Source: Woeseiaceae bacterium (GTDB lineage: Bacteria; Pseudomonadota; Gammaproteobacteria; Steroidobacterales; Woeseiaceae). From it: a stretch of DNA of 64,000 nucleotides. Location: positions 62,001 to 126,000 of the forward strand of contig JANQGQ010000022.1 of the NCBI GenBank assembly GCA_028277185.1, written 5' to 3'. Of the stretch, positions 1 to 64,000 are shown piece after piece (position 1 is the stretch's first letter; every line of letters starts with the position of its first letter). The notes under the pieces were generated by a model. That model made no database searches. It was given only the letters and a program-made list of their open reading frames with translations, and was not told the DNA's origin. The position numbers and the translations under genes were made by a program.

Positions 1-1829
1 TCGTCGACGTCGAGAGCATTAAGCAGCTCGAGATCATGCGCGGCCCGGCGTCCGCGGTCTTTGGCTCGAATGCGATCGGCGGCGTCGTGAGCTACATCAC
101 CAAAGGGCCGGAGGACTATCTCGGGGACAGCGGCAGCAACGGCTACCTCGACGTAAACGCCGGTTACAACAGCGTTGACGAAAGCACGGTCGCCGGCTTC
201 ACGGGTGCGCTGAGAAGCGGAGACATCGCAAGCATGCTGCGGGTGAACGTACGCGACGGCGCCGAGCGCGACTTCCCGGGCGCCGACCCGCTCGATGCGG
301 AGAGCATCAACGTTCTCGCCAAGCTGCATTTCGGCGACATGAGCAACGGCGGGCTCGGGCTGACGCTCGACTACTTCGACTCGCAAAGCGAAACCGACGT
401 CGTATCGCTCGAACGGGTTCAGGACTTCACCGCCGGTTTCGGCTTCCCGTTCGTTATCGACACAACGGACGTCGAAGGGGAAGACGAACGCCGGCGAGCG
501 CGCGTAAGCGTCGGGCAGGAGTGGCTGGGCGGCCGCTTCGGAACGGACTATCTGCGCTGGCGGGCGTTCTGGCAGGACAGCGAGACGACGCAGAACACGT
601 TCGAGGCCCGGGAGACCTTCATTGCGGGCCAGCCCGGTGCCCAGGAGCGGAATCGCTCATTCCGCTTCGAGCAGGAGCTTATCGGCTTCGAAGTCAACGC
701 GGTCAACGAGTTCGCGTTCGCTGGCGCGGAGCACGAGCTCGCGTACGGTATCGAGTTCGAAACCGCCGATACCTCGCAGATCCGCGACGGCGTCGAACTG
801 GATCTTCTCACCGGACAGACATCCAACCAGGTCGGGCCCGACGTATTCCCGATTCGCGATTTTCCGGAGTCGCGCACAGACAGTCTAGGGATATACGTCC
901 AGGACCGAATAGCATTGGGCGCGGTCACGCTCGTGCCGGGAGTTCGCTGGGACCGCTACGAGCTCGACCCGAAGCCCGATACCGTCTTCATCGACGACAA
1001 CCCAGGTATCGAGTCGGTCGGTCTGACCGACGACCAGGTCTCGCCCAAGTTCGGCGTGCTGTGGGACATGACAGACAACTGGCAGCTCTATGCGCAGTAT
1101 GCCCAGGGCTTCCGCGCGCCTCCGGTCAACGACGTCAACGTCGGCTTCACTAACTTCGAGTTCGGCTACACCGCCATCCCTAACCCTGACCTGCGCTCCG
1201 AGTCGAGCGAGGGCTACGAACTCGGCCTGCGCTTCGGCAGCGAGCGCCTGAGCTTCGACGTGTCGGCGTTCACGACGCGCTACGACGACTTCATCGAGTC
1301 TTTTCAGGTCGTGGGCTTCGATCCGATCAATCAGTTGCTGATCTTCCAGTCCGTCAACGTCGACGAAGTCGACATCGAGGGCCTTGAGTTTCAGGGGCGT
1401 TACGCGCCGACGTTGTTTCCCGACGGTCTCAGCCTGAGGCTGTCCGCCGCATACGCCGACGGCGAGAACCGCGAAACCGGCGCCCCGATCAACTCGGTCG
1501 CTCCCCTCAATGGCGTGCTCGGACTCGAGTACGCCGACCCCGACGGCCGTTGGGGCGGCAGTCTGATCGCGCGCGGCGCCGAAGGGGCCGACGACCTCGA
1601 CGAGAGCGCCGACGAGCTTCTGGAACCGGCCGGCTACGTGATTTACGACGCGATTGGCTATTGGCGGCTGACCGATCAGCTGCGGCTATCGGCTGGCGTC
1701 TACAACCTGACCGATCACGAGTACACCGCCTATCTCGACGTCCAGGGCGTACCCGCCGACGTCGCCAACCCCGACAGATTCCGCCGTCCGGGACGCAACT
1801 TCAGCGTCGCCGTCGACTGGAATTTCTGA
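1..1829 (+). CDS. TonB-dependent receptor, haem/transferrin-type, 5'-truncated by window edge
   Basis: Outer-membrane TonB-dependent receptor. The reading frame is open from base 3, so the gene starts before the window; an ATG at 36 lies inside the plug domain and is not the start. The visible protein opens with the plug signature (LEIMRGPASAVFGSNAIGG) and runs through a long beta-barrel to the terminal aromatic residue (VDWNF). The stretch FRAPPVNDVNVGFTN followed by YTAIPNPDLRSE is characteristic of the haemoglobin/transferrin/lactoferrin receptor family, so haem or iron-protein uptake is the best guess. A DUF6607 lipoprotein gene follows 28 bases downstream and is probably co-transcribed. 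The signal peptide and TonB box are outside the window, so substrate remains inferred. Confidence 0.93.
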   Translation, partial: VDVESIKQLEIMRGPASAVFGSNAIGGVVSYITKGPEDYLGDSGSNGYLDVNAGYNSVDESTVAGFTGALRSGDIASMLRVNVRDGAERDFPGADPLDAESINVLAKLHFGDMSNGGLGLTLDYFDSQSETDVVSLERVQDFTAGFGFPFVIDTTDVEGEDERRRARVSVGQEWLGGRFGTDYLRWRAFWQDSETTQNTFEARETFIAGQPGAQERNRSFRFEQELIGFEVNAVNEFAFAGAEHELAYGIEFETADTSQIRDGVELDLLTGQTSNQVGPDVFPIRDFPESRTDSLGIYVQDRIALGAVTLVPGVRWDRYELDPKPDTVFIDDNPGIESVGLTDDQVSPKFGVLWDMTDNWQLYAQYAQGFRAPPVNDVNVGFTNFEFGYTAIPNPDLRSESSEGYELGLRFGSERLSFDVSAFTTRYDDFIESFQVVGFDPINQLLIFQSVNVDEVDIEGLEFQGRYAPTLFPDGLSLRLSAAYADGENRETGAPINSVAPLNGVLGLEYADPDGRWGGSLIARGAEGADDLDESADELLEPAGYVIYDAIGYWRLTDQLRLSAGVYNLTDHEYTAYLDVQGVPADVANPDRFRRPGRNFSVAVDWNF

Positions 1830-1857
1830 AAACCGAGCGCTATCCGAGGAGACACCC

Positions 1858-2886
1858 ATGAAACTGCAATACCTGGCGCTGCTGCCCGTCACCGTCATCG
1901 CGGCAGGCTGTGCAAGTACGGGCGAGCCCATCGCCGACAGCAGCGGACCCGACTACGAGTACGCGCCGAACCCGCACTTCGCGGCGATTCGGGCGGCGGA
2001 GAACAAGCTTGCCAAAGACCGGCTCGCGATCCTCGCCATGCAGGGCGAGTATCGCGTCACGTTCCACTTTCAGGAGACGGTAGCGCTCAAGGCCGGGTAC
2101 GAGATCGTGGACGACAAGGACTCCGGCGGCTACGAGGTCGTGCTGGTGGTCGAGGACTCGCCCGGGAAGATCGTGATGCAGCACCTGCTCGTGATGCCGG
2201 GCGGCGCCGTCATCAAGCACTGGCGTCAGGACTGGACCTACGAAGCCGGCGAGCGCTTCGACTTCGTGGCGGATCAGACCTGGGAGATGGAACCGATCGA
2301 CGAGGCCGCGGGCAGCAGAGCCTGGACCCAGTGCGTCTACGAAGTATCGGACGCCCCCCGCTATTGCGGCACCGGTCTGTGGAACCATCGCTACGGCGTA
2401 TCGACGTGGACCAGCGGTCGCTCCTGGCGGCCTTTGCCGCGCCGCGAACACACGACCCGCGACGACTACAACGTAATAAACGCCGAGAACCGTCACACGA
2501 TCACGCCAAACGGCTGGACGCACGAACAGGACAACACGAAGACCGTGCGCGACGGCCGCGAGACGCAGCAAACGCTCGTTCGCGAATTCGGCTTCAACGA
2601 CTACCGCAACATCACGGGCTACGACTTCGAGCCGGCGAGGGAGTACTGGGCTAAGACCGATGAGTACTGGGCCGCCGTCCGCGACGCCTGGGAGCGACGC
2701 CTCACGAGCGGCCACACGCTGGTACTCAACACCGAGATCGACGGCATGCCGATCATCAGCGGAACGTTCGAGCAGGCCGCGAAAGCCGACGAAACGACGG
2801 CCGAAGAGGAACGCGAGGCGATCGAGGCGCTCCTCTCCGAACACACCGAAACCCGCGCGTCGATGGTCTCTGCGACTGTCGATTGA
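1858..2886 (+). CDS. DUF6607-family lipoprotein
   Basis: 342-residue predicted lipoprotein of unknown function. The N-terminus is a lipoprotein signal peptide with lipobox IAAGC (Cys18). The body carries the pattern I associate with DUF6607: an AILAMQGEYRVTFHFQETV segment near residue 60, then QHLLVMPGGAVIKHWRQDWTYE, and a later YDFEPAREYWAKT segment. The start is supported by a GAGGAG ribosome site seven bases upstream. It sits directly behind a haem-type TonB receptor and before a strong terminator, so the two probably form the end of one operon and may share a role in haem or iron acquisition. That role is inference from context. The family name is from memory of the pattern. Confidence 0.8.
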   Translation: MKLQYLALLPVTVIAAGCASTGEPIADSSGPDYEYAPNPHFAAIRAAENKLAKDRLAILAMQGEYRVTFHFQETVALKAGYEIVDDKDSGGYEVVLVVEDSPGKIVMQHLLVMPGGAVIKHWRQDWTYEAGERFDFVADQTWEMEPIDEAAGSRAWTQCVYEVSDAPRYCGTGLWNHRYGVSTWTSGRSWRPLPRREHTTRDDYNVINAENRHTITPNGWTHEQDNTKTVRDGRETQQTLVREFGFNDYRNITGYDFEPAREYWAKTDEYWAAVRDAWERRLTSGHTLVLNTEIDGMPIISGTFEQAAKADETTAEEEREAIEALLSEHTETRASMVSATVD

Positions 2887-2945
2887 CCTCGCAGCGGATC
2901 GGGTCGCCGTCCCCAAAATTGCGGCCCGATCCATTCCCCTGCATC

Positions 2946-2972
2946 AAGCGCCCTTCGCGGGCGCTTTTTTTT
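2946..2972 (+). terminator. Rho-independent terminator after the DUF6607 gene
   Basis: An 8-bp perfect stem (AAGCGCCC paired with GGGCGCTT) with a 5-base loop, running straight into eight T residues on the plus strand. It lies 60 bases after the DUF6607 stop codon and should end the receptor/DUF6607 transcript. Confidence 0.93.
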
Positions 2973-2975
2973 GAC

Positions 2976-3310
2976 CCGGGAAGCTATCTACCACACCATT
3001 CCAATAGACATACTCGGTGCCCCAGGACTGATACGGCCGCGGTGGCGTATAGCCCTCGACGAAGCCCACCGTCTCGATGAAATCGAAACTCGTGCGATAA
3101 GCGCCCGCCATGGCGAGGATCGCCCGCCGGTCGCGCTCCTGCGCTGACAAACCCGGTTCCCGAACCGCCAGCCACTCAGCGCTGACCTCGGGATCGAGCG
3201 TGACCGGAGGCCCCTCGGTCGTACCGCCGCGCGGCGCCATGTCACCGTCGTCGAGAAACTGCCACGCATAGGTATTGACGCTTCGCGCCCGTCTCAGCGT
3301 CTGCCGCGAC
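2976..3310 (-). pseudogene. DUF6607 remnant (N-terminal part only)
   Basis: A minus-strand open frame here reads NTYAWQFLDDGD near 3276-3241, then MAPRGGTTEG, then a segment (RDRRAILAMAGAYRTSFDFI) that closely parallels the conserved AILAMQGEYRVTFHFQETV block of the neighbouring DUF6607 protein, then RPYQSWGTEYVYW. After that the similarity stops and the frame runs into the convergent terminator hairpin. Family members are over 300 residues; only about 100 are left. There is an in-frame stop (TAA) upstream at about 3323 and no convincing ribosome site. I read it as the decayed head of a second, diverged DUF6607 copy facing the intact one. Confidence 0.65.
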
Positions 3311-3391
3311 CGGCATCCACGTTAGTGCAAGCAAACCTGCGATTCATCGTTCCGGTCACACCCGGAATTGTGTCAAATACTTATTGTAAAT

Positions 3392-3410
3392 GCGAATCAT
3401 TATCATTATT
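3392..3410 (-). promoter_or_regulatory. Fur box upstream of the azurin/di-haem operon
   Basis: Read on the minus strand the site is AATAATGATAATGATTCGC, matching 15 of 19 bases of the classical Fur consensus, with two perfect NATWAT hexamers in a row. It lies about 40 bases before the start codon of the first gene of the operon at 3450. Local AT-richness contrasts with the GC-rich surroundings. Fur binding would make the operon iron-repressed. Confidence 0.8.
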
Positions 3411-3449
3411 GTTTGTATCAACTTGGGCCACAATTCGGGGAAGACACAC

Positions 3450-3959
3450 ATGGTCAACGACAGTGAGTTATGGAACGCACTCTATGGCCCGGAGACCGGG
3501 TCAACACCGCCTGACTGTCTGATGCGACGCACGCTCTGGATGTCGAGGCTGTATCTGTCGAGCCTCATCAACGGACAGCCGACGCCGCAATGGCTTGCCG
3601 GCATGCTCGACGGCCCTGCAGACCGCCATCTGCTGCGCGCGCTGATGCGAGTCTGGGACCACATCCTGGCCACCAGCGACGAGCGTCTGATCCTGCACAA
3701 TCCTGACTGTCCCCGTCTGTCACCCCACGAGCAGGCACTGGTCACAGGGCTCCGCAGCCTGCAGAAAGCCGGCGAAGCGGGCTACGCCGCCGCCATGGCA
3801 TCGGTTCTGCCTCCCGCATCGATCCGCCTGGTACGGCCGGCCATGCAGGATCTCGTCGACACGCTCGCGCGGCTGGAACGAATCTCACCATCTGCCCGGC
3901 CGTCAACGGCAAAGAACGATCACCTCGCCGTAATCGACGGCGGACGCCGCGTGCACTAG
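3450..3959 (+). CDS. Unknown protein heading a Fur-box operon
   Basis: 169-residue protein that I do not recognise. It is predicted soluble and mostly helical, with no signal peptide, and has a Leu/Arg-rich centre (YLSSLINGQ, LLRALMRVWDHIL). The ATG at 3450 is preferred over an upstream in-frame ATG at 3390, because the latter lies inside the Fur box and would encode an isoleucine run; a GGGGAAG sequence precedes 3450. The azurin gene follows 11 bases downstream, so the two are probably co-transcribed. Location under a Fur box suggests a role in iron- or copper-responsive redox physiology; nothing more can be said. Confidence 0.7.
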   Translation: MVNDSELWNALYGPETGSTPPDCLMRRTLWMSRLYLSSLINGQPTPQWLAGMLDGPADRHLLRALMRVWDHILATSDERLILHNPDCPRLSPHEQALVTGLRSLQKAGEAGYAAAMASVLPPASIRLVRPAMQDLVDTLARLERISPSARPSTAKNDHLAVIDGGRRVH

Positions 3960-3970
3960 GAAACCTGGCT

Positions 3971-4408
3971 ATGAAACGACTCTGGACCCTTTTTCCGCTG
4001 CTGCTCGCCAACGGTGCGTTTGCCGCCTGTGAATTCGACGTCGAGGTCGGCGACTCGCTGCAGTTCAGCGTGTCGGAGATCGAAGTCGAAGCCAGCTGCG
4101 AGTCGGTAACGATCAACCTCAAGCATACGGGCCAGCTCCCGGCGGCCGCCATGGGCCATAACTGGGTGCTGACTACGGACGCTGACTTTCAGGACGTCGC
4201 AACCGCCGGTATGGGCGTCGGTCTCGAGGGCAACTACGTCCCGAGCGGCGACGATCGCGTAATCGCGGCGACGAAGATCATCGGCGGCGGCGAGTCGACG
4301 AGCATTAGCTTCCCGACAGGCGACCTCGATGCCGCCGGCAGCTATACGTTTTTCTGCTCGTTTCCCGGCCACTGGTCGATCATGAAAGGCAGCTTCAGGA
4401 TTGTTTAG
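3971..4408 (+). CDS. Azurin-like blue copper protein
   Basis: Periplasmic type-1 copper electron carrier of 145 residues. It has a signal peptide (about residues 1-18). The mature part contains the azurin ligand set: His63 in MGHNW, and Cys129, His134 and Met138 in FFCSFPGHWSIMKG. Cys20 and Cys43 would form the conserved disulfide near the N-terminus. Length matches azurins. Azurins pass electrons between cytochromes and periplasmic oxidoreductases; here the natural partner is the di-haem protein encoded by the next gene, whose start overlaps this stop. Placement behind a Fur box is unusual for azurin and suggests use under iron limitation. Confidence 0.95.
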   Translation: MKRLWTLFPLLLANGAFAACEFDVEVGDSLQFSVSEIEVEASCESVTINLKHTGQLPAAAMGHNWVLTTDADFQDVATAGMGVGLEGNYVPSGDDRVIAATKIIGGGESTSISFPTGDLDAAGSYTFFCSFPGHWSIMKGSFRIV

Positions 4409-5681
4409 CAACCGCGTCGTCGTTGTTACGTTTCTTGCCCTGGTCACCTGCATCGGCGGCTCCGCCGTCGCGTTGCAGGGTGTCGGCAACGACGAGATCG
4501 TCAAGCAACTGCTGCGCCCCGGAGGCCAGTATCTGACGTTCGATACGAACCGCTACGAGAGCGGTCCGCTCGTAGAGGCATTCGACCCCGAGCAGCGTTT
4601 CGCCGCGGGTAAGGCAGTGTTCTACCGCGACTGGCTGACAACCACGAGCGGCGATGTTCCCCTCGCGGGACCCGACTACGACGCGACGAGTTGCGCCGCC
4701 TGTCATGTCGAGACCGCGGCCGCCGAGGACCTTTCGACCGCAAGCTTCACGCCGCTGATTGCGAAACCCGCGACCCGTGCACACCTCGAGCGCTTCGGCC
4801 CGCAGCTTACAACCAATCGGCATGGAGCGGCCGAACCGGAAGCGAGTATCGAAGTACTGCGGGTGAGCTGGCCGTTCGTCTACCCGGATGGCCAGCAACG
4901 GACCCTGGTACGGCCTGTCGGCAGAGCATTCGACCGCGACGGCGAAACCGTTCCGGTGCGGCTGCGCGCCGCACCGCTGCTGTTCGGCTGGGGCCTTCTC
5001 GAACGGGTCGATCCGGAGATGCTCGCGTTCTTCCACGATCCCGACGACCGCGACGGCAACGGCATCAGCGGCCGGCTGGTGGGCGACGGCGAGCATTTCG
5101 CGTTCCTCGGCTGGAAGAACTCGCACACCAGTCTGCGTTCCCAAATCGCTGCCGCTCTCGCCAACGACATGGGCGTGACGTCGCGTCACAACTGCGGCGC
5201 CGGCTGCAGCGACGAAATCGAACCCGCGGAACTCGATGCGCTGACCGAGTATGTACGCCACCTCGGCGTTCCGGACCGACGGCCGCTCGATGAACTGGCG
5301 GGCCAGCACCTGTTCGGCACGACCGGCTGTGTCGATTGCCACGTGACCGTCCTCAGAACCCGCGCCGCCGGTGACGACAGCCCGCTGGCCGGTCAGCTCG
5401 TCTGGCCCTACTCCGACCTGATGCTGCACGACATGGGGCCCGCGCTCGCGGAACCCGGCGGTGCCGCGGATGCGAGTGAGTGGCGTACCGCACCGCTATG
5501 GGGACTGGGCGTCGTCGAGACGCACTTACCGCAGCGCGGCTTCCTCCATGACGGCCGCGCACGGACGATCGAAGAGGCGATACTCTGGCATGGCGGAGAG
5601 GCGGAGCCGGCGAAACGGCGTTTCGTCGCGCTCACGGCAAGCGAGCGCGAGGCGCTGCTGGCCTACGTGCGGTCGCTGTGA
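4401..5681 (+). CDS. Di-haem oxidoreductase, DUF1111 family
   Basis: Exported c-type di-haem protein of 426 residues. A hydrophobic N-terminal segment (residues 6-24) serves as signal peptide. There are two haem-attachment motifs, CAACH at 98-102 and CVDCH at 310-314, plus the family's conserved C-terminal region (PYSDLMLHDMGP, then APLWGLG and FLHDGRARTIEEAILWHGGE). The start is a TTG that overlaps the azurin stop by eight bases, so translation is probably coupled. DUF1111 proteins often occur in Fur-regulated operons with imelysin-type iron proteins; no imelysin is present here, and azurin takes that place. Reaction unknown; peroxidase-like or thiol oxidation are literature suggestions. Confidence 0.92.
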   Translation: MFSNRVVVVTFLALVTCIGGSAVALQGVGNDEIVKQLLRPGGQYLTFDTNRYESGPLVEAFDPEQRFAAGKAVFYRDWLTTTSGDVPLAGPDYDATSCAACHVETAAAEDLSTASFTPLIAKPATRAHLERFGPQLTTNRHGAAEPEASIEVLRVSWPFVYPDGQQRTLVRPVGRAFDRDGETVPVRLRAAPLLFGWGLLERVDPEMLAFFHDPDDRDGNGISGRLVGDGEHFAFLGWKNSHTSLRSQIAAALANDMGVTSRHNCGAGCSDEIEPAELDALTEYVRHLGVPDRRPLDELAGQHLFGTTGCVDCHVTVLRTRAAGDDSPLAGQLVWPYSDLMLHDMGPALAEPGGAADASEWRTAPLWGLGVVETHLPQRGFLHDGRARTIEEAILWHGGEAEPAKRRFVALTASEREALLAYVRSL

Positions 5682-5707
5682 ACCTCGGCAAAGACGGAGA
5701 CCGAAGA

Positions 5708-6562
5708 ATGCGCAGCCCGCAACAAACAATCGACTTGTCCGGCGTTCCCGAGACAATGCTCTGGCCGCTGTGGAACCGCGCCGCGGAGCAGCGGCGGCGC
5801 AACCGTCTGCTCGACGACCCGATCGCCGCCGATCTGGTGACGCGCATCGACTACGACTTCGCGGGACACTTCGGCCGGCCGAGCGTCTATCACGTGATTC
5901 GCGCGCGCCTCGGCGACGACCTCATTCAGGCCCACGTTGACGCCTGCGGCGACGAGGAACCGGTGGTGGTCTGTCTCGGCGACGGACTCGACACGCAGCC
6001 CTGGCGGGTAGCCGATCCGCGCATTCGCTGGCTTAGCGTCGATCTGCCCGAAAGCGTCGCCCTGCGCGAACGGTTGCTACCCGCTCATGCAAACGCGCAA
6101 TGCATCCGCTGCTCGGCGCTGGATCCCGCGTGGACCGACGCAGTCCCGGCCGACTGCCTGCCGTTCGTTTCCGCCGCGGGTCTGTTGATGTACTTCGAGC
6201 CGCTCGAGGTCATCCGGCTGCTCGCGATGATTGCCGACCGCATGCCAGGCGCCGTGGTGTTCTTCGATACCATCCCGCCGTGGTTCTCCCGCAAGACGCT
6301 GCGCGGCTTCCAAGTGACCGGGCAATATCGTGCCCCCCGCATGCCCTGGGGCATTTCGGTGGACGACGTCCCGGAGTTCCTCGAAGCGATTCCCGGCGTG
6401 ACGGCCGGCCGGGTATGGACTTACGCCGACCCCTACCCGGAGCGGACGCGGATTCTGAAGCTCCTGTCCCGCATCGGTCCGCTGCGCCGCCGGCTTGCGG
6501 CAGGGCTTGCGGTCGCGAGGACTGTCCGCAAGACACGCGCCTTTTATATGGACCGTAGCTGA
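5708..6562 (+). CDS. Class I SAM-dependent methyltransferase, LCMT/PPM-like
   Basis: 284-residue S-adenosylmethionine-dependent methyltransferase resembling the leucine carboxyl / polyketide O-methyltransferase family. Visible motifs are VVCLGDGLDTQPWR (motif I), VDLPESVALRERLLP (acidic loop binding the SAM ribose) and VSAAGLLMYFEP. I start it at the ATG at 5708, preceded by GGAGA, rather than at an in-frame GTG at 5678 that overlaps the preceding stop. It may be read from the azurin/di-haem transcript since only 26 bases separate them, but it has its own ribosome site. Substrate unknown. Confidence 0.88.
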   Translation: MRSPQQTIDLSGVPETMLWPLWNRAAEQRRRNRLLDDPIAADLVTRIDYDFAGHFGRPSVYHVIRARLGDDLIQAHVDACGDEEPVVVCLGDGLDTQPWRVADPRIRWLSVDLPESVALRERLLPAHANAQCIRCSALDPAWTDAVPADCLPFVSAAGLLMYFEPLEVIRLLAMIADRMPGAVVFFDTIPPWFSRKTLRGFQVTGQYRAPRMPWGISVDDVPEFLEAIPGVTAGRVWTYADPYPERTRILKLLSRIGPLRRRLAAGLAVARTVRKTRAFYMDRS

Positions 6563-6699
6563 CGCTGCCGCTATCCGTTCATCCGATACCGGATATCGCC
6601 TGAAGCCCGATCCACGAGTTGACGTCGGGAGCCGCTGGTCCGGTGCTTTCGAGGCCGTTCGACTTGGTGTTTCGCGTGTTCTATGCTCAAGGCGATGCC

Positions 6700-7371
6700 A
6701 TGAGACATCAGAACTATCGAATGACCAGATACACAGTCCTGGCAATTGGACTTGGGATTGCCTGCTTTCAGGGCTGCACCGGGAACGACGGCTCCGCGAC
6801 CGCAGGTTCGATCGAGTCGGCGGTTCCGCTGGTGATGGAAACCTCGGCCGGTACCATCGAAGTGGAAGTGTATCCGCAGCACGCACCGGTGACCGCCGCC
6901 AACTTCCTCGCCCACGTCGACGGCGGTCACTACGACGGGGGTGCCTTCTACCGCACGGTGCGGCCGGACAACGACAACAACCCGCTTACGATCACCGTCA
7001 TTCAGGGCGGCATGCAGATCATCGGCGCCGAGGACACGAATCCTGAGCCGCCCTTCCCGCCGATTGCCCACGAGTCGACGCAGGTCACGGGCCTGAGCCA
7101 CAAGGACGGTGCCCTCTCAATGGCACGTTTTGCACCCGGAACCGCAAGCTCCGAGTTCTTCATCTCGATCGGCGACAACGCGGTCCTCGACCACGGCGGG
7201 GAGCGCTTCGAGGACGGCCTGGGCTTCGCGGTTTTCGGCCAGGTGACGGCCGGCATGGACGTGGTCAACCGGATCAGCGCCAGCGAAGCCAGCGCCCCGA
7301 CGGATATACCTTACATAGAAGGCCAGGTACTGACGGTCCCGGTACGGATCGTGTCGGTTCGGCGACAATGA
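6700..7371 (+). CDS. Cyclophilin-type peptidyl-prolyl isomerase, exported lipoprotein
   Basis: 223-residue peptidyl-prolyl cis-trans isomerase. The N-terminal 25 residues are a hydrophobic export signal ending at LGIACFQGC, probably a lipoprotein site. The cyclophilin domain follows, with VMETSAGTIEVEVYPQHAPVTAANF, AFYRTV, IQGG, and a core ALSMARFAPGTASSEFFI. The catalytic Arg of FYRTV and the FF of SSEFFI are present, so it should be active. It would fold proteins in the periplasm. Its stop codon overlaps the start of the AraC regulator (ATGA), giving tight coupling. The start could also be the ATG at 6721. Confidence 0.9.
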   Translation: MRHQNYRMTRYTVLAIGLGIACFQGCTGNDGSATAGSIESAVPLVMETSAGTIEVEVYPQHAPVTAANFLAHVDGGHYDGGAFYRTVRPDNDNNPLTITVIQGGMQIIGAEDTNPEPPFPPIAHESTQVTGLSHKDGALSMARFAPGTASSEFFISIGDNAVLDHGGERFEDGLGFAVFGQVTAGMDVVNRISASEASAPTDIPYIEGQVLTVPVRIVSVRRQ

Positions 7372-8396
7372 CCGGCGGCGACCTCGTCAGAAGCGACGTC
7401 AACCGCGTCTACCGCGGCTTCAATGCCGATTGCGGGGAGCGTGCGGAGCAGTTCTCGGCGCCGCTGGTCACGCGCCCTTCCGGTGCGGACGATTTCATCC
7501 GGCTGTCGATCAATCCCGGGAAGGGAGCCGGATACTGGGACGTTGCCCGGCTGCACGACGACATGCTGATCTGTGTCGCAGAATGCAGATACCTCGACCC
7601 GTTCGACTACGTCGTCAGCCCACAGAGCGATGTCCTGTCGATCCGCATGTTGGTATCGGGCGAGCTGGAGATCGCGGACCAACACGGCGCGCAGGTTCAC
7701 GTCCAGCGCGGCGCCGCGGAGATTACCCGTATCCCGGGCGGCCACACGCACGAGTTGCGGATCCAGGAGCACGAACGTTTCGCGTCGCTCACCATTCACG
7801 TGCGCGCGGACAGTCTCGTCAGGCTGATGGGGCTCGGCGAACGGGAGACGCCGTCCATGTTGGCGTCTTTCGAGGATGCCGAGGCCGGTTTCAGGTCATG
7901 TTCGATGCCGGTGACGCCGGCGATGGCGGGCGGTGTGTTCGACCTGATCAAAGCGCCCTATGCCGGCGCGCTGCGCTGCCGCTTTTACGAAGCCAAGTCG
8001 ATGGAAATGCTCTGTCTGTTCGTGGATGCGATGCGCCAGTGCAGCGGCGACGAGCCGCAGCCGGGCTCGCCGTCGGTTCAGGCACTCGGCCGCGTGCAGC
8101 TTGCCCGCCGGATCCTCGAGGAACATCTGGCGGCGCCGCCGACTGTGGAGCAGCTGGCGCGCCGTGTCGGCGTCAACCGCACGCGGCTGCGGCACGACTT
8201 CAAATGCCTTTTTGGAATAACGATTGCGGAGTTCATCCTTGCGCAGCGGATGGAGAGAGCACGACAGCTCTTGCGGGACGAGACCATCAGCATCGGCGCC
8301 GTTGCTGAAGCGGTCGGCTACAACCACGCGGGCAATTTCAGTGCGGCCTTCCGCCGCCACTTCGGCATTTCTCCCCGGGATCTCCGACGCGGCTGA
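7368..8396 (+). CDS. AraC/PchR-like transcription regulator
   Basis: 342-residue AraC-family regulator. The C-terminal hundred residues hold the double helix-turn-helix (LARRILEEHLAAPPTVEQLA, then ISIGAVAEAVGYNHAGNFSAAF, ending FGISPRDLRRG). The N-terminal half resembles the effector domain of PchR, the pyochelin-siderophore regulator (a GELEIADQHG strand, then THELRIQEHERFASLTIHV). Its ATG overlaps the stop of the cyclophilin gene. A large TonB receptor gene starts 178 bases downstream on the same strand, the usual PchR-receptor layout, so control of that receptor is likely. Effector unknown. Confidence 0.9.
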   Translation: MTGGDLVRSDVNRVYRGFNADCGERAEQFSAPLVTRPSGADDFIRLSINPGKGAGYWDVARLHDDMLICVAECRYLDPFDYVVSPQSDVLSIRMLVSGELEIADQHGAQVHVQRGAAEITRIPGGHTHELRIQEHERFASLTIHVRADSLVRLMGLGERETPSMLASFEDAEAGFRSCSMPVTPAMAGGVFDLIKAPYAGALRCRFYEAKSMEMLCLFVDAMRQCSGDEPQPGSPSVQALGRVQLARRILEEHLAAPPTVEQLARRVGVNRTRLRHDFKCLFGITIAEFILAQRMERARQLLRDETISIGAVAEAVGYNHAGNFSAAFRRHFGISPRDLRRG

Positions 8397-8574
8397 GGGA
8401 TCGCCGCTACGCGACAATACTGCGGCTTGCATCACAAGTAGTGTCGCTCGCATTATTTTTCGGGGAGTGTTTCTTCTAACTTGGAATCGCTCCGATTGCG
8501 TTGGACGGCGGGGGCGCTCGTCCCGGTGCGAAACGAAACGGACCCTTGAGTCCGGACCTGGATGAGGTTTGTCT

Positions 8575-11535
8575 ATGAAAATCAGCATGTTCACCTGTCT
8601 CGCGTTGACCGTTTTGCTGTCCGCGCCAACGAAACCCGCGCTGGCACAATCCGAAGCGCTCGACGAAGTGGTCGTCACCGGGACGCGGATCAGGACTCCG
8701 AACTTCGAATCACCCAACCCGATTACGTCGCTCAGCAACCAGGACATGGCCTATACGGGCAGGACCAGTATCCAGGAGATCGTCAACGAAGTCGGCGCTC
8801 TGGTGGGCTCCGAGGGTGAGAGCGAAGTCAGCAACGGCGAAAACTTCCTGAACCTGCGCAACCTGGGCGCCAACCGAACGCTGGTGCTGGTGGACGGCCA
8901 GCGCTTCGTCAGCGGATCGAGCAGCGCATTCGGCAGCGCCGGCGGCACCTCCGCCGTCGACGTCAACGCGATTCCGCTGGCGATGATCGAACGCGTGGAC
9001 GTCTTCACCGGCGGCGCTTCCGCGGTTTACGGCGCCGACGCCGTCACCGGCGTCGTGAACTTCGTTCTCAAGGACGATTTCGAAGGGCTGGCGTTCGACG
9101 CGCAGTACGGTGACGCGCAAGACGGCGACTTCGAGGACCAGCAGTACTCGATCACCGCCGGACGCAACTTCGCCGGCGGGCGCGGTAACGTGATTGCAAG
9201 CCTGACCTACGGCCGACGGCCGATCGTACCGGCGACCGCGCGCGACGATTCCAGCATCAACGTGCACGAACGGGTCAACAATCTCGACGGACCGGTGCCC
9301 GAGTTCGTGCTCCTACCCGGCACCCAGGAAGCCTTTTTCACCGAAGGCGGCGCAAGGATCGATCCCTTCGAGATCTTCAGCGAGGGCTTCAACGGCGACG
9401 GCACGCCGTTCGAACACGGTATCAACGTCGGCAGTTTCGGCGGTACCGGCGAAATCGGCGGTGACGGTATACCGAACTGGCTGCTGTTCGCCCAGGCGAT
9501 TCGCCCCAAGAACGAACGCACGATCGCGACGATCAAAGCCCACTACGACGTGTCGGAGGCGTTCACGCCCTACGCCAGCGTGATCTACTCCGACGTCGCG
9601 AACGCTCAGTTCGAGCAGCACTCCCTGACGGTGGGCACCAACATCGCGCGCGACAACGCTTTCCTGCCCGCCTCCGTCCTGGCCGCCGCCGGGGGCCCGG
9701 CCGGGGGGCCACCCATCTTCATCAATCGCTGGGACCTCGACGGCGGAGTCCTCGACTACGAAACCGACAAGGAAACCTACCGCATCATCCTGGGTGCGGA
9801 GGGCGATCTGACCGACTGGCTGCGCTACGACGTGGCTTTCAACCGCGGCGAAACGGACCGGCGCGAAACGCTCAACAACAATCGCCTCTATGACCGCTAC
9901 CTGGCCGCCATCGATTCGGTCGACGACGGTTCCGGGAACGTCGTCTGCCGCAGCACCCTCGACCCGGCCAGCTTCAACAGCCTGCCGATCGATTTCATCT
10001 CGACGTCTTTCGATCCGACGCAGGGACCCGTCACGTTTACGGCCGGAGCCGGCAGCCCCTGCATACCGTTCAACCCGCTCACGACCGACGACAGCGTGAA
10101 CGAAGCCGCGGTCGACTGGATCTGGCGGCCGACGACGAGCCAGCTCGAAAACACGCAGACGGTGTTCACCGCGTACCTGGCCGGCGACAGCTCACCCTTT
10201 TTCGAGGTTCCCGGCGGGGCGGCCAGTTTCATCATTGGCGGCGAGTACCGAAAAGAGGAATCCACGGCCACGTTCGACGAGCTTTCCGGATCCGACCGCT
10301 CGGTAGCCTGGATTTCCGGCTCGAACCTGAGCGGCGACTTCGATGTCACCGAGGCGTTCCTCGAAGTATCGCTGCCGCTCTTCAAGGACGTGAACCCGTG
10401 GCTTTCCAGCCTGACCGTCAATGCCGCCTACCGCTTCTCGGACTATTCCACGATCGGCTCTACGGGTACGTGGGAATCGGGGCTCATCTGGGACCTGGCG
10501 GGCGGCTTCACGATCAGAGGCTCGGTGTCGTCGGCCGTGCGGGCGCCGAACATCGGTGAGCTGTTCGAGCCCAGGACCAGCATTTCGATCAGCCTGCCGC
10601 AGGATCCCTGCGACATCGACAACGTGAATCTGGGCTCGCCGACCCGGGCGGCGAACTGCGCAACGGAGCTGAACGCGATCGGCGTCGACCCCGCGACCTT
10701 CGACCCGCTGCTCGGTACCTTCTTCCCTGCCGTCGAGGGCGGCAACCCCGACCTGAAAGAAGAAACGGCGGACACCCAGACCATCGGGTTCGTCTGGCAG
10801 CCGACGTTCGTCGAGGGCCTGAGTTTCAGCGTCGACTACTACAACATCGACATCGCGGACGCGGTCATACGGCCCAACCAGATCGCGATCTTCAACGCCT
10901 GCTACGACTCCGCGACGCTGGACAATATTTTCTGCACGCTATTGAGCCGCGACCCGACAACGGGTGCGGCCAACTTCGTGGAGCTGCAGTCGGTCAACGT
11001 GGCCGAGATCCAGACCTCCGGCTACGAATTCAGCTCGATCTACGAACTCCCGGACACGAACGTCGGCGACTTCCGGTTTTCGATGAACGCGACCTATCTG
11101 GACGAGTTGAAAATTCAGAAATCGCCGTTGCCGATCCTGACCGACGACAAGGGGCTCTTCAACACCGACAGCGGGGGGTCGTCGCCCGAATGGGTCGTCA
11201 ACTTCGACCTGACCTGGCGATATGGCAACTGGGACGCCAACTACGGGCTGAACTACAGCAGCAAGACACTGCGACCGCCGCTGATCAACGCGCAGCGCGA
11301 CGAGGCCGCCAACATCATCGACGATCCCTTCGTGGACGCGTTCATCAACCACGACCTTCAGGTGGGATACGTCTTCAACGAGAGCATCCGCGTCTATGGG
11401 GGGATCCGAAACCTGTCGGACGAAGCGCCGGACAAGGTCCAGGGATCGCTGAACGGCCCCTCGGGACGCCAGGGCTTCGCGGGACGCACGTTCTATGCCG
11501 GAATGAACGCCAGCTTCGCGGATATCTGGAACTAG
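8575..11535 (+). CDS. TonB-dependent receptor (986 aa)
   Basis: Large outer-membrane receptor. Signal peptide about residues 1-24 (cleavage near PALA-QSE), followed by a TonB-box-like EVVVTGTRI, the plug domain (LVLVDGQRFV, ERVDVFTGGASAVYGADAV) and a long barrel with acidic extracellular loops, ending in FYAGMNASFADIW. The ATG at 8575 is chosen for its GAGG ribosome site seven bases upstream. No STN signalling domain is present. The type is the large proteobacterial receptor class often used for carbohydrates, peptides or other large organics rather than simple siderophores. Four in-frame cysteines in the loops may pair. Likely controlled by the AraC regulator just upstream. Confidence 0.94.
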   Translation: MKISMFTCLALTVLLSAPTKPALAQSEALDEVVVTGTRIRTPNFESPNPITSLSNQDMAYTGRTSIQEIVNEVGALVGSEGESEVSNGENFLNLRNLGANRTLVLVDGQRFVSGSSSAFGSAGGTSAVDVNAIPLAMIERVDVFTGGASAVYGADAVTGVVNFVLKDDFEGLAFDAQYGDAQDGDFEDQQYSITAGRNFAGGRGNVIASLTYGRRPIVPATARDDSSINVHERVNNLDGPVPEFVLLPGTQEAFFTEGGARIDPFEIFSEGFNGDGTPFEHGINVGSFGGTGEIGGDGIPNWLLFAQAIRPKNERTIATIKAHYDVSEAFTPYASVIYSDVANAQFEQHSLTVGTNIARDNAFLPASVLAAAGGPAGGPPIFINRWDLDGGVLDYETDKETYRIILGAEGDLTDWLRYDVAFNRGETDRRETLNNNRLYDRYLAAIDSVDDGSGNVVCRSTLDPASFNSLPIDFISTSFDPTQGPVTFTAGAGSPCIPFNPLTTDDSVNEAAVDWIWRPTTSQLENTQTVFTAYLAGDSSPFFEVPGGAASFIIGGEYRKEESTATFDELSGSDRSVAWISGSNLSGDFDVTEAFLEVSLPLFKDVNPWLSSLTVNAAYRFSDYSTIGSTGTWESGLIWDLAGGFTIRGSVSSAVRAPNIGELFEPRTSISISLPQDPCDIDNVNLGSPTRAANCATELNAIGVDPATFDPLLGTFFPAVEGGNPDLKEETADTQTIGFVWQPTFVEGLSFSVDYYNIDIADAVIRPNQIAIFNACYDSATLDNIFCTLLSRDPTTGAANFVELQSVNVAEIQTSGYEFSSIYELPDTNVGDFRFSMNATYLDELKIQKSPLPILTDDKGLFNTDSGGSSPEWVVNFDLTWRYGNWDANYGLNYSSKTLRPPLINAQRDEAANIIDDPFVDAFINHDLQVGYVFNESIRVYGGIRNLSDEAPDKVQGSLNGPSGRQGFAGRTFYAGMNASFADIWN

Positions 11536-11550
11536 GGAAGCTCTTAAGCG

Positions 11551-11579
11551 GATCGCGCGGGACTCGTTCCCGCGCGATC
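11551..11579 (+). terminator. Hairpin after the receptor gene
   Basis: A 12-bp perfect inverted repeat (GATCGCGCGGGA / TCCCGCGCGATC) with a five-base loop lies 15 bases after the receptor stop. It lacks a T-run, so it is a weak intrinsic terminator or an mRNA 3'-end stabiliser. Confidence 0.55.
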
Positions 11580-11642
11580 GTTCCGCGAGCGAAGGACGTT
11601 ACGGAACTCGTCGCGAGCAACGATCGCAAACACTTGAGTGCC

Positions 11643-11765
11643 ATGGACATCGTCGCCGTGTTGACGGAGGTCGTAAAGGCCCAGGAGGCCGGAATCCGCA
11701 GGCTCGAGTCCCGACTGGATGCGACGATGGTCAAGTACCGCGTAACGGCGTCAAACTCATACTGA
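11643..11765 (+). CDS. Possible 40-residue ORF or gene fragment
   Basis: A short frame encodes MDIVAVLTEVVKAQEAGIRR followed by a heptad-like helix (LESRLDATMVKYR). The same frame is open upstream and reads VTELVASNDRKHLSA before the ATG, so this may be the C-terminal coiled coil of a lost larger protein. No ribosome site is evident. It ends next to the convergent, C-terminally shortened HEPN gene. I would not insist it is expressed. Confidence 0.25.
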   Translation: MDIVAVLTEVVKAQEAGIRRLESRLDATMVKYRVTASNSY

Positions 11766-11773
11766 GCGTCTGT

Positions 11774-12061
11774 TCATTCAGTTAACTCGGGTTTGTTAAT
11801 TGTGTGTACGAGTGCCTGAATCGTTGTCTGATGGTGCCCGGGTTTGCTCCTGGCAGGCCTGAGCCCATTCGCCCATAGGGCGACCATGCTCAACTGAGTA
11901 ATAGCTCGATAGGCGGCGTCGAGACGCGTTTCAGGGCTGATTGACTCTTGCCGGGCGTCGGCGATGCTGCGCTCTGCCGACTCGAGCATTCGGTGAACCT
12001 GCCTCGTATCTGTCTCATGCTCTTTCAGTTGCCCTATGCTCAACAAGTTCTGCAAGCTCAT
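11774..12061 (-). CDS. HEPN-domain protein, C-terminally shortened
   Basis: 95-residue protein matching the first two-thirds of HEPN proteins that accompany nucleotidyltransferases: a LLSIGQLKEHETD opening, ISPETRLDAAYRAITQL, then ALWANGLRPARSKPGHHQTTIQAL. The R-x4-H motif (RSKPGH) typical of HEPN RNases is present. Family members usually continue about 40-50 residues with a VLDxLRxxRNxxDY-type helix; here the frame ends soon after the motif. The gene overlaps the 3' end of the nucleotidyltransferase gene by 47 bases. It would be the toxin half of an MNT-HEPN module, but the missing C-terminal helix makes activity uncertain. Confidence 0.75.
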   Translation of the reverse strand: MSLQNLLSIGQLKEHETDTRQVHRMLESAERSIADARQESISPETRLDAAYRAITQLSMVALWANGLRPARSKPGHHQTTIQALVHTINKPELTE

Positions 12062-12638
12062 CCCTGTTCGCCTTTAGAAACAAAATCGGCTCACTCAATG
12101 CCCGAGTTACGAAACGATCCTTCTTTGCAGACAGATCAGAAAACTCTTTCCGCGACATGACGACCGGGTTGACTTCGCGCCTCAGAGTGTCCTGGATCGG
12201 GTACAACGCTTTTACTACCTCCCGCAGGGATACGTCGCCCAGTACACAGATGTCCAGATCGCTGCCGGCTGTTTGCCGTCCGCTGGCCATAGACCCAAAA
12301 ACGAACGCCACCTGAATCCCGTCGCCCAAGTCAGACAAGGCATCTTGCAGCAGTGACGTCAGCCCCATCGTCTTACGGAAGATCGTCGCAAGTTCCTCGT
12401 ATATTGAGCAATCGCTGTTTGCGCGGTAGAAGACTTGATTTCCGATCTTCTCGCGGAGCAGCAACCCGGATGCTGCCATCGCTTTCAATTCACGGTGCAG
12501 CGATCCGGCGGACACCCCGGTAATCCGCTCGAGCTGCCGAACGTGAAACTGCTCGTCTGGACGCAGGAACAGCACCGCCAGTACCTGGCGCCGATACGGA
12601 CTGAACATGAACTCGATTGGCTGCTTCGGCATACACAT
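12015..12638 (-). CDS. wHTH-nucleotidyltransferase fusion (MNT antitoxin-like)
   Basis: 207-residue protein with two parts. Residues 12-75 form a winged helix of ArsR type (FHVRQLERITGVSAGSLHRE). Residues 105-180 form a minimal nucleotidyltransferase with the signature GSMASGRQTAGSDLD (Gly115-Ser116, Asp127, Asp129). Such MNT proteins inactivate HEPN RNases, some by AMPylating them; the fused wHTH suggests it also represses its own promoter. A second in-frame ATG at 12632 is possible as start. A promoter and three operator-like half-sites lie just upstream. Confidence 0.85.
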   Translation of the reverse strand: MCMPKQPIEFMFSPYRRQVLAVLFLRPDEQFHVRQLERITGVSAGSLHRELKAMAASGLLLREKIGNQVFYRANSDCSIYEELATIFRKTMGLTSLLQDALSDLGDGIQVAFVFGSMASGRQTAGSDLDICVLGDVSLREVVKALYPIQDTLRREVNPVVMSRKEFSDLSAKKDRFVTRALSEPILFLKANRDELAELVEHRATERA

Positions 12639-12690
12639 GAATTTGTTCTCAAATTCGCTTCAATTGTAGTGAATTTGAGAATACGTGCAA
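12639..12690 (-). promoter_or_regulatory. Promoter with three GAATTTG half-sites for the MNT-HEPN operon
   Basis: On the minus strand a -35 TTGCAC (12690-12685) and a -10 TACAAT (12668-12663) are 16 bases apart. Three copies of GAATTTG or its complement lie at 12639-12645, 12650-12656 and 12671-12677. Arms 12646-12656 and 12671-12681 form an 11-bp perfect inverted repeat. Centre-to-centre distances are 11 and 21 bases, one and two helical turns, and one copy sits in the promoter spacer. This is a good operator for the wHTH-MNT protein. Confidence 0.65.
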
Positions 12691-12764
12691 GCCGTATGGT
12701 CCCCGCTTCTGCCAGACGATTCAGAGAAGTCGATCAGCCAATACCGGGTTTTACGGTTCGCCCA

Positions 12765-14150
12765 TCAGATCGCGATCGCCTGACCGAGCTCCGGGACGTG
12801 TACCGGCGCCGCCAGTCGGTCCCGCAGTTCGCGCGCCAGCGGGGTCTGCGCACGCTCCTCGCCGTGCACGAGGTAGACGGGCGGCCGATTCGCAAACGCG
12901 CCGTACCAGTCGACGAGATCCTGCTGATCCGCGTGCGCCGACAATCCGCCGATCGTGTGAACGCGCGCCCGCACCGGATAGGTTTCGCCCCATAAGCGGA
13001 TCTCCTCCGCGCCGTCGACGATGCGTCGTCCAAGCGTGCCGTGTGCCTGATAGCCGACGATGACCAGGTGGCACTCGGGGCGCCAGATGTTGTGCTTCAG
13101 GTGGTGATGAATCCGGCCGCCGCTGCACATGCCGCTGCCCGCGATCACGATTGCGCCCGACTGGATCCCGTTGATCACCATCGACTCCTCGGTCGACTCC
13201 GTCATGTGGAAGTTGTCGAGGTCCGGCAGATTCGAGGTCGGGCCAAACAGGTTCGCCCCGTAGAGGTGGCGGTAGTGGCCGTACACGCGAGTAGCGTCGA
13301 TGCCCATCGGGCTATCGAGAAAGATGTGCCAGCGGGAGAGATTCCAGCGCCGGGCGTGCTCGGCGAACAGATAGAGGATGTCCTGCGTTCGCCCCACCGT
13401 AAAGCTCGGAACCAGGATGTTGCCCTGGGCTGCCCGCGCCGACTCGAACAGTTCGCTGAGTTCCTCGATGGTCTCGTCGAATGGCCGGTGCAGCCGGTCA
13501 CCGTAAGTGCTTTCCATGAGGACGGCATCGGCGCGCTTCAGCCGCGCGGGTGGATTCATCACGGGCGCGTCGCGATAGCCGAGATCGCCGCTGAGGACGA
13601 GAACACGTTGCCGCCCCTCCTCGACATAGCGGAGTTCGACGATGGACGAGCCGAGAATGTGTCCCGCGTCGTGGAACGTTACCGTCAGCCCGGGCACCGC
13701 CTCGAAGGACTCGCCGTAAGCGTAGCTCTCGAACAGCGCGAGACTCGCCTCCGCTTCCGAGCGGGTGTATAGCGGCTCGACGAAAGCCTCTCCACGCTGC
13801 CGCCGGCGCTTGTTCTCCCACTCCGCGTCCTTCTCGTTCAGATAACCGGAATCGGGCAGCATGATCGCACACAGCGCCCGCGTCGCGTTCTGCGCGTACA
13901 CCGGACCGGCAAAGCCGCGCTTGAAAAGCAACGGCACACGGCCCGAGTGATCGATGTGCGCGTGACTCAGGATTACGGCATCGATCTCGCCTACCGCAAA
14001 CGGGAACGGTTCTTCGTTGCGCCGCTCGGCCGTCTTTCCGCCCTGAACGAGACCGCACTCGAGCAGCACGGTGTGCTCGCCGGCGCGAACGACATACAGC
14101 GATCCGGTGACTTCGCCGGTCGCGCCCTGGAACTCGAGTGTAAACGCCAT
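12765..14150 (-). CDS. Beta-CASP metallo-beta-lactamase-fold RNase-like hydrolase
   Basis: 461-residue cytoplasmic metallo-hydrolase of the CPSF73/YSH1-like group. The zinc motif HAHIDH is at residues 63-68; an aspartate strand (LVLSGDLGYRDAPV) and the beta-CASP insert follow (ESTYGDR, VPSFTVGRTQ, SGMCSGGRI), then GYQAHGTLGR and the last histidine motif GGLSAHADQQDL. These residues predict RNA processing or exonuclease activity. It is read alone, divergent from the host-attachment gene. Length fits the family (about 450-470). Confidence 0.93.
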   Translation of the reverse strand: MAFTLEFQGATGEVTGSLYVVRAGEHTVLLECGLVQGGKTAERRNEEPFPFAVGEIDAVILSHAHIDHSGRVPLLFKRGFAGPVYAQNATRALCAIMLPDSGYLNEKDAEWENKRRRQRGEAFVEPLYTRSEAEASLALFESYAYGESFEAVPGLTVTFHDAGHILGSSIVELRYVEEGRQRVLVLSGDLGYRDAPVMNPPARLKRADAVLMESTYGDRLHRPFDETIEELSELFESARAAQGNILVPSFTVGRTQDILYLFAEHARRWNLSRWHIFLDSPMGIDATRVYGHYRHLYGANLFGPTSNLPDLDNFHMTESTEESMVINGIQSGAIVIAGSGMCSGGRIHHHLKHNIWRPECHLVIVGYQAHGTLGRRIVDGAEEIRLWGETYPVRARVHTIGGLSAHADQQDLVDWYGAFANRPPVYLVHGEERAQTPLARELRDRLAAPVHVPELGQAIAI

Positions 14151-14299
14151 GACGGGCTGTTACTCTTTGCTTCTGCAGCAAGCGAAAACCCGTATCGCAC
14201 CGCCGCTATCGCCGAGTCAATAAGTAATTCTCCGCGTTGCTCAACGCGTCAGCGGCGGCAAGCCTGAAGCGGCAGGGGGAGCCGTAACGGAGAAACGCC

Positions 14300-14752
14300 A
14301 TGAACGCCAAGGCCCTCAACGGCTACTGGGTCGTCGTCGCGGACGACTATCAGGCGATCGTCTACGCACGTGAGTCCAGAACCGGTCCGATGACCGAACA
14401 CGCGCGGTTTACTTGCGACGACGCGCGTAAGTCTGCCGAAGCGCAGCTTGCGGATAAAGGCGGCCGCAGTTTCGACAGTCACGGCCAGGGCCGTCACACG
14501 ATGACTCGCGAAGGCGGCAGCCCGGAGGTGCAGGCGCGCGAGGCTTTTGCCCGCGAACTCGCCGACTACATTGCAAAAGCCGGCCACGCCAACGAGTTCG
14601 GCTACTACGCCATCGTCGCGGCACCGAAGTTTCTGGGCGCGTTGCGCAACGCCCTGCCCTCGCGAACGAAGGAAGAACCCTACGCCGTCGTCGACAAGGC
14701 GGTGGTCGGTCGCGACCCGGAGTTCATCGCGGCCCTCGTGGACAATGCCTGA
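14300..14752 (+). CDS. Host attachment family protein
   Basis: 150-residue soluble protein resembling the family 'protein required for attachment to host cells'. It shows the opening WVVVADDYQAIVY, a GGRSFDSHGQGRH loop, then the conserved helix FARELADYIAKAGHANEFGYYAIVAAPKFLG and the ending VVGRDPEFI. The family was first linked to plant-host attachment but is common in free-living proteobacteria, and its true function is unclear. The start ATG has a GGAG site (GGAGAAACGCC) upstream. Confidence 0.85.
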   Translation: MNAKALNGYWVVVADDYQAIVYARESRTGPMTEHARFTCDDARKSAEAQLADKGGRSFDSHGQGRHTMTREGGSPEVQAREAFARELADYIAKAGHANEFGYYAIVAAPKFLGALRNALPSRTKEEPYAVVDKAVVGRDPEFIAALVDNA

Positions 14753-14784
14753 AAGAAAAGGGCCGCCTCATCGTGAGGCGGCCC
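14753..14784 (-). terminator. Rho-independent terminator for the minus-strand receptor
   Basis: An 11-bp perfect stem (GGGCCGCCTCA / TGAGGCGGCCC) with a three-base loop is followed on the minus strand by a T-rich tract (TTTTCTTTC). It ends the convergent receptor transcript, 32 bases past its stop, and also lies right after the host-attachment stop, so it may serve both sides. Confidence 0.85.
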
Positions 14785-14815
14785 CGCTGCGGCCTTTCGG
14801 CCTGAGCTAAAGGTC

Positions 14816-17764
14816 TCAGTTCGTCCGATAGTTGAACTGAAGATACCAGGCGGCGCCAACCGTATCGTAGGCTTCGGCGGCCGTGTTGGTTCCCGTGTTG
14901 CCGTACTGCGTTTCCTGCGGCAGGATCGGCGGCTTCTCGTCGAACGCATTGTTGAGGCCGACACGGACCGTGTACGGGCCCGTCTCCCAGCTCAGGGACA
15001 CGTCGTGATAGAACACAGCGTCCACTTCGTTCACGTCAGGCGCAAGTCCGAGCGTGCAGATGCAGTCATTCTCGTTCAGCAGTTCCGGCGTGTTCGAGTC
15101 CTTCGCTGCACTCCAGTAACGCATACGCCAGTTGAACGCGAAGTCGTCCCAGAAATACGTGACGTTGGTCCGCGCGCGGCTGTCCGGCGTGAGAATCTCG
15201 CCCCTGTCGTCGTCGACGTCGCCGCTGATGATGCCGATCTGATCCCAGCTCAGGAGCTGGTTCCAGACGAGCGAGGTCACGAGCGACCCCGGACCGATGT
15301 CCGTTGCGTAGGCAAGCTCGATGTCGAGACCGTCGGTCTCGAAGCGGTTCTCGTTGGACTCGCCGGAATCGACACCGGTCAGATTACCGGCGCCCGGCCT
15401 GAGATCGCGACGTGCGCGGCCGCCGGGCTGGATGCCGGGTCCGCAGGTGGGGTCGAAGTCCGCCGGCGCAACGTTGTAGCAGCGCTCGAGCACTGTCGTG
15501 CGCAAGGTCGTCGCGATGCCGTCGTCGATCTCGATGTTGTAGTAGTCGATTGCGGCCGAGAATCCGTCGAGGAACTCAGGCTGCCAGACAACGCCGAACG
15601 TAAACGAATCGGCCGTCTCCTCCTGAACCAGCGGATTGCCTCCGACGAAACCGCCCGTGCCCTGCGCCTCGATCTGCGTCAGCGTAAACGAGCCCTGATC
15701 GTCGATGCGGTCCTGAATGACCTGAATCGAGCGGCAGTTCTCGGCGACGTTACCCGTGCTCGCATTCGTGACGCCGTTACAGGGATCCTGCAGGTTTCTG
15801 AAGGTCTCTCCGGCGCCCGCGAACAGCTCCGAGATGTTCGGCGCGCGCACCGACTGCGAGTACGTACCGCGGAAGCGCAGAGAATCGATCACCGGTGCAT
15901 CGAAACCGGTCTTCCAGGTCGTGAGTTCGCCGACGGTGGAGTAGTCGCCGTAGCGGACGGCTGCATCGAGCGTCAGTCGCGACAGTACCGGCGCGCTGAC
16001 CTCGAAGTAACCTTCGACGACGTCGAAATCGCCGTTCGTCGGCGCCGTCGCGTTGCCGCCGCCGACACCCGTCTGGGCGAAGCCGGAGTTGATCTCCGCA
16101 CCGGTTTCCTGACGATACTCGACGCCGCCGGCGACCGCGACGGCACCGCCGGGCAGTTCGACCGGCGTTACACCGGTGATGCCGACGTGGACGATCTCCT
16201 GCTCAACGATCGTCTTCAGGTTACCGGGCGCCTGCAGGTACGTCACGGCTTCGGGCGAAATCGTCCCTTCGCCAAATACGTTGAACGGGACGCAACCCTG
16301 GATGCGCGCCAACTCGTTGACGCAACGCAGCTGGTTGTCCGGCCCTACCTCGACGTCGAGCGCCAGCGCGGCACGTTCGGTGTTGATCTGGCCCGTTTCC
16401 TCCTGATTCTGCTCGGTACGGCCGTAGCTTGCATAGATCTCGGCGTCCCAATTGTCGTTGAGCTCGATGTCGAGACCGACGAGACCGCGAGTGGTCGTGC
16501 GATCGATCTCCGATTTACGCGGTCCGAACTCGACGAGCCGGCGGACCCAACCGTTGGTGCCTAGCTCCCTGGTGTTCGTGACACCGGCATCGAGCAGGTT
16601 CTGCCGCAACAGGTCCGGCAGCAGCGGATAGGTAGCCACGTCGAAACCGAAGTCACCGTTGCGACTGAACTGGAAGATGTCGTCGTTGATGCTGAGCGCG
16701 AACGGCTCGATCTCCGAGTCGGTACGGACCGTCGACCAGTTCAACTCCGTGAACGCCTCGACGTTGTCCGCCAACGGGTAGGTCGCGAATGCGGATCCGA
16801 AGCGGCGCTCAACCGGATTGAATATCGTCCGGAACGCTGCACGATTGAAACGATCGGAAACCTCCGGCGTGCCGAACGGTCCGTCGGCATTGCTGGGATC
16901 CTGAAATACCGAGCCATCGCCGTTGAATTGATCGCCGGGACCGGGCGGGTTCAGACGACCCTGCGGCGGGAAGCTCGAACCGAGCCAGACGACCGACTCA
17001 CCGAAGCCGTCGCCGTCGAGATCGGCGTACACGGAATCGAACGCGGAACGGCTGCGCTCGCGAGACCGCAGCGGTTCGTCGTTGGAATAGCCGAACGAGA
17101 GAAGGCCGAAACCGCCCTGCCCGAACTCGCCGCCGAGCGTGAACGTGATGTCCTGCTTCTCCTTGTCGCCTTTCGTCGCCGCACCGACCTGGACGTCGAC
17201 GTCGATACCTTCGAAGTCGGTCTTGGTGATGATGTTGACGACGCCGGCCACGGCGTCGGAGCCGTAGATAGCGGAAGCCCCGCCGGTCAGTACTTCGACG
17301 CGTTCGATCATGGCCGCCGGTATGGCGTTCAGATCGACGCCGTAACCGCCGCCCGGCGGCGTGCCGGAAACGAAACGCCGGCCGTTGACCAGCACCAGCG
17401 TACGTTCGGTACCGAGGAAACGGAGGTCCGTCAGGTTCAGGCCGGAAAACGTCGTCGAAAACGCGGTGTTGGCGTTGTTGAACGTGGAAACGGCCTGCGG
17501 GATCGTCTGCATCAGATCGCCGAGGTTGGTCGTCCCGGTTGCAGAGATCTCCGCGCTGCCGATGACCGATACCGGCGTAGAGCTCGTAAAGGTATTGCGC
17601 TTGATGCGCGATCCGGTCACGACGATTTCCTCGAGACTCTCGGGATCCACGGCATCTGCTCCCGGTGCTTGTTGAGCATGAGCCGATCCGAGGCAGACTG
17701 CCGCCGAGACGCACGTCACAGCGACAGACCACCTGAGACGACTCAGGTGTCGTAGGTCTTTCAT
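14816..17764 (-). CDS. TonB-dependent receptor (982 aa)
   Basis: Large outer-membrane receptor with signal peptide (residues 1-30, ending GSAHA-QQ), TonB-box-like EEIVVTGSRI, plug (LVLVNGRRFV, ERVEVLTGGASAIYGSDAV) and barrel ending WYLQFNYRT. It is of the same large class as the receptor at 8575 but clearly diverged. Several loop cysteines are present. An AAGGGGG ribosome site precedes the ATG. The upstream region holds several GGTTGC/GCAACC repeats. No regulator is adjacent, and the substrate cannot be read from sequence. Confidence 0.94.
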   Translation of the reverse strand: MKDLRHLSRLRWSVAVTCVSAAVCLGSAHAQQAPGADAVDPESLEEIVVTGSRIKRNTFTSSTPVSVIGSAEISATGTTNLGDLMQTIPQAVSTFNNANTAFSTTFSGLNLTDLRFLGTERTLVLVNGRRFVSGTPPGGGYGVDLNAIPAAMIERVEVLTGGASAIYGSDAVAGVVNIITKTDFEGIDVDVQVGAATKGDKEKQDITFTLGGEFGQGGFGLLSFGYSNDEPLRSRERSRSAFDSVYADLDGDGFGESVVWLGSSFPPQGRLNPPGPGDQFNGDGSVFQDPSNADGPFGTPEVSDRFNRAAFRTIFNPVERRFGSAFATYPLADNVEAFTELNWSTVRTDSEIEPFALSINDDIFQFSRNGDFGFDVATYPLLPDLLRQNLLDAGVTNTRELGTNGWVRRLVEFGPRKSEIDRTTTRGLVGLDIELNDNWDAEIYASYGRTEQNQEETGQINTERAALALDVEVGPDNQLRCVNELARIQGCVPFNVFGEGTISPEAVTYLQAPGNLKTIVEQEIVHVGITGVTPVELPGGAVAVAGGVEYRQETGAEINSGFAQTGVGGGNATAPTNGDFDVVEGYFEVSAPVLSRLTLDAAVRYGDYSTVGELTTWKTGFDAPVIDSLRFRGTYSQSVRAPNISELFAGAGETFRNLQDPCNGVTNASTGNVAENCRSIQVIQDRIDDQGSFTLTQIEAQGTGGFVGGNPLVQEETADSFTFGVVWQPEFLDGFSAAIDYYNIEIDDGIATTLRTTVLERCYNVAPADFDPTCGPGIQPGGRARRDLRPGAGNLTGVDSGESNENRFETDGLDIELAYATDIGPGSLVTSLVWNQLLSWDQIGIISGDVDDDRGEILTPDSRARTNVTYFWDDFAFNWRMRYWSAAKDSNTPELLNENDCICTLGLAPDVNEVDAVFYHDVSLSWETGPYTVRVGLNNAFDEKPPILPQETQYGNTGTNTAAEAYDTVGAAWYLQFNYRTN

Positions 17765-17823
17765 TGGGTTTCCCCCTTATGCACTTAAATTCCGACTCTG
17801 GCGAGCCGGCCCCTTATCTTCGT

Positions 17824-17906
17824 GTTGCAACCAAGCGACAAAATATCTGTTGACAAACGGTTGCCTGGCTGTGGGGTACGACGCGCGTGCAACAAGAATG
17901 GTTGCA
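17824..17906 (-). promoter_or_regulatory. Cluster of GGTTGC/GCAACC repeats upstream of the receptor
   Basis: The receptor's upstream region contains GTTGCAACC at 17824-17832, GGTTGC at 17859-17864 and an inverted pair TGCAAC-N7-GTTGCA at 17888-17906. A possible minus-strand promoter is TTGTCG, 17 bases, GATAAG within the same stretch. The rest of 17765-18120 shows one more inverted repeat, TGTTGT/ACAACA at 18021-18038, and no gene. The factor is unknown. Confidence 0.4.
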
Positions 17907-18120
17907 GCAGGTTCCATACTAAGAACGCATAAGATCGCGGATTTTAGGGCCATATTCCCGAAAGAAGGTGTCGTCCCCCACCGCCGTCAAGATCGCATAT
18001 CGAGTTCGACCAGTCGTTTCTGTTGTTAAGTGACAACACATGCGAACTACTTATTTAGGCGCTCGGCAGGGCCCGTCCCGTACAATCGCGGGCATCGTTT
18101 ATCCACCGAAGGACTTGCCC

Positions 18121-18537
18121 ATGCTGCGCTGGACGCCCTTGCTCCTGCCCTTGCTGTCAGCGACGGGGCCCGCAGCGGCCGACACGCTCGACGACTACGT
18201 CGCGTACCGCAGCGGCAGCTTCAGTTCCGCGGCACAGGCTGCCGTGGACAGCCGCTACGACGCGGTCACCTGGCATGGCGATCTCGATATCGACCGGCTC
18301 ACGAAGCTCGACGGCTGCGACGGCATCATCGTACGCGCCGGGCGCGCGCGCTTCGAAGGCAAGCCGCCGCCGACGCGCGGCGTCGTTATCTCGCGCTTTC
18401 CCTGCCTCGAGGCAGCCGAGCGGTTCTGGTACTCGGACGAGTACGCGGAAATTCTGCCGCTGCGCGAAGGTATCGCGGAGTTCGAGGTGATCGTACTGCC
18501 GGCGCCGCCGCTGCCGGCGTGGGTCGGCAACGACTAG
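18121..18537 (+). CDS. Exported DUF1330-like protein
   Basis: 138-residue protein with a signal peptide (residues 1-20, cleaved near GPAAA-DT). The body looks like a ferredoxin-fold DUF1330 domain: a VAYRSGSF strand, then GIIVRAGRARFEG, and VVISRFPCLEAAERFWYSDEY, the family's hallmark. The ATG at 18121 is preferred, with GAAGGA upstream, over an in-frame ATG at 18040. Most DUF1330 proteins are cytoplasmic, so export is a little unusual. Its stop and the stop of the convergent reductase share the bases CTAG. Function unknown. Confidence 0.72.
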   Translation: MLRWTPLLLPLLSATGPAAADTLDDYVAYRSGSFSSAAQAAVDSRYDAVTWHGDLDIDRLTKLDGCDGIIVRAGRARFEGKPPPTRGVVISRFPCLEAAERFWYSDEYAEILPLREGIAEFEVIVLPAPPLPAWVGND

Positions 18538-19310
18538 CCGACGAAGGCGCGCTCGATGACGTAGTCGCCCGCCTCGCCCTGATTCGGCGAGGCCTCAAAG
18601 CCGCGCGCGTCGAGCAGCGCCGTCATGTCTTTCAAGAACGGTATGGAGCCGCAAATCATCGCACGGTCTTTTGCCGGGTCGAGCTGCGGCAGACCGAGGT
18701 CGCTTTCCAGCTTGCCGGATTCGATCAGAGTCGTGATCCGCCCCGAGTGCTCGTAGGGCTCCCGGGTCACGGTCGGGTAGTACAGGAACTGCTCACGAAT
18801 CAGCTCGCCCAGGTATTCGTCATCGGGCAGCTCTTTGGTGAGAAAGTCGTGGTACGCGAGATCGCAGACGCGGCGCACGCAGTGGACGAGCACGACCTTC
18901 TCGAACTGCTCGTACGCAAAGGGATCGCGGATGATGCTCAGAAAAGGCGCCAGCCCCGTGCCGGTCGCGAACAGGTACAGGTTGCGGCCGGGCCGCACGT
19001 CGCACAGCACCAGCGTGCCCACTGGTTTCATGCTGATGAGCACCTCGTCGCCTTCCTCGATGTGCTGCAGACGGGACGTCAGTGGCCCGTTCTCGACCTT
19101 GATCGAAAAGAACTCGAGTTCCTCGGCGTAATTGGGGCTTGCGATCGAGTACGCTCTCAAGAGCGGCTTGCCGTTGACTTTGAGCCCAACCATCACGAAG
19201 TGGCCGCTCTCGAAGCGAAACCCGGGCTCGCGCTCGGTCGTGAAACTGAAGAGCTTGTCGTTCCAGTGATGGATGCCAGTGACTTTGGCGGTGGTGACGG
19301 CTGCGGCCAT
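18534..19310 (-). CDS. fpr: Ferredoxin-NADP(+) reductase
   Basis: 258-residue FAD enzyme exchanging electrons between NADPH and ferredoxin or flavodoxin. The FAD motif RAYSIASP is at 52-59 and the NADP-site glycine motif ATGTGLAPF at 115-123; MICGSIPFLKDM is the second NADP segment. The C-terminus YVIERAFVG is the bacterial subclass ending, which covers the flavin. Single gene. Its role is usually redox balance, oxidative-stress defence and Fe-S cluster supply. Confidence 0.93.
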   Translation of the reverse strand: MAAAVTTAKVTGIHHWNDKLFSFTTEREPGFRFESGHFVMVGLKVNGKPLLRAYSIASPNYAEELEFFSIKVENGPLTSRLQHIEEGDEVLISMKPVGTLVLCDVRPGRNLYLFATGTGLAPFLSIIRDPFAYEQFEKVVLVHCVRRVCDLAYHDFLTKELPDDEYLGELIREQFLYYPTVTREPYEHSGRITTLIESGKLESDLGLPQLDPAKDRAMICGSIPFLKDMTALLDARGFEASPNQGEAGDYVIERAFVG

Positions 19311-19483
19311 TTTCGTTCGTACCTGAGCCCCGGTTGCCCGGAGCGAATCGCGTCTGTTGTTGGTGGAAGACGGCTGGCGGTTGGCTGACCGATGCGGGCC
19401 CGGGAGCCCGGTACCCAGCGCAAGGTCTTGTGAATGCTTGAATTATCCGGGCCGGAACGCGCGAAAGCAACGGTTTGCGGAAA

Positions 19484-21031
19484 CTACGGACAGGGCTGAA
19501 TCGACCGCGATCCCCGAGGCACCTCGAACGCCGCAAGCGTGAAGACCTCCGCCTGCGGCACGCTCACGTCTTTGACGGCGCGCATCTCCGTTCGCCAGCG
19601 GTCCCGGTTCACGTCGCACCAAAGATAGCCCGAGTACCGGTTGTCGAAGAATCGCATCGACGGGTTCTCGGCAGGCCGCCCCGTCACATCGGCATAGCGT
19701 TCATCGTCGCCCCGCGACGCCGAAATCGACGACGCGATGAACTCGACCAGCGCGGGTTCGCTGTCGGGATCGCCCGGATTCGCGTTTACCCGACCAGCGT
19801 AGAACGCGTGGATGTTCCCGGCAAGCGAGACCACGTTGTCCAGCCCTCGCGTCCTGACGCGATCCAGAATCCGTTGCCGGTTGGCCGGATAGCTGTCCCA
19901 GCCGTCCGCCTCGTAGGCGACCTCCGGTCCCGCCCGCCGGTCGAACGGCGCCATGAGCGTCGCCTGCACGAGCGCGTCCCAGAGGGTGTCGGAGGCGCCG
20001 AGGCCATCGAGAAGCCAGGCCTCCTGGCGTTGGCCGAGCAGACTGCGCGCAGGATCGTCGGCCGCGTCGCAGGGTACGAAGTCGAGCGGACGCGTCTCGT
20101 TGCACACCGGCACGTCGCGGTACTGCCGGACGTCGAGCAGACTCATCCCGACGAGATCGCCGACCCTTGCCCGGTCGTAGAGCTTCAGACCGCCGTCGAC
20201 GAGTTTCGTGCTCAACCGAAACGGCATGTGCTCGAGATAGGCCCGCAGCGCGGCGCGCTTTCTTGCGGCGAACTGCCCGATCGGCACGACCGGCCCGCCC
20301 CGCGCCGGGATATGGTGTTTCGGCCCCCAGTCGTTCACGACCTCGTGATCGTCGGGGATCAGGAACCACGGGTGGCGCGCATGGGCAAGCTGGAGGTCCG
20401 CGTCCTGCCGGTAAGCCGCGTACAGCAGCCGGTAGTCGCTCAGCGACACCGCTTCTTCGACCGGCACCGGGCGCACGGTGTTCCAGACGTTTTCGTAGAT
20501 GTAGTCGCCCGTGTGCACGATGAACTGCGGGTCCCGGGCAACCATGTCGCGGTAGGCCGTGAAGTAGCCGTCGCCGAGATTCTGGCAGCACGCACTCGCG
20601 AAGCGCAGCGAATCGAGCCTCGACCCGGGCGCCGGCAGCGTCCGCGTGCGCCCGAGCCGGCTCTGAAACGGCCCGGTGTCGAACCGGTAAAAGTACGTGG
20701 TGTCCGCTTCGAGTCCCCTCGCCTCCACGTGGATCGCATGTGCCCGCTCGGCCCGTGCGATCGCCTCGCCTTCGCCGACGATCTGCCGCATTTCCCGATC
20801 GGCGGCGATGCGCCAGCGCACCGCCACGGGTTCGTCGAGCAGACGATCGTCGAACGGATCGGGCGCCAGCCGCGTCCACAGAACGACGCTGGACGCGTCC
20901 GGATCGCCCGAAGCCACGCCAAGCGTGAACGGATTGCCTTTCGGGCGCCCGTCCTTGGCGGTGTACGAGCAACCCAGCACCAAGCCGCAGGACGCGGCAC
21001 CCGCGAGGAAGCGCCGACGCGAGGGGTTCAC
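19484..21031 (-). CDS. phoD: PhoD-like alkaline phosphatase, Tat-exported
   Basis: 515-residue phosphodiesterase/phosphatase of the PhoD family. The start is a GTG at 21031 that overlaps the stop of the receptor gene (GTGA). Residues 1-20 form a Tat signal (SRRRFLAGAASCGLVLGC), with a possible lipobox. Metal-site motifs are visible: FASACCQN, HTGDYIYENV, PDDHEVVNDW and LAGNIHAF. PhoD enzymes use iron and calcium and release phosphate from phosphodiesters. Being the last gene of a FecI-FecR-receptor operon, it may degrade the receptor's ligand or release product from it; this is inference. The frame is open far upstream, which is only read-through of the receptor gene in another frame. Confidence 0.9.
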   Translation of the reverse strand: MNPSRRRFLAGAASCGLVLGCSYTAKDGRPKGNPFTLGVASGDPDASSVVLWTRLAPDPFDDRLLDEPVAVRWRIAADREMRQIVGEGEAIARAERAHAIHVEARGLEADTTYFYRFDTGPFQSRLGRTRTLPAPGSRLDSLRFASACCQNLGDGYFTAYRDMVARDPQFIVHTGDYIYENVWNTVRPVPVEEAVSLSDYRLLYAAYRQDADLQLAHARHPWFLIPDDHEVVNDWGPKHHIPARGGPVVPIGQFAARKRAALRAYLEHMPFRLSTKLVDGGLKLYDRARVGDLVGMSLLDVRQYRDVPVCNETRPLDFVPCDAADDPARSLLGQRQEAWLLDGLGASDTLWDALVQATLMAPFDRRAGPEVAYEADGWDSYPANRQRILDRVRTRGLDNVVSLAGNIHAFYAGRVNANPGDPDSEPALVEFIASSISASRGDDERYADVTGRPAENPSMRFFDNRYSGYLWCDVNRDRWRTEMRAVKDVSVPQAEVFTLAAFEVPRGSRSIQPCP

Positions 21032-23577
21032 TGACGGAACGTCACGTTGATGCCGTAGGTACGCGGCGGGCCGAAGTACTCGGCGATCGCGCCGGAGGTA
21101 CCGCGAATCCGCACGAAGTCCTCGTCGCCGAGGTTGCGGCCCCAGAGCGTGACCGACCAGCGGTCGGCATTCCAGCTGTAGCCGAGCCGCGCATCGATCA
21201 GCGAATAGCTGTCGATCAGGAACTGCGGGATATTGCTCGCGCCCGTGAAGTACTCGTCCTGCCAGGTGTAGTTGATGCCGGCCCGCAAGCTGCCCGTGCC
21301 GATATCGCGAACGTAGTCGAGTGTGGCGGAGAAGCTGTTCTCCGGCGCCGTCTGTAGCTGATTGCCGCTGAAATCCGCGCCGCCCGGGATTACGAACTCG
21401 TCGTATACGGCGTCGAGCCACGAGTAGGTAGCGGTGGCGGAAAGCGTGCTCGTGATGGACCAGGCCAGCTCCAGTTCGGCGCCCTCCATCGTCGCCTCGG
21501 CGGCGTTGAAGATGCTGAAGAACGAGCCCGGCAGGAGGAAGCCCTCCTGCTTGTTTTCGTATTCCTGGCGGAACAGCGTGGCGTTCGCGATCAAACGCCC
21601 GTTGTTCCACGCGGTTTTCGCCCCGAGTTCGTAGGCCGTGATCGTCTCGGGTTCGAAACCCAGTTCGACGGCCGTGATGTTGCTGGTCTCGGTGTTAAAA
21701 CCGCCGGCCGTGAAACCCTCGGTGCGGCTCGCGAACAGCGTCACCGTGTCCGTCGGGAAATAGCTCAGGGTGATCCGCGGCGTAAACTCGGAGAAACTGT
21801 TGCCGACGGCCGTGTTGAAATTGTTGTCGTTATTGTTGCTATCGACATAGCGTACGTCGACGTCTTTGTCCTCGGACGTGTAGCGCCCGCCGATCCCGAG
21901 ATCGACTTTGGGGCCGAGGTGGAACGTCGCGCTCAGGTAGGCCGCGAAGCTCTCCGTGTCTGCCTGCACCGTGAAGTCCCGATTTACGAACTCGGCGTTG
22001 CCGTTAGCGCCGAGCAAGAGATCGCCAAGGAAACGATCGGTCGTCTCGTCGTAAAAATACAGACCGGCGACGAAGTCGAATATCTTGCCGGGTTCGCTGA
22101 TGAACCGCAGCTCCTGCGAGAACGCGCTCGGCTCGTCGTTGTCGTCCTTGATGAACTGCGTGGAAACGGACGGCAGCGTCACATCGGCGGCTCCGAGGCT
22201 GTAGAGCTCCCTCGAGTCCGACTGCCTGAGCGCGGTAATCGACTGCACCGTACCCGCGCCGACCGTCCAGTCGACGTGCGCCGAGGCACCGTAGATGTCG
22301 CGCTCGAAAGACTGCGGCACGCGCAGCTCCGAGGTTCGGTTATCGCCGTCGTTGCCTGTGAGGTCGCTGCCGTCCGAACTCGACACGAACGAGTACCCTT
22401 TGCCCCCGTTCTCGTCGCGGGCGTAGTCCGCCGCAAGCCGTATCTCGAGCCCCGCGGCCGGGTGGAACGTCAGTCCGCCGCGTACCGTCAGCGAGTCGAG
22501 ATCTTCCAGCGTGTTGCCGTTGAAGCGATCGACGGAAAATCCGTCCCGCTGCCGGTACCCGACGCTGATCTTGCCCGCGGCGGTATCCGAGAACGGACCC
22601 GAAGCAAATGCGTCGACCTCGACGAGATCGTAGTTGCCCGTTCCCGCCCGAACCCGCAGGTCCGGCGCGTCGAAGGAAGGCTCCTCGGTGTAGATCTGGA
22701 TCGCGCCGCCGGTGACGTTCCGGCCGAACAACGTGCCCTGCGGCCCGCGCAGCACCGACACCTGCCGGACGTCGAACAACTGAAAGGCCGCGCCGGAGTA
22801 CCGCGGTACGTAGACGTCATCGATGAAGATGCCGACCGGCTTGCTCGCGCCCGCCTGACTGAAGGTATTCATCGCGCCGCGCACCGCGAAGTTCGGCGAG
22901 CTGTTGTTGAAGTAGGACGCCGCGAACCCGGGCGTGAACCGCGCAATGTCGTCGATCTCGAAAAAGCGATTCTCGACGAGGAGATCACCGGCAAACACCG
23001 TCCCCGTCACCGGCACATCCTGGAAGTTCTCTGCGCGAATCTGGGCCGTGACGACGATCTCCTCGATCTGCATGGTGTCCAGACCGCCGACGTCCTGCGC
23101 CGCGGCGGACCCGAGGAACACGGCGGATAGCAGCGCCGCGAGTCCTGACTTCTTTCTGTCGTTCATTTCCGTCTCCTCAACGTCTGATCGAGCGCCTGCC
23201 TCGATCTTCAACCCGCCCTCGGGATCGAACAGAGGGCGCAAACCCGTGTTCTCGAGGAGTAAGCTCACTGCTTCCTGCAGCGTGTAGCGACCGACGACCG
23301 CGTTTGCAGTCGTCTCGCTGGCGACGTCGTACGGGAATACGAACGTCAGGTCCGCTTGCTCCGCGAGCTGGATAAGCGCCTGGTCGGCGGTCTGTTGAGG
23401 AATGTCGAAAACAAATACGTCGGTGTCGTCCGCCGTCCACGCCGTGTGCGGCTGGCAGAGGATCAGAGCCAGAAAGCCCAGGACGTACGTGCCTGCCCTT
23501 TCGTCAACGGTACGCTTTACGCGCTTCCGGCTTCTGGACGAATGAGCAATGGATTTCCGCCAAACGAAAAACGTCAT
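21028..23577 (-). CDS. FecA-like TonB receptor with STN domain and a second internal signal peptide
   Basis: 849-residue reading frame. Residues 1-50 are a long basic signal peptide (hydrophobic core YVLGFLALILC); residues 53-125 are an STN signalling domain (FVFDIPQQTADQALIQLAEQ, GRYTLQEAVSLLLENTGL). Then comes a second complete signal peptide (MNDRKKSGLAALLSAVFLG, ending SAAA-QD), TonB-box-like EEIVVTAQI, a plug (VSVLRGPQGTLFGRNVTGGA) and a barrel ending in the motif NVTFRQ. The internal ATG at 23166 has a perfect GAGGAG site six bases upstream and would give a normal 712-residue receptor without STN. The frame is unbroken between the two parts. It follows fecR by 52 bases. A FecI-type promoter motif lies inside codons 6-15. 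Confidence 0.9.
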   Translation of the reverse strand: MTFFVWRKSIAHSSRSRKRVKRTVDERAGTYVLGFLALILCQPHTAWTADDTDVFVFDIPQQTADQALIQLAEQADLTFVFPYDVASETTANAVVGRYTLQEAVSLLLENTGLRPLFDPEGGLKIEAGARSDVEETEMNDRKKSGLAALLSAVFLGSAAAQDVGGLDTMQIEEIVVTAQIRAENFQDVPVTGTVFAGDLLVENRFFEIDDIARFTPGFAASYFNNSSPNFAVRGAMNTFSQAGASKPVGIFIDDVYVPRYSGAAFQLFDVRQVSVLRGPQGTLFGRNVTGGAIQIYTEEPSFDAPDLRVRAGTGNYDLVEVDAFASGPFSDTAAGKISVGYRQRDGFSVDRFNGNTLEDLDSLTVRGGLTFHPAAGLEIRLAADYARDENGGKGYSFVSSSDGSDLTGNDGDNRTSELRVPQSFERDIYGASAHVDWTVGAGTVQSITALRQSDSRELYSLGAADVTLPSVSTQFIKDDNDEPSAFSQELRFISEPGKIFDFVAGLYFYDETTDRFLGDLLLGANGNAEFVNRDFTVQADTESFAAYLSATFHLGPKVDLGIGGRYTSEDKDVDVRYVDSNNNDNNFNTAVGNSFSEFTPRITLSYFPTDTVTLFASRTEGFTAGGFNTETSNITAVELGFEPETITAYELGAKTAWNNGRLIANATLFRQEYENKQEGFLLPGSFFSIFNAAEATMEGAELELAWSITSTLSATATYSWLDAVYDEFVIPGGADFSGNQLQTAPENSFSATLDYVRDIGTGSLRAGINYTWQDEYFTGASNIPQFLIDSYSLIDARLGYSWNADRWSVTLWGRNLGDEDFVRIRGTSGAIAEYFGPPRTYGINVTFRQ
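23164..23178 (-). promoter_or_regulatory. Internal ribosome site and start codon in the receptor gene
   Basis: On the minus strand GAGGAG (23178-23173), a six-base spacer and ATG (23166-23164) form an ideal translation start. The ATG opens a standard signal peptide. It can produce a receptor isoform lacking the STN signalling domain, or it may mark the ancestral start of the receptor before fusion with an STN gene. Confidence 0.65.
23535..23563 (-). promoter_or_regulatory. FecI-type promoter-like motif, receptor copy
   Basis: The minus-strand sequence carries GGCGGAAA, then TGCTCATTCGTC, and agrees with the copy in front of the sigma gene (25257-25285) at 24 of 29 positions. GGAAA and CGTC are typical -35 and -10 elements of FecI-group sigma factors. 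It lies inside the annotated beginning of the receptor frame, so a transcript from it would miss the ATG at 23577. Confidence 0.6.
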
Positions 23578-23629
23578 CTTTTCGTTACGTTTGTGGGGGC
23601 GGCCCGGCCCTCGGTTAGAAAGCGTCGTA

Positions 23630-24643
23630 TCAGCGACTGCTGAGCAGTACTTTGTCGTCGCCGATACGCTGATACGAGATATCGAAGTTGTTCTGTAGCG
23701 TGATCAGCAGACCCTCGACATCGCCGGCTTTGAAATGGCCCGCGACGCGCACCTCCCGGGACCGTTCGTCGAGGAATACGAATTCGACTTCCGTGTAGCG
23801 CCCGACCTCCGTCATCGCGTCCTCGAGCGATTCGCCCCGGAACACGATGTTGCCATCGGTCCATGACAGCTTCACTTCGATCTCATCCGTTTCGATGCGC
23901 TCGACCTGCTCGCCGGACTGGCCCAACACGACGCGCGAACCGCTGGTCATCCGGGTCGCGGATGCCGGCGACAGCAGCGCTTCCCCATCGTCCGATGCGG
24001 CGTTCTGGATTCCGACCAGCACGGCACCCTCGATGACGATGACCTCTACGGACTGCCCGCTGGTGATTTCGACGTTGAACACCGTGCCAATCGCCTGAAT
24101 GACGCTTGCCTCCGCGTGGACCAGAAGCGGCCGTATCGGATCACGCGCCACCGTGACGTTGATCTCGCCGCGCTCGAGATCGATGACGCGACTGCCCTGC
24201 GAGTAGCGCACCTGCATCCTGCTGTCGGTATTCAGTACGATGACGGTTCCGTCGCTCAGACTGACCGTCGACTGCTCGCCGATTGCCGTCTCGTATACCG
24301 CCGCCTTCGCGGTGTCGCCGGCGTCGCCCGGATAGATCGACGGCACCGCGAACCAGACGGCCGCGGCCACTGCAAGCAGCGCCGAAGCAGCGACGGCCAA
24401 CCCGGGCGCCCGGCGGCGCCGCCGTTCGACATCCGGCAGGATCTCGGCCAGCCGGCCCAACGCGTCCATCTTGTCCCAGAGCTCGGCCATTTCGAGAAAC
24501 AGCTCGCGATTGCGGGTGTCGGCGAGGAACGCCTGCAGCCCGGTTTCCTCGTCCGGCGAAAGCCCGCGATCGATCCGGGCGATCCAGGCGCTGGCCTCGT
24601 CGTACCGACGATCCTGAGTATTGATTTCGTAGATGTTGCTCAT
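23630..24643 (-). CDS. FecR-type anti-sigma / signal transducer
   Basis: 337-residue inner-membrane protein of the FecR family. An N-terminal DUF4880-like helix region (ASAWIARIDRGLSPDEETGLQAFLA) binds the sigma factor; one transmembrane segment lies at about 81-104 (LAVAASALLAVAAAVWFAV). The periplasmic FecR domain follows (QSTVSLSDGTVIVLNTDS, VARDPIRPLLVHAEASVIQAIG), and the C-terminal part resembles an STN-contacting domain. It passes the ligand signal from the receptor's STN domain to the sigma factor. Its ATG overlaps the sigma stop codon (ATGA). Confidence 0.93.
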   Translation of the reverse strand: MSNIYEINTQDRRYDEASAWIARIDRGLSPDEETGLQAFLADTRNRELFLEMAELWDKMDALGRLAEILPDVERRRRRAPGLAVAASALLAVAAAVWFAVPSIYPGDAGDTAKAAVYETAIGEQSTVSLSDGTVIVLNTDSRMQVRYSQGSRVIDLERGEINVTVARDPIRPLLVHAEASVIQAIGTVFNVEITSGQSVEVIVIEGAVLVGIQNAASDDGEALLSPASATRMTSGSRVVLGQSGEQVERIETDEIEVKLSWTDGNIVFRGESLEDAMTEVGRYTEVEFVFLDERSREVRVAGHFKAGDVEGLLITLQNNFDISYQRIGDDKVLLSSR

Positions 24644-25218
24644 AGCTCGTCATCCTTGCCGAGTCCCGGGGCCCTGCGGCGCCGCGTCCGTGAGACCGTA
24701 CCGGAGGGAAGTGCCTGGCGCCGCATGAACTGCGTACAGCCGCGGATTCCCCGCGCGATGTGCTTCTCGACCGTGCTTTCCGACAGACGGAGCACGTCCG
24801 CGATCTCACGCTGCGAAAAACCGTAGACCTTCCGCAGGACGAAGGCCTTCCGACACTGCGCCGGAAGGTAGCGGACGGCATCGCAGAATCGCGAGAACTC
24901 CTGATCGGACACGACGGTCTCCAGCGTGCTGTCGCAACGCTCGCCGAGCACACCAGTCACGCTCTCTACGTCGTCCGTCGCGCTCGTAAGCCGCGACTCG
25001 GCGCGCTTGAGATAGTCGATGGCGAGGTTCCGGGCGGTGGCGAACAGAAACGACTTCGGCGATCGGATCCGCCCGACGTTTCTGGTCTCGCGAACGCGCA
25101 GGTAGGTCTCCTGGACGATGTCCTCGATCTCCCGCGGCGGCACGATACCGCTGATCGAACGCGCCAGCTGCGACCGAAAGTCGAGAAACGCTTTGGTGAG
25201 AGAATCGCCGTTTGCCAA
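24640..25218 (-). CDS. FecI-type ECF sigma factor
   Basis: 192-residue sigma-70 of the extracytoplasmic FecI group. Region 2 is seen as REIEDIVQETYLRV and FLFATARNLAIDYLKR; region 4 as LPAQCRKAFVLRKVYGFSQREIADVLRLSESTVEKHIARGI-type helices. The C-terminal tail is basic. It heads the operon sigma, anti-sigma, receptor, PhoD, all on the minus strand with overlaps or short gaps, so the set is a complete surface-signalling system. A promoter-like motif at 25257-25285 suggests autoregulation. Confidence 0.94.
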   Translation of the reverse strand: MANGDSLTKAFLDFRSQLARSISGIVPPREIEDIVQETYLRVRETRNVGRIRSPKSFLFATARNLAIDYLKRAESRLTSATDDVESVTGVLGERCDSTLETVVSDQEFSRFCDAVRYLPAQCRKAFVLRKVYGFSQREIADVLRLSESTVEKHIARGIRGCTQFMRRQALPSGTVSRTRRRRAPGLGKDDEL

Positions 25219-25256
25219 CGCTCTGGCCCTTGCTGTCCCGGTTGCTCAATCTGCCA

Positions 25257-25285
25257 TAGACGAATGAGCAGCGGTTTTCCGCCAG
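25257..25285 (-). promoter_or_regulatory. FecI-type promoter-like motif upstream of the sigma gene
   Basis: Minus-strand motif with GGCGGAAA and TGCTCATTCGTC, ending 39 bases before the sigma start codon. It is repeated nearly exactly at 23535-23563. Its GGAAA/CGTC layout fits a FecI-group promoter, although the gap between the two elements (13 bases) is shorter than in the E. coli fecA promoter. Confidence 0.6.
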
Positions 25286-25302
25286 TCCGATTCGCCTGAG
25301 TT

Positions 25303-26499
25303 CTAGAGCGCCAGCGCCGCCCGGATGACGAACGCGTTCGTAATGTCCACGAAAAACGCCGCGACGAGCGGCAGGATGATGAACGCCAGCGGCGCCGGTC
25401 CGTTGGCTTTGGTTACAGCGGTCATGTTGGCAATTGCCGTCGGCGTGGCGCCCAACGCGAAGCCGCCGAAACCCGCGCTGAGCACCGCCGCCTGATAGTC
25501 CTTGCCCATGGCCGGGAACAGGACGAACAGGATGAACAGCACGGCCGCCATGGTCTGCAGCAGCAGGATCAGGAGAAGCGGTCCCGCGAGGCCCGCCACG
25601 GTCCATAGCTGCATGCTCATCAGAGACATCGCCAGGAACAGGCCGAGCGAAAAATCGGACACCAACGCCAGCGCCCGAGTCCGCGCGGGCCAGGTGATGC
25701 GACGGAAGATCAACGGCACGGTGTTCGACATGACGATGGCCGTGAGCAGGCAGGTCACGAACAGCGGCAGTTTGAACCCGCTCCGCGACAGCGCATCGTT
25801 GATGAGCCAGCCGATGATGATGGCGATGTGCAGGACGAGGATGACGCGCATGATGCTCATGTGATTCAGCGTCTCCGTGGCCTCTTTCGCATAGCCGATG
25901 CCAACGACGGATTTTTCGTCGCTGCTCTTCAGCCGATAGCGACCGATGAGGAGTTTGGCGATCGGCCCACCGATCAGACTCGCGACGACGAGGCCGAGCG
26001 TCGCGGACGCGACGCCGATCTCCAGTGCGTTCGGTATGCCCTGGGCGACGAAGTCGGGCGCCCAGGCAATCGCCGTGCCGTGCCCGCCGATCAGCGACGT
26101 CGAACCCGCGAGAATCCCGATCTCCGCGGGCAATCCCACGAGACTGGCGCCCGACATTCCGACGACGTTCTGAACGACGATATAGGACAGCGTCAGCACG
26201 AGCATGATCGCGAGCGGCTTGCCACCGCGGATGAGATCGCTGACGCGGGCATTGAGTCCGATCGCTGTGAAGAAGTAGACGAGCAGCCGGTCGCGGGTGT
26301 CGAGCTCGAAGCTGACTTCGACGTTTGCAAGCACATAGAGCGCAAGCGTCACGAGTGCGGCGACAAGGCCGCCACTGACCGGCTCCGGGATGTTGTAGGC
26401 GCGCAGCACCGTCACCTTCCGGTTCAGGTGCACGCCGACGAAATAGACGACGATCCCGAGCGTGTACGCGACGAAACTGTCGATCTGGATTTCTGTCAC
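25303..26499 (-). CDS. gltS: Sodium/glutamate symporter
   Basis: 398-residue inner-membrane transporter of the GltS family that imports glutamate with sodium. There are about ten or more hydrophobic segments arranged in two repeats; family motifs include IPEPVSGGLVAAL, STSLIGGHGTAIAWAP and, in the second half, GFGGFALGATPTAIANM, the two pore loops. The start is a GTG overlapping the stop of the small upstream gene (GTGA). It stands behind that gene in one unit. Length fits the family (about 400). Confidence 0.95.
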   Translation of the reverse strand: MTEIQIDSFVAYTLGIVVYFVGVHLNRKVTVLRAYNIPEPVSGGLVAALVTLALYVLANVEVSFELDTRDRLLVYFFTAIGLNARVSDLIRGGKPLAIMLVLTLSYIVVQNVVGMSGASLVGLPAEIGILAGSTSLIGGHGTAIAWAPDFVAQGIPNALEIGVASATLGLVVASLIGGPIAKLLIGRYRLKSSDEKSVVGIGYAKEATETLNHMSIMRVILVLHIAIIIGWLINDALSRSGFKLPLFVTCLLTAIVMSNTVPLIFRRITWPARTRALALVSDFSLGLFLAMSLMSMQLWTVAGLAGPLLLILLLQTMAAVLFILFVLFPAMGKDYQAAVLSAGFGGFALGATPTAIANMTAVTKANGPAPLAFIILPLVAAFFVDITNAFVIRAALAL

Positions 26500-26699
26500 T
26501 CGGAGCTTCCAGGCTGGGGGCTGCGCTGCTTCGCCGCCGCATCGGTCCTGCGCTTGAGGTCGAAGTAGGCGAGAAACAGGTTCGTGTGTCGGCGGTCGTG
26601 CCGTTCGAGACGATTATAGGCCTTGCGCAACAGCTTCTCGATCGCCAGGCAGGCGGGTTCCGGCAAGGTAGTGTGATCGTCGCGGTGCGTATCCGTCAT
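26496..26699 (-). CDS. Small hypothetical protein coupled to gltS
   Basis: 67-residue protein from the ATG at 26699 (MTDTHRDDHTTLPEP), or 90 residues if a TTG at 26768 is used. It is hydrophilic and basic, with a helical centre (LAIEKLLRKAYNRLERHDRR) and no signal peptide. Its stop overlaps the GTG of gltS, so translation is linked. I do not recognise it; a regulatory or accessory role for the transporter is only a guess. Confidence 0.5.
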   Translation of the reverse strand: MTDTHRDDHTTLPEPACLAIEKLLRKAYNRLERHDRRHTNLFLAYFDLKRRTDAAAKQRSPQPGSSE

Positions 26700-26840
26700 T
26701 GAGCTGATCCGGTGCAACGCCTCGGCGAGCAGGAGCCGGGCTTTGGACAGGTCTATAGCACAAGGCAATGGGAGTTGCTTAGAGATACTTGCCTGCGAAT
26801 GGATGGAATCGGAGGTCGAAACGGATGGCGGCTTTGTAAG

Positions 26841-27992
26841 TCAGGCAAGAATATCCAGGTACGCCTGATAGCCATACAGCCGGTCGCGCTTGCGCTCTCC
26901 CATCTCCTGCAAGACGCCGTTCGCCACGAGCCGTTCGATCGCCGTCGTGGCGGTCGGCTTCGTTGTCTCGAGAAGTCGGGTAACGAGCGGCATCGATACG
27001 ACCGGGTATTCCGGCAGCAGCTCGAAGAGCTGCACGGCCGAAACGGTCGGCGAACCGGCAGCCAGCAGAGTCCGGCGATCGTTGGAGATCCGGGCGTTGA
27101 GCGCACTGGCCGTCCGCGTCGCTTCGTCGGCGACTAAGGCCACGCCGGCGAGGAAGAAGCGGAACCACGCCGTCCACTCCGATCGGGTCCGGATGGCGCC
27201 GAGCCGCGCGTAGTACTCCGGCTGGTGCTGTTTGAGATAGAGGCTCAGGTACAACAGAGGCATTTCGAGAACTTCCCAGTGCTTCAGCAAAAGCGCAATG
27301 AGCAGCCGCCCGATCCGCCCGTTGCCGTCGAGGTACGGGTGAATCGTCTCGAACTGGACGTGCAGCGCGGCGACCCGCAACAGCGGATGCAGGCTGTCGC
27401 TACTGTGAACGTAGGTCTCCATGGCAGCAAGCAGGTCCGGCACCTGATTCCAGGGCGGCGGGACGAAGACCGCATTGCCGGGCCGGGTTCCACCTATCCA
27501 GACTTGCGAGCGCCTGAGCTCGCCCGGCAGCTTGTCTTTCCCGCGGACGCCTTGCATGAGTCTTGAATGGCACTCGTTCAGCAACCTCACCGAGATCGGC
27601 AGTCCGCTGTTCGAGTCGAGTTCCCCGAACGCGTAGTTGGCGGCCCGGACGTAGTTCGTGACCTCCTCGACGTCGGCGATGTTCGAACGCCCGGCTTGTC
27701 CGGTTCGCTCATAGGAAAGGACATCTGTAAGCGTGGCCTGGGTTCCTTCGATCTCCGAACTCAGGAGGGCTTCCTTGCGTACGAAGGAGTAAACGAACCA
27801 GTCGACGGACGGTATCATCTCGCCCGCCAACTTGAGGCGCGCGAGTGCGGCTTCGGCGTCGCGAATCGGAGCCTCGAGCGACTTCCGGTCCCTGGCCGGC
27901 AGTCCAGGCGGCAACGGGTCCGGCACAAAAGCGCGGACCGTTTCCTCTCCGACGGTCGACGTAACGTAGTGACCTGAAGGCTTGGAAGGCAT
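26841..27992 (-). CDS. Fic-domain adenylyltransferase, class II, with C-terminal winged helix
   Basis: 383-residue Fic enzyme that transfers AMP to hydroxyl side chains of target proteins. The N-terminal helix carries the self-inhibition motif SSEIEG (Ser78, Glu82, Gly83), the class II position. The active-site loop HPYLDGNGRIGR is at 218-229 with catalytic His218. The last 70 residues look like a winged helix (VTRLLETTKPTATTAIERLV), so DNA binding is likely. Two identical-format palindromes lie directly before the start codon, fitting autorepression. Intact, unlike the Fic-type remnant near 34.9 kb. Confidence 0.92.
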   Translation of the reverse strand: MPSKPSGHYVTSTVGEETVRAFVPDPLPPGLPARDRKSLEAPIRDAEAALARLKLAGEMIPSVDWFVYSFVRKEALLSSEIEGTQATLTDVLSYERTGQAGRSNIADVEEVTNYVRAANYAFGELDSNSGLPISVRLLNECHSRLMQGVRGKDKLPGELRRSQVWIGGTRPGNAVFVPPPWNQVPDLLAAMETYVHSSDSLHPLLRVAALHVQFETIHPYLDGNGRIGRLLIALLLKHWEVLEMPLLYLSLYLKQHQPEYYARLGAIRTRSEWTAWFRFFLAGVALVADEATRTASALNARISNDRRTLLAAGSPTVSAVQLFELLPEYPVVSMPLVTRLLETTKPTATTAIERLVANGVLQEMGERKRDRLYGYQAYLDILA

Positions 27993-28098
27993 AGTAAATT
28001 ATTCTTTACTAAAATGAAGGTAAAGTAAAGAAAAATTTACTATAACCAGATACAAGCTTACTTTACTACCAGTGCCTACTAGTAAAGAAAGAATTACT
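27993..28098 (-). promoter_or_regulatory. Operator array of AGTAAA/TTTACT sites before fic
   Basis: Two 18-bp palindromes of the form AGTAAA-N6-TTTACT occur at 27993-28010 and 28024-28041, 31 bases apart, immediately upstream of the fic start. More copies (TTTACT at 28062-28067, AGTAAA at 28081-28086, ATTACT at 28093-28098) follow. The block is strikingly AT-rich in GC-rich DNA. It lies between fic and the divergent CPBP remnant. The C-terminal winged helix of Fic is the obvious candidate ligand. Confidence 0.65.
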
Positions 28099-28124
28099 AA
28101 CTACCGAAACCGACGGAGCACTCA

Positions 28125-28574
28125 GTGGGACAAACGCTGTCCGACATGCACGATCGCGAACACGCCGGTACCCCGCTCGCCTTCTTCACGCTCGTATTCA
28201 CGCTGAGCCTGCCGTTCTGGATGCTCGGCTATGTCTTCGACGCGGAGCTGATGCCGGGCCTGCCGCTGGCCAGTTTGATGGTGGTCTGCCCCGCGCTGGC
28301 CATGGACTGGGTTTTGTGGTGGGCGGTGGGCACGGTGACGGCACGCGTGCTCATCGTCTGGCTCTACACCCGCACCGGACAAAGCGTGTTCGGGATATCC
28401 CTGTATCACGCGCTGTCCAATCTCTGCTGGCAAAGCTATCCGATGCAGGGTTCGTACTTCGATCCGCGAATCGACGCGCTCGTGACCGTTGCGATCGCGA
28501 TCGTCTTCGTTCGAAACACTCCCGCGCATCGGTCAGACGCGGGAACCGGAGTGGACGATGAAAAGACTGCGTGA
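28125..28574 (+). pseudogene. CPBP intramembrane protease with internal in-frame deletion
   Basis: 149-residue open frame. The N-terminal part (AFFTLVFTLSLPFWMLG, LPLASLMVVCPALA) is the first helix pair of a CPBP/Abi-type membrane metalloprotease; the C-terminal part (TARVLIVWLYTRTGQSVF, LYHALSNLCWQSYP, YFDPRI) is its last helices. Family proteins of this subtype are about 250-300 residues; the middle, which holds the EExxR and HxxxH catalytic motifs, is absent. The junction is near 28292-28303 and stays in frame. It cannot be a protease; it may be a dead gene or a shortened membrane protein. GTG start at 28125, or ATG at 28146. Confidence 0.72.
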
Positions 28575-29070
28575 CGCCCTGGCAAACTTCGACGGCAAGG
28601 CCGTCTCGATGCTGTCGGAAATCCGCGCGGAACTCGGCGGCCGGAAAACATTCATAGCCGAACTCGTGTCGCTCGCGGGCGACGACGAAGGAGCCGTTGC
28701 CGATGGCGCGACGTGGCTGATCAAGAACCTGCTCGAAGAGGGCAAGCGTCTCACGCCGTCCCAAACCGAGACCTTGATCGGCCGCCTCGACGCGATCACG
28801 ACGTGGCAGGCTCAGCTTCATGTCTGCCAGTCTGTCGGGCACCTCGACGTCCCCGCCCGGCGGACTGGCGCTTTCGCCGACTGGCTTACGCCTTTGCTCC
28901 ATAGCGACCGGCCCTTTCTGCGCGCCTGGTCGATGGACGCTTTGCAGCACCTGGCCGCGCGGAACACGAAACTGACAGAACGAGCTGCCGCCGCCCTCGA
29001 CGCCGCAGAGCGGGACCCCAAGGCATCGGTACGCGCCCGCGCCCGCCGCTGGCGCAAGTCGCCGAACTAA
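28558..29070 (+). CDS. HEAT-like helical protein
   Basis: 170-residue soluble protein made of paired helices (ADGATWLIKNLLEEGKRL, then FADWLTPLLHSDRPFLRAWS, ending ASVRARARRWRKS), which resembles HEAT/ARM repeats. No catalytic motif is seen. The ATG at 28558 overlaps the end of the CPBP remnant by 17 bases, so it is probably translated from the same message. Family not recognised; repeat proteins of this size usually bind other proteins. Confidence 0.62.
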   Translation: MKRLRDALANFDGKAVSMLSEIRAELGGRKTFIAELVSLAGDDEGAVADGATWLIKNLLEEGKRLTPSQTETLIGRLDAITTWQAQLHVCQSVGHLDVPARRTGAFADWLTPLLHSDRPFLRAWSMDALQHLAARNTKLTERAAAALDAAERDPKASVRARARRWRKSPN

Positions 29071-29102
29071 AAACGCGCTTTCCTGAACACCGCCGGGATA
29101 AA

Positions 29103-29164
29103 CGCAACCTTTTAGTTGCGCATTGTGGCGCCGCCTGCTATAAAGACGCAACCAGGAGGTTGCA
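29103..29164 (+). promoter_or_regulatory. Promoter flanked by two matching ArsR-type operators
   Basis: A -35 TTGCGC (29116-29121) and -10 TATAAA (29139-29144) are 17 bases apart. Two inverted repeats of the same format, CGCAAC-N6-GTTGCR, lie at 29103-29120 and 29147-29164, centres 44 bases apart. The first overlaps the -35 box; the second contains the AGGAGG ribosome site of the first gene. They are the expected binding sites of the ArsR protein encoded in this operon. Confidence 0.8.
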
Positions 29165-29165
29165 T

Positions 29166-29621
29166 ATGAACGATAACGAAGACCGCATTACGAAGATTGT
29201 CGAACTCGCCGCCCCGCCGGCGCGCGTCTGGCGGGCACTGACCGACCATGAGGAGTTCGGCACATGGTTCCGGGTCGAACTGGACGGGCCGTTTCAGGTG
29301 GGCGCCCTCGTGACGGGAAAGGTGACCTATCCGGGATACGAGTGTCACGGCTGGGCCGCGCGGGTGGAGTGCATGGAGCCCGAGCGCCGCTTCGCGTTTT
29401 CCTGGCACCACGCCGATACGGAACCCAAGGCAGACATATCCGACGAACCAACAACGCTCGTCGAATTCGTCCTCGAGCCTACCGACTCCGGTACGCGCCT
29501 GACGATTACGGAGTCCGGCTTTTCCAACCTCCCCGATCCTCGCCGGCTGGAGGCCCTGCGCAGCAACCGCGAAGGCTGGGACATACAGTCGCAGAACATC
29601 GCAAACCATGTCGCCGGCTGA
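29166..29621 (+). CDS. SRPBCC/AHSA1-domain protein
   Basis: 151-residue START-like fold protein. Typical marks are KIVELAAPPARVWRALTDHEEFGTWF at the start, a beta-rich middle (YPGYECHGWAARVECMEPERRFAFSW) and the long C-terminal helix (LRSNREGWDIQSQNIANHV). AHSA1 proteins bind hydrophobic ligands or act as co-chaperones, and are often paired with ArsR regulators. An AGGAGG site precedes the ATG and lies within an operator. First gene of a three-gene operon with overlaps to ArsR and then VOC. Confidence 0.88.
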   Translation: MNDNEDRITKIVELAAPPARVWRALTDHEEFGTWFRVELDGPFQVGALVTGKVTYPGYECHGWAARVECMEPERRFAFSWHHADTEPKADISDEPTTLVEFVLEPTDSGTRLTITESGFSNLPDPRRLEALRSNREGWDIQSQNIANHVAG

Positions 29622-29964
29622 GGTGCACGCCGGCGGCGAAATCGCACCGGTATTCGCGGCACTGGGCGATCCGACGCGCCTGGAGCTGGTCGCCCGCCTC
29701 GCGGATCGGCAGGCCCACTCGATCACGTCGCTCGGCGACGGCCTTCCGCTGAGCCGTCAGGCCGTTCGCAAGCACCTGCGCGTGCTGGAAGACGCCGGCG
29801 TCATCGTGGGTGAGCGTTCCGGCCGGGAGCACCACTTCCGTGTCCGGCAGGACAGTCTGGCGCCGGCGCAGCGGTATCTGGAGCGCGTGGCGGCTCAATG
29901 GGAAGACGCGGCACTCCGCTTGAAGGCGTTTATCGAAAACGAACCGAGAGGTACTGACAAATGA
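29608..29964 (+). CDS. ArsR-family transcription repressor (first copy)
   Basis: 118-residue winged-helix repressor: FAALGDPTRLELVARLADRQ is the family opening; LPLSRQAVRKHLRVLEDAGVI is the recognition helix; the tail QRYLERVAAQWEDAALRLKAFI dimerises. No cysteine pair for metals is seen, so it belongs to the non-metal ArsR type partnered with AHSA1 proteins. Its start overlaps the AHSA1 gene by 14 bases and its stop overlaps the VOC gene. It probably represses this operon through the paired operators at 29103-29164. Confidence 0.9.
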   Translation: MSPAEVHAGGEIAPVFAALGDPTRLELVARLADRQAHSITSLGDGLPLSRQAVRKHLRVLEDAGVIVGERSGREHHFRVRQDSLAPAQRYLERVAAQWEDAALRLKAFIENEPRGTDK

Positions 29965-30368
29965 GTAGTCTGAGCAATCCGCACGATCGGCGCGGGCAAA
30001 AAGCAGCGGCGAGATTCGAGGGTGGCAAAAACATCGCGATGAAGGTTCCACCACATCAGTACGAGGCGACCGTTCGCTTCTACGGCGACGTGCTGGGACT
30101 CAAGCCGGCCGACGGAACATCGGGAGACAGCGCAGCGTTCAAGTTCGGCGCAAACACCCTCTGGATCGACCGGGTGCCCTCGATGAGTCAGGCGGAGCTG
30201 TGGCTCGAAATCGTAACAGACGATACCGCGGCAGCGGAGGAACTGCTCGTCGATGCCGGCATCACCAGATGCGACGACATCGAAGAACTGGACAGCGATT
30301 TCGACGGTTTCTGGATATCGAGCCCCGCCGCGATCGTTCACCTCGTCGATGCCAGAAGCGGTTCTTAA
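29961..30368 (+). CDS. VOC/glyoxalase-fold protein
   Basis: 135-residue protein of the vicinal-oxygen-chelate fold: KVPPHQYEATVRFYGDVLGL, then FGANTLWIDRV, ELWLEIVTDDTAAAEELLVDAG and the last strand FWISSPAAIVHLVDA. Such proteins bind or modify small electrophiles or antibiotics. The N-terminus has about 25 extra basic residues. It is translationally coupled to ArsR (ATGA overlap), so the unit ArsR-AHSA1-VOC looks like an inducible small-molecule response. Confidence 0.82.
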   Translation: MSSLSNPHDRRGQKAAARFEGGKNIAMKVPPHQYEATVRFYGDVLGLKPADGTSGDSAAFKFGANTLWIDRVPSMSQAELWLEIVTDDTAAAEELLVDAGITRCDDIEELDSDFDGFWISSPAAIVHLVDARSGS

Positions 30369-30458
30369 GCCACTCCTCCCAGCGGACCTCGGCAATCTCT
30401 GATCGTGCGGCATTCCACGTGCATGTACGCTGATGTTACCCAAAATGGAGGCGCCCGC

Positions 30459-31493
30459 ATGACCCGTGGTTTGCTCGCTGCCGTACTGTTCCTCCCGGCC
30501 TGCCTGGCCGCTCCTGCGGCTGCGGAGGTCGAGCACGAGGACATGTACGTGGAAACGGAAGACGGTCTGTCGGTATTCGTCCGGCGCGTGGTCGACGACC
30601 GAGCCGCAGAGGATCTCGGACCCTTCCTGCTCGTAAACGGCGGCCGCCCGGGTGTGCTGGCTTCCTGGGACGTCGACGTGCCGGGCCCCTCGGTCGCCGC
30701 GCTGCTCGCCGAGGCGGGGCACACCGTCTATCTGCTGGACGCGCGAGGCTTCGGCCGTTCGGATTTCACGCCCGAAATGGCGGACGGCGCCGAGGACGGT
30801 GCGATAGCCGTGCGTTCTCATGAGGTAATACGCGACATAGCCGCCGCCGTGCGCGAGATCCGGCGCCGGCATGCAAACGATGACTACCTCGCGGCGCTCG
30901 GCTGGGCGACGGGCAGCCAATGGCTCGGCCACTACGCATCGCTCTACCCGGACGCCTTCAGCCATCTGGTCTACTATCAGGGCGCCTATGGCGGACGACC
31001 GGGCGGCTGGCCGTTTCAGGATATCGCCACCGAAGACGATGCCGCGCTTCTCGATCGAGCGCGGTTTCCGGCCTTTCGCTGCTCGACGGCCGGGCAGGTC
31101 GTCGGCCGGCTTGCCGCGGAAATCGACGACGAGGCTTTTCTCGAGCGGTATGCCGAGCTGGCGATGGAAGGCGACGAGCGATCAACGGAGCGCGAGCCAC
31201 CCTGCTTCCGGTTTCCGTCCGGGCCGCTCGCCGATACGCTGATGCTGGTCAACGGCCGACCGCTCTTCGACGCCGGCGCCATCGAAAGCCACGTGCTGAT
31301 CCTGCGCTCGGAAAACGATTTCTGGTCCCGCCCCGAAGACGTCGCGACACTGCAAGATCATCTCGACCGGGCCGCATCCGTCCGTGTCGTAGAACTCGAC
31401 GGCGCATCGCATTACGTCCATCTGCTGCCACAGGAGCGCGGCGCTTTTCTGGAAGCGGTGCTGGAGTTTACTGCCGCGAGGACCGGGCGATAG
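30459..31493 (+). CDS. Exported alpha/beta hydrolase with Ser-to-Ala at the nucleophile elbow
   Basis: 344-residue alpha/beta-hydrolase fold protein with signal peptide (residues 1-22, LLAAVLFLPACLAAPAAA). The core reads FLLVNGGRPG, YLLDARGFGRSDF and the elbow GWATGS, where the catalytic serine of GxSxG is replaced by alanine (codon GCG at about 30909). The acid (RSENDFWS) and histidine (GASHYVHLL) positions remain. It may be inactive or use another residue. The ATG at 30459 has a TGGAGG site. A related C-terminal fragment lies at about 41.9 kb. Confidence 0.82.
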   Translation: MTRGLLAAVLFLPACLAAPAAAEVEHEDMYVETEDGLSVFVRRVVDDRAAEDLGPFLLVNGGRPGVLASWDVDVPGPSVAALLAEAGHTVYLLDARGFGRSDFTPEMADGAEDGAIAVRSHEVIRDIAAAVREIRRRHANDDYLAALGWATGSQWLGHYASLYPDAFSHLVYYQGAYGGRPGGWPFQDIATEDDAALLDRARFPAFRCSTAGQVVGRLAAEIDDEAFLERYAELAMEGDERSTEREPPCFRFPSGPLADTLMLVNGRPLFDAGAIESHVLILRSENDFWSRPEDVATLQDHLDRAASVRVVELDGASHYVHLLPQERGAFLEAVLEFTAARTGR

Positions 31494-31669
31494 GGCAACC
31501 GTTACGCTTCTGGTTTCGTATTCGAGCGGGGAAATCTCAAGACGCGTGGCAGAAGCCGATTTGTCGTGCAATAAAAGGTCAAGAAACGGTCAAGCTTTTC
31601 TCCGTCCTCAAGGGCACTATGCACCCACTCGGCGGCCACCCGCTGCCCGGAGTTGGACGGAGACGATCA

Positions 31670-32500
31670 ATGAATACCAGACAAACGAACCTGCACACGT
31701 GGCGCATCGCGGTTCTGGCGACGGCCATGAGCGTGGCAGGGTGCGGGGGCACGGGCCTGCTGAAAGAACCCCTGCCGCTGTCCGACGACGCCTCCGTGGC
31801 AGCAGCCTCCAACGAGGACCTCGTGGTGACCATCGACTCGCTCATCGTGCGGGACGGACCGGGAACCTGGGCCCGCAACGCAGACTGGGACGAGTACCGG
31901 CTGACCGTTCGCAACCTTTCCGCAACACCGGTCCGGCTCGACCGCGTTCTCGTGATCGACGCCCTCGATCAGGCGGTCGACACTGCGGCGTCACGCAAAG
32001 AGCTGGTGCGCCAAAGCAGGAAAACCGTGCGACGACACCGGGATGCCGGTCTCGAGATCAAAGCCGGTGTCGGCACGAGCACGCTGGTCGCCTCGGGCAC
32101 CTTAGTAACGGCCATGGGACTCGGAACGGCAGCGGCGGCAAGCACCGGCGCACTGGTATCCGGCGGCATGGCGTCGGTGAGCGGAGCCGCGGCGGCGGCT
32201 TCCGGCATGTTGATCGTCGGTCCGGCGCTGGCTGCTGGTGGAGTCGTCCGCGGGGTTAATAACGCCAGGGTCAACGAGCGGATCGAAACACAGCACACCG
32301 AGTTGCCGACCGTGATCCCCGTGGCCGGCGACCAACAGCTTCGTCTGTTCTTCCCGATCACGCCGTCACCGCAGCGGCTCGTGCTGACCTACCGCGATGG
32401 TGAGGACACTGCCCGTCACATCGTTGTCGATACGTCGTTTGTGTTGGCGGGATTGCACACGGCTGGCGACCCACCGCAACCACTCGGAGATGTGCAATGA
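31670..32500 (+). CDS. Lipoprotein with central Gly/Ala-rich hydrophobic region
   Basis: 276-residue protein with lipoprotein signal (lipobox SVAGC). The first third is a beta-rich domain (LVVTIDSLIVRDGPGTWARN, LTVRNLSATPVRLDRVLVID). A Gly/Ala-rich segment from about residue 125 to 195 resembles glycine-zipper membrane stretches. The C-terminal part returns to beta structure (QRLVLTYRDGEDTARHIVVD). I do not recognise a family. The next gene overlaps its stop (ATGA), so the two are one unit. Upstream 31494-31669 shows no gene. Confidence 0.7.
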   Translation: MNTRQTNLHTWRIAVLATAMSVAGCGGTGLLKEPLPLSDDASVAAASNEDLVVTIDSLIVRDGPGTWARNADWDEYRLTVRNLSATPVRLDRVLVIDALDQAVDTAASRKELVRQSRKTVRRHRDAGLEIKAGVGTSTLVASGTLVTAMGLGTAAAASTGALVSGGMASVSGAAAAASGMLIVGPALAAGGVVRGVNNARVNERIETQHTELPTVIPVAGDQQLRLFFPITPSPQRLVLTYRDGEDTARHIVVDTSFVLAGLHTAGDPPQPLGDVQ

Positions 32501-32826
32501 AGAATGCAGGCTTGTTGATCATGGCGCTGATGGTTCTGACGTTCGTCGGAGTCCACGCCGACCCATTGGGGACTGATAGGGATGCTAAGCAGGCTGAGTT
32601 AGATGCTGCCTGCGAAGAAGCTCGACAGAAGAAGATAGCGCTGGAGCGTGCGAAGCACATCGAAGAATGCGTGGAAACCGGGATGCTGGCCGACCGCGAG
32701 ACATGCGAACGCTTCTATGCAGACTACGGCGAAAGTGCGGCCGGCCGGGCACCCCTCTACTACGACCTGCCGGAGTGCGAAAAAGCGCACGAGTACAGGA
32801 ATAGTTACAGAAGCTCCGACACGTAG
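32497..32826 (+). CDS. Small exported cysteine-containing protein
   Basis: 109-residue protein with a signal peptide (residues 1-21, ending VGVHA-DP). The mature part is highly charged and helical (AKQAELDAACEEARQKKIAL), with five cysteines spaced over residues 39-94 (AACEE, IEECVE, ETCERF, PECEK). It is translationally coupled to the lipoprotein gene in front, suggesting they work together at the envelope. No family recognised. Confidence 0.65.
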   Translation: MKNAGLLIMALMVLTFVGVHADPLGTDRDAKQAELDAACEEARQKKIALERAKHIEECVETGMLADRETCERFYADYGESAAGRAPLYYDLPECEKAHEYRNSYRSSDT

Positions 32827-32867
32827 GAGTCCGGCCGGCAGGCCGATAAATCCTGGTGCGCGTTCGC

Positions 32868-34067
32868 CTAGTGTGACGCTGGCGGCTCGGACGCGGACAA
32901 GTCGAACGTGAGGCCGGCGTGTTCGACCAGCCGTGGCCGCAGCGCCTCGCCCATAGCAGCCGCGGGAGTGTAGATTCCGCCGGGCAATTCCTTGCAGTCC
33001 CGGATGAGGCAAGCGGCGGCTTCGACGATGATTTTGGACGTTGATCCGTAGCCAGGATCCTTATCCCCCGTGACGACGACACTTATAGGCTCACCGTCCG
33101 GTCCCTCGCCTTTGGCCACATACTCGTAGCAGCCTGCGTCGCGTTCTTCCCGCGACGGGCCCTCGCCCGGGGCAGGCGGTTTGTCTCCGCCAGTCGACAT
33201 TCCAAAGTGAGCCGCGATCTTCCCGGCCTTCGCTTTTCCTCGCTCTCCCGGGCCGCATTCCATCATCTCGTCATAAACGAATTCACGGCCATAGGCGTAT
33301 CCCTGAAGATAGTTGGATCTGTGGACGTTCTTCGTGTTGACGGGGGCCATGATAAATGGCGCAAGCCAGACGCCGTCCTCCTCATAAACCTCGTTGCCCG
33401 GAGGTTGGGACGGACCCGTGGCTCCACCGCACAGTGCAAAAGGGTCTCTGAGCACGCGCATGAGAGAAGGATCCTCCCGCACCGCATCGATCGTGGCTGC
33501 GCCTGAAGCCGCCGTTCCGCCGGAGAAAGTCCCGATCATCTTCAGCATGCGGCCCCGAACGCGCGGGCACGGGCGTCCGAAACGTCGGACGGCTTCCTGC
33601 TGGAGTTGTTGTACGGCCAGGTCGAACGGAACCGAGTCGAACCCACACGAGAACACTATCCGCGCCCCGGACTTCATCGCCGTCTCGGAATGCGCTTCAA
33701 TCATGTCCCGCACCCAAAGCATCTCACCGGCGAGATCGACGTAGTCGGTCCCGGTTTCTGCGCAGATCTCTACCAGCCTGGACCCGTAGTAGGTGTAAGG
33801 GCCAGCGGCTGAAATCACACATGCGGATTGATCGACCATCGATCGCAAACTGTCGGCGTCGCCGGCATCGGCGATGACGATTGGCACGTTCTGAGGCCCG
33901 CACAATCCTTCGCTGAGCGTTTCGAGTCTGGTCCGTGATCGCCCGGCGACAGACCACGCCAGGTCCGCCTCCGACGTGAACCGGACCGCCATTCGCTCCG
34001 CTATGAGCTGGCCCGTGAACCCCGTGGCTCCAAAGACGGTAATGTCGAATGCCGAATCGCCGTTCAC
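32868..34067 (-). CDS. Saccharopine dehydrogenase-like oxidoreductase (trans-acting enoyl reductase type)
   Basis: 399-residue Rossmann protein. The NAD(P) motif is ITVFGATGFTGQLIAERM near the N-terminus, followed by AGRSRTRLETL, CVISAAGPYTYYG and YVDLAGEMLWVRDMI, the pattern of saccharopine-dehydrogenase-like / trans-acting enoyl reductases. I start it at GTG 34067, which overlaps the methionine aminopeptidase stop (GTGA); the frame is open further upstream but without family similarity. Substrate unknown; lipid or polyketide reduction is typical of relatives. Confidence 0.85.
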   Translation of the reverse strand: MNGDSAFDITVFGATGFTGQLIAERMAVRFTSEADLAWSVAGRSRTRLETLSEGLCGPQNVPIVIADAGDADSLRSMVDQSACVISAAGPYTYYGSRLVEICAETGTDYVDLAGEMLWVRDMIEAHSETAMKSGARIVFSCGFDSVPFDLAVQQLQQEAVRRFGRPCPRVRGRMLKMIGTFSGGTAASGAATIDAVREDPSLMRVLRDPFALCGGATGPSQPPGNEVYEEDGVWLAPFIMAPVNTKNVHRSNYLQGYAYGREFVYDEMMECGPGERGKAKAGKIAAHFGMSTGGDKPPAPGEGPSREERDAGCYEYVAKGEGPDGEPISVVVTGDKDPGYGSTSKIIVEAAACLIRDCKELPGGIYTPAAAMGEALRPRLVEHAGLTFDLSASEPPASH

Positions 34068-34846
34068 GATGGGATTCTGTTCCGGACGTTCTCCCGTCGG
34101 GTCGGAAGAGTTACGACCACAGGACCGCGCCTGGTGGCAACAATGGTGTGTTCGTACTGGACGGTGGGCGCTTGCGGCGTCCCGTAGAGCGTCCAACCGT
34201 CGTCGCCGTCCGCAGCCCATTCGGCACCAAGGGAAAGAAACGGCTCGATGGTGAAGACGAGCCCGTCATGCATGCGCCTGCGTTCGCCGGGGCTGGGCCA
34301 GGTCGGAATGACTTCGGGCGCTTCGTGCAAGGCGCGGCCGACACCGTGGCTGGCAAGATTCTGCACCAGCGTGTAGCCGTTCTTCCTGGCGAATCGTCCG
34401 ATCGCCTTGCCGATCCCCGCAAGCGGCCGGCCCGCGCCGACCTGCCGAACGCCCGTCCACATCGCGCGCCGGCCGTCGCGGCACAAGCGGTCTATCCGTT
34501 GTGCAACCGGCGGGACGGCAAAGGACGCCCCCGTATCGGCGAACAGGCCGTCCTTTTCGGCCGACACGTCTATGTTGACCAGATCGCCGGCCGCAATCCG
34601 GCGTGCGCCCGGGACGCCGTGGGCGATTTCCTCGTTGACGCTGATGCACGTGGCGCCCGGAAAACCGTAGGTCAGTTCCGGTGCGGAGCGCGCCCCCGAG
34701 GCCTCCAGAAGCTGGCGGCCGAGCGTGTCGAGTTCGGCCGTGGTCATGCCGGGCTCCAATGCTCGCCCCATGGCCTGCAGGGTGTCGGCGACGATACGGC
34801 CGATGTTCTTTAGCCCAAGCAGTTCCTCATCCTTGGAAATCGTCAC
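34064..34846 (-). CDS. map: Type I methionine aminopeptidase
   Basis: 260-residue metallopeptidase removing N-terminal methionine. All five metal ligands are visible: the two Asp in NIDVSAEKDGLFADTG, His in NLASHGVGRALHE, Glu in FTIEPF and Glu in QYEHT. Sequence is a diverged variant (many MetAPs read GHGIG where this has SHGVG), which suggests a second, accessory copy rather than the housekeeping gene. It is joined to the dehydrogenase gene by an overlap of stop and start. Confidence 0.9.
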   Translation of the reverse strand: MTISKDEELLGLKNIGRIVADTLQAMGRALEPGMTTAELDTLGRQLLEASGARSAPELTYGFPGATCISVNEEIAHGVPGARRIAAGDLVNIDVSAEKDGLFADTGASFAVPPVAQRIDRLCRDGRRAMWTGVRQVGAGRPLAGIGKAIGRFARKNGYTLVQNLASHGVGRALHEAPEVIPTWPSPGERRRMHDGLVFTIEPFLSLGAEWAADGDDGWTLYGTPQAPTVQYEHTIVATRRGPVVVTLPTRRENVRNRIPS

Positions 34847-34859
34847 CGGCCTTCTCCGT

Positions 34860-35036
34860 CAGAACTGGCTGTTTCGCTCGCCAATATAGGCAATTAGCTG
34901 GCTGATATCACCCCGATCGCCAGCTTTGATCGCGGCAATGCCAACGAGCTCCGCCCGGTTGACGTCGGCATCCGTCGGTGGAGGCGACTCGCCCAGCAAC
35001 AGGCCGGAGCGATCGTGAATCGTGGTATCGACGACC
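34860..35036 (-). pseudogene. C-terminal remnant of mobile mystery protein B (Fic-type)
   Basis: Directly after the stop of mobile mystery protein A, and in the same frame, the minus strand encodes HDRSGLLLGESPPPTD, then NRAELVGIAAIKAGDRGDIS, then QLIAYIGERNSQF and a stop. The segment resembles the last helix of mobile mystery protein B, which ends with R-x-x-Y-I-A-A-L-R-A-A-D-x-G-D and an LLAF-like motif. The Fic core with HPFxxGNG is gone. About 58 residues are left out of roughly 200. Confidence 0.5.
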
Positions 35037-35041
35037 ACCGG

Positions 35042-35518
35042 CTAATCGTCCCAGAGCTGCCGATCCGTGAGCGCTTCGGTATACGACGAGGCCGAGCTGA
35101 CGGCCGCCGCGAAGTCGCCGTCCTCCACGCCCTCGGCTTCCAGTCCCATGGATACGTTGACGGCTCGAAGTTGCCGCTCGGCCTTCGTACGCGCCCGGTC
35201 GCGAATTGTCTGCTCGACGGAACTCCGGGGTACGAGTGCGTACAGGACCTCGCAACCCAGCGCTTCGGCAGCCTTGTCGAGTTGTTTCAGGGTAACGTTG
35301 CGGCCGGTTTCGCGCTGCTCGAGCTTGTACACCGCGGCTCGGGATACGCCCAGGCGTTCGGCCAGCTGGGCGGCGCTCATGCCGAGCGCTTTCCGGATCG
35401 TGGCGATCCAGCCGCCCGACGGCCGCGCGCGCAGAACATCCTCAGCGCCCTCGAGGCTGCGTAAGTGCTTGTCCAATCTCTCTATTTCGAGACGGCGATG
35501 GCGTGCTGTCTGCGGCAT
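35042..35518 (-). CDS. Mobile mystery protein A, XRE-type regulator
   Basis: 158-residue DNA-binding protein. The helix-turn-helix (IRKALGMSAAQLAERLGVSR, then AAVYKLEQRE) and the following TLKQLDKAAEALGCEVLYALVP and the tail QLRAVNVSMGLEAEGV match mobile mystery protein A, usually found upstream of a Fic protein (mobile mystery protein B) in a TA-like pair. Here the partner is only a stump. Upstream lies an AT-rich block with palindromes that is probably its operator. Confidence 0.82.
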   Translation of the reverse strand: MPQTARHRRLEIERLDKHLRSLEGAEDVLRARPSGGWIATIRKALGMSAAQLAERLGVSRAAVYKLEQRETGRNVTLKQLDKAAEALGCEVLYALVPRSSVEQTIRDRARTKAERQLRAVNVSMGLEAEGVEDGDFAAAVSSASSYTEALTDRQLWDD

Positions 35519-35539
35519 GTGGCACCCGTTCAGATATTG

Positions 35540-35590
35540 GAACTATAGTTCTATAGATTAGCTATTTTTGAATACTTATAGTTATACATA
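35540..35590 (-). promoter_or_regulatory. AT-rich palindromic operator region of the mobile mystery protein A gene
   Basis: A perfect 12-bp palindrome GAACTATAGTTC lies at 35540-35551, followed by overlapping CTATAG (35551-35556) and TTATAGTTATA repeats. The AT-rich block sits directly upstream of the start at 35518. The rest of 35591-35795 shows nothing further apart from the ribosome site of the next gene. Confidence 0.5.
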
Positions 35591-35795
35591 TCGGCTTTGA
35601 TTGTCAATGAAGAGGTACTCAATACAAGCGTGCAATACGAAAACGACCACGGGATAAGCCTGTTGAGCGAGCACACCTTTACATCGACCGAACGCAGGGC
35701 TGGAGGGCCGCTCACCGCGTGACAGAAGCCGTTCGGGTGGTACTCTGCAAGCTCAGGTACTCACAAAAACCAACACTCGCGAAAGGAGAGAATCC

Positions 35796-36212
35796 ATGTC
35801 TCTCGCCGCCGATAACAGGTGCGCTGGTCACGATGTCCCGCCCCCTCAGAAGCAGCTAACGGCCTCAGACGCCCTTTTCATGCTGCGGAAATGGCAGTCC
35901 GAAAAGGTCAAGCTCGAGTTCGGCTACTTTCGATCAGGCGGTGGCGTTTTGCAGACGGGGACAGCCAGAATACTTCGAGCAGAACCCAGCTTGTTGACGC
36001 TCGATACGGGAGGGAGTCGGCTTGCAGTTGGATTGAAGAGCGCGAAATTCGATTTCGGGAATCTCGGTCTGCTTACTCCGGATTTCCGCGCTGTTTACGA
36101 TATCGAAGGACTATCCATTGTGCTAGAGAATAAGGACTGGGTTTGCTTGTCGTCGGACGCGAGTGAAGGCGATTTGCTGGCGCTGACAGAACAGACGACC
36201 CGCTCTCCATAA
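35796..36212 (+). CDS. Hypothetical protein (138 aa)
   Basis: Predicted soluble protein with a helical start (TASDALFMLRKWQSEKVKLE) and a beta-strand-rich body (ARILRAEPSLLTLDTGG, IEGLSIVLENKDWVCLSS) that could be a small barrel such as a PilZ/Sm-like fold. No motif recognised. A GGAGAG ribosome site precedes the ATG. Codon use is less GC-rich than in the core genes, suggesting acquired DNA. Confidence 0.6.
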   Translation: MSLAADNRCAGHDVPPPQKQLTASDALFMLRKWQSEKVKLEFGYFRSGGGVLQTGTARILRAEPSLLTLDTGGSRLAVGLKSAKFDFGNLGLLTPDFRAVYDIEGLSIVLENKDWVCLSSDASEGDLLALTEQTTRSP

Positions 36213-36311
36213 GGTCTCGATGCATATGGTGGCCAACAACTCTGGCGCGTGCTTCGCTGATCCGGGCTGAGTCTTTCGCTACCGTGCCAGCGGTTCTAAA
36301 GAGCAAGGCAA

Positions 36312-36968
36312 ATGGTATCAAGATCCAGGGACAAGAAAACGCCCCAACTTCGTCCGTTCCGTTTTGCAGACTTGCCGAAGTGCTACGAGATCGTGGCGCT
36401 GGCCTTTGGAGTTTCGGAAAGAATATCGCCGCACGTCCTTGCGGACTTTCTGGCAAAGCTCTATGTCGAGAGCAGCGTGATCGAAAGCAGCAAGGCTTAT
36501 GGGCTTGAGGTGGATGGGGAAGTTGTCGGATTTCTGTTCGGGCGCCTGCCTGACGAGCCGCTTTTCCAGGGAAGGTATTCCGGATTCTTCGGCACGCTGG
36601 CCATGATTGGCGAGCTGCTATCTCTCAAAGGTGTCAGTTTGGTCTCCAAATGGACCTGGCTGAAGAATGCCGTTGAGCATGACCGGAGAAGTCCCGACCT
36701 GGACACTAAGTGCGAGGTGACACTTTTTGCGATCTCGCCAGCCGCACAAGGGCTTGGAGGAGGCCGGATTCTGCTGGAGGCGTTCATCGACCATTGCGTT
36801 ACCAATGGTCAGAGCGATCTCTATCTGGAAACGGACGCGTCATCGAATTTCCGGTTCTATGAGCATCTCGGTTTCAAGCATATCGATAGTTTCAACTCGC
36901 CTATCGAAGCGGCTTTCTCAGGTGGATCAGGCGAAACCTTTGTGTATCACAAGGCGTTGTCATCCTGA
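36312..36968 (+). CDS. GNAT-family N-acetyltransferase
   Basis: 218-residue acetyltransferase. The GNAT core is seen in LRPFRFADLPKCYEIVALAF, then EVTLFAISPAAQGLGGGRIL (acetyl-CoA pyrophosphate loop, here QGLGGG), and YLETDASSNFRFYEHLGF. Length is longer than usual because of an insert of hydrophobic residues between strands 3 and 4 (residues 80-115), possibly a membrane-contacting hairpin. Substrate unknown. Codon use is again lower in GC than neighbours. Confidence 0.85.
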   Translation: MVSRSRDKKTPQLRPFRFADLPKCYEIVALAFGVSERISPHVLADFLAKLYVESSVIESSKAYGLEVDGEVVGFLFGRLPDEPLFQGRYSGFFGTLAMIGELLSLKGVSLVSKWTWLKNAVEHDRRSPDLDTKCEVTLFAISPAAQGLGGGRILLEAFIDHCVTNGQSDLYLETDASSNFRFYEHLGFKHIDSFNSPIEAAFSGGSGETFVYHKALSS

Positions 36969-37080
36969 TGGCTCGTAAGGCGATCCGAAAACTGACTTTG
37001 CGGAACCCCAGTCAATAGAACCGTGGGTTTCTCGAAAAAATCGAAAACCGGCCTGCCATTTCGAATCAGGGAGATCAGCC

Positions 37081-37404
37081 ATGGGAATGGCTTTAGCACT
37101 GCATACGATCAGTGATGAGAGCATTGGCAAGGTGCTCGCTGACCCGCCTCTTATTTGGCGCGTTATCGGTAGCGACGAAGTGAAGAGAATTGCCGATTCC
37201 CTGCGTAGCATTGATGAGCACGCCCTCCGCGAACGGTTCAAACCGGAGGAGATGATGAGCCTGGAGATCTATCCCGAAATCTGGGATAGAGACCCAAAAG
37301 AAGACGACACGCTGGGCTACTGCATTGAGTACTACGATAGCTTGCGCCGCTTTCTAACTGCTGCAGCCGGCAATTCGATGGGGATCGCTCTGTACATCTG
37401 CTAA
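37081..37404 (+). CDS. DUF1877 (YfbM-like) protein, apparently internally shortened
   Basis: 107-residue protein. The opening MGMALALHTISDESIGKVLA and the last 70 residues (SDEVKRIADSLRSIDEHALR, then IYPEIWD, and YYDSLRRFLTAAAGNSMGIAL) match the two ends of DUF1877 proteins, which are normally about 150-170 residues. The middle, about 45-55 residues after the LLADP-like motif, is missing, with frame kept. It may still fold, but looks like an internally deleted gene. Function of the family is unknown. Confidence 0.6.
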   Translation: MGMALALHTISDESIGKVLADPPLIWRVIGSDEVKRIADSLRSIDEHALRERFKPEEMMSLEIYPEIWDRDPKEDDTLGYCIEYYDSLRRFLTAAAGNSMGIALYIC

Positions 37405-37439
37405 CGTCGACAAGCTGCCAGGACCAGGTAGATCTGAAA

Positions 37440-39245
37440 ATGAAGAGAGCACGCGAGTTTGCGCCGATCATCGTATGCGCTGCGTTGGCGTCTGCAGCAG
37501 GTCACGCTACACCCGCGCAGACGAAAGCACCCCTTGGCCTTTGGGTCTGGAGCGCCGAGACAGAAACAACGTCCCTGAACGTTGCGGTCGAGCAGGCTGG
37601 AGGAGACTGGCGGGGCACTATAGACGGAAAGCCGGCGTCGGTTACCTTCCGCGGTCGCACGGTCACGTTGGAAGCGCCTGGCGAGCAACGCTTCGTTGGC
37701 CAACTCGCCGGCGATGGTTCCACAATCCGGGGACTTTGGACCCAGGCTTCGTCGGCGCTGGGCTATTCTGAAATGATCACCCCAACGATCCTCTCTGCGT
37801 CGGATGGCAATCAATGGGGCGCGCGCGTCGCGTTGCAGCCCCGTCCCTTTCGGGTTTTCCTCGATGTTTTCGAGAGCGAAGACGGCAACACTGTCGCGGT
37901 CGTGCGCAATCCGGAGCGCAACGAGATTATGCGAGCGACCCGTTTCCAGGTTGAAGCGAACGGCGAGCGCAGCTGGGTTCTCGTGGCAGGTTCCGGGGAT
38001 CGTCAGATCCGACGATCGTTGAAAGAAACCGACGAAGGACTTCAGCTCGACCATAGCTGGTTCGACAAACCGCTGACCCTCAGCCGCGCCAATGCACGGA
38101 CCAACGTGGGCTACTTTCCGAGAGAAGTGACGACGGAACCGGTCCGCTACACTCCACCCGCACAGCTCGACGATGGCTGGGAAGTCGCCACTGCCGAGGA
38201 TGCGGGTTTCGAGACGGCAGCGTTCGACACACTAGTCAACGAGCTCTCGACCGCGGATCCCCGCAGCCATCGCCCCCGCCTCATCCACGCACTGCTCGTG
38301 GCACACAAGGGACGGCTTGTGTTCGAGGAGTACTTCCACGGCTACGACCGGGAGACAACGCACGACACGCGGTCCCTTGGAAAAGTCTTTGCGCCGGTTC
38401 TGGTCGGGGCGCTGCAGCAACGAGGCATCGATATCGATGCCGACGTTCGTCCGATAGCTGACGTCCTGGCAGCCGCCGGCGAGGAGATCGACGATCCGAG
38501 GAAGGCCGATATCACGCTGGGTCACTTGATGTCTTTCTCAAGCGGCCTCGACTGCGATGTCAACGACCCCGACTCGGCTGGCTCGGAGGATCGCATGTGG
38601 GAGCAGCAGCAGGAGGATGACTTCTGGCTTTATACCGCCCGCCTGTCGCAGCTCCACGAGCCGGGCGAACGCTACGCCTACTGCTCCGGAAGCATCAACC
38701 TCGTCGGCGCCAGCGTACGGGCCGCGGGGGGCAAGCCGATCGTCGCCTTGTTCGACGAACTGATCGCCGGGCCGCTCGGGTTTGGCCAGTACCATTGGAA
38801 CGTCGCGCCGAACGGCGCCGCGTATTTAGGCGGCGGAACGTACATGCGGCCTCGCGATATCCTGAAGATCGGCGCCATGTTTGCCGCCGACGGGATCTGG
38901 AACGGTGAGCAGATCATTGACCCGGCGTGGGTCGAAGAGTCGACGACGGCCGTAATCGACATCACGCCTGAAACGACCGGCATGACGCCCGAGGACTTTG
39001 GGAACAGTTACTTCGGAGGTGCGGTGGCCTATGAGTGGCGGGTCGATGAGGTGCGCACCGGCGACAGGACCTATGAATCCTACGAAGCCACCGGTAATGG
39101 CGGGCAAATCCTGCTCGTCGTCCCGGACCTCGATCTCGTGGTCCTCTTCATGGGTGGAAACTATCGCCAGGGCGGCATCTGGGGACGCTGGCGGAATGAG
39201 ATCGTCGGCGGACACATCGTTCCGGCGATGCGGGAGCGGCCCTAA
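37440..39245 (+). CDS. Exported serine hydrolase, class C beta-lactamase fold
   Basis: 601-residue exported protein. Signal peptide 1-24; an N-terminal beta domain of about 210 residues (LGLWVWSAETETTSLNVAVE) precedes the beta-lactamase/DD-peptidase-like domain. The catalytic motif SLGK (SxxK, TRSLGKVF) is near residue 318, the second motif YCS (YAYCSGS) near residue 418. Proteins of this kind are esterases, aminohydrolases or peptidoglycan enzymes rather than antibiotic resistance factors. Its ATG has no strong ribosome site (CTGAAAATG). Confidence 0.9.
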   Translation: MKRAREFAPIIVCAALASAAGHATPAQTKAPLGLWVWSAETETTSLNVAVEQAGGDWRGTIDGKPASVTFRGRTVTLEAPGEQRFVGQLAGDGSTIRGLWTQASSALGYSEMITPTILSASDGNQWGARVALQPRPFRVFLDVFESEDGNTVAVVRNPERNEIMRATRFQVEANGERSWVLVAGSGDRQIRRSLKETDEGLQLDHSWFDKPLTLSRANARTNVGYFPREVTTEPVRYTPPAQLDDGWEVATAEDAGFETAAFDTLVNELSTADPRSHRPRLIHALLVAHKGRLVFEEYFHGYDRETTHDTRSLGKVFAPVLVGALQQRGIDIDADVRPIADVLAAAGEEIDDPRKADITLGHLMSFSSGLDCDVNDPDSAGSEDRMWEQQQEDDFWLYTARLSQLHEPGERYAYCSGSINLVGASVRAAGGKPIVALFDELIAGPLGFGQYHWNVAPNGAAYLGGGTYMRPRDILKIGAMFAADGIWNGEQIIDPAWVEESTTAVIDITPETTGMTPEDFGNSYFGGAVAYEWRVDEVRTGDRTYESYEATGNGGQILLVVPDLDLVVLFMGGNYRQGGIWGRWRNEIVGGHIVPAMRERP

Positions 39246-39435
39246 AAGCAACCGAAGCGGTGGTCGCGCAACCGGCTGATCGGGATGTTGGTATGCGCAA
39301 GGCGTGGATCTGAACGGCTCAATGTCACCGGCCGTTGGTGACCAATTCTTGCCGCCCCGACACCGCTGTCGTTTTTTGTGATCGATTCCGGCTTACCGGG
39401 AACGGTTCGTTTAGCCAGCCGCCTATAGTAAGGTC

Positions 39436-39480
39436 TTGACCTAAGTATTAGATAGCCTCATACTTAGGTTTATGCCTAAG
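39436..39480 (+). promoter_or_regulatory. Promoter-operator for the second ArsR gene; probable leaderless start
   Basis: A -35 TTGACC (39436-39441) and -10 CATACT (39459-39464) are 17 bases apart. A perfect 9-bp inverted repeat, CCTAAGTAT at 39440-39448 and ATACTTAGG at 39460-39468, overlaps both boxes, and a further CCTAAG occurs at 39475-39480 inside the gene. The ATG at 39472 lies only seven bases after the -10, so the mRNA would start at or next to it. Confidence 0.75.
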
Positions 39481-39813
39481 CAATTACACTCGGTGGAAAC
39501 AACGTTTAGCGCCCTCTCCGATCCGACCCGGCGCGCAGTCGTGCAGAGACTTTGCAAGGGGCCAGCGACTGTTTCCCAGTTGGCTGGCCGGTTCCCAATG
39601 GCGCTGCCATCGTTTATGCAGCATTTAAACGTGCTGGAGCGGGCGGGAGTGCTGGTTTCCAGAAAAGAAGGGCGAGTGCGTACGTGCCAATTGAACCCGG
39701 CGGCATTGGGGCAGGCAGAGAGCTGGCTCGCATCGCATCGACGTCAGTGGGAAGACCGGCTCGACCGCCTGGAGGCACACATTGGCAGATCGAAGAAAGG
39801 AGAAGAATCGTAG
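39472..39813 (+). CDS. ArsR-family repressor (second copy)
   Basis: 113-residue winged helix: FSALSDPTRRAVVQRLCKGP, the helix-turn-helix ATVSQLAGRFPMALPSFMQH and wing RKEGRVRTCQLN. It belongs to the ArsR type that controls a downstream AHSA1 gene. The next gene starts at the last base of its stop (TAGTG). No ribosome site is present upstream of the ATG, in line with a leaderless transcript. It most likely binds the CCTAAGTAT repeat. Confidence 0.9.
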   Translation: MPKQLHSVETTFSALSDPTRRAVVQRLCKGPATVSQLAGRFPMALPSFMQHLNVLERAGVLVSRKEGRVRTCQLNPAALGQAESWLASHRRQWEDRLDRLEAHIGRSKKGEES

Positions 39814-40307
39814 TGACTGGAGTCAGCCAACACATTGAATCCGCTTGGGCTTCGTGGCCGATTGATCGAGAGATCGTGTTTGCACGCGTTATAGACGCAA
39901 GCCGCGAAGCCGTGTTTCGCGCGTGGACTGATCCATCAGAGATCGTGCAATGGTTCGGCCCGGAAGGAATGTCCATTGACACTCATGAGATCGACATCAG
40001 AGTTGGTGGCGTCTGGAGATTCGACATGATTGCACCAGACGGCACGCGTTACGGGAATCGCATGGAGTTTCTCAGAATCGAGCAACCCGCTCTGCTTGAA
40101 GTCGATCATGGTGGCGATGCGGCCGACGACCCCGGCAAGTTCCGCATGCTCGTTACTTTCGATGAGCAGAGCAACGGCAAGACGGTAGTCACACTGCGCC
40201 AGATGCACCCATCGAAGGCGCAACGCGACAACACCATCGGCTTTGGGGCAGTAGAGTACGGCGTACAAACCATGAACAAGCTCGCTTCGCATATGTCAGC
40301 AGCCTGA
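39813..40307 (+). CDS. SRPBCC/AHSA1-domain protein (second copy)
   Basis: 164-residue START-fold protein: IVFARVIDASREAVFRAWTD, the loop EIVQWFGPEGMS, VGGVWRFDMIAPDGTRY and the C-terminal helix FGAVEYGVQTMNKLASHM. GTG start, overlapping the ArsR stop by one base. It belongs to the classical ArsR/AHSA1 pair. It is only distantly similar to the AHSA1 protein at 29.2 kb, so the two modules are probably independent acquisitions. Confidence 0.88.
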   Translation: MTGVSQHIESAWASWPIDREIVFARVIDASREAVFRAWTDPSEIVQWFGPEGMSIDTHEIDIRVGGVWRFDMIAPDGTRYGNRMEFLRIEQPALLEVDHGGDAADDPGKFRMLVTFDEQSNGKTVVTLRQMHPSKAQRDNTIGFGAVEYGVQTMNKLASHMSAA

Positions 40308-40357
40308 ACTCCATGACTTGCGGCCGGTTCGGCTTTTGCTGGAAATTCACCTTTTCG

Positions 40358-41170
40358 CTACGGCTCTAGCAGCCGCCGCATCTTCTCGAGGTCGTCACCC
40401 TCAGCCGGATTGTAGGTTAAGAGCTTGAGGTCGGGACGGCCGTCGACGGCGAAGGAAGAGAATTCGAATGCGATCGGCCCTGCCAGCGGATGCCGGATTC
40501 TTTTGACGCCCTCCCCCGTCGACCGTACGTCGTTGTCGACCCACATTGCGGCGAATTCGGCACTCTTCCCGGAGAGTTCGGCGAACAATTCCGTAGCCCG
40601 CTTATCCTCCCCGGCGCGGGCGGTCTCCGCGCGGAACGTCGCCACCAGAAAGCGCGCGACGCCTTCCCAATCCTCCTGGGCGGCGCGCGTTTCGGGGTCC
40701 AGGAACATTCTTCGCAACACGCTTCGCTCGTCTCTTGGCAGCACGGCGTAATCAGTCAGCGCGACGCAAGCCGCATCGTTCCAGGCGACGATGTCCCACT
40801 GCGGGGTCGCTATGATCGCCGGAACGTATGTCAGCGCGTCCAGAAATCGCTGAAGCCGCGGCGTAATCCCGTCTTGCGAAGCGGGTGAGGCCTTGGGCGG
40901 CCGGCCGATGCCGACCAGGAAGAGGTGCTCCCGCTCAGCATCGGTGAGCATCAATGCATCGGCCAGAGATTCGAGGACCCGCGGCGAAGGCGCGCCGCCG
41001 CGGCCTTGTTCGAGCCACGTGTACCAGGTCGTGCTGATGTTCGCCCTTTGAGCGACCTCCTCGCGTCTGAGTCCCGGGGTGCGCCGCCTCCCCGAAAACC
41101 CGAAAGCCGCCGGATCAAGCCGCTGCCGCCGGTCTTTCAGAAAAGTACTGAGACGATTTTCCTTATCCAT
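40358..41170 (-). CDS. XRE-family regulator with MmyB-like ligand domain
   Basis: 270-residue regulator. The N-terminal helix-turn-helix (LRREEVAQRANISTTWYTWL, then EQGRGGAPSPRVL) is followed by a PAS-like MmyB ligand-binding domain (ALTYVPAIIATPQWDIVAWN, then RMFLDPETRAAQEDWEGVAR and HPLAGPIAFEFSSFAV). These regulators usually sit divergent to a short-chain dehydrogenase gene that they control; here the divergent position holds only a 19-codon stump of one. Palindromes between them are likely operator sites. Confidence 0.9.
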   Translation of the reverse strand: MDKENRLSTFLKDRRQRLDPAAFGFSGRRRTPGLRREEVAQRANISTTWYTWLEQGRGGAPSPRVLESLADALMLTDAEREHLFLVGIGRPPKASPASQDGITPRLQRFLDALTYVPAIIATPQWDIVAWNDAACVALTDYAVLPRDERSVLRRMFLDPETRAAQEDWEGVARFLVATFRAETARAGEDKRATELFAELSGKSAEFAAMWVDNDVRSTGEGVKRIRHPLAGPIAFEFSSFAVDGRPDLKLLTYNPAEGDDLEKMRRLLEP

Positions 41171-41191
41171 GACTCTCCGATCGTGGTGGTA

Positions 41192-41228
41192 TTTATACCA
41201 GTATAAAAGCTCATCTTTAATAAGATGA
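41192..41228. promoter_or_regulatory. Two palindromes in the divergent regulatory region
   Basis: TTTATAC-CA-GTATAAA (16 bp, 41192-41207) and TCATCTT-TAAT-AAGATGA (18 bp, 41211-41228) follow each other directly upstream of the XRE regulator start and upstream of the dehydrogenase stump. They are likely operators for the XRE/MmyB regulator, controlling both directions. Confidence 0.6.
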
Positions 41229-41273
41229 AATCATGGATGACACTGCCTCCGCTGGCAATGCGGAGGATGCTTT

Positions 41274-41333
41274 ATGAAGGTATTCGTCACCGGCGCAACA
41301 GGTTTTATCGGCTTCGACACGCTGTCTCATTGA
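41274..41333 (+). pseudogene. 19-codon N-terminal stump of an NAD(P)-dependent epimerase/dehydrogenase
   Basis: After a good ribosome site (GGAGG, 41262-41266) the ATG opens MKVFVTGATGFIGFDTLSH and stops. MKVFVTGATGFIG is the exact Rossmann opening of extended short-chain dehydrogenases. The stop is followed at once by the GAGGAG site of the cupin gene. The remainder of the dehydrogenase seems to have been replaced by the cupin gene; the stump may now act as a translated leader. Confidence 0.7.
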
Positions 41334-41346
41334 GGAGAGAACCGTC

Positions 41347-41862
41347 ATGCGACAACATATCGTTTCCCTTCCCGTCATCGCCTGCTTGTTGGCCTGCTTG
41401 CCTTTACTGACAGGCGCCCAATCGACGGACGCGGTCCAGTCCGGCACGGCACCCGCCGTCAAGGAAAGCGCTGCGACAATGACGGTGATACCGCTGAGCG
41501 GAGCGCTCGACCGGACATTTCGCCCACTGTATGCCACGTCGCCCGAGGGCCCGCAGATCGTCGTACTGGAGGGCGATCCCGATAGCGGGCCATCCCTGAC
41601 CCTGTTTCGTTACGGGCCCGACTACACCGGAAGCGGCAGGTTACACACTCATACCCACGACTACCGCCTCTGGCTCATCGAAGGCGCACTGAAGCATTGG
41701 GATGCGGATGGCAGCGAGGAAGCGGCGCCCATCCTTCTTCCCGGCTCATACGTGCATCAGCCGGGTGGACAGCTCCATGCCGCCAATTGCGTGACGGAGC
41801 AGTGCACCGCCTATGTTGTATTCGACGGACCGATCGAGACACGCTTTCCCGACGGTCAATGA
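41347..41862 (+). CDS. Exported cupin-domain protein
   Basis: 171-residue protein with signal peptide (residues 1-24, ending LLTGA-QS). The cupin barrel shows a metal-type motif HTHTHDYRLWLIEGALKHW and the second half LPGSYVHQPGGQLHAANC. Possible metal ligands are the histidines of HTHTHD and the later QLHAAN. Two cysteines near the end (AANCVTEQC) may pair in the periplasm. It follows the dehydrogenase stump and lies under the same promoter and operator region. Function unknown. Confidence 0.82.
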   Translation: MRQHIVSLPVIACLLACLPLLTGAQSTDAVQSGTAPAVKESAATMTVIPLSGALDRTFRPLYATSPEGPQIVVLEGDPDSGPSLTLFRYGPDYTGSGRLHTHTHDYRLWLIEGALKHWDADGSEEAAPILLPGSYVHQPGGQLHAANCVTEQCTAYVVFDGPIETRFPDGQ

Positions 41863-41916
41863 TCGACGACCGTTCCTGTCTCGGTTTTCACCTGTCTGAA
41901 CGTTGGCACGCCCGCC

Positions 41917-42040
41917 GCGTTGCGAGACCACCTCGATCGGGCCGCATCCCTTCGTGTCGCGGAACGCAAAAGCGCATCGCCCTACGTCCAGCTGCTGCCG
42001 GAAGAGCGCGGCGCTTTGGCGAACGGGGTTTCATTCAACG
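41917..42040 (+). pseudogene. C-terminal fragment of an alpha/beta hydrolase
   Basis: The plus strand reads LRDHLDRAASLRVAERKSAS, then PYVQLLPEERGAL. This matches the end of the hydrolase at 30459-31493 (LQDHLDRAASVRVVELDGAS, then HYVHLLPQERGAF), and the DNA itself is clearly similar. The catalytic His of ASHYVHL is Pro here. Only about 40 residues are left, with no start. The rest of 41863-42196 shows no other recognisable gene. Confidence 0.7.
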
Positions 42041-42196
42041 ATACGGCCCCCACATCTGACCGGAAACAGAGCGCAACGCTTGGTGCTTCCTGTGGACGAG
42101 GATAGTCGAGCGTCCATGAGGGTCGTTATTATGAGCGATGAGCCAGTCGATCGATTCGACACCGTCAAACCCATCGGTGCGTTCGAGGAGAAATCA

Positions 42197-42529
42197 ATGT
42201 CAATAGTTCGTCACGTCGCCTTCGGGTTTCTAGGCGCAGCAGCCATGAGTTCGGCAGCCGCTGTCGCCTCCCCCGCTGAGATTGCGGCCAATGCTGGCTG
42301 CATGCTCTGTCACGCCGGGAAGGAGACGGCAGCGCTCGGCCCGCCGTTCTCGGAAATCGCGGCGCGCTATGCCGGGCAGTCAGAAGCGGCCGACAAGCTC
42401 TTTGTCGCCGTGCGCGAAGGATCAACCGGTACCTGGGGTGAGATGCCGATGATGCCGGTTTACCCGGAACAAGTCAGCGACGATGATCTGCGGGCCGTGA
42501 TCGCCTGGCTTCTCGAGCAAGAGTCGTAA
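42197..42529 (+). CDS. Small c-type cytochrome
   Basis: 110-residue periplasmic monohaem cytochrome. Signal peptide about 1-25; haem motif CMLCH at 35-39; the sixth ligand is probably a Met in GEMPMMPVY near residue 82; the last helix DDDLRAVIAWLLEQ is typical of cytochrome c-551/552. The ATG at 42197 has GAGGAG upstream. It is convergent with the tetrahaem/Fe-S/NrfD operon, 12 bases from its end, so it may be its electron partner, though on its own transcript. Confidence 0.9.
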   Translation: MSIVRHVAFGFLGAAAMSSAAAVASPAEIAANAGCMLCHAGKETAALGPPFSEIAARYAGQSEAADKLFVAVREGSTGTWGEMPMMPVYPEQVSDDDLRAVIAWLLEQES

Positions 42530-42541
42530 GGGGCAACCGCC

Positions 42542-43774
42542 TCAGGTCGCCGCGGGACGGGCCGCGGCCGACTCCTGTGTAGGAGCGCGCACGGCGCCGG
42601 TTGAGATTGCGATGCTTGCCTTCGCGAGCAGGGTGAATATCAGAATTGCGAGGGCCCAGATACCGACCGCCACCGTGAACTCGGTCCAGGTCGGCGTGTA
42701 CTCGAACACCTCGCCGAGCGGCGTCGGGATGAAGCCAGGAATGACAAAGCCAATGCCTTTCTCGAGCCAGATCCCAATGAAGGCCAGCACGCAGGCGGCG
42801 ACCAGAAGGCGATTCTGGCGTCGTAGCGAGTGAATGGACAGGATTACGACGGCCACGACATTCATCGCGAGCGCCGCCCAGATAAAAGGCTGCAGGGCAT
42901 TCATGCCTTCGAGGCCGAAATAGAGGTATCGCACCGACGCCGCGTGTGCGGTTTCGTTGTAGAAATCCGTGAACAGCTCGGCGCCAACAAAGAACAGGCT
43001 GATCTGTAGCGCGAACGCCATGATCAGCGCAAGCGTATTGATAACGCTTTGTTCGATCGGGTAGCGCGTGACGCGTCTGAGCACCAGTAGCACAAGGATG
43101 ATCAGCGCCGGCCCCGACACAAAGGCGGTGGCTATGAATCGGGGCGCGAGCAGCGCGAGATTCCAGAATGGCCGCGCCGTGTTCGCCGCGAACAGAAACG
43201 CCGTTACCGTGTGGATCGAGATTGCCCAGAACATCGCCAGGACGACGAACGGAAAGTATGCCTTCAGGACGGGTTCCCGGTTTCGATAGTGGCAGTAATG
43301 CACGTACATCGGGATAAGCAAATTGAGCGCAAGGTAGCCAGTCAACACCAATATGTCCCAGGCCAGCATCGACTGTGGAAAGTTGAACCGGCCGATACCG
43401 GGCATGAGGTGAAGTATCCTGTCCGGCCTGCCAAGATCGACGATCACGAACAGCATTGCGGCGACGACGGCGGCCACCGCAAGACCCTCGCCGATGAGCA
43501 CGACGGATTTGACGTCCTTTCGGTTGAATATGTACGCGGGTATCACGAGCAGCACGGCTGCGGCGGCGATACCGACAAGGAAGGTGAAGTTCGAGATGTA
43601 GAACCCCCAGGACACCTGGTCGCTCATGCCCGTAACGATGAGGCCGGTCTGCATCTGCCTCGCGTAGGCGAGTACCCCGATCGCAACCAGTGTTGCGAGG
43701 AAACCGAGCCATAGCCAGTACGCGCGGCCGCCCCTGAACATCGCGGCCATACCGTCCAGTGCAAATCTCAGCAT
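42542..43774 (-). CDS. NrfD/PsrC-like quinone-binding membrane subunit
   Basis: 410-residue inner-membrane protein with about ten transmembrane helices, of the NrfD/PsrC/DsrP family that exchanges electrons with the quinone pool (GYLALNLLIPMYVHYCHYRN, then FVVLAMFWAISIHTVTAFLF; EKGIGFVIPGFIPTPLGEVF). The ATG at 43774 is chosen for a GAGG site overlapping the Fe-S gene stop. It is the last gene of a tetrahaem cytochrome / Fe-S / NrfD operon that resembles DsrJOP. No molybdenum or other catalytic subunit is nearby. Confidence 0.92.
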   Translation of the reverse strand: MLRFALDGMAAMFRGGRAYWLWLGFLATLVAIGVLAYARQMQTGLIVTGMSDQVSWGFYISNFTFLVGIAAAAVLLVIPAYIFNRKDVKSVVLIGEGLAVAAVVAAMLFVIVDLGRPDRILHLMPGIGRFNFPQSMLAWDILVLTGYLALNLLIPMYVHYCHYRNREPVLKAYFPFVVLAMFWAISIHTVTAFLFAANTARPFWNLALLAPRFIATAFVSGPALIILVLLVLRRVTRYPIEQSVINTLALIMAFALQISLFFVGAELFTDFYNETAHAASVRYLYFGLEGMNALQPFIWAALAMNVVAVVILSIHSLRRQNRLLVAACVLAFIGIWLEKGIGFVIPGFIPTPLGEVFEYTPTWTEFTVAVGIWALAILIFTLLAKASIAISTGAVRAPTQESAAARPAAT

Positions 43775-43784
43775 CACCGCATCC

Positions 43785-44723
43785 TCAGTCCGTGAAGTAC
43801 CAGAACTTCGGCTCGGCACCGAGTTCTTCCTTGAGTCGAAACACCTTCTTATTCGCCAGCACGTAGCGAATCTCGCTGTCCGGATCGAGCAGATTGCCGA
43901 AAATCCGCGCGCCGGTCGGGCAGGCCTCCTGGCATGCCGGCTGTCTGCCCTTGCGCGTGCGCTGGGTGCAATAGTGGCACTTCTCTACGACGCCTACGGG
44001 TCGCGGACGGTTGCCGAGATAGTTGGTGTCCGGATTGATGTCCTCAGGTCCGAGTTCCGGCTTGCTCCAGTTGAAGTGCCGCGCCCAGTAAGGACACGCA
44101 GCCATGCAGTACCGGCATCCGATGCACCAGTCGTAATCGATCACGACGATGCCGTCCGGATCTTTCCACGTCGCCTTGGTCGGACAGGCCTTAACGCACG
44201 GCGGGTTGTCGCACTGCATGCATTGCACCGGCATGTAATACTTGCCTTCGCTCGGTACAGTCTCCGGGTCGTAGTAGTGATTGGCGGACTCGAGATTGAG
44301 CGTTCCCTCGTCCATCTCGAGGACGCGGATGTACTGCACCTGGGAATCGCGGCCAATGTTGTTCTCGCGGACACATGCCGATACGCAGTCGCGATAACCC
44401 TTGCACTTCGAGATGTTGAGTGCATAGCCGAAGACGGTACCGGGCAGCGGCTTTGTGTCTTCGCAGCGTATGTCGACGCCGTAGTCCCGCGCTGCTCTTC
44501 GCTCGATGCGCTCGAGCGCCGCGGCAATCTCGTCCGGGCTCATACGCTGGTAGTGATCCTGGAAGAAGCCGCCCATGGCATCGACGAAGGTGCTGCCGCC
44601 CCATGCGGCCGTGGCCGTGGCGGCAACTCCCGCCCCGGCCGCCTTGACGACGTTGCCAAGGAACTTGCGCCGATAGGTGTCGAAGCCGGCTTCGCTTTCA
44701 GTCGGCGGCTGCGGTTTCATCAT
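43785..44723 (-). CDS. Tat-exported 4x[4Fe-4S] ferredoxin subunit (DsrO-like)
   Basis: 312-residue electron-transfer protein. It starts with a Tat signal (TYRRKFLGNVVKAAGAG). Cysteine clusters follow: CKGYRDCVSAC, CMQCDNPPCVKAC, CIGCRYCMAAC and CHYC with CQEAC, enough for four [4Fe-4S] clusters, as in NrfC/DsrO/HybA. Together with NrfD it would link quinol to periplasmic cytochromes. I use ATG at 44723 (another at 44720); an upstream ATG at 44810 lies in the preceding gene. It overlaps that gene by 26 bases. Confidence 0.93.
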   Translation of the reverse strand: MMKPQPPTESEAGFDTYRRKFLGNVVKAAGAGVAATATAAWGGSTFVDAMGGFFQDHYQRMSPDEIAAALERIERRAARDYGVDIRCEDTKPLPGTVFGYALNISKCKGYRDCVSACVRENNIGRDSQVQYIRVLEMDEGTLNLESANHYYDPETVPSEGKYYMPVQCMQCDNPPCVKACPTKATWKDPDGIVVIDYDWCIGCRYCMAACPYWARHFNWSKPELGPEDINPDTNYLGNRPRPVGVVEKCHYCTQRTRKGRQPACQEACPTGARIFGNLLDPDSEIRYVLANKKVFRLKEELGAEPKFWYFTD

Positions 44724-45456
44724 TCCGGTGTTCCTCGGCGTTGTGTGTTTCCGGCTCGGCAGCGACCGGCTGCGAAGCGTGGTGTACCGTCGGCATAGCC
44801 TCGAGACCACGGCGAACGGGCGGTGGCGGCTCCGGCGCCCGCGGCTTTATGGACGGATCGTGTGGATTGTGACAATGAGTGCAGCTGTATAGCGTCCGCT
44901 CGCCCTGCCAGTTGCTGACACGCTTGCCGTGCGCACCGAAATGCCAGTCCTTTTCCTGTTCGAAATGACACGTGCCGCAAATGATGTGTGCGTCATTGAA
45001 GCTCACCTCTTCTCCGTACGAGGTTTTCAGCGTGCTGCGGTTGTCCGGATCGTGGCAATCCAGGCACCACAAACGTCCGTCGCCATGATTCAGCGCCGCG
45101 GGGTGCGGCGACATGAGCTTGCGCCGCTGCGGGTTTAGCGGCAGTTGAGCGTGGCACTGGACGCAGGGATGAAACGTCAGCTTGTCTTCGCGTGGAACGA
45201 CGTCGAAATCCGGAGCGCCCGAAAAACCCTGGTACACCTCGGGCACGGATGGCGGGACAAAACCAACGACAGGCGCGTTGGCGCGGAGTGGCCGGTGGCC
45301 GTCCGTCACGGGCGGCAGTTCGCGCGAGCTGCCGGGTTCAGCTTCAGTCTCATCACCTGGACCCGCGTCGGCCTGGAGCCGGGAGCCCGTCAGTCCGGCC
45401 AACAGCAACAGCATCGCGAGCAACGCGATGCCAGGCACCGATCGATGAAACTGCAT
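44698..45456 (-). CDS. Tetrahaem c-type cytochrome
   Basis: 252-residue exported cytochrome of the cytochrome c3/NapC-like general type. Signal peptide about 1-29. Four haem motifs are seen: CVQCH, CLDCH, CGTCH and CTHCH, together with extra His residues (SPHPAALNHGDG, HFGAHGKR) able to be axial ligands. A Pro-rich, acidic C-terminal tail follows. First gene of the operon with the Fe-S and NrfD subunits. Likely electron acceptor or donor of that complex in the periplasm. Confidence 0.92.
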   Translation of the reverse strand: MQFHRSVPGIALLAMLLLLAGLTGSRLQADAGPGDETEAEPGSSRELPPVTDGHRPLRANAPVVGFVPPSVPEVYQGFSGAPDFDVVPREDKLTFHPCVQCHAQLPLNPQRRKLMSPHPAALNHGDGRLWCLDCHDPDNRSTLKTSYGEEVSFNDAHIICGTCHFEQEKDWHFGAHGKRVSNWQGERTLYSCTHCHNPHDPSIKPRAPEPPPPVRRGLEAMPTVHHASQPVAAEPETHNAEEHRNDETAAAD

Positions 45457-45776
45457 CTCTGCTCCGGCGCTACTACCTCATGTACCAGATGGCCCTATTG
45501 TTCCACGGCCGTGAAGACCAGGCAGTATTGGAATGTACGTAGGTATTGCCCGCCAGGCACAGCGTGGCTTATCGTTTGCGACGGTTATCGCGCACGAAGT
45601 GGCAACATGGCGCTTGAAGACCTTGGGTAGCAGCGCCGCGATCCTTCCTCAAGCATCCATCTTCAACCCAACCGCTCGCCAAACGGACAAATCGAAGGCA
45701 GTATCAGGCCTGTCCAATGTCTGCTGTTAGAGTCAGAGACTGGAAATCAAACGCAGCGAACATCCAAAATCCGACG
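45457..45776. other. Gap without a recognisable gene
   Basis: 320 bases between the tetrahaem cytochrome start and the monooxygenase-like gene. I see no coding region with family similarity, no hairpin with T-run and no clear palindrome. The cytochrome operon promoter must lie in the left part. Confidence 0.5.
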
Positions 45777-46109
45777 ATGGCGCCCAACAATCCTATGGTA
45801 TTTAAACGCTTCGCCTATATCTGGCAGTACACGATCGAGTCAGCCAGCAGAACAGCCTTTTTGAATGCTTATGAGCCGAAAGGCGAATGGGCTCAGTTGT
45901 TTTCTCGCGATCCGTCATACATCGAGACGGTGCTTCTTCAGGATGAGGAGCATGCAAATCGATATGTGACTATCGATTATTGGGAATCCAAGTCGGATAG
46001 AGACGCGTTTCGAGAAACGTATTCGGTTGAGTTTAGTCGCTTGGACAGCAGATGCGACGATCTCACGATAGAAGAGACGTTCCTGGGCGACTTCCTTGAG
46101 ATTTGTTGA
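45777..46109 (+). CDS. ABM-like (antibiotic biosynthesis monooxygenase fold) protein
   Basis: 110-residue protein with the dimeric ferredoxin fold pattern: FAYIWQYTIESASRTAFLNA, YIETVLLQDEEHANRYVTID, YWESKSDRDAFRETYSVEF. Members degrade haem, oxidise quinols or are unassigned. The ATG at 45777 is tentative; another lies at 45795 (MVFKRFAY). Its GC content is lower than that of core genes. It stands alone in front of tRNA-Ser. Confidence 0.65.
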   Translation: MAPNNPMVFKRFAYIWQYTIESASRTAFLNAYEPKGEWAQLFSRDPSYIETVLLQDEEHANRYVTIDYWESKSDRDAFRETYSVEFSRLDSRCDDLTIEETFLGDFLEIC

Positions 46110-46348
46110 AGCGTCCAGCTCGTAAGCCGCTGCTCGCGATGAAGAGACGTGGTAAGGGCTATTTCACGTAGCCGCCTGTCGCGTGACTCGCACAATAGTT
46201 TTCGCCGTTAACTGTTCCGGATCTCGCGATCCGTTGCGGATTCCTGAACGACGTAGGCTCGGTTGCGTTGTTCAAAAGGGATGCTCCCGCCGGCTCGTGG
46301 CGGTCGCCGACGTGGCAGCGTTAGGTGGCCACGAGCAATCGAACAGTA

Positions 46349-46439
<91 letters not shown>

Positions 46440-46576
46440 GCACGGGGTGTTCCGGCCCATTTACGGCCGGGGACGCGGGATATTGGTGAGCAAAATCGGC
46501 CTTGTCAAGCCGAAATCGGCACGGAACCGGTGCGATAATAGTGGGTCCGACCTTTGGTTTCGCCCGGAACGAACAC

Positions 46577-47950
46577 TTGCGCCTCGTATCGTACATCCTG
46601 GTCGCCACGCTGATCACGACCTGTTCGTCGCCGCCGGACCTGCTCGAGCGCATCCTCGAGACCGGCGAGCTCAAGGTCGTGACACGCAACAGCCCGACCG
46701 CGTACATGCTCGGCCCGGACGGTCCCCGGGGGCCCGAGTACGATCTGGTCCAGGCATTCGCCGACGACCTCGGCGTCAGCCTGCTCGTCAAGCCCGTCGA
46801 CAACGTGGCGGAAGTCGTGCCCTCGCTAATCGACGGCCACACCTACATGGCCGCGGCCGGCCTGTCGGTCACGGAGTCGCGGCGCGAATTCCTGAACTTC
46901 GGCCACCCCTACCAGACCGTGGACATGCACCTCGTCTACCGCCTCGGGACCGGCAAGCCGCGCAGCCTGGAAGACGTCGTCGGTCGGCAGATAGAGGTCG
47001 TCGCGGACAGCAGCCACGTAGACGTGATCGAGAGCCTGAAGGAGCTGTACCCGGGCATCGAGTACACGGAAAACGCCGACGCGGAAGTCGCCGATCTGCT
47101 GGCCAAAGTAGCCGCGGGCCAGCTCGACCTGACCGTGGCCGACAGCACCGAGTTCAACATCCAGCGCCACTTCTACCCGGACCTGCGGATCGCGCTCGAT
47201 CTCGAACTCGACGACAAGCTGGCCTGGGCCTTCCCCAAGGACTACGGCGATTCCCTGCTGGCCCGCGCCGACGAGTTCCTGATCTCGGCCGAGCGCTCCG
47301 GCATGCTTGCACAGATTCAGGACCGCTACTACGGCCACACCGAGGAGTTCGACTACGTCGGCACGCGCAGCTTCATTCGCCACTACCAGAGCCGGCTGCC
47401 GCGGTTCCGCGCATGGTTCGAGCAGGCCGGCGCGGAATGGGGCGTGGACTGGCGCCTGTTGGCGGCGATCGGCTACCAGGAATCCCACTGGCGGGCGCAG
47501 GCCGTATCGCCCACCGGCGTCCGCGGCATCATGATGCTGACGCTGGATACGGCGGCCTTTCTCGACATCGACGATCGCCTCGATCCGCGCAACAGCATCT
47601 TTGGCGGCGCGGAGTACTTCGCCCGACAGACGGACCGGGTCGCGGACATCGTGCCGGAGCCCGATCGTACCTGGATGGCGCTGGCCGCTTACAACGTCGG
47701 CTTCAATCATCTGAAAAGCGCGCAGCAAATCACCGAATGGCAGGGTGGCGATCCCAATAGCTGGATCGACGTCAGCGAGTCCCTGCCGCTTCTGGCGCAG
47801 CGCAAATGGTATTCGCGCGTGCCGACCGGCTATGCGCGCGGCTGGGAGCCCGTGCTGTACGTCAATAACATCCGCCAGTACTACAACATTCTCAAATGGC
47901 TGACGGACAACGAAGAGGTCGAGGCGGCCGAGGTCGTGGCGACCAACTGA
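46577..47950 (+). CDS. mltF: Membrane-bound lytic murein transglycosylase F
   Basis: Two-domain envelope enzyme of about 457 residues. After a lipoprotein-like signal (RLVSYILVATLITTC) comes a solute-binding-like regulatory domain (GELKVVTRNSPTAYMLG, then LPDxx-like lobes), then an SLT lysozyme-like domain with catalytic Glu in WRLLAAIGYQESHWRAQA. It cleaves peptidoglycan glycan strands to anhydro-muropeptides. The start is uncertain: TTG at 46577 gives the best signal peptide; GTG at 46541 and TTG at 46502 are also in frame. MltF next to tadA-guaA-guaB is a conserved arrangement. Confidence 0.93.
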   Translation: MRLVSYILVATLITTCSSPPDLLERILETGELKVVTRNSPTAYMLGPDGPRGPEYDLVQAFADDLGVSLLVKPVDNVAEVVPSLIDGHTYMAAAGLSVTESRREFLNFGHPYQTVDMHLVYRLGTGKPRSLEDVVGRQIEVVADSSHVDVIESLKELYPGIEYTENADAEVADLLAKVAAGQLDLTVADSTEFNIQRHFYPDLRIALDLELDDKLAWAFPKDYGDSLLARADEFLISAERSGMLAQIQDRYYGHTEEFDYVGTRSFIRHYQSRLPRFRAWFEQAGAEWGVDWRLLAAIGYQESHWRAQAVSPTGVRGIMMLTLDTAAFLDIDDRLDPRNSIFGGAEYFARQTDRVADIVPEPDRTWMALAAYNVGFNHLKSAQQITEWQGGDPNSWIDVSESLPLLAQRKWYSRVPTGYARGWEPVLYVNNIRQYYNILKWLTDNEEVEAAEVVATN

Positions 47951-47955
47951 CGCGT

Positions 47956-49509
47956 CTAGTCCGCGAGCTGCACCCGCACGATCGGACTATTCAAAATCGC
48001 CCAGACGAGGTGCAGATTCGTTCGCAGGCTTCGCGCGCGCTTCTCGGCGAAGTCCAGTAACTCGTCGAGTGCCGCCCGGTCGTAGTAGCGACCGTTGAAG
48101 AGCAAGCCCTCGATGGCCTGCGTCGCACGGATGTCCTGTAGCGGATTGCCGTCGATCAGCAGCATGTCGGCCGCCTTGCCGACCTCGATCGTGCCGTAGC
48201 GGTCTTCGAGCCCCACGAAAACGGCCGCGTCCAGCGTGGCGCTCCGCAGCGCCGCCGCCGGCGGCATCCCGGCCGCGACCAGCGCCGCCAGCTCGTCGTG
48301 AATACCGAAGCCGGGAAACACATAAGTATCGCCGGCGTCCGTGCCGGCCAGAATCCGGACGCCGGCCTCGTGCGCCCGCCTGACATGTTCCTGGGCCAGC
48401 CGATACATCGCCCCGTAGACGTCCTCATACGGATTCGCGGCGGTCAACGCGGCGGCGCGATCGGCGTCCGGCATCCACATCCCCTCACGAATCAAGACCG
48501 GTACGTACTTGAGGCGGGGATCGGCGCGGAAACCGGCGTCTCCCGCCATCGCACTCATTCGCAGAACCTGCATCGTCGGCACCCACCAGGTGTCGCTGCT
48601 CGCCATCAGACGCATGAGTTCTTCGCAACGCGCGGCGTCGTGGCGCTCTACCATGTCCTGGCGGAACGCATGATCGTATGCGCCGAGATGATCGTCCAAA
48701 GCCCTGAACGCAGCGGCATCCGCGTAGCATTCGAACAGGAACAGGCGCGGGTGCTCAACACTCACCTGGCCTGCCGCGAGCATTTGTTCGAGCGAGACGG
48801 CGAAGGGCCGGTGACCGGCGAGCTTCAGACCGCGCGCGCGGGCCGCGGCGGCCAGCGTCTGGTAGGCATCGACGGACAGCTCGCTGTAAATCTTCAGGAA
48901 ATCGACGCGCCGGTCGGCATAGAAGCCGACAAGCGCCTCGGCCTCTTCGGCGTTGCGCGCTTTGAAGAACTCGGGGAAGCCCTCGGGCACTTCGTTGCCG
49001 CCGTTGATCTGGAAACTGCTGAGCTGTACGAAGCGCGGCGACACACCCGTACCCGCATCGAGCGCGGCGTTCCAGCGCTCGAGATCGTCACTGCAGGCAA
49101 TGAACCCCTCGGGCTCCGACATACAGCCCCACATCTCACGAGCGCCGGTGACACCGTTGGCGATGAGCAGCGGGTGGTAGTACTGGCCCGCCAGCTTCGG
49201 GGAATGCGTGTGCATGTCCCACAGTCCCGGGAGCAGAAACCGGCCGTCACCGCTAACCACCGTGACGAACGCGGGCAAGGCAATCGTACCCGCGGGCGCG
49301 ATCGTATCGATCGTCCCGTCTACGACGAGCACATCCTGTGCCTCGCGCAGCATGCCGTTCCGGACGTCCACGATGTCGACGTCCTGAATCAGGAAGTCCC
49401 CGGCAACGCCGTTCCGCGGCGCGTCCGGCAGGGGCCAGAGCAACAGCAGAACGAGGACGACGAACGCAACGCCCAGCAACGCCAACAGAGCCTTCAGGAA
49501 TCTCTTCAT
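47956..49509 (-). CDS. Membrane-anchored amidohydrolase
   Basis: 517-residue amidohydrolase-superfamily enzyme. An N-terminal hydrophobic anchor (LLALLGVAFVVLVLLLLWP) places it in the periplasm or inner membrane. Metal-site motifs are LWDMHTHSPK (HxH), FLKIY with the family's Lys, GHRPF, EHPRLF and AGTDAGD. Relatives are imidazolonepropionase- or prolidase-like; substrate unknown. The ATG at 49509 overlaps the tadA stop (ATGA). The insertion of this gene between mltF and tadA seems specific to this lineage. Confidence 0.9.
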   Translation of the reverse strand: MKRFLKALLALLGVAFVVLVLLLLWPLPDAPRNGVAGDFLIQDVDIVDVRNGMLREAQDVLVVDGTIDTIAPAGTIALPAFVTVVSGDGRFLLPGLWDMHTHSPKLAGQYYHPLLIANGVTGAREMWGCMSEPEGFIACSDDLERWNAALDAGTGVSPRFVQLSSFQINGGNEVPEGFPEFFKARNAEEAEALVGFYADRRVDFLKIYSELSVDAYQTLAAAARARGLKLAGHRPFAVSLEQMLAAGQVSVEHPRLFLFECYADAAAFRALDDHLGAYDHAFRQDMVERHDAARCEELMRLMASSDTWWVPTMQVLRMSAMAGDAGFRADPRLKYVPVLIREGMWMPDADRAAALTAANPYEDVYGAMYRLAQEHVRRAHEAGVRILAGTDAGDTYVFPGFGIHDELAALVAAGMPPAAALRSATLDAAVFVGLEDRYGTIEVGKAADMLLIDGNPLQDIRATQAIEGLLFNGRYYDRAALDELLDFAEKRARSLRTNLHLVWAILNSPIVRVQLAD

Positions 49510-50003
49510 GACTGCTTTTCTGGTTTCCCGGACGAGCGCCGCGCCGCGAAAAACGCCGCAAGGGGCGCCGCGCACTCGTCCTCCAGCAGTCCGCCGTTGA
49601 TTTCCATTACGTGCAGTAATGCACCGCCATCGGCGAGATCGAGCGCAGAGCCGCAGGCTCCGGCTTTCTCATCGTAGGCGCCGAACACAATGCGGCTCAG
49701 GCGCGCCTCGGCCAGCGCGCCGACACACATCGCGCAGGGCTCGAGCGTCACGTACATGGTCGCTTCGTTGAGCCGGTGATTGCCGATCGCCCTGGCGGCT
49801 TCGCGCAGCGCGACGATCTCGGCGTGCGCCGTCGGATCGACATCGGCAAGCGTGCGGTTGTGGCCGCGGCCGAGTACCTCCCGATCCTGCACGACGACCG
49901 CACCGACCGGCACTTCCCCCGCTTCAGCCGCTGCCTGCGCGCCGCTGAGCGCCTCGCGCATGAAAGTCGGATCGTCTTCCGACCAGCCCTTCACTACTCC
50001 CAC
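49506..50003 (-). CDS. tadA: tRNA-specific adenosine deaminase
   Basis: 165-residue zinc enzyme converting adenosine-34 to inosine in tRNA-Arg(ACG). Zinc ligands His60 (HAE, with catalytic Glu62) and Cys90/Cys93 (PCAMC) are present. GTG start at 50003, or at 49994 overlapping the guaA stop. Sits between guaA and the amidohydrolase as part of one minus-strand unit. Confidence 0.95.
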
Positions 50004-51589
50004 TCGATCGTGGCCGGCGGCTTGCCCGAGATGTCGTAGGTCACGCGGGAGATGCCGTCAACCTCGTTGATAATGCGCAAGGAGACGTGCTCGAGAAACT
50101 CGTAGGGCAGCCGCGCCCAGCGTGCCGTCATGAAGTCGATCGTCTCGACAGCGCGCAGCGCGATCACCCAATCGTAGCGCCGGCCGTCGCCCATGACGCC
50201 GACGGAACGCACCGGCAAAAACACCGCGAACGCCTGACTGACCTGATCGTACAGGCCCTGCTTCCGCAGTTCCTCGATAAAGATGTCGTCGGCAAGCTGC
50301 AGCTTCGCGACGTATTCGGGCCGGACCTCGCCCAGCACGCGCACGCCGAGGCCCGGTCCGGGGAACGGATGCCGGAACACCATCTCCCGCGGCAGGCCGA
50401 GCTCGATGCCGATCTTGCGCACCTCATCCTTGAACAGCTCGCGCAGCGGCTCCACGAGCGACAGCTTCATGTGCTCGGGCAGCCCGCCCACGTTGTGATG
50501 TGACTTGATGACGTGCGCTTTGCCGGTCTTCGCCCCGGCGGACTCGATAACGTCGGGATAGATCGTGCCCTGCGCAAGCCAGTCGACGCCTTCGAGCCGC
50601 TGCGCCTCCTCCTCGAAGACCTCGATGAACTTACCGCCGATGATCTTGCGCTTCTCCTCCGGATCCTCGACCCCGGCAAGCGCCGCGAAAAACCGTTCCG
50701 CCGCGTTTACGCGAATCACGTTGATGTGCATGTGCTCGGCGAAGGTCTCCATGACCTGATCGCCCTCGTGGTGGCGCAGGAGACCGTGATCCACGAACAC
50801 GCAGACGAGCTGGTCGCCGATGGCCTCGTGTAACAGCGCCGCAACCACCGAAGAATCCACGCCGCCCGACAGTCCGAGCAGCACTTTCCCGTCACCGACC
50901 TGTTCGCGGACCGCGGCAATCGCGTCCGCGACGATGTTGTCCGGCGTCCAGTCGCCCGCGCAGCCGCAGATCTCGTGCACGAAGCGCTCGATCATGGCCT
51001 GGCCGCGCGGCGTGTGCGTTACCTCGGGATGGAACTGCACGCCGTAAAAATGCCGCTCGGCATCCTCCATGGCCGCAAGCGGCGAGTTCGGACTCGCGGC
51101 CGTGACCTCGAAGCCCGGCGGCACCGAACCTACGCGATCCCCGTGACTCATCCAGACCTTGAGCAGCGGCTCGTCGTCGTTGTCGCTCAAGCCGCCGAAC
51201 AGGCCGGAGTCGCCGGGCGTGATCTCGGCGTAGCCGAACTCGCGATGGGTCGACGCCTCGACCCGGCCGCCGAGCTGCGCGGCCATCGTCTGCATGCCGT
51301 AGCAAATCCCGAGCACGGGCACACCGAGTTCGAACACGGCGTCGGCGGCGCGCGGCGGCGCGTCCAGATTGACGGACTCGGGGCCGCCCGACAGCACGAT
51401 CCCCGACGGCCCGAAAGCGCGGATGTCGGCCTCGCTCGTATCCCAGGGATGGATCTCCGAGTAGACGCCGGCCTCGCGCACGCGCCGCGCGATGAGCTGC
51501 GTGTACTGGCCGCCGAAATCGAGGATCAGAACCCGGTCGGCGTGGATGTCGGTGCGGGGGCTTGCGCTGCTGGCGGCTGCCTGTGACAT
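49994..51589 (-). CDS. guaA: GMP synthase (glutamine-hydrolysing)
   Basis: 531-residue enzyme making GMP from XMP, glutamine and ATP. The N-terminal class I glutamine amidotransferase has LGICYGMQ (catalytic Cys) and the FHPEVTHT histidine; the ATP-pyrophosphatase domain has the PP-loop LSGGVDSS; the C-terminal dimerisation domain ends in PATIEWE, the usual GuaA terminus. ATG at 51589 is used; the frame stays open upstream without similarity. Nineteen bases after guaB; both are purine biosynthesis genes. Confidence 0.98.
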
Positions 51590-51608
51590 GGGAACTCGTC
51601 GCTTGGCT

Positions 51609-54537
<2,929 letters not shown>

Positions 54538-54594
54538 CCGCGCTGGACGTGGACAGAAACCTGAACGGCGCGGCTGTGGATCCGCCGCTGCTGC

Positions 54595-55275
54595 TCAGTT
54601 CCGATTGACGGGCAGGACGTCGGCGAACCAAAAGCCATCGCGCTCTACACGCTCACCGACTGCCACCGTCAGAGGGGCAGCGAAGTCCGGCGAGTCATTG
54701 ACGAAGGTGTGAAACTCGCCGTTCTCACCACAGGGATCGACCCCGGCCGGAAGCTCTGCCAGCAACTCACTCGAATAGCGCCGGCCTGCAAACTCAGGCG
54801 GCAGGGCCTTCGGATCGACGCAGGTCAGGTAGGCCGAAACGCCCGCATCGACGATCTCCCGCGCAAGCTCGGAAGTATCCCGATGCCAAAGCGGAAATAC
54901 GCACTCGATACCGGAGTCTCTCAGTAAGCCTTCGCGGTACGCGCGGATATCCGCGAGAAACAGGTCGCCGAACGCCATATGGGTAACGCCGGCTTTCCGG
55001 GCCTGCTCGACAATGTCGGCTGCGGCCGCCTCGTACGCCCCGTTGGGGCACGGGTAGGGAAGCTCCATGACGTGAATCGGCAGATTCAGCGCTTCGCCTT
55101 GTGCTTCGAGCAGCGAGCGGCGGACAGCATGCATGGCGACCCGGTCCACCGCAACATTGACCGACGTCACCAGCGCATCGACCGAGTACTCGCCGCCCTT
55201 GCGGAGTTCGTGCAGAGTCCAGGCACTATCCTTGCCGCTGCTCCACCACAGCCAGGTCTTCTTAGTTGTCGGCAT
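54595..55275 (-). CDS. DPH6-like adenine-nucleotide alpha hydrolase (ATP-PPase)
   Basis: 226-residue protein of the diphthine-ammonia-ligase-like group. PP-loop variant WWSSGKDSAWTL near the start; then FGDLFLADIRAYREGLL and the C-terminal GENGEFHTFV, a family signature. Bacteria lack diphthamide, so its bacterial role is unclear, probably an amide- or thiol-forming ATP-dependent reaction. It overlaps the AHSA1 gene upstream by 14 bases. Confidence 0.87.
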   Translation of the reverse strand: MPTTKKTWLWWSSGKDSAWTLHELRKGGEYSVDALVTSVNVAVDRVAMHAVRRSLLEAQGEALNLPIHVMELPYPCPNGAYEAAAADIVEQARKAGVTHMAFGDLFLADIRAYREGLLRDSGIECVFPLWHRDTSELAREIVDAGVSAYLTCVDPKALPPEFAGRRYSSELLAELPAGVDPCGENGEFHTFVNDSPDFAAPLTVAVGERVERDGFWFADVLPVNRN

Positions 55276-55702
55276 AGCCGTCAGTCCAGGTCCTCGACTC
55301 GTCGTGATTGCGCAAGTCTACGCCGTGATCGACTGCCGCCTTCAACGCCATCAGCACGGACACCCACCCCGCAGTCACCTCGACGCGCTCGTCCTCGGGA
55401 ACGCCGCTGGCGACGAGCGTAAGGTCCGTGCCGCCTCTGTCGGCGGCGCTAAGCGAAAACTCGGTGACGGCACCGAAGTACTCTACGCTGAATGCGCTCG
55501 GCGGCTGCGAATCAAGAATTCGTCCCGTAACGGGCGGATGATTCAGGAAACGGAACGTGATGACGCCGTTGTCTTCGGAGGTCGACTCGGCCCAGTAGCG
55601 CGCTCGACCAGCGTCAGTCGCCAGAGCCTCGAAGACCTTCTCCGGTGCAGCCCTGCAGTGCAGCCTCCAGCGAACGACACCCGGCTCCGATTGAAACGTC
55701 AT
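55262..55702 (-). CDS. SRPBCC/AHSA1-like protein (third copy)
   Basis: 146-residue START-fold protein: VRWRLHCRAAPEKVFEALAT, then YWAESTSEDNGVITFRFLNH, ELTLVASGVP-like strand (TDLTLVASGVPEDE) and the C-terminal helix WVSVLMALKAAVDHGVDLR. Unlike the other two copies it is not next to an ArsR gene; it overlaps the DPH6-like gene instead. Ligand unknown. Confidence 0.82.
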   Translation of the reverse strand: MTFQSEPGVVRWRLHCRAAPEKVFEALATDAGRARYWAESTSEDNGVITFRFLNHPPVTGRILDSQPPSAFSVEYFGAVTEFSLSAADRGGTDLTLVASGVPEDERVEVTAGWVSVLMALKAAVDHGVDLRNHDESRTWTDGYADN

Positions 55703-55703
55703 T

Positions 55704-56147
55704 TCAATGGTCGTAGCTGACTACGCGGGCGATTCTCCAGCCTTCGTCCGTGCGCCGCCAGATATGCAGAAACCCGAAGGTCCCGCAGTCGTTTACGCCG
55801 TTCGCGAGGTGGCAGAACGTGTGCCTGCCCACCTGAATGGCGCCGTAGTCCTTTATCGGATACACCTCGAGGGAGTCTTCGATCAGCTCGCGCTTCAGAC
55901 CCAGCTGCCTCTCGCAGTTTTCCGTTGTCGCCCGCATCGTCGTCGCATAGTCGCCCAGGCCGGCCATGTCGTGATAGAACTCCAGATCTTCGGCAAACAT
56001 CTCGCCCATCGTTTTCAGATCGCAGGCGTTGAACGCCTCGAACATCTCGGCATCGGCTCTCGCTATCTCGGCATAGAGTTCCGGGTGTTCCCCGGCGTTG
56101 ACACTCCCCGTGACCGTCGATGCGAGGAGGAACGCTGTCATCGCCAC
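55704..56147 (-). CDS. Exported NTF2-like (DUF4440) protein
   Basis: 147-residue protein with a short signal-like N-terminus (MAMTAFLLASTVTGSVNAG) and a cone-shaped NTF2/SnoaL fold: ARADAEMFEAFNACDLKTMG, MFAEDLEFYHDMAG, then FLHIWRRTDEGWRIARVVSY. These proteins bind small hydrophobic ligands or are stand-alone enzymes. It lies one base before the AHSA1 gene start, so they are co-transcribed. Confidence 0.85.
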   Translation of the reverse strand: MAMTAFLLASTVTGSVNAGEHPELYAEIARADAEMFEAFNACDLKTMGEMFAEDLEFYHDMAGLGDYATTMRATTENCERQLGLKRELIEDSLEVYPIKDYGAIQVGRHTFCHLANGVNDCGTFGFLHIWRRTDEGWRIARVVSYDH

Positions 56148-56178
56148 TCCATGAACGTTAATGCCTCACCTCCTTCGC

Positions 56179-56682
56179 TTATTGCTGCCCGATCGGCCGG
56201 TACATCCAGAGAACATCATGCCATGTCCCAAACTTCCGACCAACGCGCGGGAAGACACCGATAGCCTCGAAACCGAAGCTTTTGTGAAAGCCGACGCTGG
56301 CGTCATTGGGAACGGTGATTCCGGCATATGCGCTTGCGTAAGCCCGCGACCGGAGTCTCTCGAAGAGTTCCGTGTATAGCGCTCGCGCAACACCCGAACG
56401 ACGAAGATCCGGTGCAACGTACACGGACGTCTCCACGGAATAGCGGTAGGCCTCCCTGAATCTGTGACGGCCCGCGTACGCGTAGCCAACGATGCGGCCA
56501 TCGACATCTGCGACCAGCCATGCCCATTCTTCGGAAGCTGCGGCTATGCGTTCCGCCATTTCGCGATCCGACGGCACAACGCGCTCAAAGGACACCGACG
56601 TGCTTTCGACGAAGGGGCGATAGATGTCCAAAACTCCGGCGGCGTCCGCCGGTGTCGCGCTGCGCAGCGAGATATCGGGCAT
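56179..56682 (-). CDS. GNAT acetyltransferase, phosphinothricin-acetyltransferase-like
   Basis: 167-residue acetyltransferase. LRSATPADAAGVLDIYRPFV at the start; VETSVYVAPDLRRSGVARAL is the acetyl-CoA binding segment; FHKSFGFEAIGVFPRVGRKF the signature of the PAT/MddA subgroup that acetylates phosphinothricin, methionine sulfone or related amino acids. Separate by ten bases from the alkB-like gene, so probably one operon. Confidence 0.92.
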   Translation of the reverse strand: MPDISLRSATPADAAGVLDIYRPFVESTSVSFERVVPSDREMAERIAAASEEWAWLVADVDGRIVGYAYAGRHRFREAYRYSVETSVYVAPDLRRSGVARALYTELFERLRSRAYASAYAGITVPNDASVGFHKSFGFEAIGVFPRVGRKFGTWHDVLWMYRPIGQQ

Positions 56683-56692
56683 CGGTGAACGG

Positions 56693-57307
56693 CTACCTCA
56701 AGACGTTCCGGAACGTCAGATTGACCCGGGGACCGCAGGCATGCCGCTCCTTCGGCAAGCCATGTTTCCAGTTCGCCTGAGTCGGTCCCTTCATCACGAG
56801 CAGGCTGTCGGACGGGAGCGGCAACTTGTACACGCGCAGATCGCGCCTGGACTTGTGCTTGAGTACGAAGACCCGCTCCGCACCGAGACTCAGCGAAGCG
56901 ATGACGGGATTGGCGCCGAGCTCCGGTTCGTCGTCGCTGTGTAGTCCCATGCTGTCGTTCTGGTCCCGATAGTAGTTCAGAAGCACCGAGTTGAAGGCCG
57001 TACCGGCAGCGGTCTCGACCAGCGACTTCAGCGACCTGAGCGTGCCCGTCCAGGCCTGTGGCTCGTGGCGCAGGCCCGAGTAGGTGTACGACAGGCCCGG
57101 ATCGCCGTGCCATGCGACGAGCCTGGGCTGCAGCATCTGCTTTCCCCACAGGGTAATCGGGTCCTGCCGCCACGGAATCGTCGCAATCAGCTCGTCTAGC
57201 AGCGTCCCGGAATCGTCGTGCAGATCGAGCCGGCGCAGCAGCGCTATGTCTGCGTCCGGCAGAGCAATTCGCTCGAATCGATGGGTCTCGAACAGCTCCT
57301 GAGTCAC
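56693..57307 (-). CDS. AlkB-like 2-oxoglutarate dioxygenase
   Basis: 204-residue Fe(II)/2-oxoglutarate-dependent oxygenase that repairs alkylated DNA or RNA bases. Iron ligands are in MGLHSDDEPEL (HxD) and WKHGLPKE (second His); arginines in RVNLTFRNV bind 2-oxoglutarate; NYYRDQNDSMG is the nucleotide-flip region of the ALKBH2/3-type. GTG start at 57307, two bases after the stop of the LysE gene. Only this enzyme of the adaptive response is present here. Confidence 0.92.
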   Translation of the reverse strand: MTQELFETHRFERIALPDADIALLRRLDLHDDSGTLLDELIATIPWRQDPITLWGKQMLQPRLVAWHGDPGLSYTYSGLRHEPQAWTGTLRSLKSLVETAAGTAFNSVLLNYYRDQNDSMGLHSDDEPELGANPVIASLSLGAERVFVLKHKSRRDLRVYKLPLPSDSLLVMKGPTQANWKHGLPKERHACGPRVNLTFRNVLR

Positions 57308-57309
57308 CG

Positions 57310-57939
57310 CTAGCCCTGACTGCGCCGCGCGACCGCGAGTCCGATCCCGGATCCGACAAACAGCGTTCCGGCAAACCCGTCGAAGCTGCGGCGGACAATC
57401 GGGCGATGTACGAAACGCCGAAGACTTCCGGCAAGGATCGCGTAGGCGGAATCGAAGACGATGGCCAACACCAGAAACGACACGGAAAGCACGGCCAGCT
57501 GCGGTCCCGCACTCAGATCGGGGTTCACGAACTGCGGCAGGAACGCGCCGAAGAACAGAATCGTTTTCGGGTTCGTCAACGACACGAAGAAGCCGCGCCA
57601 GAAGCTGCCGCGCCCGCTCGGTACGGCAGCCGTCTCGGCGCCACGCTCTGACATGGCGGCCCGCAAGCGACCGATGCCCAGATAAACCAGGTAGGCAACA
57701 CCCAACCACTTCAGGACACCGAAGGCCTCGGCCAGGAACACGGCAAGCCAGGCGGTCCCCAGCGCAGCGATGCAGAGCTGAAGCGCCATCGCACACGTAG
57801 AACCCGCCACTGTCGCGAGTCCACTCGTCCTCCCAGAGGACAGCGACGTCGCAACAATTAGCAGTACGTTCGGACCGGGAATGACGATCAGCGCCGCGGA
57901 CACGAGCACGAAGGCGACATACAAGCCCGGGTCAATCAT
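57310..57939 (-). CDS. LysE-family amino-acid exporter
   Basis: 209-residue inner-membrane protein with about six helices and the RhtB/LysE motif PGPNVLLIVATSLSSGRTSGL near residue 22, then GVAYLVYLGIGRLR and FFVSLTNPKTILFFGAFLPQF. Exports amino acids or their derivatives. Its ATG lies three bases after the end of the amidase-tail fragment, meaning it now follows that chimeric junction. Confidence 0.93.
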   Translation of the reverse strand: MIDPGLYVAFVLVSAALIVIPGPNVLLIVATSLSSGRTSGLATVAGSTCAMALQLCIAALGTAWLAVFLAEAFGVLKWLGVAYLVYLGIGRLRAAMSERGAETAAVPSGRGSFWRGFFVSLTNPKTILFFGAFLPQFVNPDLSAGPQLAVLSVSFLVLAIVFDSAYAILAGSLRRFVHRPIVRRSFDGFAGTLFVGSGIGLAVARRSQG

Positions 57940-57942
57940 GGG

Positions 57943-58148
57943 CTACGTCCCTGTAAACGCTGGTCAGGTCGATACTCTGCGCTTGAAACGCTCCCACGGA
58001 AACCTCTCGCCCAGGCACTTCGTTGCTTCCCCGGCGATCCTACCATGTGCCAGGACGTTACCGGCATCGATGGCATGGCGCGACATCAGATGACGAGTCA
58101 GCGTCACCAGCGATTCGAACTGCTCGGGCGGCACGTCGTACTCCTCCC
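57943..58148 (-). pseudogene. C-terminal fragment of an N-acetylmuramoyl-L-alanine amidase
   Basis: In a minus-strand frame different from that of the VOC gene the sequence reads LREEYDVPPEQFESLVTLTR, then HLMSRHAIDAGNVLAHGRIA, then CLGERFPWERFKRRV and a stop. This resembles the last helices and zinc-His loop (HxxIxG..TxCPGxxFPW) of amidase_2/PGRP-type enzymes. There is no start and no catalytic N-terminal half; the piece joins directly to the truncated VOC gene. Confidence 0.6.
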
Positions 58149-58406
58149 GAAGCCGCCCGCACTGTGGTGCACGACGACGGACTCCAGCTCATCGACGGCG
58201 AAATAGACCGGTTCGGAAAGCGGTACGGCTTCGTAGCCATCGCCGTCCGCCATGGGATCGAAACAGGCGAGAACCGTGCCGTCGCAATTGAAGTAATGGC
58301 GACCGGGAGAGACCCGCTCGCCGGCCCGCGACAGGACTGACCCATAGAAGACCGCGGCGGCTTCGATATCGCCCACCGGCAAGAGGATACGAAAGACTCT
58401 GACCAT
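58104..58406 (-). pseudogene. VOC/glyoxalase gene truncated by fusion to an amidase fragment
   Basis: 100-residue frame. The first 80 residues are a normal VOC half (RVFRILLPVGDIEAAAVFYG, then RHYFNCDGTVLACFDPMADG and YFAVDEL). After ESVVVHHSAGG the protein continues in unrelated sequence (RSTTCRPSSSNRW), which is the amidase fragment read in the wrong frame. The second VOC half is absent, so the protein is unlikely to work. Confidence 0.68.
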
Positions 58407-58480
58407 AACGCCTCACGTATAGACAACCGGCCGGGACGGCCCCCGACGCGACCGATCAGACAGAGCAGAATTGAAGCCTA

Positions 58481-58672
58481 TCACTTCAGGCGCTCCTTCA
58501 TATCGAGGTAAGCAGTCTCGATCAGCAGCTCCCTGACATCGTCACCGCATTCGCGCATGACCTCGAACCAGCGCTTCGCGATTGCGCCTAACGCTTGCGG
58601 CCGCCCCAGCATCCAGCTATCGACGGCCGGATCTAGTTCGCGCGCCTCGGGAAACAGGAAGAGCCGACTCAT
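58481..58672 (-). pseudogene. DUF1801 protein with internal in-frame deletion
   Basis: 63-residue frame. The start (RLFLFPEARELDPAVDSWML, then AIAKRWFEVMRECGDDVREL) and the end (LIETAYLDMKERL) match the first and last parts of a DUF1801 protein of about 130 residues; the middle of roughly 65 residues (normally with AYVNxF and HVNVGFF) is missing and the frame is kept. Five bases downstream of the gamma-glutamylcyclotransferase gene. Confidence 0.65.
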
Positions 58673-58677
58673 ACGAT

Positions 58678-59190
58678 CTAATCCTTTGAGCCGCCGTTTA
58701 CGATCCGCTCGACGAGCTGCATGTTCTCGATGTGTCTGTCCCGATCCGGATCCCGCCGATCAGATACGGCCTCTACCGAACCAACATACTCTTGCGAAAA
58801 GCCGTTGAACGCACACCCGAGCAAGACGAGTGACTTGTACCAGCTAAACGGCAGTAGTTCGTCGTCGATATGGCACTCGGTCGCCGTGTACGTGAAGCAA
58901 CTGCCGTGACCGGGAACCTCAAGTTGCATTTCACGGTATCCGATGCCCAGGCCCTCTGCCTCGTCCAGCCTGTGCCGCTCCGCCGGATCCAGATCGAAAA
59001 CCGCCGCGAAAACCCGACCGGACGCCTCGACGATGTTGCACTTGCCGGAACCGTCTCTGCCCAGCTTGTGAAAGCGAAGTTCGTAGCCCTCGAGCACGGC
59101 GCTTCCGCGCAGCCGCGCGGACGGAACGCGCTCGGCCAGCCGCACAGGGTGTAGATTGCTGCCGTAGGCGACGTACCGGGTTCGCGACAT
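58678..59190 (-). CDS. Gamma-glutamylcyclotransferase-like protein
   Basis: 170-residue protein of the GGCT/AIG2 fold. Substrate loop RYVAYGSNLHPVRL at residues 5-18; FHKLGRDGSGKCNIV next; the catalytic glutamate is probably in DEAEGLGIGYREM; the last part QEYVGSVEAVSDRRD is a lineage feature. It would form 5-oxoproline from gamma-glutamyl compounds, in glutathione turnover. Its start lies five bases after an FKBP fragment. Confidence 0.9.
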   Translation of the reverse strand: MSRTRYVAYGSNLHPVRLAERVPSARLRGSAVLEGYELRFHKLGRDGSGKCNIVEASGRVFAAVFDLDPAERHRLDEAEGLGIGYREMQLEVPGHGSCFTYTATECHIDDELLPFSWYKSLVLLGCAFNGFSQEYVGSVEAVSDRRDPDRDRHIENMQLVERIVNGGSKD

Positions 59191-59195
59191 GGCAA

Positions 59196-59326
59196 CTAGC
59201 CGCCACTCTCACCGTAAGCGAGATGCGGGGCCGTCCGGACCTCGGGATATCCGTCTTCCTTCATTCCCACCAGCGCCTTCTCGATGCCCGCAACGGTTTG
59301 CCGCTTTCCCAACTCGAGCGTCCCTG
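59196..59326 (-). pseudogene. FKBP-type prolyl isomerase fragment
   Basis: In a minus-strand frame the sequence reads TLELGKRQTVAGIEKALVGM, then KEDGYPEVRTAPHLAYGESG and a stop. This is the typical FKBP core (VxxGxExALxGMxxGxxREVxxxPHLAYGE). Nothing of the rest of an FKBP is present; upstream the frame has a stop and the Cas6-like fragment begins. Confidence 0.62.
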
Positions 59327-59572
59327 CTTACATCGCCACCGCGGCAGATCATCCGTGTGGCAACGCACCCGCACGGCGCTCCCGCGCTCGAGCTTCAGGT
59401 GGCCGTCGGACAGGTAAATGCCGGATATCGGATGAATCGCTACGTCGGTTTGATGGTGCAGCCACTTCGGCTCGCCTGCCTCCACTACGGCAGCCACTGC
59501 TGAGTACAGCGGATAGCCATGATCCTGTGGTATTCGTTCGCCACGGAGCGGGAAACTCAAATCAACTTTCAT
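59261..59572 (-). pseudogene. Truncated Cas6/Cmx6-like protein
   Basis: From an ATG at 59572 (GAGG upstream) the frame reads MKVDLSFPLRGERIPQDHGY, PLYSAVAAVVEAGEPKWLHH, then AIHPISGIYL and LERGSAVRVRCHTDDLP. This matches the N-terminal half of the Cas6 type called Cmx6 (VDLxFPxxGxxxPxDHGYxLYxAL, xIHPIxG, SxxRxRxP). After LPR it continues in FKBP-derived DNA out of frame. About 75 matching residues of a usual 200-220. No CRISPR array or other cas gene is in the window. Confidence 0.55.
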
Positions 59573-59612
59573 CCTGCCTCGCCTGACCAACGCAATGCAA
59601 AAGTTAACAGTG

Positions 59613-60020
59613 TCACTGTCCTGAGACTCTCGGAAAATCAGCTGGCGCGACGATTTTAATCTCCCTCCACGGCGACATAGCCAGCAGGTCCCGGTCACCG
59701 CTCACGATACAGTCCGCCGCTGCGTCAAGTGCCAGGGCCAGGAACTTGTCGTCTTTCGGGTCTCTGCATTCGTTGATTTGGGTGATGACTTCGATCATCG
59801 TCGAGATCTGCAGCAGCCTGCGCATGAACTGCTCGCGGTCTGACACGGAGACATACCGATCGAATCTCCGTCTCGAGAGTACATCCGCCAGTTCTTCCAT
59901 CGTCGCCGTCGAGCACACCACCTCATGCCGGGTGATTGCGAGGTCGAATGCCTTCGCAGGTGCTGAACCGGCCAGCAGCAGCCGGCTGACCAGCACATTG
60001 GTATCGAGGACGACCCGCAA
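59613..60020 (-). CDS. PIN-domain toxin
   Basis: 135-residue PIN RNase of type II toxin-antitoxin systems. Metal-binding acidic residues are in VVLDTNVLVSRLL (first Asp), the ATMEELADVL glutamate, and CRDPKDDKFLALALDAAADC and IVSGDRDLL (later Asp). TTG start immediately after the antitoxin stop (TAG then TTG). It would cleave RNA when free. Confidence 0.9.
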   Translation of the reverse strand: MRVVLDTNVLVSRLLLAGSAPAKAFDLAITRHEVVCSTATMEELADVLSRRRFDRYVSVSDREQFMRRLLQISTMIEVITQINECRDPKDDKFLALALDAAADCIVSGDRDLLAMSPWREIKIVAPADFPRVSGQ

Positions 60021-60269
60021 CTATTGGGGTCCGAGTAGCTCGTCGAGCTTGTCTTCCGTCAGGCCCTCGTCCGCTGCTGATCTCGAGACGCGGTCGCAAA
60101 ATCGCTGGAATTCTTCGATGTTTGCACTCCTCAGACGCTGGTAATCCGCCGCAGAAAGCACGACCGCTACTTCCCTATTTTGACGGCGGATGGTCACGGG
60201 CCCTCGCTGGGCTGCATCCAGAACGGCGGCCAGGCGCTGCTTCGCTTCCGAGGCAGAAACGTACTTCAT
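60021..60269 (-). CDS. Phd/YefM-type antitoxin
   Basis: 82-residue antitoxin. MKYVSASEAKQRLAAVLDAA, then GPVTIRRQNREVAVVLSAADYQRL, is the prevent-host-death fold that binds DNA; the C-terminal part binds the PIN toxin. Immediately upstream of the toxin gene, no gap. Two palindromes upstream at 60288-60315 are likely its operator. Confidence 0.92.
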   Translation of the reverse strand: MKYVSASEAKQRLAAVLDAAQRGPVTIRRQNREVAVVLSAADYQRLRSANIEEFQRFCDRVSRSAADEGLTEDKLDELLGPQ

Positions 60270-60287
60270 GCCGAGGTGCTCGCTGAT

Positions 60288-60315
60288 AATTGGTCCAATT
60301 TGTCTATTTTAGACA
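60288..60315 (-). promoter_or_regulatory. Operator palindromes of the Phd-PIN operon
   Basis: Adjacent palindromes AATTGG-T-CCAATT (13 bp, 60288-60300) and TGTCTA-TTT-TAGACA (15 bp, 60301-60315) lie 19 bases upstream of the antitoxin start. Paired palindromes of this kind are normal for Phd-type autorepression. Confidence 0.6.
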
Positions 60316-60580
60316 GTTTAGCTCCGCGAAGCGAGTCGAATTTCCCGGCGGGCACTGGAACACGATTTCCCGGACTTTCGGGCGGACACAGACCCGGCGA
60401 CCGGCAAGCCGACGCCTGCACTCGATGGCGTGCCCCGCGGCGGCTATTCGAGGCTCGCCGTGCGGGGGCGGAGCCTGCGCGAGTCTGTAGATCAAGGTTT
60501 CCAGCGAGAGCCCTTCGGCATCGTCAACGACCGGCTGAACGATCGATGAGTGATGCCCGGGCAATGACTGAGCCGAAGTC
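60316..60580. other. Gap without a recognisable gene
   Basis: 265 bases between the antitoxin operator and the metX stop. Open frames exist on both strands but none shows family similarity or a ribosome site. No clear terminator hairpin with T-run was seen. Confidence 0.4.
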
Positions 60581-61681
60581 TCACGCACATGAATCGAAAA
60601 ACGAGCACATCACGGGCCGGAACGCGTCCATGTCGACGAGGAAGGAATCGTGACCGCGGATGCACTCCAGCTCGACATAGCGCGTACCGTGGCCCGCGGC
60701 CTCGAAGCCAGCCGCAAGATCGCGCTGCTGGTGAACCGGAAACAGAATATCGGTCGTCACGCCGATGACGAGCACGCGCTCCAGATGCATGCGCTTGAAG
60801 CCCGCCTCGAGCGAGCCGCCGTGCTCGGCGAGATCGAACAGGTCGGACGCGTGGGACAGGTACAGATAGCAGTTGGGATCGAACTGCCCGGTGAACTTCA
60901 GCGCATGGCTCTCGAGGTAGGACTCGACCGAAAACTCGATCTGGAACGGATCGCCGGGCCGTCCTTCGGCGGTCATCCGCTCGCGGCCGAAACGCTGAAT
61001 CCACTCCTGCGGCGAGCGATAGGTGATCATGCCGAGCTTGCGCGCCAGGCGCTGGCCCGTAATCGGCGAACTGTCCTTCGAGTAGTTGCCGTTGTCCCAG
61101 TTCGGATCCGTGCGAATCATCTCCCGCTGCAGCGAGCGTACGGCGATCGAGAATGGCAGGGCGCGCGTCGCCGACGAGATCGACACGAAGGCCCGCGCCT
61201 TGCCGGGATGCCGCGCGCAAAACGCCAGCCCGGTCATGCCCCCCATCGAACAGCCGACCACGCTGTCGAGCACGTCGACGCCCAGGTGCTTCACGACCTC
61301 CCATGCGGTATCCGCTACGTCTTCGAGCGTCAACACCGGAAAACTCAGGCGATAGACCTCGCCGGTGTCGGGATTGACCGATGCGGGACCCGTCGAGCCG
61401 AAGCAGCTGCCCAGCGAGTTGACGCAGATGACGAAGTAGCGATCCGTGTCGAGGGGCAGACCGGAGCCGATCATGTCCTCCCACCAGCCGGCGCTGGGAT
61501 CCAGCGCCGACGAGGAGGCGTGGGCCGACGGCGAGAGACCCGTGAAGATCAGGATGGCGTTGTCGCGCTCCGCGTTGAGCACGCCCCAGGTCTCGTAGGC
61601 CAGCGTCGGTGCGGCCAGCACCCCGCCGCGATGCATCGTGAAGCCCTGCTCCAGCGTCAGCAGTTTCCGCGCTGCGGTCAT
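60581..61681 (-). CDS. metX: Homoserine O-acyltransferase
   Basis: 366-residue alpha/beta-hydrolase-fold enzyme that acylates homoserine in methionine synthesis. Nucleophile elbow VVGCSMGGMTGL; NSLGSCFGSTGPAS oxyanion region; Asp in VTTDILFP; His in RGHDSFLVD. Members annotated as MetX use acetyl-CoA or, in many gammaproteobacteria, succinyl-CoA; I cannot decide by eye. Start overlaps the der stop by one base (TAATG). Confidence 0.94.
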   Translation of the reverse strand: MTAARKLLTLEQGFTMHRGGVLAAPTLAYETWGVLNAERDNAILIFTGLSPSAHASSSALDPSAGWWEDMIGSGLPLDTDRYFVICVNSLGSCFGSTGPASVNPDTGEVYRLSFPVLTLEDVADTAWEVVKHLGVDVLDSVVGCSMGGMTGLAFCARHPGKARAFVSISSATRALPFSIAVRSLQREMIRTDPNWDNGNYSKDSSPITGQRLARKLGMITYRSPQEWIQRFGRERMTAEGRPGDPFQIEFSVESYLESHALKFTGQFDPNCYLYLSHASDLFDLAEHGGSLEAGFKRMHLERVLVIGVTTDILFPVHQQRDLAAGFEAAGHGTRYVELECIRGHDSFLVDMDAFRPVMCSFFDSCA

Positions 61682-63075
61682 TAGCGCTCCTTTTTGTGAT
61701 GGCGCTTCAGGCGTTTGCGCCGCCGCTCCTGCCTCGGCGTGAGCTTGTTGCGGCGCCCCTTGTACGGATTATCGCTGGTTTTGAAGCTCAGGCGCACGGG
61801 GGTCCCCTTGAGCCGGAACGCCTTGCGGAAACGATTCACCAGGTAGCGCCGGTAGGCTTCGGGCAGCCGCTCGGTCTGATTGCCGTGGATGACGATCACG
61901 GGCGGATTGCGCCCGCCCTGGTGCGCGTAGCGCAAACGAATGCGCCGGCCGCGCACGAGCGGCGGCGGATGTGCGTTGACGGCTGCCTCGAGCTCACCCG
62001 TGAGCGCGGTCGTCGCCATGTCCCGCGTCGCCGCGGCAAACGCTCGCCGGGCCGCGGGCAGCAGATCCCCGACCGCCGTGCCATGGAGCGCCGAGATGTG
62101 AAAACGCTCCGCGAAATCCAGAAACGGCAGCCGGCGTTCGAGATCGTCCTGCACTTTGCGCCGCGCGTCGGGGGCAAGCCCGTCCCACTTGTTCACGGCG
62201 ACCACCAGCGCCCTGCCCCGCTCGACGACGAGGCCAATCAGGCTGACGTCCTGCTCCGTTACGCCCTCCCGCGCGTCGAGCACGGCGATGACCACCTGCG
62301 CCTGCTCGATCGCCTGCAGCGCCTTCACGATGCTGAACTTCTCGATCGCCTCATGGACGCGCGCGCGGCGGCGGATGCCCGCGGTATCGATCAGCAAATA
62401 CTCGTGGCCGTCGCGCTCGAACGGCACGGCAACGCTGTCGCGCGTCGTGCCCGGCTGATCGTAAACGACGAGACGCTCCTCGCCGAGGAGCCGGTTTATG
62501 AGAGTCGACTTGCCGACGTTGGGTCTGCCGACGACGGCAATCCGTAGTTCGCCACCGGCCTCCGGCGGCGTCCCGACCTCCTGCTCCGAATAGGGCTCGA
62601 GTACCGCATCCATCAGCGCGGCAATGCGGTCGCCGTGTGCGGCGGATATAGCCACCGGCGGCCCGAGGCCGAGCCCGTGAAACTCGCTGTTGACGATATC
62701 GGCGTCGAGCCCTTCGGCCTTGTTGACGGCCAGCCAGACCGAATCCGCGTGCCGGCGCGCGAGTTCCGCGACGTGCTCGTCTGCGGCGGTCAGCCCCTCG
62801 CGGCCGTCAACCAGGACGATCGCGACATCGGCTTCCCCGAGCGCGCGGACGGACTGCTCGACCATGCGCTCGTCGATTCCGACTTCGCCACCGGCAACGC
62901 CGCCCGTATCGATAACCAGGTAGGGAACCGGGCCCAGCTTGCCGAAGCCGTACTGCCGGTCGCGGGTAAGGCCCGGATAGTCGGCAACCAGAGCGTCGCG
63001 CGAACGCGTCAGGCGATTGAACAGCGTCGACTTGCCAACGTTCGGCCGGCCGATCAGGGCAACTACCGGAAGCAT
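61681..63075 (-). CDS. der: Ribosome biogenesis GTPase Der (EngA)
   Basis: 464-residue protein with two tandem GTPase domains, each with GRPNVGKST (residues about 9 and 185), DTGGV/DTAGI switch II and NKAEG/NKWDG, and a C-terminal KH-like domain with a basic tail ([13 protein letters not shown]). Needed for 50S subunit assembly. Upstream neighbour is bamB, an arrangement conserved in gammaproteobacteria. Confidence 0.98.
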
Positions 63076-63108
63076 GGCGGCTGCACTACGCCTGACCGGA
63101 GCCGGGCG

Positions 63109-64000
63109 TCAGGTGTCCTCTTCGGCGCCGTCTTCCGCGATATCCGGAGCGTCGCGGCGGCGCCGCGGTTCCTCGACCGCGTATGCCGCCAGCACCCCCA
63201 TGTCGCTCTGCACGTAGAGGCGATTGGCGACGACGAGCGGATCGCTGCTGATGGCCTTTTTGCCGAGCCGCGTGCGGCCCACGAGTTCGCCGTCGACGTT
63301 CGAGAAGAAATGCAGATAGCCCTCGAAGTCGCCGGATACGACCGTGGTATAGAACGGCACCGGCAGCGTCGGCCAGCGCCGCAACAGCGCATCCTGGCGC
63401 CATGACTCGGCCCCGGTACGACGCGTGAGCGCGATCACCTCGCCCTGCTCGTTCGTCGTGTAGAGATTGTTCCAGTCCGCGGCCACGCCGACGTAGGTGG
63501 ATATCTCGCGCTGCCAGAGCACCTGACCCGACTCCGCCGCCACCGCGGCAAGCGAACCCTGGTAGCCCGCCGCGTAGATGTCCTGACCGATCACGGCGAG
63601 GCGGCCGTCGATATCCGACAGGCGCTCGAGATCGGAACGCCCTGAGGGGGGCGACAACATCGACTCCCAATCGAGATCGCCCGAGCCCGTATCGACCGAC
63701 ACGAGACGACCGTTGTCGAAACCCGCGATGACGGAACTACCGATCTGCACCGGCGTGGCGCTGCCCCGTAAGGTCAGCGCAGGCGTACTCTGCTCTACGG
63801 TCCAGCGTGGCGTGCCGTCGAACACCGAGACGGCGCGGAGCCGGTTGTCGATGGTCTGGACGATGACGAGATCGTCGTCGATCAGCGGATACGCAAGCGA
63901 CTCGCCGTCGATATCGGCCCGCCAGCGCTCGACGCCGGTTGCCGCCTCGAGGACGATCAGCAATCCGTCCGCCGCCATCACCGCCACGCTGTCCTCGCCG
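63109..64000 (-). CDS. bamB: Outer-membrane assembly lipoprotein BamB, N-terminus beyond window
   Basis: C-terminal 297 residues or so of the beta-propeller lipoprotein of the BAM complex. Propeller repeats are visible: GVERWRADIDGESLAYPLID, GTPRWTVEQSTPAL, VSVDTGSGDLDWE, DIYAAGYQGSLAAVAAESGQ, and VLWQREIS. The frame is open to base 64000, so start and lipobox lie outside. It ends in an acidic tail (DIAEDGAEEDT). Helps insert outer-membrane barrels such as the many TonB receptors encoded here. Confidence 0.95.
   Translation of the reverse strand, partial: GEDSVAVMAADGLLIVLEAATGVERWRADIDGESLAYPLIDDDLVIVQTIDNRLRAVSVFDGTPRWTVEQSTPALTLRGSATPVQIGSSVIAGFDNGRLVSVDTGSGDLDWESMLSPPSGRSDLERLSDIDGRLAVIGQDIYAAGYQGSLAAVAAESGQVLWQREISTYVGVAADWNNLYTTNEQGEVIALTRRTGAESWRQDALLRRWPTLPVPFYTTVVSGDFEGYLHFFSNVDGELVGRTRLGKKAISSDPLVVANRLYVQSDMGVLAAYAVEEPRRRRDAPDIAEDGAEEDT

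Follow-up and report, generated by a model that had tools for sequence, protein, structure and literature searches.

The locus described here lies on the minus strand of the window (the whole stretch of 64,000 nucleotides that was analysed) and comprises genes for an ECF sigma factor, a FecR-type regulator, and a TonB-dependent receptor with an N-terminal signalling (STN) domain (Table 1). Domain matching finds both regions 2 and 4 in the sigma factor, and the adjoining regulator matches PF04773 (73 bits) and PF16344 (32 bits), both above the cut-off. The STN match of the receptor is 26.3 bits, under the cut-off of 28.4; a family profile built from 20 STN sequences matches the solved STN domains of FpvA (2.5e-13), PupA, PupB, HasR, and FecA, and it is the domain match together with this profile that identifies a TonB-dependent receptor of the FecIRA type. 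The locus is best read as a FecI-FecR cell-surface signalling system with an STN receptor, the transcription of which is predicted to be driven by the sigma factor.

Table 1. Features of the fecI-fecR-receptor locus, in window coordinates
Feature	Position	Strand	Basis
P1, putative FecI-type promoter motif (GGAAA-N13-CGTC) upstream of fecI	25257..25285	-	motif comparison
fecI-like ECF sigma factor gene, TTG start	24640..25218	-	Sigma70_r2, Sigma70_r4_2
fecR-like sigma regulator gene	23630..24643	-	FecR PF04773, FecR_C PF16344
Long receptor form, 849 aa	21028..23577	-	open reading frame
ATG of the long form, 19 nt upstream of the GGAAA of P2	23575..23577	-	
P2, second copy of the motif, within the receptor frame (codons 6-15)	23535..23563	-	
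SP1, first signal peptide, core VLGFLALIL; bounds by eye	23431..23535	-	
STN (signalling) domain; approximate bounds by eye	23194..23418	-	PF07660 below cut-off; family profile
GAGGAG, Shine-Dalgarno of the internal start	23173..23178	-	
Internal ATG (23166) and SP2, second signal peptide, MNDRKKSGLAALLSAVFLGSAAA followed by Q; cleavage point by eye	23098..23166	-	
Predicted short receptor form, 712 aa: SP2, TonB-box-like EEIVVTA, plug, beta-barrel	21028..23166	-	

The motif pair and its conservation

As the first-pass annotation had reported, the 29-nucleotide sequences P1 and P2 agree at 24 of their 29 bases, the second copy falling inside the receptor frame. Promoters of the FecI group are composed of a GGAAA-type -35 and a GTC-type -10 element, and a computed match to both, also claimed earlier, is present here. 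The true spacer between GGAAA and YGTC is 13 nt, shorter than the approximately 16 nt that separate GGAAA from the four bases ending in GTC in E. coli fecA, and this may count against the promoter reading. Allowing up to three mismatches, the 25-mer pattern common to both copies occurs at two places in the window and in none of 100 shuffles. In the source genome (4.4 Mb, 44 contigs, 98% complete) P1 and P2 are the only exact matches to GGAAAN5TGNTCATTCGTC, the next-best ones carrying two mismatches. A loose GGAAA-N14..18-CGTC pattern shows no enrichment (6 occurrences, against an expectation of 4.5).

Conservation was followed in 26 loci, which are related paralogues and orthologues and not independent trials. 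The first 20 were chosen by FecR similarity, ignoring the motif (the best 16 matches and four of another 12 loci); the last six (L141-L146) were chosen because a profile match reached the motif region, so that their P2 counts are partly selected. The scan covered FecR-similarity matches within the best 40, leaving out L075-L079 and most matches of later searches. Duplicates (L069, L070, L074, and L140) were dropped, L147 and L148, which have no fecR nearby, were excluded, and L127 and L158 gave no usable match. Loss of the motif in relatives, which would have spoken against the earlier proposal, was looked for, and almost every close relative keeps the motif in both positions. In a position-specific scan leaving out one locus at a time, the score exceeds all 200 shuffles in 21 of 24 loci for P1 and in 25 of 26 for P2, which sits at the 5' end of the frame of the STN receptor; the motif-blind loci alone give 18/20 and 19/20, respectively. 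L073 and L143 lack P1, that of L083 is weak, and L141 and L145 are unscannable there because the contigs end. The strict form GGAAA-N13-YGTC is found in 18/24 (P1) and 23/26 loci (P2), and the information at the GGAAA and YGTC positions is inflated because the motif seeds had to fit this pattern. Among 42 other FecR loci (34 of them scanned at both places) none carries the motif at both. An unsupervised pairing of best 26-mers, superseded by the position-specific scan, ranked the motif top in 19 of 24 loci, its score exceeding all 20 shuffles in 11 of the 24.

The two copies of one locus also resemble each other more than copies re-paired between loci. The likeness at flanking positions is 6.36 versus 4.02 after re-pairing (sd 0.30), a value reached by none of 5000 re-pairings (22 loci, excluding L073 and L143, in which no P1 was found), while the spacer alone co-varies less, with 17 of 5000 re-pairings reaching the observed value. 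These results bear on whether the motif might be a conserved coding or chance repeat and not a promoter, which is very improbable. P2 does lie in the STN frame in 25 of 26 loci (W-x-K ... S-S), as a coding repeat would; however, this DNA is also present ahead of fecI, out of the STN frame, both copies change together across loci, and chance repetition is excluded by the shuffles. The best reading of GGAAA-N13-YGTC is an autoregulated FecI-type promoter pair; since 21 of 24 loci have the receptor's motif before fecI as well, autoregulation of fecI is predicted.

Translation of the STN part

Around P2, the STN frame was compared with the other two (L073 being left out of the frame-wise counts of this paragraph). 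From 25 to 60 nt past the start of GGAAA it contains no stop in 300 codons, versus 9/300 and 24/300 in the others. In-frame ATGs are concentrated just upstream of P2, at -24 to -7 (10/147 codons versus 3/290, P 0.0015, the bin having been picked after inspection of the data), and the other frames have ATG peaks elsewhere, one across P2 (7/250) and one after it (10/300). Conservation by codon position follows a coding-like pattern weakly over the 33 nt beyond P2 and not at all over the 24 nt before it, the region rich in ATGs; net charge over the first 15 codons past P2 fails to mark out the STN frame (1.92, 1.20, and 1.92 in the three frames). The ATG at 23577 lacks a Shine-Dalgarno sequence (duplex +0.1 kcal/mol). 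The best ATGs of the SP1 region have a mean duplex of -3.2 (19 loci), and a Shine-Dalgarno is found in four of those loci (L084, L086, L092, and L145).

Downstream of P2, no ATG, GTG, or TTG precedes the SP1 core in 13 of 26 loci, among them the window, where, in agreement with the first-pass annotation, none is found in frame up to the STN domain. In another six (L084, L088, L095, L096, L145, and L073) an ATG lies between P2 and SP1, and P2 messages there could therefore yield the STN form. In three loci (L087, L090, and L094) SP1 is not preceded by any canonical start. A complementarity of upstream and downstream STN starts across loci was not significant (P 0.11). Read-through from fecR into STN was considered for the six loci in which the STN frame directly continues the fecR frame past its stop (L091, L093, L095, L096, L142, and L143), and was rejected because the two frames differ in other loci. 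Near-cognate non-AUG starts were likewise rejected as CTG, ATT, ATC, and ATA after the motif are not enriched in the STN frame (10/325 versus 20/300 and 10/325).

This last result weakens a classical FecA-like arrangement, in which P2 would drive the STN form from a non-canonical codon or from a leaderless message beginning just after P2. The arrangement is also opposed by the clustering of in-frame ATGs upstream of P2 and by the lack of any ATG, GTG, or TTG from P2 to STN in the window. In its favour, an ATG follows CGTC by 4 nt in L095 and L096, L095 carries an in-frame TAA inside P2, so that its STN start must be downstream, and the three loci named above are devoid of a canonical start before SP1. 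On balance this arrangement is unlikely, and in most loci the STN start probably lies before or inside P2, with the STN form expected from the long message.

A candidate internal start and two proposed receptor forms

A candidate second start, between STN and plug, had been overlooked in the first-pass annotation. Its Shine-Dalgarno duplex averages -9.1 kcal/mol in the 26 loci versus -3.0 at random sites, and is -6 or lower in 22 of them versus 14% of random sites; it is as strong as that of the fecR starts (mean -9.0, 24 loci). These counts retain L082, L142, and L143, for which the script chose a Met inside the hydrophobic stretch. Of 17 loci, 16 use GGG for the Gly codon that overlaps this Shine-Dalgarno, compared with 13.5% elsewhere in the frames (P 2e-13). 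A hydrophobic, signal-peptide-like segment (SP2) with a candidate start codon is found in all 26 loci, and near its end all 26 have an Ala followed by Gln or Glu, a cleavage-like site (placed by eye) lying exactly between STN and the TonB-box-like stretch. The FecA layout with a single signal peptide, in which STN is directly joined to TonB box and plug, is not what these sequences predict. SP2-like starts are present also in STN receptors without the promoter motif, and the second start is therefore independent of P2. At the level of sequence, these comparisons show selection on the internal Shine-Dalgarno and signal peptide, with a predicted start at 23166.

SP2 might, alternatively, act after translation: SP1 would export the long protein and signal peptidase would cut at SP2, so that STN would be set free or would stay anchored close to FecR in the inner membrane, the receptor would continue alone, and the internal start would add extra receptor, STN and receptor being separated by design. 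The Ala-Gln/Glu site and the absence of any stop between STN and SP2 in the 26 frames are in line with such a split, as is the proteolytic release proposed for the signalling domain of P. aeruginosa FoxA (PMC11637429, in part). Nevertheless, a signal peptide placed behind a domain that has already been exported may neither insert nor be cleaved, and the strong Shine-Dalgarno and fixed GGG codon fit an internal start and are unexplained by cleavage. We regard the split as possible, though rather doubtful.

The preferred reading, to which we give a probability of roughly 0.55, is an autoregulated FecI-FecR locus in which two promoters and two translation starts serve the receptor gene. Both P1 and P2 would be read by the sigma factor. 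The long P1 message would carry fecI, fecR, and the whole receptor frame; STN translation would begin weakly on it, at a codon that in most loci lies before P2 or within it, and its STN-bearing product would be the signalling form. The short P2 message would lack the start codon of the long form and be translated mainly from the ATG at 23166, which has a strong Shine-Dalgarno and a Sec-type signal peptide of its own and would give an STN-less receptor retaining TonB box, plug, and barrel. The sequences of the loci establish the basis of this reading, namely a paired, conserved, and co-varying motif, its in-frame place, the missing start after P2, and an internal start and SP2 apparently under selection; from these we infer transcription by the sigma factor of the locus, the assignment of messages to forms, and the scarcity of the STN form. 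It is likely that P2 yields a short STN-less receptor and that the long message yields the STN form in smaller amounts. The signalling and non-signalling receptor forms suggested earlier are supported in part, by the conserved internal start and the signal peptide that belongs to it. The layout is not uniform, with an ATG between P2 and SP1 in 6/26 loci and no canonical start before SP1 in 3/26.

This nutrient-receptor gene of Woeseia-like bacteria appears to possess an additional promoter and an additional start that has an export signal of its own, and one gene could therefore make signalling and transport-only receptors. If so, these two types need not be separate genes, and the start codons annotated for such receptors may easily be wrong. 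More tentatively, and at somewhat less than even odds, one gene would encode sensor and transporter through the autoregulated promoter pair and two in-frame signal peptides, induction shifting output from the STN form of the long message to the STN-less form of the P2 message, a built-in switch by which sensors are diluted as transport rises; signal peptidase may in addition free STN at SP2.

Comparison with known systems

The E. coli FecI-FecR-FecA system has the same three protein types, the STN domain, and an ECF promoter before the receptor (PMC9249621, in part). There, according to the same part of that source, sigma-70 transcribes fecIR under the control of Fur, with no autoregulation, whereas fecI in the present family of loci carries the motif of the receptor (21/24 loci); a second signal peptide or start between STN and plug of FecA is not mentioned in that part. 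In S. maltophilia, HemI-HemR-HemAD resembles the present locus as a fecIRA-like operon with sigma factor, regulator, and receptor genes in line, and is reported, in the part of PMC12772443 consulted, not to be autoregulated and to have a truncated receptor.

The FoxI-FoxR-FoxA system and FpvA of P. aeruginosa have a homologous STN. How STN gets from the outer-membrane receptor to FecR in the inner membrane, joined or cut free, is a current question, and work on FoxA from 2024 proposes cleavage: as far as the part of PMC11637429 at hand goes, the signalling domain would be cut off and protect FoxR, the cut being attributed, as a proposal, to the protease CtpA and having gone undetected in the wild type by the authors. 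In contrast to FoxA, the STN and receptor of the present family are separated at the gene level by a signal-peptide-like segment and an internal start, and this makes the joined-or-cut question testable by single-site changes.

The paired promoter-like motif

The near-identity claimed by the first-pass annotation for two FecI-type motifs, one upstream of the sigma gene (P1) and another inside the receptor frame (P2), was confirmed: 24 of 29 bases are equal, such a pair appears in none of 100 shuffled windows, and apart from P1 and P2 themselves the window's genome has no exact match to the core pattern. Conservation in relatives was examined in 26 fecI–fecR–receptor loci from 18 assemblies (several of the genomes being fragmented assemblies), 20 of them collected by FecR similarity and six by a receptor N-terminus profile, the latter selected partly on the motif region. 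Using a model trained without the tested locus (leave-one-out) and 200 shuffles each, the motif exceeded all shuffles in 21/24 loci at P1 and 25/26 at P2; given the kinship among loci, these figures and those on co-variation are descriptive and do not count independent events. At P1, the exceptions are L073 and L143, in which the motif is absent, and L083, whose score two shuffles reached; at P2, one shuffle reached that of L080. The strict form GGAAA-N13-YGTC is present upstream of fecI in 18/24 loci and at the receptor 5' end in 23/26, with variant sites in L080, L083, L092 and part of L094. The 13-nt spacer is shorter than in the E. coli fecA promoter, where about 16 nt separate GGAAA from the four bases ending in GTC. 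Among 42 other FecR loci, none of the 34 scannable at both places had the motif at both, although four sites taken singly scored above all of their 50 shuffles.

Features of the window locus
Feature	Position	Strand	Remark
Sodium/glutamate symporter gene	25303-26499	minus	
P1	25257-25285		motif copy upstream of fecI
FecI-like sigma gene	24640-25218	minus	
fecR	23630-24643	minus	
TonB-dependent receptor frame	21028-23577	minus	
P2	23535-23563		motif copy inside receptor frame
Candidate internal start of receptor	ATG 23166	minus	GAGGAG 7-12 bases upstream
PhoD-like phosphatase gene	19484-21034	minus	directly downstream of receptor

The two copies also resemble each other locus by locus. Flanking bases matched between P1 and P2 of one locus at 6.36 positions, compared with 4.02 (sd 0.30) for re-paired copies, and none of 5000 permutations reached the observed likeness (22 loci, the two without P1, L073 and L143, being left out). 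By eye, the shared bases are TGGC, GGGT or TCAT 5' of GGAAA and CGTCTA or CGTCGTA at the end. Such joint drift is expected if one sigma factor reads both sites. In L080, L091, L092 and L093, AGTTGG lies about 6 nt past the CGTC/TGTC/CGTT of P1, and by eye not at P2; it may be a downstream promoter element.

A candidate second start and signal peptide after the STN domain

In all 26 loci the frame of the signalling domain (STN) continues stop-free into a second signal-peptide-like segment (SP2), which comprises a candidate start codon, Lys/Arg-rich residues in most loci, a hydrophobic core and Ala before Gln/Glu, and is followed by a TonB-box-like stretch and then the plug. The predicted Shine-Dalgarno duplex at the internal start, for which the scan picks one favoured candidate per locus, has a mean of -9.1 kcal/mol, compared with -3.0 at random sites, and reaches -6 or lower in 22/26 loci against 14% of random sites; the corresponding mean for the fecR starts of these loci is -9.0 kcal/mol (24 loci). 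Under an identical best-of rule, SP2 gave a mean of -9.3 (23 of 26 loci at -6 or below) and the first signal peptide region (SP1) a mean of -4.0 (seven of the 20 loci with a candidate). Of the 17 loci having the residue pattern (nine lack it), 16 use GGG as the Gly codon inside the Shine-Dalgarno, while GGG makes up 13.5% of 1958 Gly codons further downstream; the preceding Glu is GAG in 11/11 cases and in 597/1082 elsewhere. This bias points to selection on the DNA and not on the protein.

Receptors of other loci (n = 33) include six without an SP2-like segment, whose Shine-Dalgarno lies at SP1 (mean -8.7; 5/6 at -6 or below); the remaining 27, assigned by a rough hydrophobicity limit, show no uniform pattern (SP1 -5.7, SP2 -6.4). 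Loci that lack the paired motif (L104, L105, L107, L110, L118 and L153-L157) likewise have STN receptors in which STN is followed by another signal-peptide-like segment, in several cases preceded by a Shine-Dalgarno, so the second start appears to be wider than the paired-motif family. In L083 and L088, additional sequence between SP2 and the plug looks, by eye, like a carboxypeptidase regulatory-like domain.

The start of the STN form

P2 keeps an identical frame relative to STN in 25/26 loci. With L073 excluded, stops in the STN frame number 0/300 codons at 25-60 nt after the first base of GGAAA (9/300 and 24/300 in the other frames) and 2/147 codons at -24 to -7. In this last bin, picked post hoc, in-frame ATGs number 10/147 codons against 3/290 in other frames (P 0.0015), whose own ATG peaks fall in other bins; five loci, including the window, have ATG exactly 19 nt 5' of GGAAA. 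The window is one of 13/26 loci that lack ATG, GTG and TTG from CGTC to the SP1 core. L087, L090 and L094 contain none of these codons in the STN frame from the upstream stop to the SP1 core; their STN is conserved despite the absent canonical start. Since codon-position conservation is weakly coding-like downstream of P2 and flat upstream, it is the start codons and the open frames, rather than codon evolution, that lead us to infer a start upstream of P2.

ATGs of the STN-start region on average lack a Shine-Dalgarno (mean of -3.2 kcal/mol when the best ATG of each of 19 loci is taken). Four loci are exceptions; in three of them, L084, L086 and L092, P2 itself contains the in-frame ATG, and the motif's own GGGGGA can pair with the ribosome as the Shine-Dalgarno of that ATG. 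In L073, whose frame link is interrupted, a separate ATG with a Shine-Dalgarno precedes SP1. L095 (genome G014, contig C25) carries an in-frame TAA inside P2 and then ATG 4 nt past CGTC, a possible leaderless start of its STN form.

Two proposed receptor forms and the genomic setting

The simplest account of the sequence features is that two promoters and two starts give a signalling and a transport-only receptor. FecI would transcribe its own operon from P1, the long message yielding some STN-bearing receptor, and the receptor from P2. In the window, the 5' end of the P2 message would lie downstream of the STN start, and this message would be translated from the internal start into a receptor that relies on SP2 for export and transports without signalling. 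Alternatively, or in addition to the internal start, the long form might be cut at the internal signal peptide, freeing STN, and sequence alone does not separate these routes; for FoxA of P. aeruginosa, release of the signalling domain has been proposed (PMC11637429). The account by two promoters and two starts would differ from E. coli, where fecIR is described as not autoregulated (PMC9249621). The window locus would be a variant of FecIRA-type signalling; among the open-licence papers listed by literature searches, none described a signalling receptor that has a further signal peptide with its own start.

The PhoD-like phosphatase gene overlaps the receptor gene (start/stop GTGA), and by eye its product has a twin-arginine, lipobox-like N terminus. 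In L082 the receptor gene is likewise followed by PhoD, 46.5% identical to that of the window. A phosphate ester may be the substrate of the window receptor. The 4.4-Mb assembly whose contig C15 includes the window has 18 FecR-family matches, a large set of surface-signalling loci.
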